Origin: an uncultured Pelagibacteraceae bacterium
Lineage (GTDB): Bacteria > Pseudomonadota > Alphaproteobacteria > Pelagibacterales > Pelagibacteraceae
NCBI GenBank assembly: GCA_902622805.1
Contig: CACNRG010000009.1
Location: 1-41,118, forward strand
Direction of reading: 5' to 3'
Length of the DNA: 41,118 bases
Shown one piece after another: positions 1 through 41,118 of this stretch. A program made the translations under genes and the position numbers. The notes under the pieces are model-generated. The model was not told the origin of the DNA. It made no database searches and saw nothing but the letters and a program-made list of their open reading frames with translations. Within the stretch, counting starts at the first letter, position 1. Each line of letters starts with the position of its first letter.

Positions 1-363
1 GATAAGTCCCAAATCTTCATCTTTTTTAATAAGTCTTTTATTTTCTATTTTAAGAGCTTCTTCTTTAATTTTGAGTTCCTTTTCTTTTAATTTAAGCTCT
101 TGTTCTTTTAAAATTATTTTATCATTTTCTTTTTGAAGTTTTTCTTGGAAAATTTTTAGATCTTTTTTTTCTTTTATTATTTCGTTTTTTTCCTCCAGCT
201 TTTTTATTTTAATTTCTTTAATCTTTTTTTTTTCAAGATTCTTTTTATATTTAGAATAAGCACTACTCAAAGAATTTGTCGTTATAGATGCTAACTTTGA
301 TAAGTTGGATTGCTTATTTTGAGTTTTAACTCTACTTTTTTTTTTTTTATTTTTCGAAGTCAT
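1..363 (-). CDS. Coiled-coil protein of unknown function, C-terminus off the window
   Basis: An open frame runs from an ATG (complement of 361-363) off the left edge, giving 121 codons without a stop. The N-terminus is short and very basic (MTSKNKKKKSRV), followed by a Ser/Thr-rich stretch to about residue 38. From about residue 40 onward the sequence is almost only Lys, Glu, Ile and Leu, with the heptad-like spacing of a long coiled coil. No signal peptide or membrane segment is visible. I do not recognise a family, and such low-complexity sequence gives little homology signal. A run of 13 A in the coding strand (336-348) encodes the Lys cluster near codons 5-9 and could be prone to slippage. 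Existence as a gene is likely from the long open frame; function is unknown. Confidence 0.6.
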   Translation of the reverse strand, partial: MTSKNKKKKSRVKTQNKQSNLSKLASITTNSLSSAYSKYKKNLEKKKIKEIKIKKLEEKNEIIKEKKDLKIFQEKLQKENDKIILKEQELKLKEKELKIKEEALKIENKRLIKKDEDLGLI

Positions 364-508
364 TTCTTAAAAGAATTATTTGATCAAAGAAATTATGAAT
401 TTTCAACTTTATCTTTGTTTTTTTTTTGAAATAATGTTTAAATTGAGTTCAACTAGAAATTGTCTTAAAAAAAGAATTAGTTAATTAAATCAATAAAAAA
501 TTTTGATA

Positions 509-844
509 TTAATTTAATTTACCTAGATAATTTACCATTACCACTCCAATAATAATCAAAACGACTCCAATTAATCCATAAATATTTGGGAATTGATTGT
601 ACTTTACAAGAGCAAATAAAACTACACCAGTGACTGTTAGCCCACTGTAAGTTGAATAAGCAAATCCAACTGGAAGCACCTGCATTGCTTTAGCTATACA
701 AAACATTGTAATACACATTAATAAAATACATAGAACAGAAGGAGTTAATTTTGTGAAACCGTCAGACATTTTTGCTAAACTGTTACAAGCTATGCCAAAT
801 AAAATTGCAGATGTAAGAAAAAAGTATCCAAATAAAGGTTTCAT
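509..844 (-). CDS. SMR (EmrE-like) small membrane protein lacking the proton/substrate Glu
   Basis: This is a 111-residue, four-helix membrane protein of the small multidrug resistance family, the size of EmrE. It matches EmrE closely in several places: K25-M-S-D-G-F-T aligns with K22-F-S-E-G-F-T, followed by the L-x-P-S-V step into helix 2, and P-x-G-x-A-Y in helix 3 keeps the Tyr60 equivalent. However, the invariant membrane-embedded Glu14 of EmrE/Gdx transporters aligns with Gly17 (codon GGC, complement of 794-796), and Trp63 aligns with a Tyr. Classical proton-coupled antiport depends on Glu14, so ordinary drug/proton exchange is doubtful. It stands alone rather than as a paired SMR, divergent from the cmk-like gene. 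Family membership is clear; transport function and substrate are unknown. Confidence 0.85.
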   Translation of the reverse strand: MKPLFGYFFLTSAILFGIACNSLAKMSDGFTKLTPSVLCILLMCITMFCIAKAMQVLPVGFAYSTYSGLTVTGVVLFALVKYNQFPNIYGLIGVVLIIIGVVMVNYLGKLN

Positions 845-918
845 TAATTGTAGTTAATTATTTAATGTTATCAAGATTATCAAATTATTGAATATTTACT
901 ATTTTATTATTTAAACTT

Positions 919-936
919 TAATAGAATAGTCTATTA
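919..936 (+). promoter_or_regulatory. Inverted repeat 6 nt upstream of cmk start
   Basis: TAATAGA and TCTATTA are perfect inverted arms of 7 nt separated by ATAG. The repeat ends 6 nt before the ATG of the cytidylate kinase-like gene. In RNA it would form a small AU-rich hairpin over the ribosome-binding region; in DNA it could be an operator. In such AT-rich sequence it may also be chance. Confidence 0.3.
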
Positions 937-942
937 GATCAT

Positions 943-1584
943 ATGGTTAAATTTAAAAAATTAATTATTGCTTGTGATGGCGAATCAGCAAGTGGAAAAA
1001 GTACGGCAGCAAAGCTAATTTCAAAAAAGTACAAACTTTTATTAATCAATTCAGGTCTAATTTATAGATACTGTAGCAAATTGATTATTAAAGAAAAACC
1101 TAAAAATCCGATTCTGTTTTTGAAAAAAAGACTAAAAAAAATTTCTTATAAATCTATATCAAAGCAAAATCTTCATACAGAGGAAATTTCAAATCATGTT
1201 GCAATTCTGGCAAAAAATAAAAAAATTAGAAATATTGTTAATGAATTTCAGATGAAAATGATAAAAAAAAATAGTAGAATTTGTGTTGAGGGACGAGATA
1301 TTGCTAGTAAAATTTTAGCTATAAATCCAAAATATGATTTAGCTTTCTATTTTAAATGTAGTTTAAAAGTTGCTGCCTTCAGACGTTGGATTGATTTAAA
1401 GAAATCAGTTCCATTAAAAGAAGTCAAAAAATCCTTAAAGATTAGAACTTCTTTAGACAAGAAAAGGAAAAATAGTCCTTTAGTTAAAGTTAGAGATGCC
1501 ATTTTAGTTAGAAGTGATCAGCTAAATAAAAAAGAAGTTTTGATTAAGATGTCAAAATCAATTGATAAAGTTTTAAAAAATTAA
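943..1584 (+). CDS. cmk: Cytidylate kinase (CMP/dCMP kinase), divergent
   Basis: A 213-residue NMP kinase that would phosphorylate CMP/dCMP to the diphosphate with ATP in the cytoplasm. The P-loop is at residues 13-21 (GESASGKST, where the family usually has GPxASGKGT). The CMP-binding segment is NSGLIYR (36-42, usually DTGALYR). VEGRDI lies at 115-120, and the lid and base contacts are D172-KK-R175-K-NSPL followed by VRDAILVRSD. These order and spacings fit Cmk rather than Gmk or Adk. The replacement of the usual GRDIGT by GRDIAS and the drift around the base site make it a diverged member. The gene is not in the common aroA-cmk-rpsA context, so it could be a paralogue. It converges on the MFS gene with a 4-bp overlap. 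Confidence 0.8.
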   Translation: MVKFKKLIIACDGESASGKSTAAKLISKKYKLLLINSGLIYRYCSKLIIKEKPKNPILFLKKRLKKISYKSISKQNLHTEEISNHVAILAKNKKIRNIVNEFQMKMIKKNSRICVEGRDIASKILAINPKYDLAFYFKCSLKVAAFRRWIDLKKSVPLKEVKKSLKIRTSLDKKRKNSPLVKVRDAILVRSDQLNKKEVLIKMSKSIDKVLKN

Positions 1585-2918
1585 TATTTTCTTTCATCTT
1601 TTTCTTTAGAATCTATAATATTATCTAAATTTGAAAATGTCTCTATAGTAGACTTAGGTTCTTGGATTGGTTCTGTTTGAGGATTTAATTCAATCCCTGC
1701 TGGAGTAATAGTTTGTGGCATTGCTACAAACTGTGAGTCTGGATTATCTACTGTTTGTCTTACTTTCATTCTATAAATTCCAAAGATACCAATTACTGCA
1801 TGAAAGAAAAATAAGAATATAAAAAATCCATTTGATCCAACAATATCCATAAAAATAGAACATAAAAAAGGGCCACTCATTGCACCCAATCCAAATACAA
1901 ATTGTAGACCTGCACCTGCAGCAACAAATTTTTCTTTCGGTATGTAGTCATTTGTATGTGCTAAAATTAAGGAAAACATTGGCAAACTACAAAATGAAAA
2001 GAGTATTAAAAAAATATAAAACCAAGTTTTACTAGTAGCTAAACCTCCAGGTAAATACATCTGTCTTGAAACTAAAATTGCAAGAAGTGCGAATAATGCT
2101 GCACCAAAAGTAGAAATAACAATAACTAATCTTCTATCGTAGATATCAGATATTTTTCCAACAGGAAACTGTGAAACAGCTCCAGAAATTGCCAACAAAA
2201 ATGTAACAATTGAAATCTCTAAAATTGAAAAATTCATTGAAGTTGCGTAAACTGCCAATAAAGTAAATAAAGCAGCTTGGATTGTTCCGTAAAAAAAAGA
2301 ACTTACCATTCCAAATGGAGATGCCTCATATAGATCATTTAATGTCATTGCTTTAATACGTTTAAAGGTAGGTGGTTTTTTTTTAGTTAATAAAATAGGA
2401 ATAAGAGCAGCTGATGTAATCACAGATATTAGAATAAAAGGTTGAAAATTTTTAGGACTGCTAAAATTAAGTAAAAACATTCCTATACCCATTGATCCAT
2501 AAAGAATGACCATATAGATAGACAGAACACTTCCTCTATTTCTATTACTGGATCTATCGTTAAGCCAACTTTCAGCTACCGTATAAATACAAACCATACT
2601 TATTCCAGTTAACACTCTTAACAAAAACCAAATGAATGGGTTAATTAATATAGAGTGAACTAAAATAACTAATGATGCTAATGAAGCAAATGCTGCAAAA
2701 ACTCTTATATGTCCAACTCGTGAAATTATATTTGGAATTGTAGCTGCACCTATAAAATATCCAACAAAATAACCAGACATCATAAAGCCTGTTGCAGTTA
2801 GACTAAATTCCTCTTGTACAGCTCTTACACCAAGTAATGAACCTTGGAATCCATAAGCCATCATTATACATCCCATACCCAAAAAGAGTGCCCAAGAGTT
2901 TTTTAAAACTTTATTCAT
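1581..2918 (-). CDS. MFS transporter (YcaD-like)
   Basis: A 445-residue major facilitator permease with about 12 hydrophobic helices and a hydrophilic, Pro/Gln/Thr-rich C-terminal tail from about residue 395. The N-half carries SYFVGYF/IGAATIPNIISRVGHIRVFAAFAS and VAESWLNDRSSNRNRGSVLSIYM type segments, characteristic of the alphaproteobacterial YcaD/YfkF-like branch. The cytoplasmic loop motif GKISDIYDRR is visible between helices 8 and 9. The substrate cannot be read from sequence. A promoter-like pair lies just upstream (2947-2975), so it is probably transcribed on its own despite being downstream of the DMT gene. Its stop codon overlaps the end of cmk by 4 bp on the other strand. Confidence 0.85.
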   Translation of the reverse strand: MNKVLKNSWALFLGMGCIMMAYGFQGSLLGVRAVQEEFSLTATGFMMSGYFVGYFIGAATIPNIISRVGHIRVFAAFASLASLVILVHSILINPFIWFLLRVLTGISMVCIYTVAESWLNDRSSNRNRGSVLSIYMVILYGSMGIGMFLLNFSSPKNFQPFILISVITSAALIPILLTKKKPPTFKRIKAMTLNDLYEASPFGMVSSFFYGTIQAALFTLLAVYATSMNFSILEISIVTFLLAISGAVSQFPVGKISDIYDRRLVIVISTFGAALFALLAILVSRQMYLPGGLATSKTWFYIFLILFSFCSLPMFSLILAHTNDYIPKEKFVAAGAGLQFVFGLGAMSGPFLCSIFMDIVGSNGFFIFLFFFHAVIGIFGIYRMKVRQTVDNPDSQFVAMPQTITPAGIELNPQTEPIQEPKSTIETFSNLDNIIDSKEKDERKY

Positions 2919-2946
2919 AAAAAATTGCAGTAACTATTCGCGATCT

Positions 2947-2975
2947 ATTATTAAATCAAGTCTTAATTGTGACAA
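2947..2975 (-). promoter_or_regulatory. Putative sigma70-type promoter of the MFS gene
   Basis: On the minus strand TTGTCA (complement of 2970-2975) and AATAAT (complement of 2947-2952) are separated by 17 nt, matching consensus at 5 of 6 positions each. The predicted transcription start is about 22 nt before the MFS ATG at 2918. It sits in the 59-bp gap downstream of the DMT permease. Confidence 0.45.
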
Positions 2976-2977
2976 GC

Positions 2978-3838
2978 TTAAGAATTTTTTAGCTTTAAAA
3001 AAGAATGAATTGCAATAGTAAGAATTATTATTATGCCTCCATAAAGTGTTTCAATACTTGGTTGCTCTTTTATTATCAGCCAAACCCAGATTGGACCTAC
3101 GATGGTCTCTAATAAGAAAAATAGGTTGACTTCAGCTGCAGGAATAAATCTTGGAGCTATGGTTACCAATACAAAAGGTATTGCAACGCATAAGATACAC
3201 ATTAAAGGCACTATGATAAGGTCTTTTTCATTAAGCACAAAACTCTCAATAAAGAATAAAGCAAAAGTTGCTACAAATAATTTTCCAACAACAGCAGCAG
3301 GAACAAGATTTTTTGATTTTGCAGACCTTATAGTAACAGCACCTACTGCTAAACCTATTGCTGTAATAAATCCTAAAATATCTCCATAAAAATTACCTAA
3401 TTTCAGAGAGTCAAAAAAAATATAAATTATAGCTAAAAAGGTGATTACTATTGAGATCCAAGTTTTTTTGTCAGGAGGTTCTTTTAAAAAAATTGCACCA
3501 AGAATAGCCGATAACATTGGAGCAGTAGCAATCATTACAAGTGTATTTGCTACATTTGTATTCTGAATTGAAACTACAAATGTGATGTTTGTTACACTAA
3601 ATGTACCCACATAAATAAGTCCGTGATAACCACTTGTAAAAAGAATCTTAAAGAAGTTTAATTTATAAATTATTAACATTCCAAAAAAAACTGTAAAAAA
3701 TGGAATTATTCCTCTATAAAAAACTAAACCCCATGTGTCAATATTTGAAAGTCTTATAAATAAAGAGTCAGGTGTAATAAACATTACAGCCACAAAAGCA
3801 AGTAAAGAACCTTTTTGTTGGTCAGTAAGATTGTTCAT
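2978..3838 (-). CDS. DMT superfamily permease (EamA domains)
   Basis: A membrane protein of about 286 residues with ten hydrophobic segments forming two EamA repeats. The second repeat ends in PSIETLYGGIIIILTIAIHS, typical of the family. I choose the start MNNLTDQQKG at 3838 because its ATG overlaps the gshB stop as ATGA, a common coupling arrangement; the open frame extends 6 codons further to 3856, inside gshB. It is probably an exporter of amino acids or small metabolites, since DMT proteins usually are, but the substrate is unknown. Location directly behind gshA-gshB suggests a possible link to thiol or peptide metabolism, which is inference only. Confidence 0.85.
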   Translation of the reverse strand: MNNLTDQQKGSLLAFVAVMFITPDSLFIRLSNIDTWGLVFYRGIIPFFTVFFGMLIIYKLNFFKILFTSGYHGLIYVGTFSVTNITFVVSIQNTNVANTLVMIATAPMLSAILGAIFLKEPPDKKTWISIVITFLAIIYIFFDSLKLGNFYGDILGFITAIGLAVGAVTIRSAKSKNLVPAAVVGKLFVATFALFFIESFVLNEKDLIIVPLMCILCVAIPFVLVTIAPRFIPAAEVNLFFLLETIVGPIWVWLIIKEQPSIETLYGGIIIILTIAIHSFLKLKNS

Positions 3839-4761
3839 GCTTTTAATTCTTCCCAAAAAATTTTAGCAAGATTAACTTTTGATAAATCATAAAAAGTTTT
3901 TAATCCGGTAGGTGATGTAACGTTGATATCTCCATTTAGTTTTTGATCAATAAAATCAATTCCAGCAAAAAAAATATTTTTTTTTTTTAAATCTTTAGCA
4001 ATTAAATCAGATATTTTTTTTTCTATATTTGATAGTGTAGTAATAATTGGTTTAGCTCCTTTACTCATATTACTTAAAAATGAACCTTTTTTAGGAACTC
4101 TAGAAATTACACCAACAACTTTACCATTAATCAAAAAAACTCGTTTATCACCGTCGCTTATTTTAGATAAATATTTTTGACAAACAATATGCCCATGTTT
4201 TTTAATAAATTTTTTGATAAATTTTAAATTAAATTTACTTTTTAGATAAATATCATTTCCACTAAAGCTATGAATAGGCTTAAGAATTACCTTCTTATGT
4301 AATTTAAAAAATTTTTTTATTTCAACTAAATTTTGGGTAAATATAGTGTCCGGCATAAATTTTTGATATTTAGCCGAATAAAGTTTTTCAGAAATATTTC
4401 TGATTGAGGTTGGGTCATTTATAATTTTCACCTTCTTTTTAATTGTATCTAAAATATAAGTTGTTGAGATATATTCTAAATTAAATGGGGGATCTTGTCT
4501 GATTAAAATAAATTTACATTTTGCAAGATCTAGATCTTTTTTTTTTAAAATTCTAAATTTTTTTTTATTATTATAATCAAATTTTATAAAAAATCCCTTA
4601 GCAATAACTTTAGAATTAATTACAGATAAATTCTTAGGATCATAATAGAATATTTTATATTTTTTATTCTGAATTTCATTAGCTAGAAAAATAGTTGTAT
4701 CAGTTTTTGGATTTAGTTTAGAAGGATGATTTCCTTGGATAGCAATAATCTTATTTATCAT
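3835..4761 (-). CDS. gshB: Glutathione synthetase
   Basis: A 308-residue ATP-grasp enzyme that joins gamma-glutamylcysteine and glycine to make glutathione. Diagnostic motifs are IRQDPPF (87-93), the NDPTSIRN segment (116-123), the ATP-grasp lysine stretch VILKPIHSFSGNDI (158-171), SDGDKRVFLINGKVVGVISR (202-221) and the C-terminal INVTSPTG (279-286), which carries metal and substrate ligands. Length matches the bacterial GshB family. The gene overlaps the end of gshA by 11 bp and is followed by the DMT permease through an ATGA overlap, so the three are probably one transcript. A run of 12 A in the coding strand (3977-3988, codons around K259-N262) is a potential slippage or mutation site. Confidence 0.95.
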   Translation of the reverse strand: MINKIIAIQGNHPSKLNPKTDTTIFLANEIQNKKYKIFYYDPKNLSVINSKVIAKGFFIKFDYNNKKKFRILKKKDLDLAKCKFILIRQDPPFNLEYISTTYILDTIKKKVKIINDPTSIRNISEKLYSAKYQKFMPDTIFTQNLVEIKKFFKLHKKVILKPIHSFSGNDIYLKSKFNLKFIKKFIKKHGHIVCQKYLSKISDGDKRVFLINGKVVGVISRVPKKGSFLSNMSKGAKPIITTLSNIEKKISDLIAKDLKKKNIFFAGIDFIDQKLNGDINVTSPTGLKTFYDLSKVNLAKIFWEELKA

Positions 4762-6046
4762 ATAATTCGTTCAAATCTTCATTTTTAGAAAATTTACTAA
4801 TCATATGTTCTGCATTTGTGGTTTTATTATCAATTATCTTTTGTAAGTGATTTAAAAATAAAGTCTCATTTTTCTTATTCTTGTTCAGTATATCTCTGTT
4901 TTCTAATCCCTTTCTCGATAAATCTAATAGTTTTGAAGCCCAGTAAAGAAGATCTTTACCCATTAATTGGGTATTAAACCCTTTTTGGGGAGCTTCTAAA
5001 TAAGCATTAATTATTTTTTCTTTATCCCACTTAGAAATTAATTCATAAACTTCATCGACATTACCATATAACATCCCAATATTAAACGCAGGTCCGGCAC
5101 ATAAACAATCCCAACCACAAGTATCCATCGATCTAAGCTCTATATACTTCTTAAGTCTATTTTCTGTAAAAATTGTACTTAGGTGAGTGGATAGATCGTT
5201 TTCATTTGGTAATCGATTTCCAATTTCATTAATTTTTCCATTCATGAAATCTTTAAAAATGTATTTTTTTCCTGAAATATAAGCATCTTTATCTTTAATA
5301 AATAAAATTGGAAAATTCATAATAAATTCAGCATAATTTTCAAAATTTAATTCATCAAAAAACATCTTTGGTAGACCTCCTCGAGCTGTGTTTTGCCAAA
5401 CTTTTGATCTATATGATAAGTAACCACTTTTTTTCTTTTCAACTATTGAAGAGTTAGCGAATAAAGCAATTGAAATAGGCACAATTGAATTAACTATTCT
5501 AAATTTTTTAATAAAATCTTCTTCAGAATCGTAATCTATATTTAATTGTGTTCCACAAGTACGATACATCATATCCAAACTTAATTCACCATTTGAAGGC
5601 ATATCTTTTGTCATGAGTTTGTATCTTTGTTTTGGATTATTTGGGATTTCATCAAGTTTGGATATTGGATCAAATCCAGCACTCACAATACTTATATTCA
5701 ATTTTTTTGTAACTTGCTTTAATTCAAATAAATAATCATGAGACTCAGCACAAGCCTCGTGAATATTATTAAGTTTTTCACCTGATAATTCTATTTGATT
5801 TCCTGGCTCAAGAGTGATGTTTTTCTCACCTTTATTAAGACCTATAATATTATTTTTTTCTAGGATAGGATTCCAACCAAACTCCAATAAAGCAGAAAAC
5901 ATCTCTTTTATTTTTAAATAATTAATTCGTTTATTATTTTGGTTATTAAATAAAAATTTTTCATGTTCAATTCCAATTTTAATATCTTTAGAATTTTTTA
6001 TACCCGATTTGAAATATTCAATAATTTGTTCTTTTTTATTAATCAT
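4751..6046 (-). CDS. gshA: Glutamate-cysteine ligase, plant/alphaproteobacterial type
   Basis: A 431-residue GCS2-type enzyme that catalyses the first step of glutathione synthesis, gamma-linkage of glutamate to cysteine. It has IGIEHEKFLF (24-33) with the metal-binding Glu residues, LEPGNQIELSG (near 80) and MMYRTCGTQLNIDYDSEEDF (near 160), which are hallmarks of the plant-like class also found in alphaproteobacteria. RSMDTCGWDCLCAGPAF lies in the C-terminal half. It is followed by gshB with an 11-bp overlap, so both steps of the pathway are translated together. A promoter-like pair in the 78-bp gap behind purF suggests it can be transcribed separately from purF. Confidence 0.95.
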   Translation of the reverse strand: MINKKEQIIEYFKSGIKNSKDIKIGIEHEKFLFNNQNNKRINYLKIKEMFSALLEFGWNPILEKNNIIGLNKGEKNITLEPGNQIELSGEKLNNIHEACAESHDYLFELKQVTKKLNISIVSAGFDPISKLDEIPNNPKQRYKLMTKDMPSNGELSLDMMYRTCGTQLNIDYDSEEDFIKKFRIVNSIVPISIALFANSSIVEKKKSGYLSYRSKVWQNTARGGLPKMFFDELNFENYAEFIMNFPILFIKDKDAYISGKKYIFKDFMNGKINEIGNRLPNENDLSTHLSTIFTENRLKKYIELRSMDTCGWDCLCAGPAFNIGMLYGNVDEVYELISKWDKEKIINAYLEAPQKGFNTQLMGKDLLYWASKLLDLSRKGLENRDILNKNKKNETLFLNHLQKIIDNKTTNAEHMISKFSKNEDLNELYDK

Positions 6047-6052
6047 TAATTT

Positions 6053-6080
6053 ATTAAATAAGTTTAATTTATTTGTTCAA
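6053..6080 (-). promoter_or_regulatory. Possible promoter of gshA
   Basis: On the minus strand TTGAAC (complement of 6075-6080) and TTTAAT (complement of 6053-6058) are spaced by 16 nt. The predicted start of transcription falls within a few nucleotides of the gshA ATG at 6046, so the mRNA would be leaderless or nearly so. AT-rich sequence makes chance matches common. Confidence 0.25.
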
Positions 6081-6124
6081 AGTAAAGAATATAATTTCTT
6101 GAAAGGGTAAAATTCATTATTTTA

Positions 6125-7606
6125 TCAATTATTTGATCCAGTACTTAGTAGAGATAGTTGAGTAATTTTATTATCTCCTAGTTCATCTATAGGTTTCACG
6201 GGGTAATCTCCAGTAAAGTAATGATCTGTTAATTGAGGGTAATTTTCATTTCTTTTATCAAATCCAATAGCCCGGTACATTCCATTAATAGACAAAAACT
6301 TTAAAGATTTAGCCCCAATATATTCACATATTTCATCATTAGTTTTATTAGCAGCTAATAGTTCTTTTCGAGTAGGAGTATCAACTCCATAAAAATCTGG
6401 AAATTTTATTTCAGGACAAGCAATTTTGACATGTACTTCTTTAGCACCAGCTTCATAAAGCATCTTTACTATTTTATGTGATGTAGTCCCTCTAACAAGA
6501 GAGTCATCAATTAAAATTATTTTTTTATCTTTTATTGTTGTTTTGTTTGCATTGAGTTTCAATTTAACACCTAAGCTTCTAATTTGTTGGCTAGGTTCAA
6601 TAAAAGTTCTTCCAACATAATGATTTCTAATTAAACCATGTTCATAGTTTTTACCCAAATATTGTGCAAATCCTAAAGCTGCTGCGTTTCCACTATCAGG
6701 AACAGGTACAATGATATCAGCATCAATATCATTTTCTTTAGCTAGTTCTTTACCCAAATTTTTTCTATGCTCATATGCAGTTAAATTTCCTAAAATACTG
6801 TCTGGTCTTGCAAAATAGATATATTCAAAAACGCATGGTTTAACTTTTTTTGGTGGAAAAGGCTTAATGCTTTTGAGTTTATCATTCTCAATTAAAACAA
6901 TTTCACCATTTTCTACCTCTCTTACAAAAGTTGCTCCAATTATATCTAGTGCACAAGTTTCAGATGCGAGCACATAACTTTTTTTAAGTTTTCCAATTAT
7001 TAGTGGTCTAATACCATATGGATCTCTAACACCAATTAATGATTTTTGTGTAAGCATTACCAAAGCATATCCTCCTTGAATTTGAAAAATTGCATCAACT
7101 ACTTTATCGATTGTCTTAACTCTTTTGGATTTTGCAATTAATTGAACAATTGTCTCAGTATCTGAGGTAGTATAAAAAATTGCTCCATCTTCAACCAATT
7201 TATTTCTTAAATGAATCGAATTGGTTAAATTTCCATTGTGAGCTACTCCAATCCCTCCAGCATTAGTATCTGCGAAAAAAGGTTGAATATTTCTTAAAGT
7301 ATTGCTTCCGGTTGTACTATATCGATTGTGACCAATTGCAAAATTTCCTTTGAGTTTTTTTAAAACTTTTTCTTTATTGAAATTATCACCAACTAAACCA
7401 AATCTTTTTTCAGAAAAATATTGTTCTCCATCAAAAGTTACAATACCACACCCTTCTTGGCCTCTATGTTGAAGAGCATGAAGACCCAAAGCAGTCAAAG
7501 CAGAAGCATCCTCAATATTGCTTATACCAAATACACCACACTCTTCCTTAAGCTTTGGATTAAAGATCTTCAATTTTTTCTTTAGAATCTTGGTATGTTT
7601 TTTCAT
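6125..7606 (-). CDS. purF: Amidophosphoribosyltransferase
   Basis: A 493-residue glutamine PRPP amidotransferase, the committed step of purine synthesis. The N-terminal Ntn glutaminase begins at Cys23 in EECGVFGI, which becomes the catalytic N-terminal residue after propeptide removal. HNRYSTTG (93-100), NGNLTNS (124-130) and SDTETIV (148-154) complete the glutaminase site. The PRPP loop is IILIDDSLVRGTT (363-375) in the type I phosphoribosyltransferase domain. The ATG at 7606 gives a 22-residue leader and a 47-bp overlap with cvpA; a TTG at 7573 would give an 11-residue leader and a 14-bp overlap, closer to known PurF propeptides. The cvpA-purF pairing is widespread in proteobacteria. Confidence 0.95.
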   Translation of the reverse strand: MKKHTKILKKKLKIFNPKLKEECGVFGISNIEDASALTALGLHALQHRGQEGCGIVTFDGEQYFSEKRFGLVGDNFNKEKVLKKLKGNFAIGHNRYSTTGSNTLRNIQPFFADTNAGGIGVAHNGNLTNSIHLRNKLVEDGAIFYTTSDTETIVQLIAKSKRVKTIDKVVDAIFQIQGGYALVMLTQKSLIGVRDPYGIRPLIIGKLKKSYVLASETCALDIIGATFVREVENGEIVLIENDKLKSIKPFPPKKVKPCVFEYIYFARPDSILGNLTAYEHRKNLGKELAKENDIDADIIVPVPDSGNAAALGFAQYLGKNYEHGLIRNHYVGRTFIEPSQQIRSLGVKLKLNANKTTIKDKKIILIDDSLVRGTTSHKIVKMLYEAGAKEVHVKIACPEIKFPDFYGVDTPTRKELLAANKTNDEICEYIGAKSLKFLSINGMYRAIGFDKRNENYPQLTDHYFTGDYPVKPIDELGDNKITQLSLLSTGSNN

Positions 7607-8105
7607 CTGGAAATTCTTTTAAAAGATAATTACTACCTTTCTCTAAATATGGAAAGACATAAGATTTATTAATATTTATTGGCCATTTATCATAATTATA
7701 CACAATATGGATACCAGAAAATATACACGTAGAAATTATATAAGCTCTCAAAAAACCAAAAAAGAATCCAAACAATGTATCTAAGCTTCCAATACCAGTA
7801 TATCTAACAGCTTTACTGATTCCTTTATTGATCATTAATACTAGAAAGATAACAACAATAAATATAGTAATCCCCAGACTTAAATCTAAAACATATTCAT
7901 TATCAATTATATCTTCCATGTAAGGTTTAACTTTAGGAAAAATTATGAGTGTAATAATATATGCCAACAACCATTTTGACATAGATAAAATGCTTAAGAC
8001 AAAACCATTCTTATAACATTTAATTAAAGATAAGATTGTTATTATTAAATATATAATATCAATTATTGAGGTTGTATCGTAAAACTCTTCAAGAAATTCA
8101 AACAT
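7560..8105 (-). CDS. cvpA: CvpA family membrane protein
   Basis: A 181-residue protein with four hydrophobic segments in the CvpA pattern: a first helix near 12-30, KCYKNGFVLSILSMSKWLLAYI, a long central helix, and the conserved SLDTLFGFFFGFLRAYII segment (G-x-D-x-x-x-G-x-x-x-G-x-x-R type motif). CvpA is named for colicin V production in E. coli and is linked to envelope homeostasis; its biochemical role remains unclear. It sits between the MMPL exporter (3-bp gap) and purF (long overlap), which is the usual cvpA-purF neighbourhood. Confidence 0.88.
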   Translation of the reverse strand: MFEFLEEFYDTTSIIDIIYLIITILSLIKCYKNGFVLSILSMSKWLLAYIITLIIFPKVKPYMEDIIDNEYVLDLSLGITIFIVVIFLVLMINKGISKAVRYTGIGSLDTLFGFFFGFLRAYIISTCIFSGIHIVYNYDKWPININKSYVFPYLEKGSNYLLKEFPDEKTYQDSKEKIEDL

Positions 8106-8108
8106 TAA

Positions 8109-10496
8109 TCATTTCCCAAAAGGTTTAATGATCAATATTAAAGATGGAAGTAATGTAAGAACAGATATCATCGCAAGTAACATTGCTATACCAGTAAAAA
8201 TTCCAAAATAAATCGTTGGTATAAATTTTGATAAAACTAAAATTGAAAAACCAAAAACAATTGTAATAGAAGTATTTAATATTGCAGCTCCAACAGTTGA
8301 ATGGCATGTTATTAATGTTTTTTTATAATCTTTTATTTTCTGGAATTCCTCTTTAAATCTATAAATATAATGAATACTGTTATCAACTGCGATACCAATT
8401 GTTATTGCTGCAATTGTAATGGTCATCATATCTAAAGGAATTTCTAAAATTCCGATAATTCCTAATATAAAAAAGGCAGCTATAAAATTAGGCACAACTC
8501 CAATTAAAGAAAGCTTTATATTTTTAAACAAAATCAAAAACATTGCAAAAATACCAATCATTACTAGACCTAAAGTTAAAATTTGAGATTTAAATAAACT
8601 TTGCAAAAGATTGTTAAATAAAATTAAGACACCTGCTAATTTATATTGATCTTTTTCTATTCCAAGTTTATTTTGTAAATCAAAATTAATTTTATTTATT
8701 AAATCATTTCTTCGTAGATTTTTTTGAGAGTCAATTACTCTTAAACTTATACGAGCCTCGTTATCTTTAATTGAAATATAAGGGTCTATTATTTCCTTTT
8801 TGATACTATTAGGAATTTTTGTGTATAAAACTCCCATTTCCAATGTTCCAAGGGGCTTATTATTATTTAATTTAGTTGCAACATCAATAATTGATGAAAA
8901 AGATAATACTTTACCAATTTGTGGTAACCCATCTAAATAGTTATGAACATTTGTTATTGTATCAATTTTATCTTTTGTGAACCAATATTTTTCATCATCC
9001 TGCTCATTTTCATCGCCCCAATCTTCAAATTCATCATCTTCATTATTTTCATCTTTTTTAGCCTCTGGAAATTTCAATATAACCTCAAGAGGAGTTGTTC
9101 CTCCAAGCTCTTCATCAATCAATTTCATTCCTTTATAAATTTCTGTATTTTTACTAAAATAATTAATAAAGCTGTTTTCAACTTCTAATTTTGAAATTCC
9201 AAAAATACTTAGAGTAACAATGATAATTGTCATTATAAAAATAGGTATTTGATAGTCTAATGATAAATTTCCAAATAGTTTTGTTATTTTTGAACCTTCA
9301 TTTTTTTGGACTATTATATTTTTAGTAGGCGCAAAACTTAACAAAGTAGGAAGAAGAGTAAATGTAATGATAAATGATGTAATTAAACCAAATGTCATCA
9401 TCCAACCAAAGTCGATAATAGGTTTAATTTCACTAAAGATTAAAGATAAAAATGCAATTATGGTGGTAAGCACTGTGTAGAGTATAGGCCAAAACATTTT
9501 GCTAGTAGTAAGAGTTAAAATTTCCAAATTTGTTTTTAAAGGATTTGATTTTCTAATTTGTAGAAACCTTGTGCTCATATGGATATTCATTGCCATTGTT
9601 AAAATTAACATTAAAGCAATAAAATTAGATGAGATGACGGTGACTTTCCAGCCAAGCAAACCAAGAACTCCCATCATAATAATAACTGAAAAAAAACAGC
9701 TACTAATTGGAACTATAATCCAGATTATTTTTTTAAATACAAACCAAAGAGTTGCTATAATAAATAACAAAACTCCCAAACCAAATACTATAATATCACT
9801 TTTAATAAATGTCATCATATCATCAGCAATCATTGGAATTCCACCTAGATATATTTTTCCAATATCTTCATAACTTTTAATAACATCTCTTATTTCTAAG
9901 ATGTTATTATGATTTTGTTTTTTTATTTTGTCTCGGTACTCTTCTATTTCATCCTGTGATTTATTATGGATATCCTCTAAAGGTGGATTTTTTTTTATAT
10001 TTACGATTATTCCACTTGTTTTACCATCTTCACTAATTACAAAATTTCTAAAAACTGGACTATTTAAAATTTCTTTAAAACCTCTTTGTTTATTTACATC
10101 TTCATCTTTAAGAGTTTTAAAACTCTGCAAACGTTCCTGGAGTGGAGCATCTGAATTATCTAAAAGCGGAATATCTAAAAGGGTAATGACACTATGAACC
10201 CACTCTAAACTTTGAATTTTATATTTCAAACTCAGTAAATTATTAATAGACACATCAGATACCATTGCTTCACTAGGAGTGTACGTGAGTACCAAGAATT
10301 CTTTCGATCCATATCGATTAGTAATTTCTCTTAAATACTTAAGATCAGGATCTCCATCAATTAATAATGTTTCAGAAGAAGCGTCTAGTCTAAAATCTTT
10401 TGAATAATATCCAAAACTCAATAGTGTTATTAATAAGATTAAAAAGATAGATTTTGGATTTTTTAAAATTGTATTTTCATACAAATTAGCAATCAT
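8109..10496 (-). CDS. RND/MMPL family exporter
   Basis: A 795-residue inner-membrane protein with the duplicated RND layout: one helix near 14-30, a large periplasmic loop, five helices (about 233-390), a second single helix (412-432), a second loop, and a final five-helix bundle (635-790). GIAVDNSIHYIYRFKEE in the last bundle is the conserved region of the MMPL/SSD-type branch (COG1033). Such proteins move lipids or hydrophobic compounds, powered by the proton gradient; the substrate here is unknown. The second periplasmic loop holds a very acidic insert (about residues 478-504, Asp/Glu/Asn-rich with a few Trp). It lies 20 bp after dnaB and 3 bp before cvpA, so it probably belongs to the long minus-strand transcript. 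Confidence 0.88.
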   Translation of the reverse strand: MIANLYENTILKNPKSIFLILLITLLSFGYYSKDFRLDASSETLLIDGDPDLKYLREITNRYGSKEFLVLTYTPSEAMVSDVSINNLLSLKYKIQSLEWVHSVITLLDIPLLDNSDAPLQERLQSFKTLKDEDVNKQRGFKEILNSPVFRNFVISEDGKTSGIIVNIKKNPPLEDIHNKSQDEIEEYRDKIKKQNHNNILEIRDVIKSYEDIGKIYLGGIPMIADDMMTFIKSDIIVFGLGVLLFIIATLWFVFKKIIWIIVPISSCFFSVIIMMGVLGLLGWKVTVISSNFIALMLILTMAMNIHMSTRFLQIRKSNPLKTNLEILTLTTSKMFWPILYTVLTTIIAFLSLIFSEIKPIIDFGWMMTFGLITSFIITFTLLPTLLSFAPTKNIIVQKNEGSKITKLFGNLSLDYQIPIFIMTIIIVTLSIFGISKLEVENSFINYFSKNTEIYKGMKLIDEELGGTTPLEVILKFPEAKKDENNEDDEFEDWGDENEQDDEKYWFTKDKIDTITNVHNYLDGLPQIGKVLSFSSIIDVATKLNNNKPLGTLEMGVLYTKIPNSIKKEIIDPYISIKDNEARISLRVIDSQKNLRRNDLINKINFDLQNKLGIEKDQYKLAGVLILFNNLLQSLFKSQILTLGLVMIGIFAMFLILFKNIKLSLIGVVPNFIAAFFILGIIGILEIPLDMMTITIAAITIGIAVDNSIHYIYRFKEEFQKIKDYKKTLITCHSTVGAAILNTSITIVFGFSILVLSKFIPTIYFGIFTGIAMLLAMISVLTLLPSLILIIKPFGK

Positions 10497-10516
10497 AATA
10501 TCTTTTATATTGGAAA

Positions 10517-11935
10517 TTAATTAATTTGAGTATCTTTAAATTTCGTAAATCTTTCCTCAAATTCAAGAGTTACTTTACCAATTGGTCCGTGACGTTGTTT
10601 ACCAATAATAATTTCAGCTAAATGAGCAACTTCGTTCATTTTTGCCTGCCATTCAGCATGTTCCACAGTTGCTTCTCTAGGCTCTTTTCTTTGTAAATAA
10701 TAACCTTCCCTGTAAACAAACATTACTACATCAGCATCTTGTTCAATAGAACCTGATTCCCTTAAATCAGCTAACTGAGGCTTATGATCATCGCGTTGTT
10801 CGACTTGTCTTGATAATTGAGATAACGCAACAACCGGAACACCAAGTTCCTTAGCTATTGCTTTTAGTCCTTGAGTTATTTGAGAAATTTCCTGAACTCT
10901 CCCATCTTTGTTAAATGTAGTTCCTTTCATTAATTGGATATAATCAACAACAATCATATCTAAACCATGTAGTCTTTTAATTCTTCTAGCTCTATTACTC
11001 ATAGCTGCGATACTAATTGCTGGAGTTTCATCTATAAATAATGGAAGTTCAGAAATATTTTTTGAAGTTTCCAAAAATTGGTCAAATTGTTCGTCAGAAA
11101 TCCTCCCACGCCTAATATCATTAGATCCAATACGAGCTTGTTCAGATAAAATTCTAGTTGATAATTGTTCTGATGACATTTCTAAGGAAAAAAAAGCAAT
11201 AGATGATTTTTTTCCATTATCTTGAATATATTTTGCAGCATTAAAAGCAATATTAGTTGCGAGAGAAGTTTTACCCATTGAGGGTCTACCAGCAATTATA
11301 ATTAAGTCAGATTGATGCAATCCACCAAGCTTATTATCTAAATCTCTTAAGCCAGTTGGAACACCCACTATTCCACCTTCATTTTTATAGGCAGCTGAAG
11401 CCATTTCAATTGTTTGCTTCATAGCATCATCAAACTTAATTAATGATGAATTGAAAGATCCTTTTTCAGCTAAATCAAATAATAGTTTTTCAGAATTTTC
11501 TATAATATTTTGACCATTAGTATCTAGATCATTTATTTTAGCAGTATCAATAGTTTGTTCTGAAATTTTAATTAATTCACGTCTTACAAACATATCATAA
11601 ATTATTTTTGAATATTCAATAGCCTGCCTAACTGATGTTGAAAATTTGGTAATTTTAACTAGATATTCAGGAATATCTAAATCATCTTTTTCATTTTCAA
11701 AATAATTTTTAAGAGTTATAGGGTTTGCTAACATTCCTTTATATATCAAACTTTCAATAGCATTATAAATTTTTTGATGCATTGGATCATAAAAATTTCC
11801 ATTTGATATAATTGTACTAATCTCATCAAATATTTCATTTGTAACTAAAATGGAGCCAATAACTGACTGTTCTGCTTCAATATTATTTGGAAGTTCTTTA
11901 AACTTATCTTTAATAATACTTAAGTTTTTTTCCAT
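10517..11935 (-). CDS. dnaB: Replicative DNA helicase
   Basis: A 472-residue DnaB helicase, the hexameric 5'-3' motor of the replication fork. The N-terminal helical domain begins with LPNNIEAEQSVIGSIL (15-30). The RecA-like C-terminal domain has Walker A AGRPSMGKT (215-223), the SLEMSSEQL segment, the Walker B IVVDYIQLM and LADLRESGSIEQDADVVMFVYR near the end. Length is usual. It follows rplI with a 68-bp gap, reproducing the rpsF-rpsR-rplI-dnaB order common in bacteria. I see no intein or insertion. Confidence 0.97.
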   Translation of the reverse strand: MEKNLSIIKDKFKELPNNIEAEQSVIGSILVTNEIFDEISTIISNGNFYDPMHQKIYNAIESLIYKGMLANPITLKNYFENEKDDLDIPEYLVKITKFSTSVRQAIEYSKIIYDMFVRRELIKISEQTIDTAKINDLDTNGQNIIENSEKLLFDLAEKGSFNSSLIKFDDAMKQTIEMASAAYKNEGGIVGVPTGLRDLDNKLGGLHQSDLIIIAGRPSMGKTSLATNIAFNAAKYIQDNGKKSSIAFFSLEMSSEQLSTRILSEQARIGSNDIRRGRISDEQFDQFLETSKNISELPLFIDETPAISIAAMSNRARRIKRLHGLDMIVVDYIQLMKGTTFNKDGRVQEISQITQGLKAIAKELGVPVVALSQLSRQVEQRDDHKPQLADLRESGSIEQDADVVMFVYREGYYLQRKEPREATVEHAEWQAKMNEVAHLAEIIIGKQRHGPIGKVTLEFEERFTKFKDTQIN

Positions 11936-12003
11936 AAGAACAATGTATTTGAAAAAAACTTTATTAAAAATTTAAAAATATCTCTGTGGATGAAATTGTA
12001 TAA

Positions 12004-12462
12004 TTACTGAATTGTATCGGCAGACTGAACATTAACAGAAATTTCAGCATCAACTGCAGAGTGTAGAGAAACTTTTACTTTGTGTTTTCCAAGAGCTTTA
12101 ATTTCTTTAACAGGTTGTATCATAGATGGTTTAATATCAATTTTATCTGTCTCTTGAATTAATTTTGAAATTTCGGTTGGTTTAACTGAGCCATACAATT
12201 CATTATTTTCAGTGCTAAGTTTTTTGACTACATATTCTTTGTTATTGATTTGTTCGGAAATTTTTTGAGCTGCAGATTTTTTATCATTATCTTTTTTAGC
12301 CAAATCAGATTTTATTTTTTCAACTTCCTTGATGTTTTCTTTAGAGGCATATAAAGCTTTTTTATTTGATATTAAATAATTTCTAGCAAAACCTCTTTTT
12401 ACATCAATCACTTCACCTATTGATCCAATTCTTTTTACATTTTCTAATAATATAACTTTCAT
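12004..12462 (-). CDS. rplI: 50S ribosomal protein L9
   Basis: A 152-residue L9 protein. The N-terminal domain has MKVILLENVKRIGSIGEVIDVKRGFARNYLI (1-31), the family signature that binds 23S rRNA, followed by a long charged connecting helix and the C-terminal domain (IKALGKHKVKVSLHSAVDAEISVNV). It starts 1 bp after the rpsR stop, so translation is likely coupled within the S6-S18-L9 operon. Confidence 0.97.
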   Translation of the reverse strand: MKVILLENVKRIGSIGEVIDVKRGFARNYLISNKKALYASKENIKEVEKIKSDLAKKDNDKKSAAQKISEQINNKEYVVKKLSTENNELYGSVKPTEISKLIQETDKIDIKPSMIQPVKEIKALGKHKVKVSLHSAVDAEISVNVQSADTIQ

Positions 12463-12463
12463 T

Positions 12464-12736
12464 TTATAATAATGCTAAATTTCTAGCTCTTTTTATTGAT
12501 AGAGATAGTTCCCTTTGTTTCTTTTGGCTGACATTTGTAATTCTAGAAGGTAATATTTTTCCGTTTTCTGATATATATTTTTTAAGTAATTTGATGTTTT
12601 TATAATCAACTTTTGGTGCACCTTTTATTGATAAAGGACAGCTTTTCTTAAATTTATATTTATTAGGTTGAAAAATACTTAACTTTGCAAAATTACTTTG
12701 CTTATTTTTTCGGTTTCCACTTTGTCTTTTTGGCAT
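12464..12736 (-). CDS. rpsR: 30S ribosomal protein S18
   Basis: A 90-residue S18 protein with the core [63 protein letters not shown], including the conserved S-RI/T-x-x-S/K-x-KQR motif and the RARNLALL end. The basic N-terminus is typical of alphaproteobacteria. It lies 2 bp after rpsF; S6 and S18 bind as a heterodimer on the 30S platform. Confidence 0.97.
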
Positions 12737-12738
12737 GA

Positions 12739-13101
12739 TTAATTAGATGTTTTCTCCTTTTTTTCGGCTTTTTCGGTCTCATCTTTTTTAGTAAAGTAAT
12801 TCGTGTCTAAATCAAAGTTTTTAACTCTAACAGTTAAATATCTTAACAGTTTTTTATCAATTGCCTCATTCTTTTCTAACTCTTTAACAACTTTGCCTTT
12901 CCCTTTAATTTTAAAGTGAATGTAACTTCCTTTTTTATTTTTTCTGATTAAATAAGAAAGATTTAGAAGGCCCCAATTTTCAGTTTTTACTATTTCACCG
13001 TCATTTTTTTCAACAATTTTAGAATATTTCTCAGTAAGTTGTTTAAGTTCACTTGGCGAGGTATCTTGTCTAGCAATAATTGTATGTTCGTATAAATTCA
13101 T
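12739..13101 (-). CDS. rpsF: 30S ribosomal protein S6
   Basis: A 120-residue S6 protein. It starts [13 protein letters not shown] and has [22 protein letters not shown] (conserved W-G-x-R/N-x-L/A-Y-x-I) and the C-terminal RYLTVRV strand, followed by a charged Lys/Glu tail. It is the first gene of the S6-S18-L9-DnaB series. A good promoter match stands upstream, giving a leader of about 26 nt, too short for an elaborate S6:S18 autoregulatory RNA; I do not see that motif. Confidence 0.96.
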
Positions 13102-13133
13102 TTAAATTCTTTAATAAAACGTGAGGATATACT

Positions 13134-13161
13134 ATTATAAATCTTCAATTACAATAGTAAA
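13134..13161 (-). promoter_or_regulatory. Promoter of rpsF-rpsR-rplI-dnaB
   Basis: On the minus strand a perfect TATAAT (complement of 13134-13139) follows TTTACT (complement of 13156-13161, 4 of 6 matches) with a 16-nt spacer. Predicted transcription start is about 26 nt before the rpsF ATG at 13101. It lies in the 86-bp divergent gap shared with fabD. Confidence 0.55.
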
Positions 13162-13187
13162 AAAGCTAAATTTAAATAAATTTTAAT

Positions 13188-14114
13188 ATGTTTTCAGTAA
13201 TTTTTCCAGGTCAGGGATCTCAATCTGTAGCAATGGGAAAAGAATTTTATGAAAATTATGATTTTGTAAGATCTTTATTTAAAGAGGCTGATGAGGTACT
13301 TAATATACCTTTGTCAAAAATAATTTTAGAGGGTCCAAAAGAAGAATTAGATTTAACAGCAAATACTCAGCCAGCAATTTTCTTAATTAGTTATTCTATC
13401 TTTCAGGTAATAAAAAAAGAATTTAATATAGATTTGAATAAGGCAAAATTTTTTGCTGGACATTCATTGGGAGAGTATTCTGCATTTGCATGTGCTGGTT
13501 ATTTAGATTTTCAAGATACAATTAAAATTTTAAAGATCAGAGGAAATGCAATGCAAAATTCTGTACCTAAAGGTGAGGGTGGAATGACTGCAGTTTTGGG
13601 TGCTAAAGTTGAAGAAATTGAAAACATATTAAAAGAAAACCAAAATAATTTCTTTGTAGAAATTGCAAATGATAATTCAGATGGCCAAATTGTAATAAGT
13701 GGAAAAAATCAAGATCTAGAAAAATTAAGCTTAGTATTAAAAGAAAAAAAAATTAAAAATATTAAACTTCCTGTAAGTGCACCTTTCCATTGTAGTTTGA
13801 TGAATAAAGCAACAGAGATTATGAAAGATGAGCTATCTAAACTAAAATTTAAAAAAGGTATCAATCCCTTAATCTCAAATATAACAGCAGATGAAATTTT
13901 TAGTGCTGATGAATTGAAAAATTTACTTATTAAGCAAATTGAAAATAGGGTTCGATGGAGGGAGAGTATAGTAAATATGGTCAATAAAGGCGTTAATCAA
14001 TTTATAGAAATTGGTCCTGGAAAAGTCTTATCTGGTCTAGTAAAAAGAATTAATAAAGATGTCGAAATACGTTCAATTAATAATATAGAGGAAATTAAAA
14101 ATATAAAAATATGA
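13188..14114 (+). CDS. fabD: Malonyl-CoA:ACP transacylase
   Basis: A 308-residue FabD that loads malonyl groups from malonyl-CoA onto acyl carrier protein. It begins MFSVIFPGQGSQ with the oxyanion-forming GQGSQ (8-12). The nucleophile is Ser93 in AGHSLGEYSA, and the catalytic His lies in PVSAPFHCSLM near residue 200. The C-terminal IEIGPGKVLSGLVKRI is the conserved end. It overlaps fabG by 4 bp (ATGA), beginning the fab cluster. Its substrate comes from acetyl-CoA carboxylase, whose accB and accC are elsewhere in this window. Confidence 0.96.
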   Translation: MFSVIFPGQGSQSVAMGKEFYENYDFVRSLFKEADEVLNIPLSKIILEGPKEELDLTANTQPAIFLISYSIFQVIKKEFNIDLNKAKFFAGHSLGEYSAFACAGYLDFQDTIKILKIRGNAMQNSVPKGEGGMTAVLGAKVEEIENILKENQNNFFVEIANDNSDGQIVISGKNQDLEKLSLVLKEKKIKNIKLPVSAPFHCSLMNKATEIMKDELSKLKFKKGINPLISNITADEIFSADELKNLLIKQIENRVRWRESIVNMVNKGVNQFIEIGPGKVLSGLVKRINKDVEIRSINNIEEIKNIKI

Positions 14115-14845
14115 AAGATCTAGAGAATAAAAGAATCATCGTTACAGGTGCATCTGGTGGGATTGGAAATTCTATAGTTGAAAAATTAAATGAGTGTGGT
14201 GCAAATGTTCTTGCATCAGGAACAAAAAAAGAGAAACTCGATGAATTAAAAAATAAGTTTAATAAAATTAAAACATTAAGATTTGATATTTCTCAAAACG
14301 AAAAAATTGAAGAATTTATAGACAATGCTTCAAATGAGCTTGGTGGGCTTGATTGTATTGTTAATAACGCCGGTATAACACAAGATAACCTTGCAATTAG
14401 AATGAGCATAGATGAATGGAAAAAAGTAATAGATATAAATTTAACATCTACTTTTTTAATGAGTAAGTATTCTATTAAAAAGATGCTAAAAAATAAAAAA
14501 GGAAAAATTATAAATATTACATCTGTAGTAGGCCATTCTGGCAATTTGGGACAAGCAAATTATACCGCCTCTAAAGCTGGTATAGTTGCAATGTCAAAGA
14601 GTTTAGCGATAGAATATGCTAAAAAAAATATTAATGTGAATTGTATTTCCCCAGGATTTATCAAGACGGCAATGACAGATAAAATAGATGATAAATTTAA
14701 AGAAACTATAATTTCAAAGATACCTTCTGCAAGATTGGGTGAACCAGAGGATATTGCAAATGCGGTTCTTTTTTTAGCCTCAGATAATTCAAATTATATT
14801 AATGGTGAAACTATACATGTTAATGGAGGCATGTATATGGCTTGA
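14111..14845 (+). CDS. fabG: 3-oxoacyl-ACP reductase
   Basis: A 244-residue short-chain dehydrogenase that reduces 3-oxoacyl-ACP with NADPH in fatty-acid elongation. The Rossmann motif is GASGGIG (13-19), NNAG is at 85-88, and the catalytic residues are Ser138, Tyr151 and Lys155 (YTASK). The end NYINGETIHVNGGMYM is typical of FabG. Its start overlaps the fabD stop by 4 bp. The stop codon region doubles as the -35 element of a likely acpP promoter. Confidence 0.96.
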   Translation: MKDLENKRIIVTGASGGIGNSIVEKLNECGANVLASGTKKEKLDELKNKFNKIKTLRFDISQNEKIEEFIDNASNELGGLDCIVNNAGITQDNLAIRMSIDEWKKVIDINLTSTFLMSKYSIKKMLKNKKGKIINITSVVGHSGNLGQANYTASKAGIVAMSKSLAIEYAKKNINVNCISPGFIKTAMTDKIDDKFKETIISKIPSARLGEPEDIANAVLFLASDNSNYINGETIHVNGGMYMA

Positions 14846-14869
14846 CAAACCAAGTAATTAATCTATTAA
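14842..14869 (+). promoter_or_regulatory. Internal promoter for acpP
   Basis: A perfect TTGACA (14842-14847) overlaps the fabG stop codon. TATTAA (14864-14869, 4 of 6 matches) follows after 16 nt. The predicted start is about 18 nt before the acpP ATG, leaving room for the AAGGA ribosome-binding site at 14884-14888. Extra transcription of acpP would fit the high demand for acyl carrier protein. Confidence 0.5.
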
Positions 14870-14893
14870 CGATTTTAAAACAAAAGGATCAAT

Positions 14894-15133
14894 ATGTCAG
14901 AAGATGTTTCAAGCAAAGTAAAAAAAATAGTAGCAGATCATTTAGGAATTGATGAGGCAAAGGTAACTGAAGACTCAAGTTTTATAGATGATTTAGGTGC
15001 AGACAGTTTAGATACTGTAGAGTTAGTTATGGCTTTTGAGGAGGAATTCGGTTCAGAGATTTCTGATAGCGAAGCTGAAAAAATATTAACTGTTGGTGAT
15101 GCTGTTAAATTTATTGAAGGCAAAGCAAACTAA
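14894..15133 (+). CDS. acpP: Acyl carrier protein
   Basis: A 79-residue acidic four-helix carrier protein. Ser38 in [11 protein letters not shown] is the 4'-phosphopantetheine attachment site. It has the usual [10 protein letters not shown] helix 1 and [26 protein letters not shown] end. A clear ribosome-binding site, AAGGA at 14884-14888, precedes the start, and a likely own promoter overlaps the end of fabG. In related genomes fabF usually follows; here gmk follows after 11 bp. Confidence 0.97.
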
Positions 15134-15144
15134 TAAAATTCTTA

Positions 15145-15777
15145 ATGCCCACTTCAAATGATGGGATAATGGTTATTTTGTCTTCTCCATCTGGAGCTGG
15201 TAAAACGACTTTAGTTAAATTATTATCTGATCAAGGTAATTTTGACATTTCTATTTCTCATACAACTAGACAACCACGTCCAAACGAAACACCTGATAAA
15301 GATTATTTTTTTGTTTCTGACCAAGAATTTAAAAGATTAATTAAAAATGAGGAATTTTTAGAGTATGCCAAAGTATTTAATAATTTTTATGGAACTACTA
15401 GAACTCCAGTAATAAATAAACTCAATAAAGGAATAAATGTTTTATTTGATATAGACTGGCAAGGTGCTGATCAAATTAAAAATAAGAATTTAGATTTTAA
15501 ATTAATTACATTTTTTATTTTGCCTCCAAGTAAAAAAATTTTATTTGAAAGATTGTCCAACAGAGATATGAAAGATAAATTGATAGTTGAGGAAAGAATG
15601 AAGCAATTTGAAAGAGATGTACTTCACTGGATAAATTATAACTACGTAGTGATTAATGACGATTTGGATGCGTGTTATAAAAAAATTCATAACTTAATCA
15701 CTGCAGAAGTTACCAATGGTTCGAAAGATTATGATGTAGAATTTATAAGAAATCATGTTGAAAAACTAACCTCTTAA
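15145..15777 (+). CDS. gmk: Guanylate kinase
   Basis: A 210-residue kinase converting GMP to GDP. The P-loop is [10 protein letters not shown] (13-22). [12 protein letters not shown] holds the GMP-binding Ser/Arg residues, followed by GKDYFFV-type sequence ([12 protein letters not shown]), Y-G-T in NNFYGTTR, and [11 protein letters not shown]. Length is typical. It follows acpP by 11 bp, and its 3' end overlaps rsmA by 12 bp on the opposite strand. The fabF, mltG and yicC genes that separate acpP from gmk in many alphaproteobacteria are not present here. Confidence 0.96.
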
Positions 15778-16554
15778 ATTTTCATATTCCTTGGTGAGTT
15801 TATAATATGTTTCAAAATTCAGATTTTGGGGTCTTAAATTAAGATTAATTTTGAGTCTATTGGCAATTTCTAAATTTCCATTAAATAATTGATTGTATGG
15901 TTTTTTTAACATTTTTCTTCTGTGCATAAAAAATGTTCTGGTTAATTTTTCCAAATTTTTTGGATTTTTAAGTGAAAAAAAATCTAATTTAGGTTGCAAT
16001 AATAAAATACTACTATCAACTTTGGGTCTTGGAGAAAAACTTAAAGGTTTTACATCACAAATTTTTTCGATATTTAATTTCCAGTTAGCTAAAATTGATA
16101 ATCTTCCATAATTTTTGGTATTAAATTTAGAGATAATTCTGTCTGCGACTTCTCTTTGAAACATTAAGATAAGATAATCAAACCAGAAACTTTTATTTTT
16201 AATATTTAAAATCCATTTACAAAGAATTTCGGTAGAAATATTGTATGGCAAATTTCCAAAAACAGTTAAAATATCATTATCTAATTCATTTTCATCTAAT
16301 TTTAAAATATCTTCATTAATAATTTTAATTTTAGTTTCAAAAGTTTTTGCGAGGAATTCGACTAATTGATTATCTTTTTCAATAACTATCATTTTTTTTG
16401 GATTTTTTTTTAAGATATTTAAAGTTAAATTTCCAGTACCTGGACCTATTTCTAAGATCGATTTTTCTTTTATATTTACAATGTTAATTATTTTATCAAT
16501 AATTTTTTGATCAATTAAAAAATTTTGACCTAAACTTTTTTTTGCTTTAATCAA
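15766..16554 (-). CDS. rsmA: 16S rRNA (adenine-N6,N6)-dimethyltransferase
   Basis: A 262-residue KsgA/RsmA methyltransferase that dimethylates the two adjacent adenines of helix 45 in 16S rRNA. It begins [12 protein letters not shown] and has the SAM motif [12 protein letters not shown] (35-45), the acidic IVIEKD motif II, and the catalytic [10 protein letters not shown] motif (NLPY) with FQREVADRI downstream. Its C-terminal helical domain is intact. The start overlaps pdxA by 4 bp, so it is coupled to the lptFGD-surA-pdxA series. Its end overlaps gmk by 12 bp in antisense. Confidence 0.95.
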
Positions 16555-17513
16555 TGTTTATCTAAAAAATTTAAAGCATTTATTAAACTAACTGGATTTG
16601 AGGCATTTTTATTTTGCATTTTTTCATTTGGTCCATGATCTGGCGTTACTCTCAAAAAAGGTAATCCCATAGTTATATTGATTGCATCAAATTCATAAAG
16701 GGTTTTAATAGGTCCAAGAACTTGATCATGATACATACCTAGAATAACATCAAATTGATCTCTATTGCTTTTTAAAAAAATAGTATCAGCAGAATATGGA
16801 CCATATACATAAATTCCTCTTTTTTTTTGTTCACTTACTGCTTTTGCAACTATCTTATCATCCTCATTAAATCTCAAAATACTTTCACAATGAGGATTCA
16901 TACCTGTTACAGCAATTCTTGGTTTGTAATTAAGATTTTTTTTAAAAAAAGCATCAATTATATCAATTTTTTCTTTAATTATTTTTTTTGTAATATTTTT
17001 ATTAACTAATTTTATTGGTAGATGAGTAGTTACAGGGCAAACAGATAAGTTTTTATTATATATTAGCATCGCTGTATTTTTAGATTTAGACTTTTTTGAG
17101 ATGTATTCAGTAATTCCTAAAAATTTTTTATTTAAAAAAGATTTTTTATTTATTGGTCCATTAATTAATTTATAAGAAAATTTATTTTTTATTAAATTTA
17201 AGGCTAACTCGAAAGAATTTTCTATATATTGATTTGTTAATTTCGTAGAAAATTTTTTATTTATTTTTTTACATTCTATATCAATTAAATTCAAACTATT
17301 GTTATTTAAATTATATTTTTTTAATTTATCAAATTCTAGAATATTTAATTTTTTTTTAAAATTATTTTTTTTCATTTGAGAAAGAAGAATTTTCCTACAA
17401 CAAATTAAAATTAATGGCGATTTGTAAATTTTTAAATTTATTGCTTTAAAAAAAATTTCAAAAAAAATACTTTTTGGCTCACCTGAGATTAAAATTATTG
17501 GTTTAGATTTCAT
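16551..17513 (-). CDS. pdxA: 4-hydroxythreonine-4-phosphate dehydrogenase
   Basis: A 320-residue PdxA that oxidises 4-phosphohydroxythreonine in the DXP-dependent pyridoxal phosphate pathway. Signature segments are TMGLPFLRVTPDHGPN near the C-terminus, VTGMNPHCES (metal-binding His), ILGMYHDQVLGPIK with the second metal His, and YGPYSADTIF. The N-terminal half is more diverged and Lys/Asn-rich than usual, with ISGEPKSIFFEIFFKAI in place of the usual GDPAGIGPE motif, so the first ligand region is degraded in appearance. It overlaps surA by 11 bp and rsmA by 4 bp. The surA-pdxA-rsmA order is ancestral in proteobacteria. Confidence 0.92.
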   Translation of the reverse strand: MKSKPIILISGEPKSIFFEIFFKAINLKIYKSPLILICCRKILLSQMKKNNFKKKLNILEFDKLKKYNLNNNSLNLIDIECKKINKKFSTKLTNQYIENSFELALNLIKNKFSYKLINGPINKKSFLNKKFLGITEYISKKSKSKNTAMLIYNKNLSVCPVTTHLPIKLVNKNITKKIIKEKIDIIDAFFKKNLNYKPRIAVTGMNPHCESILRFNEDDKIVAKAVSEQKKRGIYVYGPYSADTIFLKSNRDQFDVILGMYHDQVLGPIKTLYEFDAINITMGLPFLRVTPDHGPNEKMQNKNASNPVSLINALNFLDKH

Positions 17514-18429
17514 TAATAGAATAATTTAATTTTATTTTATCAAAAAATATTTTGGAAAATTTTTCCAACTGATTATTAGTTTCTTGAATAATTAGATTTT
17601 GAATTTCTTTTTCTCTATTAGTTATTTTCTTATTTAACTTGATGTCTTCTATCTTTAAAATCAAAAAATTATTACCTATCTTAATTAAATTTGTAATTTC
17701 GCCAACTTCTAAAATTTTTAATTCTTTTGCTACTTGTTTAGATAAACTTATTTCACTTATCCAGCCTATTTTACCTCCAAATTTCGCGCTATCGGACTCA
17801 CTATAAATATTTGCGGTATTCGAAAACCCTATTTCTTGAATACTAAGTTTAATTTCTTTAGATATTTCATCTAAAGTTTTGTCCTTTTTTTTCGTAAAAA
17901 TAATTTCAGATAAAAGAAACTCTTTTTCGAATTCATTTTTTAATGTGTCGACCTTATTTATTATTTCATTTTTATTTACTTTAACCTGATTTATATACTT
18001 TGAGTAAATTAGTTCGTTCCACATAAAATCAATTTTAATTTTATTCTTAATTTCATTTAAAGTGTAATTTTCTTTTAATTTTAACATTGCAACAAAATCT
18101 TCTGAAGAGTTAAAGCCCAATTTTTTGTAAAAATTATTCATATAATTATCAACCATTCGATTAGTATTTTTTTCAATTCTAAATTTTTCTATTTCTTTTT
18201 TTTTTATAATTTCTTTTATTAATGAATTTCTTGCTAAATTTAATTTTTGATTATTATTTAATTTTTTGACATTTGGATTTAATATTTCAAAATAATTACT
18301 CTCTTTAATTAAATCGTGATTTGTGATTACCTCATCATCTACACTAAGAAGTATTTTAATCTCAGCAAATAAAATATTATTAGAAAAAAAAAATGTGATC
18401 AAAAGTAAAATTATTTTTTTTCTTATCAT
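17503..18429 (-). CDS. surA: Periplasmic peptidyl-prolyl isomerase/chaperone SurA-like
   Basis: A 308-residue protein with a signal peptide (about residues 1-22, KKIILLLITFFFSNNILFA) and the SurA N-terminal domain beginning LLSVDDEVITNHDLIKE. One parvulin-like domain spans roughly 165-265 (LLSEIIFT through AKFGGKIGWIS and ILKIEDI). E. coli SurA has two such domains; one is common in alphaproteobacteria. SurA escorts outer-membrane proteins, including LptD, across the periplasm. The gene directly follows lptD with a 4-bp overlap, matching that partnership. Confidence 0.88.
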   Translation of the reverse strand: MIRKKIILLLITFFFSNNILFAEIKILLSVDDEVITNHDLIKESNYFEILNPNVKKLNNNQKLNLARNSLIKEIIKKKEIEKFRIEKNTNRMVDNYMNNFYKKLGFNSSEDFVAMLKLKENYTLNEIKNKIKIDFMWNELIYSKYINQVKVNKNEIINKVDTLKNEFEKEFLLSEIIFTKKKDKTLDEISKEIKLSIQEIGFSNTANIYSESDSAKFGGKIGWISEISLSKQVAKELKILEVGEITNLIKIGNNFLILKIEDIKLNKKITNREKEIQNLIIQETNNQLEKFSKIFFDKIKLNYSINEI

Positions 18430-20810
18430 TGCTTGATATTTGGACTTGAAAATTCAGTAAATGGTGTAATTGTCAATTTAAACAAAATACTTTCCTGTGG
18501 TTTTAAATCACCATCACTATAAAAATCTTTATTATATTCTATAGACGCAGCTAAACAGTCATTTTTATATTGGTACATTAGGTTATAGTATTCGGTTAAG
18601 TCCTTTGTTTTGTTTTTTCTTGTAGAAAATTGAAAATTATTAAATTCACCTAATGAATAAGTTGTTTTATTTGATATATATGAATTTTTATCAGATGTAT
18701 TGTTTTCATTTACGTAATCAAATTCTGTAATAAAGTCATAAATATTGAATTTAGATTCGAAACTTTCATAAGCTAAATCTTTTAAATTGTTCTTTATTGA
18801 AGAATTATATTTTAAAGACAAAAAATTATTTGGTTGATATGAAATCTCATTAAATATATTAGAAGTTTTTTCATCAATTTGATTCATATTTGAAAGATCA
18901 TCATTTTCTTTAAACCTAAAATTATTAGCTAACTTGAGATTAAATACTTCGCGATTTTTTGATTTATTTAGGGCTGAGTAATCTAAACCGTAAATCAAAG
19001 ACAAACCACCTTCGACGCTTGAATTACCAGTAATTCTATCCATGGAATATATATTTGTAATATCTGTCTTTCTCTCTAAATTTCTCTCATTTTTAGTATG
19101 ATTTGGAGCTGCTTTAATTGACAATCTTGGTTTAAGTATATTTCTATATTTATTATTTTCTTTTATCAGAGGTAAAGTAGAATTGTATTGATACATGCTT
19201 GACAGATAAAAACTCTTTTTATTTTTATAATCAGAGTTATCATTTTCACTGTTAGTATTTCTTAATAAAAATTGATGGTTATTTAAAAAACCAAATTTAT
19301 TAATTTTATTATTTGAACTGAAAATTAAATCATTTATATTCTCTTTTTCGAGAACATTTGTATTGTACTGTCTTATTTCAGTATTTGATTTTAATGAGAA
19401 ATTCCCATTGAAGTTATTTATATTAGCAAAATTTTTTGTTAATAAGATTTTTGGAAAAATATATTCGAACCTATCATTATTTTGTTTATTTAAATTTTCA
19501 TAAATAGTTGTATTAAGGTTTATTGATAAATCATTAGAGTACAAATCTATATTTAAAGAATTTTCTAGGATTTCAACATCATTGATAATTTTACCATCTA
19601 GTTTATTTGATTTTAAATATTTATCATCAGATGTTTGTTGAATTTTAAAATCTATTTTGCTTGTTTCAAAATTTTTTATTCTAGAGTTTTTATTATATTC
19701 ATAAAAAAGATGATTTTTTGATTTCCCATCTTTTTCAGTATAAGCACTAAAATCCATTATATGATTGCTGTCTAAATTTTTTTGTCTATATTCAGATTGA
19801 AACAGAAATTTGTTTTCCGCATATAGCCTTGGTTTAAAAGTGAAATCCTTATTTTCTGCCACTGCGTAAAAAAATGGTATATTTAAAAAATTGCTTGAAT
19901 TCGATGAATTTTTAATTGAAGGTATTAAGAACCCAGTTTTTCTTTTGACAGTTGGATCTGGATGGAAAAATTTAGGAAAATATACGACTGGCGTGTCATA
20001 AATTTTTAATAATGCATCATTATATGATATTTCTCTTTTTTTTTTGTCATGTCTAATATTTTTTGCACTAAACACCCAAGGAGGGCAGCCCTCCCTTTTT
20101 TCACAAGTAGTAAATATACCTTTCGTAATATCTAAAATTTCGCCATCAATTTTGACACTATTTCCTTTGAATCTATATTTATTTTGGTTTGTGGTTGAGG
20201 AGTTGTTCAATTCTACCTTTATATCCTTTCCAAAAATTTTACCCGATTTAACATTTAGATATGCAATTGATGTTTTATAAATATTAGATTGATTATCTTC
20301 AGTAATTAGATTTTGAACTTTTATTAAATCTTTACTTATTTCAAAAACAAAACTATCAACAAAATGAGTGTTACCTTTATCGTCTTCTAATTTAGTAGTT
20401 TTATTTGAACTTATGATATTATTTTTTAAATCATAAAATATTTCATCATTTTTAATGATAAATTTATTATCATCTTGAAAAATTTCTAGGTTTCCATTAG
20501 CTTTTATATTTTGATTTTTTTGATCAAAAATAGCATTATCAAATTTCATTTTAATTTTTTCAGAAATAATTAGTGCTTGACCATTTCCCAAAGATTTAAG
20601 TAAATCTAAATCTTTTTGATAAATAAATTTGTCTGACTTTATTTGCAAATTTTTATCACTTGATATTGCTTCTCCCTCATATGCAATAATTTGATTTTCT
20701 TCTTTCAATATTTCTATTTTTTTACTCTTTAAATTAAATGAGTCAGACGATGCATTGCTAGAAAAATAAAAAAGTCCCAAGACTAGGAATGTAAAAAAAT
20801 TATTTTTCAT
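18426..20810 (-). CDS. lptD: LPS-assembly outer-membrane protein LptD
   Basis: A 794-residue LptD. A signal peptide (about 1-22) is followed by the OstA/LptA-like N-terminal domain (25-180, repeated IKANGNLEIFQDDNKFIIKND type strands) and a long C-terminal beta-barrel beginning near GIFTTCEKREGCPPW (231-244). Cys236 and Cys242 lie at the domain junction, and another Cys is near the C-terminus (YKNDCLAASIEY), so disulfide pairing as in other LptD proteins is possible. LptD with LptE inserts LPS into the outer leaflet. It lies between lptG (11-bp overlap) and surA (4-bp overlap). A GC-rich perfect hairpin overlaps the codons for residues 239-244. Confidence 0.93.
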   Translation of the reverse strand: MKNNFFTFLVLGLFYFSSNASSDSFNLKSKKIEILKEENQIIAYEGEAISSDKNLQIKSDKFIYQKDLDLLKSLGNGQALIISEKIKMKFDNAIFDQKNQNIKANGNLEIFQDDNKFIIKNDEIFYDLKNNIISSNKTTKLEDDKGNTHFVDSFVFEISKDLIKVQNLITEDNQSNIYKTSIAYLNVKSGKIFGKDIKVELNNSSTTNQNKYRFKGNSVKIDGEILDITKGIFTTCEKREGCPPWVFSAKNIRHDKKKREISYNDALLKIYDTPVVYFPKFFHPDPTVKRKTGFLIPSIKNSSNSSNFLNIPFFYAVAENKDFTFKPRLYAENKFLFQSEYRQKNLDSNHIMDFSAYTEKDGKSKNHLFYEYNKNSRIKNFETSKIDFKIQQTSDDKYLKSNKLDGKIINDVEILENSLNIDLYSNDLSINLNTTIYENLNKQNNDRFEYIFPKILLTKNFANINNFNGNFSLKSNTEIRQYNTNVLEKENINDLIFSSNNKINKFGFLNNHQFLLRNTNSENDNSDYKNKKSFYLSSMYQYNSTLPLIKENNKYRNILKPRLSIKAAPNHTKNERNLERKTDITNIYSMDRITGNSSVEGGLSLIYGLDYSALNKSKNREVFNLKLANNFRFKENDDLSNMNQIDEKTSNIFNEISYQPNNFLSLKYNSSIKNNLKDLAYESFESKFNIYDFITEFDYVNENNTSDKNSYISNKTTYSLGEFNNFQFSTRKNKTKDLTEYYNLMYQYKNDCLAASIEYNKDFYSDGDLKPQESILFKLTITPFTEFSSPNIKQ
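20080..20101 (+). terminator. Terminator-like GC hairpin plus T-tract inside lptD (antisense strand)
   Basis: GGAGGGC (20080-20086) and GCCCTCC (20088-20094) are perfect inverted arms around a single A, giving a 6-bp GC stem with a 3-nt loop. A C and six T (20096-20101) follow. On the plus strand this is the shape of an intrinsic terminator; on the lptD mRNA the hairpin follows an A-run instead. It is among the most GC-rich spots in the window. Four successive lptD codons here (AGG GAG GGC TGC) end in G or C. Confidence 0.45.
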
Positions 20811-21879
20811 TAATTCTTAAAAGTCCAATAAATGAGACGGTTGTTAATAAAAAAAATGGAAATAATACAGACGAGTAAAGTGGGATTTTTCCATTAATTC
20901 CAAGAGAATTAAAAATAAAATTTATATAATAAATAATCACAGATAACATTACTCCACAAATTAAGTGAAACAAGAGAGGCTTATTTTTAGTAAAATTTAG
21001 CACTATTACAATAGATAGAATTGATAATATTCCATATAATAAAGGTGTAGTATAAAGCTTTAATAATTGAATGTTAATTTCATCAGTAGAGTAGCCAAAT
21101 TTTTTAAAATCTTCCTTAAGTTCATAGAGTTTAAATAGATCAAAAGAGGCAATATTAGAAAATAAATTTTTTATTTTTTCAGAGTTAAAATTTGAAGATA
21201 ATTCCATATTGCCTTGGATTTTTTCGTTAATATTATCAATCATTGTTGTGGGGTTATATATCAACCAATTATTTGTTGTAATATCAATTTTATTAGCTTG
21301 GATTGTTCTTATGAGTTCAAAATCTGAGTTAAATTCATTAATTATGTTTTCAAATAAAAAGTCGTCTTTAATAGAGTTTGATTTAATAATATATTTTTTT
21401 CCATCAATCTCATCTTTAATCCACAGTCCACTTTCAGTAACCATGGCAAGATATTTATTATCTTTAGAAAAATTATTTTTAATATCTGAATAATAAAACT
21501 TTAATTTTGAGGCAAAATTATAATATATAAAAACATTAAAAATACCTATAAGAACTGACAATAGAATAACAATCTTTATTATCTTTAAATTATCTACTCC
21601 ACTTTTTTTTAATAAATCAAGCTCATCGTTCCTAAAAAAATCAAATAAAAATAATTGTGTTGATATAAACAATATAAATGGGAATGTCTCAAAAAGTGTA
21701 ATCGGCACATTCAACAATGTTAGTAGGTATGGTAGAAAAAAATTTGTATTATTATCTTTAAAAAATTTAATTTCTTCAAGGATACCCATTATATAAATTA
21801 ACGATAAAAAAACTAATGAGACTGTTATAAATTTTACTAAAAAATTTTTAATAATATATTTTTGATAAATCTTAAGCAT
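20800..21879 (-). CDS. lptG: LPS export ABC transporter permease LptG
   Basis: A 359-residue YjgP/YjgQ-family permease: three N-terminal helices, a periplasmic beta-jellyroll-like region (about 130-260) and three C-terminal helices. It begins LKIYQKYIIKNFLVKFITVSLVFLSLIYIMGILEEI, like LptG. The cytoplasmic coupling segment is ELDLLKKSGVDNLKIIKIVIL (after helix 2). LptF and LptG form the inner-membrane complex that with LptB extracts LPS and passes it through LptC/LptA to LptD. It overlaps lptF by 8 bp and lptD by 11 bp, indicating a coupled operon. Assignment of G versus F follows order and N-terminal resemblance. Confidence 0.9.
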   Translation of the reverse strand: MLKIYQKYIIKNFLVKFITVSLVFLSLIYIMGILEEIKFFKDNNTNFFLPYLLTLLNVPITLFETFPFILFISTQLFLFDFFRNDELDLLKKSGVDNLKIIKIVILLSVLIGIFNVFIYYNFASKLKFYYSDIKNNFSKDNKYLAMVTESGLWIKDEIDGKKYIIKSNSIKDDFLFENIINEFNSDFELIRTIQANKIDITTNNWLIYNPTTMIDNINEKIQGNMELSSNFNSEKIKNLFSNIASFDLFKLYELKEDFKKFGYSTDEINIQLLKLYTTPLLYGILSILSIVIVLNFTKNKPLLFHLICGVMLSVIIYYINFIFNSLGINGKIPLYSSVLFPFFLLTTVSFIGLLRINEK

Positions 21880-22975
21880 TTCTAGACAGCCTCATAAAAA
21901 TAATGTATCCACAAATAAAGATTAATATTGGAGTAATTAAATAAACATACATAGAATTTATTGAAACAATTGAATATCTAACCGAAACTTCAGAAAATAT
22001 TTGAAGTAAAAATACAGACAAGAATATAAGATTGATCTTGGTTTTAAAATTCTTTTGATTTTTTGAAAACAACAATAAGTAACAACAAAACAAGGTTATC
22101 AACGGAATATAAATAGGTTTATAAAATCTTTTAATTAATTCTTGTTTTATCTCTTTAATTAAATTTTCAGTGCATTTGAAAGATTTAAATTTTTCATTTT
22201 CAATTTTAAAAAAACAACTTAATAAAATTTTAGTATCTATCTCTTGTATTTTTGGAGTTGTAATAGTTTTTGAACTTAAATTTTTTAAATTAAAATCTAT
22301 TTGTTCAAAATTAAATATATTGACCGCAGAATCTTCAATATTTATTACTCGGCCTTTTGAAAGTCTTAAAGTTTTTTGAAACTCATTATCAATTAGTCTA
22401 CCTTCATTCGCATAAATCATTTTAGTATTATTTTTGCCAACTTCTTCTAAGAAAATATCTTTAAAATTTCCATCAATTTCTTTTCGATCAATAAATATTG
22501 TTAAACCTTTTGTAATATTAATAAATTTTCCTTCTTTAATTAAAGATGTGAAAAAATTAACATTAGAATTTTTTAGATAATCTCTTGCTTTCAATTTTGA
22601 TAATGGTGAAACATACGAACCTAAAATCACTTGGATTATCATTAAAATGATTGAGAATGATAACATACGATTTAAGAACTCAGTTTTACTTATGCCATAA
22701 ATCCAAAAAATGGAAATTTCATTTCTTAACTCAGAATTAATTATTATATAAAAGATCGAAATAAAAAAAATGAATGGGAGTATTCTGTGAATAATTTTAG
22801 GAAAGTTTAAAACAGAATAATAAAAATAAATCTTCAGACCATGCCCATCTTCTGTGACAAAATCGAAAAAATTCACAGCCTGAATTGTCCATACAATAAT
22901 ACCTGTTAATACTAGGCTAACTAAAAAAAAAATTGTTAAATCTTTATAAAATTTTCTAATAATTAATTTTTTCAT
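21872..22975 (-). CDS. lptF: LPS export ABC transporter permease LptF
   Basis: A 367-residue YjgP/YjgQ permease with the same six-helix and jellyroll design as LptG. The coupling helix region reads SELRNEISIFWIYGISKTEFLNRML, where I-S/A-x-W/M-x-x-G-x-S/I is the conserved LptB-contact pattern. SYVSPLSKLKARDYL marks the start of the periplasmic domain. It is the first gene of the lptF-lptG-lptD-surA-pdxA-rsmA series, divergent from pepA across 58 bp. Its partner genes lptA, lptB and lptC are not in the window. Confidence 0.9.
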   Translation of the reverse strand: MKKLIIRKFYKDLTIFFLVSLVLTGIIVWTIQAVNFFDFVTEDGHGLKIYFYYSVLNFPKIIHRILPFIFFISIFYIIINSELRNEISIFWIYGISKTEFLNRMLSFSIILMIIQVILGSYVSPLSKLKARDYLKNSNVNFFTSLIKEGKFINITKGLTIFIDRKEIDGNFKDIFLEEVGKNNTKMIYANEGRLIDNEFQKTLRLSKGRVINIEDSAVNIFNFEQIDFNLKNLSSKTITTPKIQEIDTKILLSCFFKIENEKFKSFKCTENLIKEIKQELIKRFYKPIYIPLITLFCCYLLLFSKNQKNFKTKINLIFLSVFLLQIFSEVSVRYSIVSINSMYVYLITPILIFICGYIIFMRLSRNA

Positions 22976-23033
22976 TGAAAATATAATTAAACTTTATATA
23001 CCACTCATCTCGTATAGATTGTATTTAAAATTT

Positions 23034-24491
23034 ATGACTGTTCAAATTAATTATAAAAATAGGGATTTGAAAAAAACCTCAAGTAATTTAGTCCTATTTG
23101 TGGGAGAAAATTTTCGCTCTAGCGGTTTAAACAAATATATTTCAAAAAATGAATTTTCTTATATATCCGATTTATTAAAAACTAGTGATTTAAAAAAAGA
23201 TATTCTTTCTTTTGAAATTAACTCAAAAAAAACAATTTTTTTAGTGTCTGTTAAAAAAGATATAAAAATTTCAGATATAGAAAATTTGGGAGCTAAATTT
23301 TATAGTTTTCTTAATCAAAATAAGAACAGAGAATATGTTGTAAAATCAGACTCAATTACGACAAAGATAAATAATTTTGTAGGATATTTTTTACACGGAT
23401 TAAAATTAAAATCTTATCAATTTAATATTTACAAATCAAAAAAAAATAAAAAAATAATTTCCATTAATGTTATAGGAAATAAAAATAAAATATCTAAGTC
23501 AGATCATTTAAGATTCAAAGCACTAGAAGAAGGGAGTTTTTTTGCAAGAGACCTTGTGTCAGAACCAGGAAATGTTCTTCACCCAGATGAGTATGCAAAA
23601 AGAATAAATACACTTAAAAAATTAAGATTGAAAATAAATATATATGATGAAAAAAAATTAAAAAAACTTGGAATGAATGCTTTGTTAGGTGTAGGTCAAG
23701 GAAGTATTCGCGGATCGTACCTAGTAACAATGGAGTGGAACGGTGCAAAAAATAATTCTAAACCTTTAGCTTTTGTTGGAAAAGGTGTTTGTTTTGATAC
23801 TGGAGGTTACTCATTAAAACCTGCAAAGTTTATGGAAGACATGACTTATGACATGGCAGGTTCAGCAACTGTAGTTGGTTTAATGAAAAATTTAGCAATG
23901 AGAAAAGCAAAAATTAATGCAGTTGGTGTTGTTGGTCTTGTAGAGAATATGGTAAGTGGAAATGCACAAAGACCTGGTGATATTGTAAAATCTTACAGCG
24001 GACAAACAATTGAAATTCTAAATACAGATGCTGAAGGTAGATTAGTTTTAGCAGATGCTTTAACTTTTACAGAAAAAAAATACAAACCTAGATTAATTGT
24101 TGATCTTGCTACTTTGACTGGTGCTATTATAGTTTCATTAGGTTCTGAATATGCTGGTTTATTTTCAAATGATGAAAAGTTATCAAAACAACTGATAGAT
24201 GCAGGTAACAAGGTAGAAGAAAAATTATGGAGAATGCCTCTACATAAAAATTTTGATAAACTTATTAATTCAAAAAATGCAGACATGCAAAATATCAATT
24301 ATGTTGGTGGAGCAGGATCTACAACTGCAGCACAGTTTTTACAAAGATTTATTTTAAACAAAACACCTTGGGCACACTTGGATATAGCAGGTATGGCATT
24401 TTCAAAATATGGTGGAGCTCTAAATTCAGGTGGAGCGACCAGTTATGGTGTAAGATTATTAAATAAACTAATAGAAGATAATTATGAGTAA
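23034..24491 (+). CDS. pepA: Leucyl aminopeptidase (M17)
   Basis: A 485-residue M17 cytosolic aminopeptidase. I choose the ATG at 23034 (MTVQINYKN); a TTG at 23019 would add five residues. The C-terminal catalytic domain has VGKGVCFDTGGYSLKPAKFMEDMTYDMAGSA, containing the first metal Lys and Asp ligands, and the NTDAEGRLVLADAL signature with the second set of acidic ligands and the catalytic Arg. The N-terminal domain is diverged, as usual. It overlaps ndk by 8 bp. In many alphaproteobacteria holC lies between pepA and ndk; here it does not. Confidence 0.95.
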   Translation: MTVQINYKNRDLKKTSSNLVLFVGENFRSSGLNKYISKNEFSYISDLLKTSDLKKDILSFEINSKKTIFLVSVKKDIKISDIENLGAKFYSFLNQNKNREYVVKSDSITTKINNFVGYFLHGLKLKSYQFNIYKSKKNKKIISINVIGNKNKISKSDHLRFKALEEGSFFARDLVSEPGNVLHPDEYAKRINTLKKLRLKINIYDEKKLKKLGMNALLGVGQGSIRGSYLVTMEWNGAKNNSKPLAFVGKGVCFDTGGYSLKPAKFMEDMTYDMAGSATVVGLMKNLAMRKAKINAVGVVGLVENMVSGNAQRPGDIVKSYSGQTIEILNTDAEGRLVLADALTFTEKKYKPRLIVDLATLTGAIIVSLGSEYAGLFSNDEKLSKQLIDAGNKVEEKLWRMPLHKNFDKLINSKNADMQNINYVGGAGSTTAAQFLQRFILNKTPWAHLDIAGMAFSKYGGALNSGGATSYGVRLLNKLIEDNYE

Positions 24492-24894
24492 TACAGAGCA
24501 AACACTATCAATTATCAAACCAGATGCAGTTGAAAGAAAATTGGAAAATGAAATAAAAAAAATGTTTAAAGATAAAGGGTTTTCAATTGTAAAAGAAAAG
24601 AAAATTCAAATAGAGAAATCAGAAGCAGAAAAATTTTATAAAGTTCACGAAACGAAGCCATTTTACAATGATTTATGCACATATTTGTCATCTGGCCCAA
24701 TTGTTGTAATGGTTCTTGAAAAAGAAAATGCAGTGTTGGGTAACAGAGAATTAATGGGTGCAACTAATCCGGCTGATGCAGAAGAAGGTACTATAAGAAA
24801 ACAATATGGAATTTCAATTGATAAAAACTCTGTTCATGGATCTGATAGTATAGATAATGCTAAATCTGAAATAGAATTTTTTTTTAAAGACTAA
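24484..24894 (+). CDS. ndk: Nucleoside diphosphate kinase
   Basis: A 136-residue NDK that equalises nucleoside di- and triphosphate pools. It begins TLSIIKPDAVERK, carries NRELMGATNPADAEEGTIRKQYG, and has the phospho-histidine in NSVHGSDSIDNAKSEIEFFF. The catalytic His and the P-G/SDS motif are all present. Its start overlaps pepA by 8 bp and its end overlaps purN on the other strand by 11 bp. Confidence 0.97.
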   Translation: MSNTEQTLSIIKPDAVERKLENEIKKMFKDKGFSIVKEKKIQIEKSEAEKFYKVHETKPFYNDLCTYLSSGPIVVMVLEKENAVLGNRELMGATNPADAEEGTIRKQYGISIDKNSVHGSDSIDNAKSEIEFFFKD

Positions 24895-25468
24895 TTAAAA
24901 CTTTTTTTAAAGCTTTTGGATAAATAATATGTTCCTGCTTAAGAATTCTTTTTGCAAGTTTTTTACTGGTATCTGTTTTATAAATTCTTACTTTCTTCTG
25001 TAAAATAATTTTTCCAGAGTCTAATTTTGAATTTACAAAGTGAACAGTGCATCCAGAATATTTTTCATTGTTATTAATAGTTCTTTGATGTGTATTTAAT
25101 CCCTTATATTTAGGTAATAATGATGGGTGAATATTCATTATTTTTCCTCTAAATTTTTTTAAAAAATCATTTGATAATATTCTCATAAATCCAGCTAGAC
25201 AGATTAAGTCTATCTTATTTCTTTTTAATTCTATTAAAATAATTTTTTCTGCTTTTTTTCTATCTTGATAATTTATAATCTTTTTTTTAATTTTAAATTT
25301 TTTGGCATATTTAAGACCCTTAGCATTTACTTTACTAGATATAACCAATTTAATTTTATACTTTGATTTTATTTTTAAAGAATCAAAAATTAAATTTTTA
25401 AAATTGCTTCCATTACCAGAAATGAATACTGCAATATTTACTTTTTTAATTCCAGTTAATTTTGGCAT
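24884..25468 (-). CDS. purN: Phosphoribosylglycinamide formyltransferase
   Basis: A 194-residue PurN that transfers the formyl group from 10-formyl-THF to GAR in purine synthesis. NIAVFISGNGSNFKNLI (11-27) is the GAR phosphate loop. CLAGFMRILSNDFL and the IMNIHPSLLPKYKGLNTH active-site region contain the catalytic Asn and His, and HFVNSKLDSGKIILQKKV supplies the third catalytic Asp. The start lies inside the end of purM (23-bp overlap). The 3' end overlaps ndk by 11 bp in antisense. Confidence 0.95.
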   Translation of the reverse strand: MPKLTGIKKVNIAVFISGNGSNFKNLIFDSLKIKSKYKIKLVISSKVNAKGLKYAKKFKIKKKIINYQDRKKAEKIILIELKRNKIDLICLAGFMRILSNDFLKKFRGKIMNIHPSLLPKYKGLNTHQRTINNNEKYSGCTVHFVNSKLDSGKIILQKKVRIYKTDTSKKLAKRILKQEHIIYPKALKKVLISL

Positions 25469-26474
25469 TCATTTTAACTTTACTTTTACCACGAATAATT
25501 TTTCCAATTATATAAGGCTTATATCCTTTTGAAAAAAATCTATTTATTTTTTTTAAATTTTTAGAACTAATAATTAAACAAAAACCTACACCACAATTAA
25601 AAGTTCTCAACATTTCTTTGTCAGAAATATTATTTTGTTTTAACCATTTAAATATTTTTAAAGTTTTGATTTTATTTAAATAAATATCAGCACACAAACC
25701 ATCTGGTATTACTCTTTTGATATTATCCGACAATCCACCACCGGTTATATTTGCACAGCCATTGAGTAGTTTTTTTTTAATTAAGTTTAGTATCTCATTC
25801 ACATATATTTTTGTTGGTTTTATAAGCTCTTTTTTTAAAAAGATATTTTTTTTTATATTTATTTTTTTTTTATATAAAACATGCCTCACTAAAGAATATC
25901 CATTAGAATGAATTCCTGATGATGGAATAGCTAATATTAAGTCACCATTTTTAATTTTTCTTTTGTTTAATATTTTACTTTGATCTACGATACCAACTGC
26001 AAATCCAGCGATATCAAATTTTCCTTTTTCATATGTACCTGGCATCTCTGCTGTTTCTCCACCTACAAGTTCACAGTTGGCTATTTCACAACCATTCTTA
26101 ATTCCTTTAATAATTGATCTAAGTTTGCTAAGTATAATTTTGTTCGTTGAAATGTAATCCAAGAATAAAATAGGTTTTGCACCCTGAACAATTAAATCAT
26201 TAACACTCATTGCAACAAGGTCTATACCTATTGTGTCATATTTATCTAATAGATTAGCTATTTCAACCTTTGTTCCTACACCGTCAGTGCATGCAACTAT
26301 TTTAGGATTTTTAACTCCTTTTGGGATATTAGAAATTGAGCCAAACCCACCTATATTATTAAACTTTTTATTGCCTTTATTTTTTGATGAAATCCTTGAT
26401 ATGAAATTAACAAATTTATCAGCGGTATCAATGTTGACGCCACTTTTTTTATAAGTAAAGGTTTTATTATTCAT
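25446..26474 (-). CDS. purM: Phosphoribosylformylglycinamidine cyclo-ligase (AIR synthetase)
   Basis: A 342-residue PurM that closes the imidazole ring to AIR with ATP. It begins TYKKSGVNIDTADKFV, the usual YxxAGVDIxxxxxxV start, and has ACTDGVGTKVEIA, IGIDLVAMSVNDLIVQGAKPILFLDY, LVGGETAEMPGTYE and IPSSGIHSNGYSLVR, all diagnostic. It precedes purN with a 23-bp overlap. Only 18 bp separate its ATG from the divergent DUF2066 gene, so its promoter must overlap coding sequence. Confidence 0.96.
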   Translation of the reverse strand: MNNKTFTYKKSGVNIDTADKFVNFISRISSKNKGNKKFNNIGGFGSISNIPKGVKNPKIVACTDGVGTKVEIANLLDKYDTIGIDLVAMSVNDLIVQGAKPILFLDYISTNKIILSKLRSIIKGIKNGCEIANCELVGGETAEMPGTYEKGKFDIAGFAVGIVDQSKILNKRKIKNGDLILAIPSSGIHSNGYSLVRHVLYKKKINIKKNIFLKKELIKPTKIYVNEILNLIKKKLLNGCANITGGGLSDNIKRVIPDGLCADIYLNKIKTLKIFKWLKQNNISDKEMLRTFNCGVGFCLIISSKNLKKINRFFSKGYKPYIIGKIIRGKSKVKMNAKINWN

Positions 26475-26492
26475 TAAGATTTTATATTAACC

Positions 26493-27548
26493 ATGTATTA
26501 TAAGAAACACTTATATATTTTTTTTTTAATTCTAGCTTTAAGTTTATCTTTTTTTTCCACAAGTAAAGCAAAAGAATTTTTTATCGATCAAATAAAAATT
26601 CAAGAAAAACTTGAAAATAATTTTAATAAAGAGAAACTGATTAATAAAGGATTTATCAAGGCCTTTGAAGAATTAATGTTTAAATTAGTGCAATCTAAAA
26701 ATTTGATAAAAACACAAAATATCAAGTTAAATGAAATAAAAAGTATGGTTGAAACTTTTACAATTAAAGAGGAAAAATTTATAAATAAAACATACAATTT
26801 GAATATAGGAGTTTCGTTTAATAAAAAAAAAGTTTTTGACTACCTTGATCGTAAAAACATTTTTCCAACAGAAATAAAAGAAGAAAAATTTTTATTTATT
26901 CCAATATTTCTTGATCAGGCAAATAATGATATTTTAGTTTTTTCCAATAATCCAATTTATGACAGATGGAAATTAAAGAATGGTAAAAATTATTTGATTA
27001 AATATGTTTTACCAACGGAAGATTTAGAAGATTTAAACCTTATTAGAAAAAATTATTCAGATATAGAAAATTATAATTTTGAAAAAATTATCGAGAAATA
27101 TTTTTTAGATAACTCAATAGTTAGTATATTCTTTAAAAATGCAAAAGAAATTAAAGTCTTATCAAAAATAACGATAAAGAATGAAAAAGTTATTAAAAGT
27201 ACATCATTTGATGATATCAATTTTAAAAATATAGATGAAGTTGATAAATTGATTGGAGAATTGAAAGTTATTTATGAGGATTTTTGGAAAGAAAATAATT
27301 TAATTAATACATCTATAAAACTTCCTATTTTTATTCAGGTTGACAATAAAGATTATGATTTATCGTTAAAATTTGAAAAAACATTAAATAAAGTAGATCT
27401 TATAAGTAGTTTTTCTATTAATAGTTTTAATAAAGATTTTATATTTTATGAGCTGATATTTAATGGAACACCAAATAATTTTATAAATATAATGGAAGAG
27501 CAAAATTTTAATTTTGACACTCAAAATAGAATCTGGGTCTTAAGATGA
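26493..27548 (+). CDS. DUF2066 domain protein, probably periplasmic
   Basis: A 351-residue protein with a signal peptide (about 1-27, ending in SFFSTSKAK) and no later membrane helix. The mature N-terminus matches the DUF2066 pattern: a strand, then EKLINKGFIKAFEELMFKLVQSKNL, and later NLNIGVSFNKKKVFDYLDRKNIFPTEIKEEKFLFIPIFLD. The function of DUF2066 proteins is not known. Its place directly before the hda-like gene (4-bp ATGA overlap) and divergent from purM-purN fits alphaproteobacterial synteny, which supports the assignment. The family call is by resemblance and not certain. Confidence 0.7.
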   Translation: MYYKKHLYIFFLILALSLSFFSTSKAKEFFIDQIKIQEKLENNFNKEKLINKGFIKAFEELMFKLVQSKNLIKTQNIKLNEIKSMVETFTIKEEKFINKTYNLNIGVSFNKKKVFDYLDRKNIFPTEIKEEKFLFIPIFLDQANNDILVFSNNPIYDRWKLKNGKNYLIKYVLPTEDLEDLNLIRKNYSDIENYNFEKIIEKYFLDNSIVSIFFKNAKEIKVLSKITIKNEKVIKSTSFDDINFKNIDEVDKLIGELKVIYEDFWKENNLINTSIKLPIFIQVDNKDYDLSLKFEKTLNKVDLISSFSINSFNKDFIFYELIFNGTPNNFINIMEEQNFNFDTQNRIWVLR

Positions 27549-28207
27549 CTGATTTAAATCAATTAATTATAAAATTTGATCATGAAAAAAATTTTAAAGA
27601 TGATGATTTCTATGTATCTAAAAGTAACAAGAATATTTTTAATCTATTAAATAATTGGCCAAAATGGGAAAAAAATTTTCTAAATGTTGTTGGAGATAAA
27701 TATTCAGGAAAAACTCATCTTATAAATATTTTTATTAAAAAATTTAAAGGTATTAAATTTAATGCAAAATCCTTATCTGATGAGGACTTAGCTAAAGTAA
27801 AAGTTTATGAAAATATAATATTAGAAAACTTAAATGAAAAAATTAATGAAAAATTAATCTATAGTTTATTTAATATTATTGACATTGATAATAAGTTTAT
27901 AATTGTCACTTCTGACAAACCAATTGTGGATATTAATTTTTCATTAATTGATTTAAGATCTAGAACAAAAAATTTTATAATTCAAAAAATTGAAAAACCT
28001 GATGATGATTTAATGTTTGCTTTAATCCTAAAAAATTTATCAGATCGTCAAATTTCAATTGATAAAAAACTAATAAATTTTATAATTAAAAGGATTGATA
28101 GATCGTATAGCAATATATTTAATTTCATATATAAGATTGACGAACTGAGTTTAAAAATGAGTAAACCAATTGATTTTAAGATGATTAAAGAAGTTTTAGG
28201 AGAATAA
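27545..28207 (+). CDS. hdaA: Hda/HdaA-like DnaA-family regulator
   Basis: A 220-residue protein corresponding to the AAA+ part of DnaA without the DNA-binding domain. The N-terminal LNQLIIKFD fits the beta-clamp-binding motif QLxLxF. The P-loop GDKYSGKTHL (51-60) aligns with DnaA GxxGxGKTHL, and DLRSRT matches the sensor/arginine-finger region. Hda proteins bind the sliding clamp and trigger ATP hydrolysis by DnaA to stop re-initiation. The Walker B region (YENIILENLNE) is degenerate, with Asn where Asp is expected. It lies between the DUF2066 gene and aspS; the last codons (AGGAG at 28198-28202) serve as ribosome-binding site for aspS. Confidence 0.82.
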   Translation: MTDLNQLIIKFDHEKNFKDDDFYVSKSNKNIFNLLNNWPKWEKNFLNVVGDKYSGKTHLINIFIKKFKGIKFNAKSLSDEDLAKVKVYENIILENLNEKINEKLIYSLFNIIDIDNKFIIVTSDKPIVDINFSLIDLRSRTKNFIIQKIEKPDDDLMFALILKNLSDRQISIDKKLINFIIKRIDRSYSNIFNFIYKIDELSLKMSKPIDFKMIKEVLGE

Positions 28208-29995
28208 TTGAGTAATAAATACCGCACACATAACTGTAGTGAATTACGTAAAGAGCATATTAACAGCAATGTTGTACTTTCAGGTTGGATAAATAAAAAA
28301 AGAGATCATGGGAACTTGCTTTTTATAGACTTAAGAGACAATTATGGAATTACTCAATGTATAATTGATAAAGAAAATTCGAATTTTAGCAAATTAGAAA
28401 AAATTCAACTAGAAACCGTAGTAAGTTTCGAGGGCCTAGTTGTTAATAGATCAAAAGAGACAATTAATAAAGAAATTAAGACTGGTGAGATTGAGGTTAT
28501 TATAAAAAGTTTTAAAATCCTTGGCGCTTGTAGAGAGTTGCCATTACCTGTTTTTAGTGATCAAGAATACGCTGAGGATATTAGATTAAAATATAGGTTT
28601 CTTGATTTACGAAGAAAAAAAATTCATGAGAATATTATTTTAAGATCGAAAGTTATTTCATTTATAAGAAATGAGATGAAAAAGTTGGGTTTTTTAGAAT
28701 TCCAAACTCCCATTTTGACTTCATCAAGTCCAGAGGGTGCAAGAGACTTTCTAGTTCCAAGTAGGTTAAACCCTGGAAAATTTTATGCTTTACCACAAGC
28801 CCCTCAGCAATTTAAACAACTAATCATGGTTTCAGGATTTGATAAGTATTTTCAAATTGCTCCTTGTTTTAGAGATGAAGATGCCAGAGCAGATAGAAGC
28901 CCAGGAGAATTTTATCAATTAGATTTAGAGATGTCATTTGTTGAGCAAGAAGATGTGTTTGATGTTGTAGAAAAGCTTATGGTTAATACTTTTAAAGAAT
29001 TCTCAGACAAAAAATTACTCTTCGATAAATTTCCAAGAATTACTTATAAGGAAGCGATGTTAAAATATGGGTCTGATAAACCTGATCTCAGAAACCCCTT
29101 AATAATAAATGATATCACTGAAACTTTTTTGAGAGATGATGTAAAATTTGAAATTTTTAAGAAACTTGTAAACTCAGGATCCATTGTTAGATGTATCGTA
29201 ACTAAAAATACTAAAGAAAAACCAAGAAGTTTTTTTGATAACATCGATAAATGGGCTAAAGAACAGGGAGCATCAGGACTTGCATATTTTACACTTGAAA
29301 AAGATAAGGTGATCTCTGCAAAAGGACCAGTTGGTAAATTTTTTTCAACTGAGTCTCTAGAGGAAATTATGAAGTTAACGGGTGCAGAAATTGGTGATAG
29401 TATATTTTTAGCCTGCTCAAAACAAAAAGAAATTGAAAAAATCACTTCTCAGGCAAGAGATAAAATTGCAAAAGACCTTGATTTGATTGATGATGAAGTC
29501 TTCGCTTTTTGTTGGGTTGTTGATTATCCGATGTTCGAAAAAGATGAGGTAACAAATAAAATTAAATTTAGTCATAATCCTTTTTCAATGCCGCAAGGTG
29601 AAATTGATAAATTAAATTTTGATAACCCACTAAATATATTGGCTTATCAATATGATATAGTTTGTAATGGTATAGAGTTATCTTCTGGAGCTATAAGAAA
29701 TCATATACCTGACTTAATGTATAAACTTTTTTCTATCGCGGGATATGAAAAAAAAATTGTTGATGAAAAATTTAGCGGTATGATTAACGCACTTAGTTAT
29801 GGTGCTCCCCCACATGGTGGTATTGCCCCTGGAATTGATAGAATAGTTATGTTACTTGCTAATGAAAAAAATATTAGAGAAGTAACAATGTTTCCAATGA
29901 ATCAAAATGCTCAGGATCTTATGATGAATGCACCATCAGATATTAGTGAAAATCAATTAAAAGAACTCAGTATTAGCTTGAAGTCTAAAAAATAG
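28208..29995 (+). CDS. aspS: Aspartyl-tRNA synthetase
   Basis: A 595-residue class II synthetase of bacterial type. It starts with TTG immediately after the hda stop codon. Domains are the OB-fold anticodon-binding region (1-105, with GWINKKRDHGNLLFIDLRD), the class II core with motif 2 (FRDEDARADRSPGEFYQLDLEMSF), the bacterial GAD insert (about 290-410) and motif 3 (GAPPHGGIAPGIDRIVMLL). The RDHG sequence keeps the His found in non-discriminating AspRS such as that of Pseudomonas, suggesting it may also charge tRNA-Asn for GatCAB amidation; this is inference. Its stop codon directly abuts the stop of the next, opposite gene. Confidence 0.97.
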   Translation: MSNKYRTHNCSELRKEHINSNVVLSGWINKKRDHGNLLFIDLRDNYGITQCIIDKENSNFSKLEKIQLETVVSFEGLVVNRSKETINKEIKTGEIEVIIKSFKILGACRELPLPVFSDQEYAEDIRLKYRFLDLRRKKIHENIILRSKVISFIRNEMKKLGFLEFQTPILTSSSPEGARDFLVPSRLNPGKFYALPQAPQQFKQLIMVSGFDKYFQIAPCFRDEDARADRSPGEFYQLDLEMSFVEQEDVFDVVEKLMVNTFKEFSDKKLLFDKFPRITYKEAMLKYGSDKPDLRNPLIINDITETFLRDDVKFEIFKKLVNSGSIVRCIVTKNTKEKPRSFFDNIDKWAKEQGASGLAYFTLEKDKVISAKGPVGKFFSTESLEEIMKLTGAEIGDSIFLACSKQKEIEKITSQARDKIAKDLDLIDDEVFAFCWVVDYPMFEKDEVTNKIKFSHNPFSMPQGEIDKLNFDNPLNILAYQYDIVCNGIELSSGAIRNHIPDLMYKLFSIAGYEKKIVDEKFSGMINALSYGAPPHGGIAPGIDRIVMLLANEKNIREVTMFPMNQNAQDLMMNAPSDISENQLKELSISLKSKK

Positions 29996-30817
29996 TTATT
30001 TTTTCCCTTTTAAACTAATTTTAACATCAGATAAATCCACAAGGTTTTTTTTATAATTGTTTCTTACAAAACCTTTACTTGTTATGTCTTTAACAATCTT
30101 TAGTAACTGATTCTGATCTTCAGAATTTTGATCATCTGAGTTAGCTGTTTCAGATCCGCCTATTGAAGGAGTATGAGCCAAATCTTCTCTATTTTGGTAT
30201 GAAATAGCTAATTCTCTAAAAATATAATCTAATATTGAAGTTGCGCTCAATATTCTATCGTTACCATGGACTTTACCAGATGGTTCAAATTTTGTACCAA
30301 TAAAAGCACTGATATATTCATCTAACGGAACTCCGTACTGCAAACCTAATGATACCGCTATAGCAAAATTATTCATTAATGCCTTTACTAATTCTCCTTC
30401 TTTACTGGTATCAATAAAAATTTCTCCAATTTTACCGTCTTCATATTCTCCAGTATGAAGATAGACCTTATGGTCTCCAATTGTTGCTTTTTGAATGTAG
30501 CCTTTTCGTCTATCAGGCATACCAAATCTTTTTCCAGATTTTTCAGACTTATTTAAAACTTGATTAACTGATTTTTCAATATTTTGTTTTTCAACTTCTT
30601 GATTTGAGGGGACTAAATCAATTTTTTTATCAATAATCTTATTATTATTAGGATCTAAATTTTTTGTTTTTCTATTATCAAGTTTTACATCTAAAACTTC
30701 AAACTTTCCATCATCTCTTTTCTCAAGATTTTTAAGCTCCGTCTCATTTATTTCATCAAGATAATGATTAACCTTAAATGTACATGTGTAGTAAGTTTCA
30801 ACTAAGTATTTTGCCAT
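29996..30817 (-). CDS. Stand-alone homologue of the C-terminal part of B12-dependent ribonucleotide reductase (TSCPD-type)
   Basis: A 273-residue protein. Residues 99-216 closely resemble the C-terminal region of NrdJ, the adenosylcobalamin-dependent ribonucleotide reductase: [73 protein letters not shown] and [14 protein letters not shown]. The catalytic barrel is absent, and so is the Cys-rich zinc tail that ends NrdJ. A distinct N-terminal part (1-50) starts [16 protein letters not shown], followed by a Lys/Asn linker. It could be a split NrdJb-like subunit or an independent regulator; the window shows no nrdJ. Existence as a gene is secure; its role is unknown. Confidence 0.85.
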
Positions 30818-30863
30818 TTTACCCCAAATTTTTTAAATTTATTTTGATTAAAGAATCAATTTA

Positions 30864-30891
30864 TTTATATACAAAACCAAATTTTAGTCTA
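30864..30891 (-). promoter_or_regulatory. Possible promoter of the TSCPD-type gene
   Basis: On the minus strand TAGACT (complement of 30886-30891) and TATAAA (complement of 30864-30869) are 16 nt apart, with 4 and 5 of 6 consensus matches. The leader would be about 40 nt. On the plus strand of the same 116-bp divergent gap, TATAAT at 30919-30924 stands 9 nt before the NDUFA12-type start, without a convincing -35. Confidence 0.35.
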
Positions 30892-30933
30892 ATTTTATTT
30901 ATACAATTAATAATTGAATATAATGTAAAAAGT

Positions 30934-31299
30934 ATGTTGACATTTTTTAAAAAAATTTTCACCTGGTGGAATAAAGATACCTTTGGAACAAGATTAAAAA
31001 CGATCTTATTTGGAAAATATGTTGGATCAGACTCTTTTGGAAATAAATATTACGAGAGTAAAAGTGGTAAAAGGTGGGTAATTTACTCAGGTGAGATTGA
31101 TGCATCAAAAATACCTGTTGAGTGGTATTCTTGGATGCACTTTACACCAAACAGAATTGAAAAAAAACATACGCTAGATAAACATGATTGGCAAAAGCCG
31201 CACCAATCTAATCCAACTGGTACTGAAAACGCATATTACCCTAATCATAATAAAGAAAATGTTATTAATAAAAAATATAAAAGTTGGAAATCTGAATAA
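30934..31299 (+). CDS. NDUFA12-family complex I accessory subunit
   Basis: A 121-residue protein of the NDUFA12/B17.2 family, an accessory subunit of NADH:ubiquinone oxidoreductase shared by alphaproteobacteria and mitochondria. Key segments are FGKYVGSDSFGNKYYESKSGKRWVIYSGEIDASKIPVEWYSWMH and the Pro/Asn-rich C-terminal part (HQSNPTGTENAYYP). The start at ATG 30934 (MLTFFKKIFTWWNKDTFGTRL) matches the family's N-terminus; the longer upstream frame is not supported. The following DUF2155 gene overlaps it by about 41 bp. The pairing with a DUF2155 gene recurs in alphaproteobacteria, which supports both calls. Confidence 0.93.
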   Translation: MLTFFKKIFTWWNKDTFGTRLKTILFGKYVGSDSFGNKYYESKSGKRWVIYSGEIDASKIPVEWYSWMHFTPNRIEKKHTLDKHDWQKPHQSNPTGTENAYYPNHNKENVINKKYKSWKSE

Positions 31300-31666
31300 A
31301 ATTTTAATTTACATTATTATCTATACTTTTTTTACTCAAATATCTTTTTCACAATCTACGGATAATTTTATTGGTAATAAAACTGATATAAAAATTTTAG
31401 ATAAAATTAGTTCGAAAAATGAGTTGGTCAATTTAAAAAATGGTGAAGAAACTGTTTATAAAGATTTAGCTATTCGAGTTATGAAATGTACAAATTCAGA
31501 ATTAGATGACAATCCTGAGATAAAAGCTTACATACAAGTTCGAGATTTAACAAAAACTGATAATGACAAAGTTTTTGTTTTTAATGGATGGATGTTTTCA
31601 TCAAGTCCATCTATAGCACCTTTCGATCATCCTGTTTATGATATTTGGTTAGTAGACTGTTATTAA
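31259..31666 (+). CDS. DUF2155 domain protein, exported
   Basis: A protein of about 135 residues from the ATG at 31259; that start places a signal-like hydrophobic stretch (ILIYIIIYTFFTQISFSQS) near residues 15-33. The C-terminal core contains GEETVYKDLAIRVMKCTNS and FNGWMFSSSPSIAPFDHPVYDIWLVDCY, the DUF2155 signature, with two Cys that could pair. Function is unknown; it is probably periplasmic. The start lies within the end of the NDUFA12-type gene. The 3' end overlaps accC on the other strand by 4 bp. Confidence 0.82.
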   Translation: MLLIKNIKVGNLNKILIYIIIYTFFTQISFSQSTDNFIGNKTDIKILDKISSKNELVNLKNGEETVYKDLAIRVMKCTNSELDDNPEIKAYIQVRDLTKTDNDKVFVFNGWMFSSSPSIAPFDHPVYDIWLVDCY

Positions 31667-33000
31667 ATTATTTTTTCATTATCAAGCCAACCAACATTGA
31701 AATCGGATTCAATAAATTTTTTGTGGTTCAATAATTTCTTATGTAATGGAATTGTAGTAATTATTCCCTCGATAACAAACTCCTCAAGAGACCTATTCAT
31801 TCTTTGTATGGCTTCTTTTCTATTTCTGCCATGACATATCAATTTACACACCATACTGTCATAATATGGTGTTACTTTATATCCTTGGAATATTGCTCCA
31901 TCTACCCTAGTTCTAAAACCGGATGGTTGATGACACATTTCTATAATCCCAGGAGAAGGTTGAAAGTTTTTACTAGCATCCTCAGCGTTAATTCTACATT
32001 CTATTGCATGACCTCTTGGCACTATGTCACTTTGTTTAAGTCCAGTTTCTCCTGAAAAAGCAATCCAAATTTGCTCCTTGATAATATCAATTCCAGTAAC
32101 CATCTCTGTAACTGGATGTTCTACTTGCACTCTAGTATTCATTTCTAAAAAATAAAATTTTCCATCTTCATAAATAAATTCCACTGTACCAGCACCTTCA
32201 TAGCCAATTTTGCTAACCATTTTTACAGTTCTTTCAAAAAGATCTTTTCGAATTTCATCATTTAAGACTGGACTTGGTGTTTCTTCTATTAGTTTTTGAT
32301 GTCTTCTTTGAACAGAGCAATCTCTTTCATGCAGATGAACAACATTATTTTTTCCAGCTAGGATTTGAACTTCAATATGTCTTGGGTTTTGGAAAAATTT
32401 TTCTAGATAAATCTCATCATTTCCAAAATATTTTTTTGCCTCAGATTTTGCAGTGGAAAATAATGTCTCAAACTCTTCCTCTTTATAAACAATTTTCATT
32501 CCCTTACCACCACCCCCGGCAGATGCTTTGATTAAAACTGGAAAACCAATTTTCTTGCAAAGTTCCTTCGCCTCATTAATATCTTTAATCCCACCCTCAG
32601 ATCCTTCAATGACTGGTAAACCATTTTCTTTAGCAATTTTTTTGGCTTGAATTTTATCTCCCATCATTTCTATTAACTTTGAAGAGGCACCAATAAATTT
32701 AATATTGTTTTCTTCCAAAACTTTGGCAAATTTTGCATTTTCAGATAAAAAACCATATCCTGGATGAACTGCTTCAGCATTTGTTATTTCGATCGCTGAC
32801 AAAAGTGCTGGAATATTCAAATAACTATTTACTGGTTGATGAGGGCCAATACAAACACTTTCATCTGCAAGTCTGACATGCATACTATCTCTATCTACAT
32901 CAGAGTGAACAGCAACCGTTGAAATTCCCCATTCTTTACAGGCTCTGATTATTCTTACTGCAATTTCTCCACGGTTTGCAATTAAGATTTTTTTAAACAT
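31663..33000 (-). CDS. accC: Biotin carboxylase subunit of acetyl-CoA carboxylase
   Basis: A 445-residue ATP-grasp enzyme that carboxylates biotin on AccB using ATP and bicarbonate, the first half-reaction of malonyl-CoA synthesis. It starts MFKKILIANRGEIAVRIIRACKEWGI. The glycine-rich ATP lid is KASAGGGGKGMK, followed by HIEVQILAGKNNVVHLHERDCSVQRRHQKLIEETPSP and FLEMNTRVQVEHPVTEMVTGIDI. Length is typical. It shares a 1-bp TAATG junction with accB. Confidence 0.98.
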   Translation of the reverse strand: MFKKILIANRGEIAVRIIRACKEWGISTVAVHSDVDRDSMHVRLADESVCIGPHQPVNSYLNIPALLSAIEITNAEAVHPGYGFLSENAKFAKVLEENNIKFIGASSKLIEMMGDKIQAKKIAKENGLPVIEGSEGGIKDINEAKELCKKIGFPVLIKASAGGGGKGMKIVYKEEEFETLFSTAKSEAKKYFGNDEIYLEKFFQNPRHIEVQILAGKNNVVHLHERDCSVQRRHQKLIEETPSPVLNDEIRKDLFERTVKMVSKIGYEGAGTVEFIYEDGKFYFLEMNTRVQVEHPVTEMVTGIDIIKEQIWIAFSGETGLKQSDIVPRGHAIECRINAEDASKNFQPSPGIIEMCHQPSGFRTRVDGAIFQGYKVTPYYDSMVCKLICHGRNRKEAIQRMNRSLEEFVIEGIITTIPLHKKLLNHKKFIESDFNVGWLDNEKII

Positions 33001-33434
33001 TACTCTAGAATGATTAAATTTTGCCCAAACTCAACAGCTTGACCATCATCTACACAAATTTCTTTAACAATACCGTCTGCCGTAGAGGGCACATGGTTCA
33101 TTGTTTTCATTGCCTCAACAATCATAATGGTATCACCTTTTTTAATTTTTTTACCGACCTCTACAAATTTTTTAGCACCAGGTTCAGGTGCATGGTAAGC
33201 TGTGCCTATAATTGGAGATGTAACTGCAGTTCCTGAAATTTTTTTTGATATTGTCTCTGGAGTTAGTTGTTTGGGAGAAGTTAATGTAGATGTATTCTGA
33301 TTTTGATTAGAAGAAGGTATGCTCGATTTTGATACTTTTATTTTAGTGTCTTTTTCTGTATATTCTATTTCAGTAAGATTAAACTCTTTTAAATAATCAG
33401 TTAACTCTTTAATAATCTTTTTATCAATTTTCAT
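33000..33434 (-). CDS. accB: Biotin carboxyl carrier protein of acetyl-CoA carboxylase
   Basis: A 144-residue BCCP. The N-terminal part (1-35) is helical and charged, followed by a Ser/Thr/Gln/Asn linker (36-66) and the biotinyl domain. Lys110 in IVEAMKTMNHV is the biotin attachment site. Around residue 74, SPIIGTAYHAPEPGAKKFVEVGKKIKKGD forms the thumb and first strands. It lies between aroQ (11-bp overlap) and accC, the usual aroQ-accB-accC order. Confidence 0.97.
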   Translation of the reverse strand: MKIDKKIIKELTDYLKEFNLTEIEYTEKDTKIKVSKSSIPSSNQNQNTSTLTSPKQLTPETISKKISGTAVTSPIIGTAYHAPEPGAKKFVEVGKKIKKGDTIMIVEAMKTMNHVPSTADGIVKEICVDDGQAVEFGQNLIILE

Positions 33435-33870
33435 TTTTAAGCATCTTCTCCAAAGAAATTATGGCTAAAATATAACCATCAGCACCTAAACCGAATATTC
33501 CTCCAGAAACAACGTCACTAATTAGCGATTTATGTCTAAATTCTTCTCTTTTATATATATTTGATATGTGTAGTTCAATAATGGGTTTTTTAAAGATATC
33601 TAGAGCATCTCTGATTGAAACCGAAGTATGTGTATAGCCTGCAGCATTTATAATTATCCCATCAAAATTTTTTCTAGCTTCTTGAATTTTATTAACAATT
33701 TCACCTTCTATATTTGATTGAAAAAACTCAATATTAATTTTTAATTCAGCAGCTTTTTCAAGACATTTTTCTTTTATATCATCAAATGAAATAGATCCAT
33801 ATTGTGATTGTTCTCTTTCACCTAATAGATTAATATTAGGACCATTAATAATAATTATTTTATTATTCAT
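33424..33870 (-). CDS. aroQ: Type II 3-dehydroquinate dehydratase
   Basis: A 148-residue type II dehydroquinase of the shikimate pathway. I choose the start MNNKIIIINGPNINLLGERE at 33870; the open frame continues 15 hydrophobic codons upstream to 33915, but this extension overlaps thiS and does not belong to the family. Catalytic Tyr24 is in SQYGS; INAAGYTHTSVSIRDAL carries the Asn/His contact residues, and HISNIYKREEFRHKSLISDVVSGGIFGLGADGY completes the active site. It starts 16 bp from the divergent thiS. Confidence 0.96.
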   Translation of the reverse strand: MNNKIIIINGPNINLLGEREQSQYGSISFDDIKEKCLEKAAELKINIEFFQSNIEGEIVNKIQEARKNFDGIIINAAGYTHTSVSIRDALDIFKKPIIELHISNIYKREEFRHKSLISDVVSGGIFGLGADGYILAIISLEKMLKNEN

Positions 33871-33886
33871 CCACCACTTATATACG

Positions 33887-34105
33887 ATGAAAAAAATAAA
33901 AAAAATAAAAATCAAAGTTAATGGAAAAATTATAACTATTATTGATAAATTAACGTTAGCTGAATTGATAAAAGATCATAAAATACCTTTAAAGAAAGTT
34001 GCAATCGAATTAAATAAGGAAATAGTAAATAAAAAAGGAATTAATAAAATAAAATTCAAAAATAAAGATGTTGTTGAAATTGTTCATTTCATAGGAGGAG
34101 GATAA
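33887..34105 (+). CDS. thiS: Sulfur carrier protein ThiS
   Basis: A 72-residue beta-grasp protein that carries sulfur as a C-terminal thiocarboxylate for thiazole synthesis. The body is IKIKVNGKIITIIDKLTLAELI ... VAIELNKEIVNKK ... DVVEIVHFIGGG, ending in the required di-glycine. The C-terminal GGA GGA GGA codons also form the ribosome-binding site of thiG. It begins 16 bp from the divergent aroQ, and no TPP riboswitch could fit in that gap. Confidence 0.92.
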   Translation: MKKIKKIKIKVNGKIITIIDKLTLAELIKDHKIPLKKVAIELNKEIVNKKGINKIKFKNKDVVEIVHFIGGG

Positions 34106-34109
34106 TATT

Positions 34110-34880
34110 TTGAGTGATAAATTGGTAGTTGCAAAAAAAAAATTTGACTCAAGGCTTATAGTTGGCACTGGAAAATATAGAAATATGTCTGAATGTGCTA
34201 AAGCGATAAAACTCTCTGGTGCAGATATAGTTACGGTGGCTGTAAGAAGAGTAAATATATCTGATAAGAATAAACCTTTATTGATGGACTATATTGATCC
34301 AAAAAAAATTACATATTTACCAAATACTGCTGGTTGTTTTACCTCCAAGGACGCTCTTAGAACTTTGAGACTAGCAAGGGAAATTGGTGGCTGGAAACTT
34401 GTTAAACTTGAAGTTTTAGGTGATAAAAAAAATCTTTTTCCAGATATGATTGAAACTTTAAAATCTACTGAAGTTTTGTCTAAAGAAGGCTTTAAAGTAA
34501 TGGTTTATTGTAATGATGACCCATTAATGGCAAAACGTTTAGAAAATGTTGGAGCTTCAGCAATCATGCCTTTAGCTGCACCAATTGGATCCGGTTTAGG
34601 TATCATTAATAAAATAAATATTCAAATTATGAGAAATCAAACAAAATTACCTTTAATAATCGACGCTGGACTTGGTCAAGCCTCTGATGCAACTATAGCA
34701 ATGGAATTGGGATGTGATGGAGTATTAGTAAATACAGCGATAGCTAAAGCAAAAAAACCTTTCGAAATGGCCAAAGCATTTAAAAATGCAGTAATTGCAG
34801 GAAGACAATCATATCTTTCAGGAAGAATTGATAAAACTTTAATGGGGAACCCATCTTCACCCTCAAAAGGAATTATTTAG
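34110..34880 (+). CDS. thiG: Thiazole synthase
   Basis: A 256-residue TIM-barrel enzyme that builds thiazole phosphate from DXP, dehydroglycine and ThiS thiocarboxylate. It starts with TTG at 34110, 8 nt after the AGGAGG at the end of thiS. Diagnostic segments are SRLIVGTGKYRN, VRRVN, KLEVLGDKKNLFPD with the Schiff-base Lys near residue 97, MPLAAPIGSGLGI and LIIDAGLGQASDATIAMELGCDGVLVNTAIAKA. Other thiamine genes are not in the window. The end overlaps the RNase E/G gene by 8 bp in antisense. Confidence 0.97.
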   Translation: MSDKLVVAKKKFDSRLIVGTGKYRNMSECAKAIKLSGADIVTVAVRRVNISDKNKPLLMDYIDPKKITYLPNTAGCFTSKDALRTLRLAREIGGWKLVKLEVLGDKKNLFPDMIETLKSTEVLSKEGFKVMVYCNDDPLMAKRLENVGASAIMPLAAPIGSGLGIINKINIQIMRNQTKLPLIIDAGLGQASDATIAMELGCDGVLVNTAIAKAKKPFEMAKAFKNAVIAGRQSYLSGRIDKTLMGNPSSPSKGII

Positions 34881-36684
34881 TTTTTTTATAAAATTTTTTT
34901 TTATAATTTTTTTTTTTACTAAATTTTTTCTTCTCTTTTATATCATAAATCTTAAGCTCAGCTTTTTGTTGAACTAAACTTTTAAGTTTTTCATAGTGCT
35001 CAACTAATTCTATTGTTTTATTAGATTTATTCTTAAGATTGATTATATATTCAGGAATAATTAAAGTATTATCTGTGAAAATATCAATTTTCATTTTATT
35101 TTTTTTTTCAAAATAAGTGAGATTTTCAACAAAATTTTCTTTCAAAAAATCAGAAATTTTTTTACATACTTTTAATTCTACAAATTTAGCTTTATTTAAT
35201 ACTGATTTTAATTCTACAATTTTTAGTAATTTTTGAGCAAAAGACTCATCTGTTAATTCAACTTTCCATTTTACTGCACTTTCTCGAAGTCTTTGTCTGG
35301 ACATCTCAAGTAAACCAAAATTGCTTATTCTTCCAATTTGAATTCTTGCTCTGTCTAATCTACATTTTTCTTTTAATCTTCTTTCAACCATCCTTCTGTT
35401 TCCATAGCTTAGCATATCAATAAAATCTATAATAATTAGTCCTGAAAGATCTCTTATTTTTATTTGTCTAGCTATTTCCTCTGCAGCCTCAAGGTTGGTA
35501 TCGAGCGCAGTATTCTCAACATTTTTCTGTTTTATTGAGCTACCTGAATTTATATCTATAGACACAAGAGCCTCTGTTGGATTGATAACTAAATAACCAC
35601 CTGAGTTTAATTTAATTTCTGAGTCGAAAATTTGATTCAATTTTTGTTCAATATTTTCCTCAATGAATAGTGGAATTTTACCTCTATATTTTTTTATTTT
35701 TTTAACATGTGAAGGCATCATCATTTTCATAAAGTTTTGAGCTTTTTTATATCCCTCATTTCCTTCTATAATTATATTTTTTGTATTTTCATCATACATA
35801 TCTCTTAAAGTTCTTTTAATTATCTCACTTTCTTGATGAATTAAAACAGGTGCGATGGAATTAATTGCGTTATCTTTAATTTGATTCCAAGTATTTTTTA
35901 AACTTTCAAGATCTTGATCTATTTCATTTTTAGTTTTGTTACTTCCAGCAGTTCTTACAATTAGACCCATCTCTTTTGGTATTTCAATTTCATTTAGTAT
36001 AGATCTAATCTTTTTTCTATCTGCTGGATTAAAAATTTTTCTTGAAATTCCTCCACCTTTGGGAGTGTTAGGCATCAAAACAATATATTTACCTGCAATC
36101 GATATAAATGTGCTTAGGGCGGCACCTTTTTGACCTCTTTCATCTTTTATAACCTGAACAAGAATTACTTGATTAGGTTTAATTACTTCTTGAATTTTAT
36201 ATCTTTTGAACTTAAGTTTTTTTAAATTTAAGTTATAATTTTCAGTTAAGTCTGTTTTTTCATTAACTGCTGTAAAATCATTTTCTTGTTTATCCTCGAC
36301 TTCTTTTTTAGCTTCTAGAGGATCATCAATTTCTAATTTTCCTTCAGCTAAATTTTTTTCTTCTTTTGCCTCAACTTCTTTGGATAGTTCCTCCCTTGCT
36401 TGTTCTTCTTGTTGTTTAATTATTTCTAAATCACTTTTGGGTATTTGATAATAATCTGACTGAATATCATTAAAGGATAAAAAACCATGCCTGTCTCTTC
36501 CAAAGTCTACAAAAGCTGCTTGAAGTGAAGGCTCTATTCTACTTACTTTTCCTAAGTAAATATTATTTTTGATAAGTGTATTCTTTAAACCTTCGTACTC
36601 GTAGTCTTCAATGTTACTTTCTGATTTAAGAACAACTCTAGTTTCATTAGGATGCGAAGCATCGATATATAAATTTTTTTCCAT
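34873..36684 (-). CDS. rne: Ribonuclease E/G without zinc-link cysteines
   Basis: A 603-residue RNase E/G endoribonuclease for mRNA decay and rRNA/tRNA processing. It has an S1-like domain (about 38-180) split by a charged Lys/Glu-rich insert (85-155), then GQKGAALSTFISIAGKYIVLMPN and RTAG. Catalytic Asp377 lies in VSIDINSGSS and Asp420 in IIIDFIDM; the end of the core is LLEMSRQRL (458-466). In E. coli RNase E the CPRC zinc link follows that motif; here the sequence RESAVKWKVELTDESF has no Cys, and the only two Cys (441, 507) are elsewhere. There is no long scaffold domain, only a basic tail (FSKKKNYKKKFYKK) read through an A11 run. It could equally be called rng. Confidence 0.9.
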   Translation of the reverse strand: MEKNLYIDASHPNETRVVLKSESNIEDYEYEGLKNTLIKNNIYLGKVSRIEPSLQAAFVDFGRDRHGFLSFNDIQSDYYQIPKSDLEIIKQQEEQAREELSKEVEAKEEKNLAEGKLEIDDPLEAKKEVEDKQENDFTAVNEKTDLTENYNLNLKKLKFKRYKIQEVIKPNQVILVQVIKDERGQKGAALSTFISIAGKYIVLMPNTPKGGGISRKIFNPADRKKIRSILNEIEIPKEMGLIVRTAGSNKTKNEIDQDLESLKNTWNQIKDNAINSIAPVLIHQESEIIKRTLRDMYDENTKNIIIEGNEGYKKAQNFMKMMMPSHVKKIKKYRGKIPLFIEENIEQKLNQIFDSEIKLNSGGYLVINPTEALVSIDINSGSSIKQKNVENTALDTNLEAAEEIARQIKIRDLSGLIIIDFIDMLSYGNRRMVERRLKEKCRLDRARIQIGRISNFGLLEMSRQRLRESAVKWKVELTDESFAQKLLKIVELKSVLNKAKFVELKVCKKISDFLKENFVENLTYFEKKNKMKIDIFTDNTLIIPEYIINLKNKSNKTIELVEHYEKLKSLVQQKAELKIYDIKEKKKFSKKKNYKKKFYKKTK

Positions 36685-36698
36685 ATTATTTGATTAAA

Positions 36699-36727
36699 TT
36701 GACTCATTATTTTCTAATTTTTATTAT
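36699..36727 (+). promoter_or_regulatory. Promoter of the PBP1A-prfB operon
   Basis: TTGACT (36699-36704) and TATTAT (36722-36727) are separated by 17 nt, each matching the sigma70 consensus at 5 of 6 positions. The predicted start near 36734 leaves a leader of about 54 nt that contains the 22-nt palindrome before the ATG. It sits in the 103-bp gap divergent from the RNase E/G gene. Confidence 0.5.
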
Positions 36728-36762
36728 AAATTTTGTTTGTTAATAATGCCTTATCTTTAACA

Positions 36763-36784
36763 AATTCCATTATATAATGGAATT
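36763..36784 (+). promoter_or_regulatory. Perfect 22-bp palindrome abutting the PBP1A start
   Basis: AATTCCATTAT is followed directly by its reverse complement, giving a perfect 22-bp palindrome that ends 3 nt before the ATG at 36788. It includes a TATAAT (36773-36778). As DNA it could be an operator for a dimeric regulator; as RNA it would form a 9-bp stem with a 4-nt loop that covers the ribosome-binding region. No Shine-Dalgarno sequence lies between it and the start codon. Confidence 0.5.
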
Positions 36785-36787
36785 AAA

Positions 36788-39127
36788 ATGACAAATATTA
36801 TTAAAAATATATTAATTATTAGCATAAGTTTATTTTTACTTTTGTCAGTAACTATTTTGATAGTTTTATGGACTTTTTCAAATACCATTCCTGATTATGG
36901 GTTCTTAAAAAATTACAAACCACCTGTTTCAAGCAAAATGTACTCAGGAGAGGGTGATTTAGTTGCAGATTTTTCTAAAGAAAAGCGAATTTTTATACCT
37001 TATGAAGCGATTCCTAAAAATGTAATAAATTCTTTTTTATCTGCAGAGGATAAAAATTTCTTTTCACACCCTGGGGTTGATGCAAAAGGTTTAGTGAGAG
37101 CTGTTATCAATAACATTGATAATATTTTGAATTCAAAAAGATTAGAGGGAGCATCAACAATTACACAGCAGGTGGCTAAAAATTTTTTACTTACTAACGA
37201 AGTCAGTATTAATAGAAAAATTAAAGAAGCAATTTTAGCTTTTAGAATTGAGAGAGCTTTGTCTAAAGAAAGAATTTTGGAGCTTTATCTTAATCAAATT
37301 TATCTAGGAAGCGGAGCTTATGGGGTAGCAGCTGCTAGTTTAGAATATTTTGATAAATCGATTAAAGAGTTAAATTATAATGAGGCAGCTTTATTAGCTG
37401 CATTGCCAAAGGCACCAAGCAAATACAATCCCTTTAGGAATAAGGAACTTGCTAAATTTAGAAGAAATTTAGTCTTAAATAATTTGTATGAAAATAATTT
37501 TATTAATGAAAAAAAATACTTAGAAATTAAAGATAAGCCAATAGAGTTAAAAAAAATTAAAAAAGTTTTTTTTGAGGACTCTCAATATTACATAGAGGAT
37601 GTGAGAAAAAATATAATTGATCAATTAACTTATGAAAAAGTATATAATCAAGGATATAATATTAATACTCCAATTAACTTAGAATTACAAAAAATAGTGA
37701 CACAATCTTTAAGAAATGGATTGATTGCTTATGATAAAAGAAAAGGATGGAGAGGACCAATACAAAATATAAATTACACAGATAAATGGTCAGAGAAAAT
37801 TGAAAAAAGTTTAAAATTAGAAAAATCTATCGGTTGGCAAATTGCGATAGTTAAAAAAGTAAATCAATTTAATGCAATAATTGAAACAGAAAAAAATCTA
37901 AATGGAATAATTGAATATAAGGATATTTCTTGGACAAAACAAGATTTTAAGGATTTATTGAAAATTGGTGATGTTATATATGTAAAAAAAATTGATAAAA
38001 ATTTTTTTAGTTTAGAACAACTCCCAAAAATTAATGGAGGAGCTGTAGTAATTGATCCTTATACAGGAAGAGTGCTTGCTTTAAGTGGTGGTTTTAGTTT
38101 TAAAAATAGTGAATTTAACAGGGCATCTCAAGCTTTGCGACAACCAGGTTCAGCTTTTAAACCTTTTGTTTATGCATTAGCATTAGAAAATCAGTACACA
38201 CCATCTTCATTAGTTCTTGATGCCCCTCTTGTTTTAGATCAAGGAGTAGATTTAAAGAAATGGAAACCAGAAAATTATGGTAAAAAATTTTATGGTCCAT
38301 CAACGTTAAGAAATGGTTTAGAAAAATCAAGAAATTTAATGACAGTAAGAATAGCACGAAATTTGGGTATAGATAAGATTGCAAACTTTTCAAAACAAAT
38401 GGGGATTTATAAAGACCCTGAGGAACTTTTATCAATTTCACTTGGTTCAGCCGAAACAACTTTGCTGAGTCTTACTTCTGCTTATTGTTCTTTTGTAAAT
38501 GGAGGTAAACTTATAAAACCTATTTTAATAGATAGAATTCAAGACGGAAAAGGAAATACAATAATTAATAATGAAAATAGAAAGTGTATAAATTGTGATC
38601 AGATTTCTTTCACTAGCAAAGAATTTCCTAAAATAAAGGATAATTACCAACAAGTTCTATCAGCCCAGACCTCCTATCAGATAACATCTTTACTACAAGG
38701 TGTTGTTGAAAGAGGGACAGGAAAAAAATTAAAGAAGCTTGGATTAAATTTAGCTGGAAAAACTGGAACTACAAATGACAATACCGATGCTTGGTTTATA
38801 GGTTTTACCTCAAATTTAGTAGTAGGTGTTTATGTTGGAATGGATAATCCAAAACCACTTGGAAAATTTGAAACAGGATCCAAGGCAGCTCTACCCATAT
38901 TTGAAGAATTTGTAAAAAAAGCAATTAAAAAATCAGATGCTAGACCATTTAAAGTTCCAAAAGATATTACATTAATGGTAATTGATCCAAATACTGGTAA
39001 TAAGGCTAAGTTTAGTTCAAAAAATACAATTATTGAATCATATAAAAGTAAAAATATATCTAATGGAAAAATTTTATACTCAAATAATAATAGATTAGAT
39101 ACAAATAATATATTAAAGTTTTACTAA
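36788..39127 (+). CDS. mrcA: Penicillin-binding protein 1A (bifunctional peptidoglycan synthase)
   Basis: A 779-residue class A PBP. One membrane helix (about 8-30) anchors it in the inner membrane. The GT51 glycosyltransferase domain has catalytic Glu87 in LSAEDKNFFSHPG, then EGASTITQQVAKNF and LYLNQIYLGSGAYGVAAAS. The transpeptidase domain has Ser455 in RQPGSAFKPF (SxxK), SRN (514-516) and KTGT (658-661). An OB-like insert lies between the two domains. It both polymerises glycan strands and crosslinks peptides in the periplasm. Its stop codon shares one base with the prfB start, and its own start abuts a 22-bp palindrome. Confidence 0.96.
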   Translation: MTNIIKNILIISISLFLLLSVTILIVLWTFSNTIPDYGFLKNYKPPVSSKMYSGEGDLVADFSKEKRIFIPYEAIPKNVINSFLSAEDKNFFSHPGVDAKGLVRAVINNIDNILNSKRLEGASTITQQVAKNFLLTNEVSINRKIKEAILAFRIERALSKERILELYLNQIYLGSGAYGVAAASLEYFDKSIKELNYNEAALLAALPKAPSKYNPFRNKELAKFRRNLVLNNLYENNFINEKKYLEIKDKPIELKKIKKVFFEDSQYYIEDVRKNIIDQLTYEKVYNQGYNINTPINLELQKIVTQSLRNGLIAYDKRKGWRGPIQNINYTDKWSEKIEKSLKLEKSIGWQIAIVKKVNQFNAIIETEKNLNGIIEYKDISWTKQDFKDLLKIGDVIYVKKIDKNFFSLEQLPKINGGAVVIDPYTGRVLALSGGFSFKNSEFNRASQALRQPGSAFKPFVYALALENQYTPSSLVLDAPLVLDQGVDLKKWKPENYGKKFYGPSTLRNGLEKSRNLMTVRIARNLGIDKIANFSKQMGIYKDPEELLSISLGSAETTLLSLTSAYCSFVNGGKLIKPILIDRIQDGKGNTIINNENRKCINCDQISFTSKEFPKIKDNYQQVLSAQTSYQITSLLQGVVERGTGKKLKKLGLNLAGKTGTTNDNTDAWFIGFTSNLVVGVYVGMDNPKPLGKFETGSKAALPIFEEFVKKAIKKSDARPFKVPKDITLMVIDPNTGNKAKFSSKNTIIESYKSKNISNGKILYSNNNRLDTNNILKFY

Positions 39128-40222
39128 TGAATGATAAATATATTAACTTTAAAAAAGAGATAGATAAGATTAATTATAGAGTAAAGGAGTATCTTTGAAA
39201 AAAATGATATTCATTCTAGGCTAGATAATAATAACAAAAAAATGCTTGAAGAAGGCTTCTGGCAAGACAAAGTTAAATCTCAGAAAATTATAAAAGAAAA
39301 AAAATTATTTGAAGATTTGATTAATTCTCACAACTATTCAGTAAATCAAATTAAAGATCTTGATGATTTATATAAATTAGCAATCGAAGAAAATAACATT
39401 GATATTCAAAATGAGGTTAATCAAAATATTTTAGAGCTTAGAACACTTGCTAAACAAAATGAAATAAAATGTTTTTTGTCTAATGAAGCAGATTACTTAG
39501 ATGCATATATTGAAATACATGCAGGAGCAGGAGGAACCGAAAGTCAAGATTGGGCAGATATGTTAAGAAGAATGTATCTTAAATGGTCAGATAGTAGAAA
39601 TTTTAAATATCAAATAGTAAGTGAACACAAAGGTGATGAAGCTGGAATTAAATCTACAACATTAAAAATCGAGGGAGATTATAGTTTTGGTTGGTTAAAA
39701 AATGAGTCTGGTATTCATAGATTGGTAAGAATTTCTCCATTTGACTCAGGAGCCAGACGACATACAAGTTTTGCAAGTATATGGGTTTATCCAGTAGTAG
39801 ATGAGAACATAAACATAGAAATTTTAGAAAAAGATTTGCGTATTGATACCTATCGATCAAGTGGTGCAGGAGGACAACATGTTAATACAACTGATAGTGC
39901 GGTTCGAATAACACATATTCCTTCAAAGATTGTTGTACAGTGCCAAAATGAGAGATCACAACATAAAAATAAAGAAACTTGTATTAATATGTTGAAGGCA
40001 AGATTATATGATTTTGAAATGAAAAAAAAAGAAGTGAAAAACCAAAGCGCTGAAGCATCAAAATCTGAAATAGGATGGGGTCATCAAATAAGATCTTATG
40101 TTTTACAACCCTATAGGTTAGTAAAAGATAATAGAACTAATCATGAAAGTACAAGCCCAGATAAAGTTTTAGACGGCCAGATTGATGAATTTTTAGAAAA
40201 ATCATTATATCAAATAAAATGA
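39127..40222 (+). CDS. prfB: Peptide chain release factor 2, with programmed +1 frameshift
   Basis: The gene is read as 39127-39195 joined to 39197-40222, giving 364 residues (E. coli RF2 has 365). The zero-frame begins ATG at 39127, inside the PBP1A stop, and runs 23 codons to CTT TGA at 39193-39198. Skipping one base leads into the long frame that starts GAA at 39197. RF2 recognises UGA and UAA: the SPF specificity tripeptide is at 203-205, and GGQ (248-250), which triggers peptide release, is in SSGAGGQHVNTTDSAVR. Without the shift the product would lack its N-terminus, and the frame opening at ATG 39242 is only the remainder. It overlaps the next gene by 4 bp (ATGA). Confidence 0.96.
39184..39199 (+). 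other. Autoregulatory +1 ribosomal frameshift site of prfB
   Basis: AAGGAG TAT CTT TGA A reproduces the classic RF2 recoding site: an internal Shine-Dalgarno-like AAGGAG (39184-39189), three spacer bases, the slippery CTT codon (39193-39195) and an in-frame UGA (39196-39198). When RF2 is scarce the ribosome pauses at UGA and slips +1, so full-length RF2 is made. Spacing is identical to the E. coli site. Confidence 0.95.
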
Positions 40223-41118
40223 AGAAAATAATTTTTAGAATAATTATTAGTTTAATATTAATAATTTTAGTCTCAGTAATATATTTAAGTACTATCGGTA
40301 TAAAAACTGAAAAATTTAATGATCTAATAGTTCTAAAGATTAAAGAAATTGATTCAAATTTAAGTCTTAAAATAAATAAAGTAAGCGTAAAATTAGACCC
40401 ATTTTCTTTTGTAATAGATCTAAAGACTTTAGGAACAGATTTAATTTATAAAAATAAAACTATTGAACTTGAAAATATAAAATCTCAGATTTCACTAAAA
40501 TCTGTAATCAATAATCAATTTGCCTTATCTGAAATTATGATTTCAACAAAATCTATACCTATCAGAAGTTTAATAAGCTTAATAAGGACAATAAAAAATG
40601 ATCCAAAACTGTTAATGGCCGAACAATTTATAAAAAATGGTTACATTATTACCGATTTAAGTTTTGAATTTAACAAAGATGGAAGTATAAAAAAAAATTT
40701 TCAAATTAATGGATTAGTTAACAACATACAATTGTCTTTAATTAAAAATGAAATTACAAAATTAAATTTTATTTTTCAAATTACAGACAAAGATTTAAAT
40801 TTTGAAAATATTGAATTTTTAATTAATAGTAAAAGTATAAGAATTCCAAAATTAAAAGCAAAAAAACAAAAAAGTAATTTTTTTGTTAATGGAAAAATTA
40901 ATAATGAAGATTTAAACTTTGATAAAAGTGAAATTACTAAATTAATTGATAACGAATTTTTAAAGACTAATTTAAAAAATGTAACATTTAATTCAGAGTC
41001 GAATTTCACTTTTAATATTGACCAAAAATTTAAAATAAAAGACTTAGATATTCAGTCGCTAATTAATGTTGAAAAATTAGAAATTAATAATTTTTTAGGA
41101 CAAAATTCTTTTTTACCT
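40219..41118 (+). CDS. AsmA/YhdP-like envelope protein, C-terminus off the window
   Basis: An open frame of 300 codons runs from ATG at 40219 to the right edge without a stop. Residues 1-27 form an N-terminal signal anchor (KKIIFRIIISLILIILVSVIYLSTIGI). What follows is a long series of short amphipathic beta strands rich in Asn, Lys and Ile (LSLKINKVSVKLDPFSFVIDLKTLG; IELENIKSQISLKSVI), with the L/I-x-I-x-x-V/I pattern and repeated building blocks of AsmA/DUF3971-type proteins. Such proteins form long periplasmic grooves that move phospholipids to the outer membrane. The assignment rests on overall architecture, not on a diagnostic motif. It is coupled to prfB by an ATGA overlap. Confidence 0.65.
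   Translation, partial: MKKIIFRIIISLILIILVSVIYLSTIGIKTEKFNDLIVLKIKEIDSNLSLKINKVSVKLDPFSFVIDLKTLGTDLIYKNKTIELENIKSQISLKSVINNQFALSEIMISTKSIPIRSLISLIRTIKNDPKLLMAEQFIKNGYIITDLSFEFNKDGSIKKNFQINGLVNNIQLSLIKNEITKLNFIFQITDKDLNFENIEFLINSKSIRIPKLKAKKQKSNFFVNGKINNEDLNFDKSEITKLIDNEFLKTNLKNVTFNSESNFTFNIDQKFKIKDLDIQSLINVEKLEINNFLGQNSFLP

Follow-up and report, generated by a model that had tools for sequence, protein, structure and literature searches.

A SAR11-centred clade of SMR proteins with glycine in place of Glu14, a possible unrecognised subtype

The gene on the reverse strand at 509..844 of the window (the whole stretch of DNA that was analysed, 41,118 nucleotides) has an ATG start and encodes a 111-residue SMR-family protein in which a glycine, Gly17, occupies the position of the central Glu14 of EmrE. 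The protein is type B of a Gly14/Asn18 clade that is conserved in SAR11. On the strength of sequence comparison, the odds are roughly even (a probability of about 0.5) that the clade represents an unrecognised SMR subtype, which would have given up Glu14-based proton antiport and would move a non-cationic solute. A more specific proposal, put forward somewhat more tentatively, is that a fifth SMR subtype extends across SAR11, that it arose from a Glu14 ancestor when four pocket positions changed on a single branch, abandoning proton antiport, and that its 110-residue members may be facilitators or exchangers for neutral or anionic metabolites. Position numbers (14, 18, 22, 40, 60, 63, 67, 78 and so on) follow EmrE numbering.

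The 509-844 protein matched the PF00893 profile (E 2.8e-17, 63.4 bits, cut-off 23.7), and its 111 residues and four predicted helices are typical of the SMR family. All of the EmrE-like motifs to which a preliminary description had drawn attention, KxSDGFT, LxPSV and PxGxAY, were found. The phmmer alignment with EmrE was ungapped over residues 7-109, and both it and a MAFFT alignment paired Gly17 (GGC, 794..796) with Glu14. The best AF2 model had four helices (mean pLDDT 82.8, pTM 0.65) and placed residues 4-58 on EmrE 1-55 at 1.4 Å over 55 residues, the same register of +3 as in the alignments; the other four models had pLDDT values of 69.9-75.2. The alignments and the AF2 register thus confirmed the substitution that the preliminary description had reported. 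The monomer fits EmrE/Gdx over residues 4-58 only, that is TM1-TM2 or half of the protein, and its best structure match reached a Z of 7.9, a value nearly equalled by unrelated helical bundles. The model of a type A protein had a pLDDT of 79.7.

Glu14 has been called essential for the binding of both substrate and protons in EmrE, where the pocket is lined by E14, T18, Y40 and L47, with T18 one helical turn from E14 (PMC9000954, partial text), and changing E14 to any residue except Asp abolishes function (PMC9860125, partial text). In the 509-844 protein, Asn21 (782..784, reverse strand, as are all of the codons given here) was at the Thr18 position, where Asn was found in 51/51 Gly14 rows and 0/63 Glu14 rows of the tree described below. 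The Tyr switch at position 60 was present as Tyr63 (656..658), with Tyr in 114/114 tree rows, while Trp63 of the Qac/EmrE binding site was replaced by Tyr66 (647..649), with Tyr or Phe in 51/51 Gly14 rows and Trp in 63/63 Glu14 rows. Thr70 (635..637) replaced Gly67, the second glycine of the GXG fulcrum in TM3, so that the protein reads GLT, and none of the 51 Gly14 rows had Gly there. The GXG fulcrum is a feature of the Gdx, Qac and polyamine subtypes. Phe78 was replaced by Lys81 (602..604), Lys or Arg being present at this position in 168/169 Gly14 rows, and Lys25 was located at the Lys22 position.

These 169 Gly14 rows belong to a wider alignment of 190 SMR rows, 186 from loci and four seeds, three of which repeat locus proteins. 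All 169 shared Asn18, Lys22, Pro55 and Tyr60, and Gly65 was invariant among them, with Ala or Ser in some later loci. All four of E14, T18, Y40 and W63 were substituted across the Gly14 clade. The preliminary description had considered that an acidic residue elsewhere in helix 1 might stand in for Glu14; none did so, and among 211 Gly14 rows taken from four overlapping sets, with repeats included and with approximate helix borders, a single Glu at position 52, at the edge of TM2, was the sole acid within the helices. With E14, T18, Y40 and W63 replaced and no acid standing in for Glu14, the known proton-coupling route is gone, and the earlier view that the Glu14 mechanism is impossible for this protein was borne out by the Gly at the site. 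A cation uniporter driven by the membrane potential alone, with aromatic residues replacing Glu, would accord with the Tyr or Phe kept at position 63 and with the Qac models as the nearest in score, but is very doubtful, considering the lack of an acid in the cavity, the extra conserved Lys/Arg at 78 and the loss of EmrE function on E14 changes other than to Asp, cited above.

The glycine is real. Among the close homologues, taken as the 80 best-scoring of 188 confirmed stretches and titled for the most part Pelagibacteraceae, Pelagibacter or Pelagibacterales, with a few other or unplaced Proteobacteria, the matching gene was B-type with Gly at position 14 in every case (80/80). Gly is thus fixed in the close, mostly SAR11-titled, homologues, and the sequencing error that the preliminary description had allowed for is ruled out. 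The helices and fold motifs were likewise conserved among the homologues. Across the 190 SMR rows, position 14 was Gly in 169, Glu in 20 and Ser in one. The lone Ser14 row was the A copy of locus L075 (98-460, a MAG), which looks degraded; nothing of that kind was seen for B. At Gly14, types A and B each use the full set of four Gly codons, and the eight C genes use three of them. The median pairwise dN/dS was 0.074 for A, 0.078 for B and 0.102 for C, from 359/400, 378/400 and 11/28 usable pairs, respectively. Error or gene decay as the origin of Gly17, for which the degraded A copy in L075 is the one favourable sign, has next to no probability in view of Gly in all 80 relatives and a dN/dS of about 0.08.

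A tree of 114 SMR rows (51 Gly14 and 63 Glu14) was built without columns 14, 17, 18, 63 and 67. In this tree, which has few columns, an unsettled bootstrap and a root for drawing only, the 51 Gly14 rows formed a single clade (support 100/96), marked by Gly14, Asn18, Tyr/Phe63 and the absence of Gly67 and comprising types A, B and C. Positions 14, 18, 63 and 67 needed one change each, all on one branch; the presence of Tyr40 needed three changes and Lys78 two. Glu14 appears to have been lost once, with the Thr18 to Asn and Trp63 to Tyr/Phe replacements and the loss of Gly67, in a SAR11-centred subfamily. That Glu14 was lost rather than gained is indicated by the many Glu14 lineages outside the clade, the tree being unrooted. 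The clade later split into A and B/C, and some rows labelled C by the script are B or A by tree position (L114, L209).

The nearest relatives outside the clade are found in the same family. Eight genomes (G810, G817, G841, G856, G867, G898, G917 and G924) carry Glu14 cousins (L236-L243) that retain Glu14, Thr18, Trp63 and GLG but resemble the Gly14 clade in having Lys78, which is present in all eight, and a loop 3 of the [YF]xQxPN type. The three Glu14/Lys78 rows kept in the tree, in which Tyr40 is absent, branched just outside the Gly14 clade (97/91, 99/97). The tree suggests that Tyr40 was already gone and Lys78 already present in an ancestor that still had Glu14. Since the Glu appears to have been lost once and the gene to have stayed intact afterwards, the protein probably carries another cargo in another way.

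The distribution of the clade was followed with a profile, A2, built from 13 Gly14 proteins, which at the E-values used matched 46/385 genomes of the class, 129/398 of the phylum and 213/297 of the family, SAR11 genomes being counted in all three sets. Glu14 proteins of the family scored from 1.8e-33 to 7e-37 with A2, so Gly14 was counted at 4e-39 or better, the weakest whole Gly14 protein having scored 4.0e-39 and the strongest Glu14 protein 7.0e-37. By this score, the Gly14 clade was present in 198/297 family genomes (213 minus 15 weaker ones) and in 108/127 of those of good quality (113 minus 5); one of the 15 weaker genomes is G975, where the gene end is cut off and position 14 is missing. 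The score band was uncontradicted by any family protein read; a Gly14 protein from beyond the family, that of G397, scored 1.6e-35. Of the 56 loci from outside the SAR11 family (L116-L171), which were the best matches, at most 30 per search, of a larger number, 55 had Glu14 and one Gly14. The exception, L116, came from G397, a small genome belonging to the same class, and had both Gly14 and Asn18. The Gly14 SMR of G397 (L209, 4020-4346) lay on a long branch of the tree and, in its genome, directly after a DddP-like gene (below cut-off), and it was possibly acquired by transfer. As for viral carriage, the A2 scan found no relative in IMG/VR. Nineteen phage records matched P0001, all at less than 60% identity; of the ten listed, five carried an EmrE/QacE-type or SMR transporter annotation, one (the same phage in a second record) was labelled QacE, one was labelled hypothetical and three were unannotated.

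The preliminary description had raised the possibility that a partner subunit supplies the missing Glu, and a second SMR gene with Glu14 was indeed found in the source genome. This genome (G000, 942 kb, 82% complete) has three SMR genes: the B gene at 509-844, a second Gly14 gene, of type A, on contig C13, and the Glu14 gene on contig C1 (L001). The A and B genes are on separate contigs of the incomplete assembly. Elsewhere, A preceded B in the same orientation in 69/80 loci, B was without A in the fetched stretch in 11/80, and type C replaces B in some genomes. The arrangement partly resembles that of the paired SMRs MdtIJ and EbrAB in that the two genes are often in tandem, but differs in that both members lack Glu14, their charge biases are not opposite and either type can stand alone. 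The mean Arg/Lys bias was +0.30 for A and +0.86 for B, near zero with approximate segment borders, whereas more than 95% of adjacent SMR pairs show opposite bias (PMC9574504, partial text).

SMR genes were counted in 20 chosen genomes (91-100% complete), 15 selected for one earlier match each and five as single contigs, by a PF00893 search down to E 0.01. The sole SMR was a Gly14-type gene in 15 of the 20, as judged by letter in six (G806, G813, G839, G850, G891 and G938) and by score in nine; G839, a single contig of 100% completeness, has a single SMR with Gly14. In each of the remaining five genomes, one match scored like an ordinary Glu14 SMR and was accompanied by one or two that scored within the Gly14 range. 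The letter at position 14 was seen to be Gly in G357 (B), G834 (A), G842 (A) and G267 (A and C). Glu14 was seen by letter only in G012, for its second gene (L095), the rest of the genes of these five genomes being assigned by score. A third match in G834 was weak (17.5 bits, a 307-residue frame, under the cut-off). Because 15 of the 20 chosen genomes have a single SMR of Gly14 type, the protein can apparently do without a second Gly14 gene and without a Glu14 partner. Completion of the site by a Glu14-bearing subunit is consequently scarcely credible: the Glu14 gene on C1 would be a candidate in the source genome, but both genes of the usual A-B pair have Gly, and the Glu-less gene is so often the only SMR.

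The usual gene order was SnoaL-like, DSBA-like, A, often a DUF2798-family gene, and then B. The DUF2798-family gene lay between A and B in 34/69 A-B loci (75 residues in L010, 4771-4995), and in six further A-B loci an opposite-strand ORF was called in the gap. No tRNA gene was found in the A-B gap of about 213 bp in the six loci searched. No Rfam match reached the gathering score in 12 loci or the window, so no guanidine riboswitch was found there. In the window, the B gene has as its neighbour an ORF judged by eye to be P-loop kinase-like (943..1584, forward strand), relatives of which lie beside a lone B in L007, L043, L067 and L071. Further along, at 2978-6046, are EamA-like, ATP-grasp (glutathione-synthetase-like) and glutamate-cysteine-ligase-like genes, also assigned by eye; homologues of the first two are near the lone B genes of L007, L043 and L067.

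Elsewhere the neighbours varied. A lone gene preceded ugpB and ugpA (over cut-off) in L200, and BLAST or ORF length pointed to the same order in L202, L203 and L217, but not in L201, L218 or L220. A C-type SMR followed phnE (over cut-off) in L215, and L216 was alike. In L215, the region 401-5250 runs in one direction through an HTH and nucleotidyltransferase fusion, phnD-like and phnC-like genes (by eye), phnE, the C-type SMR and a DMT-like gene (by eye). Lone genes were also located between branched-chain-type permease genes (L205, NCBIfam matches below cut-off), after mtnP and mtnA (L206) and after dxs (L207), and in L235 the gene was flanked by a gpsA-like gene (below cut-off) on one side and an FGGY kinase on the other. 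Overall, the neighbours in these compact genomes were mixed and indicated no single solute. In several genomes the gene is part of, or adjoins, an ABC operon (ugp, phn or branched-chain type), which, together with the frequent DUF2798-family gene, could suggest a membrane subunit with an accessory or regulatory role for other transporters, either ABC importers or the DUF2798 protein, that is itself no transporter. This interpretation is quite unlikely, as there is no constant partner, and Tyr60 and the SMR fold residues are under strong purifying selection.

The ordinary Glu14 SMR of SAR11 has a setting of its own. In L001 (1453-1785) and 17 other loci it has Pro at the Lys22 position, and it adjoins an acyl-CoA-synthetase-like gene (f20, by eye) in 18/18 loci. 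A PMT_2 match lies about 6 kb from this Glu14 SMR, or from a like-scoring gene, in G000, G012, G267, G357 and G842.

The best NCBIfam score of the 509-844 protein was to the Qac model NF033137, 66.8 bits against a cut-off of 188; ArnE gave 17.7 bits (cut-off 92) and ArnF 17.1 (cut-off 99). All of the listed NCBIfam SMR models were below cut-off, likewise for two A proteins and one C protein. The Gly14 clade shares with Qac/EmrE its length, four helices, Tyr60, Pro32, Pro55, Asn102 and the loop-1 GFT motif, but is without Glu14, Thr18, Tyr40, Trp63 and Gly67. A shift towards the EamA family was rejected, since six Gly14 proteins scored 13.4-26.3 bits, not above the 25.0-27.2 bits of three Glu14 proteins.

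The lipid subtype is said to be the sole SMR subtype that moves non-cationic substrates, and its ArnE/ArnF-type members are often without the central Glu but retain the Tyr switch (PMC9574504, partial text). The Gly14 proteins could similarly be lipid or glycolipid flippases, in which a headgroup would enter the cavity, the tail would pass through a TM2 portal and no proton coupling would occur. A PMT_2 glycosyltransferase match in 12/12 SAR11-family genomes tested (GtrA-type, 0/12) is consistent with such a role, as are the neighbours that touch lipid precursors (dxs, the gpsA-like gene with the FGGY kinase, and ugpB). However, the ArnE and ArnF scores are far under the cut-offs, and the two A proteins and one C protein are far nearer the Qac models. 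Moreover, Asn is often at the Glu site in ArnE/ArnF, whereas the site here is Gly, with Asn four residues further on. No lipid A operon was noticed in the loci read, and phnE, mtnA/mtnP and the branched-chain-type permease genes do not fit, so that a flippase is unlikely.

If the clade is instead an unrecognised subtype that has given up proton antiport, its members would most likely still form the antiparallel SMR dimer, presumably a homodimer where there is only one gene and a homodimer or an A-B heterodimer elsewhere. Rocking between two faces with the Tyr60 switch is probably kept, judging from its conservation. There would be no proton coupling via Glu14, and the holding of a cation at that site is unlikely. 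Asn18, a single turn of the helix away from the former Glu14 site, may line the cavity, and the solute may be non-cationic, a neutral or anionic small metabolite carried passively or by exchange. Several points count against this explanation: 1) the neighbours are mixed, 2) the AF2 model fits TM1-TM2 only, 3) the charge bias is unlike that of heterodimers and 4) the GXG fulcrum is broken, so that alternating access may be altered.

SMR proteins are a standard model of a minimal proton-coupled transporter. The genes of the clade match PF00893 and, within NCBIfam, score highest with the Qac models, so that labelling them multidrug or quaternary ammonium exporters is likely to be misleading. Among the full-text literature matches listed, with subscription-only papers and preprints outside that set, there was no report of Glu-less SMRs in SAR11, and SAR11 went unmentioned in the listed matches on the idea of a glycerol facilitator. 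An island of Arctic SAR11 is reported to carry an SMR gene, which may or may not be of this type (PMC12421898). SAR11 has a conserved clade without Glu14, a residue termed invariant in the SMR family (PMC9000954, partial text), the lipid subtype being named as the exception (PMC9574504, partial text). Together with its Glu14 cousins in the same family, the Gly14 clade constitutes a natural before-and-after pair for the loss of coupling and a change in substrate type.
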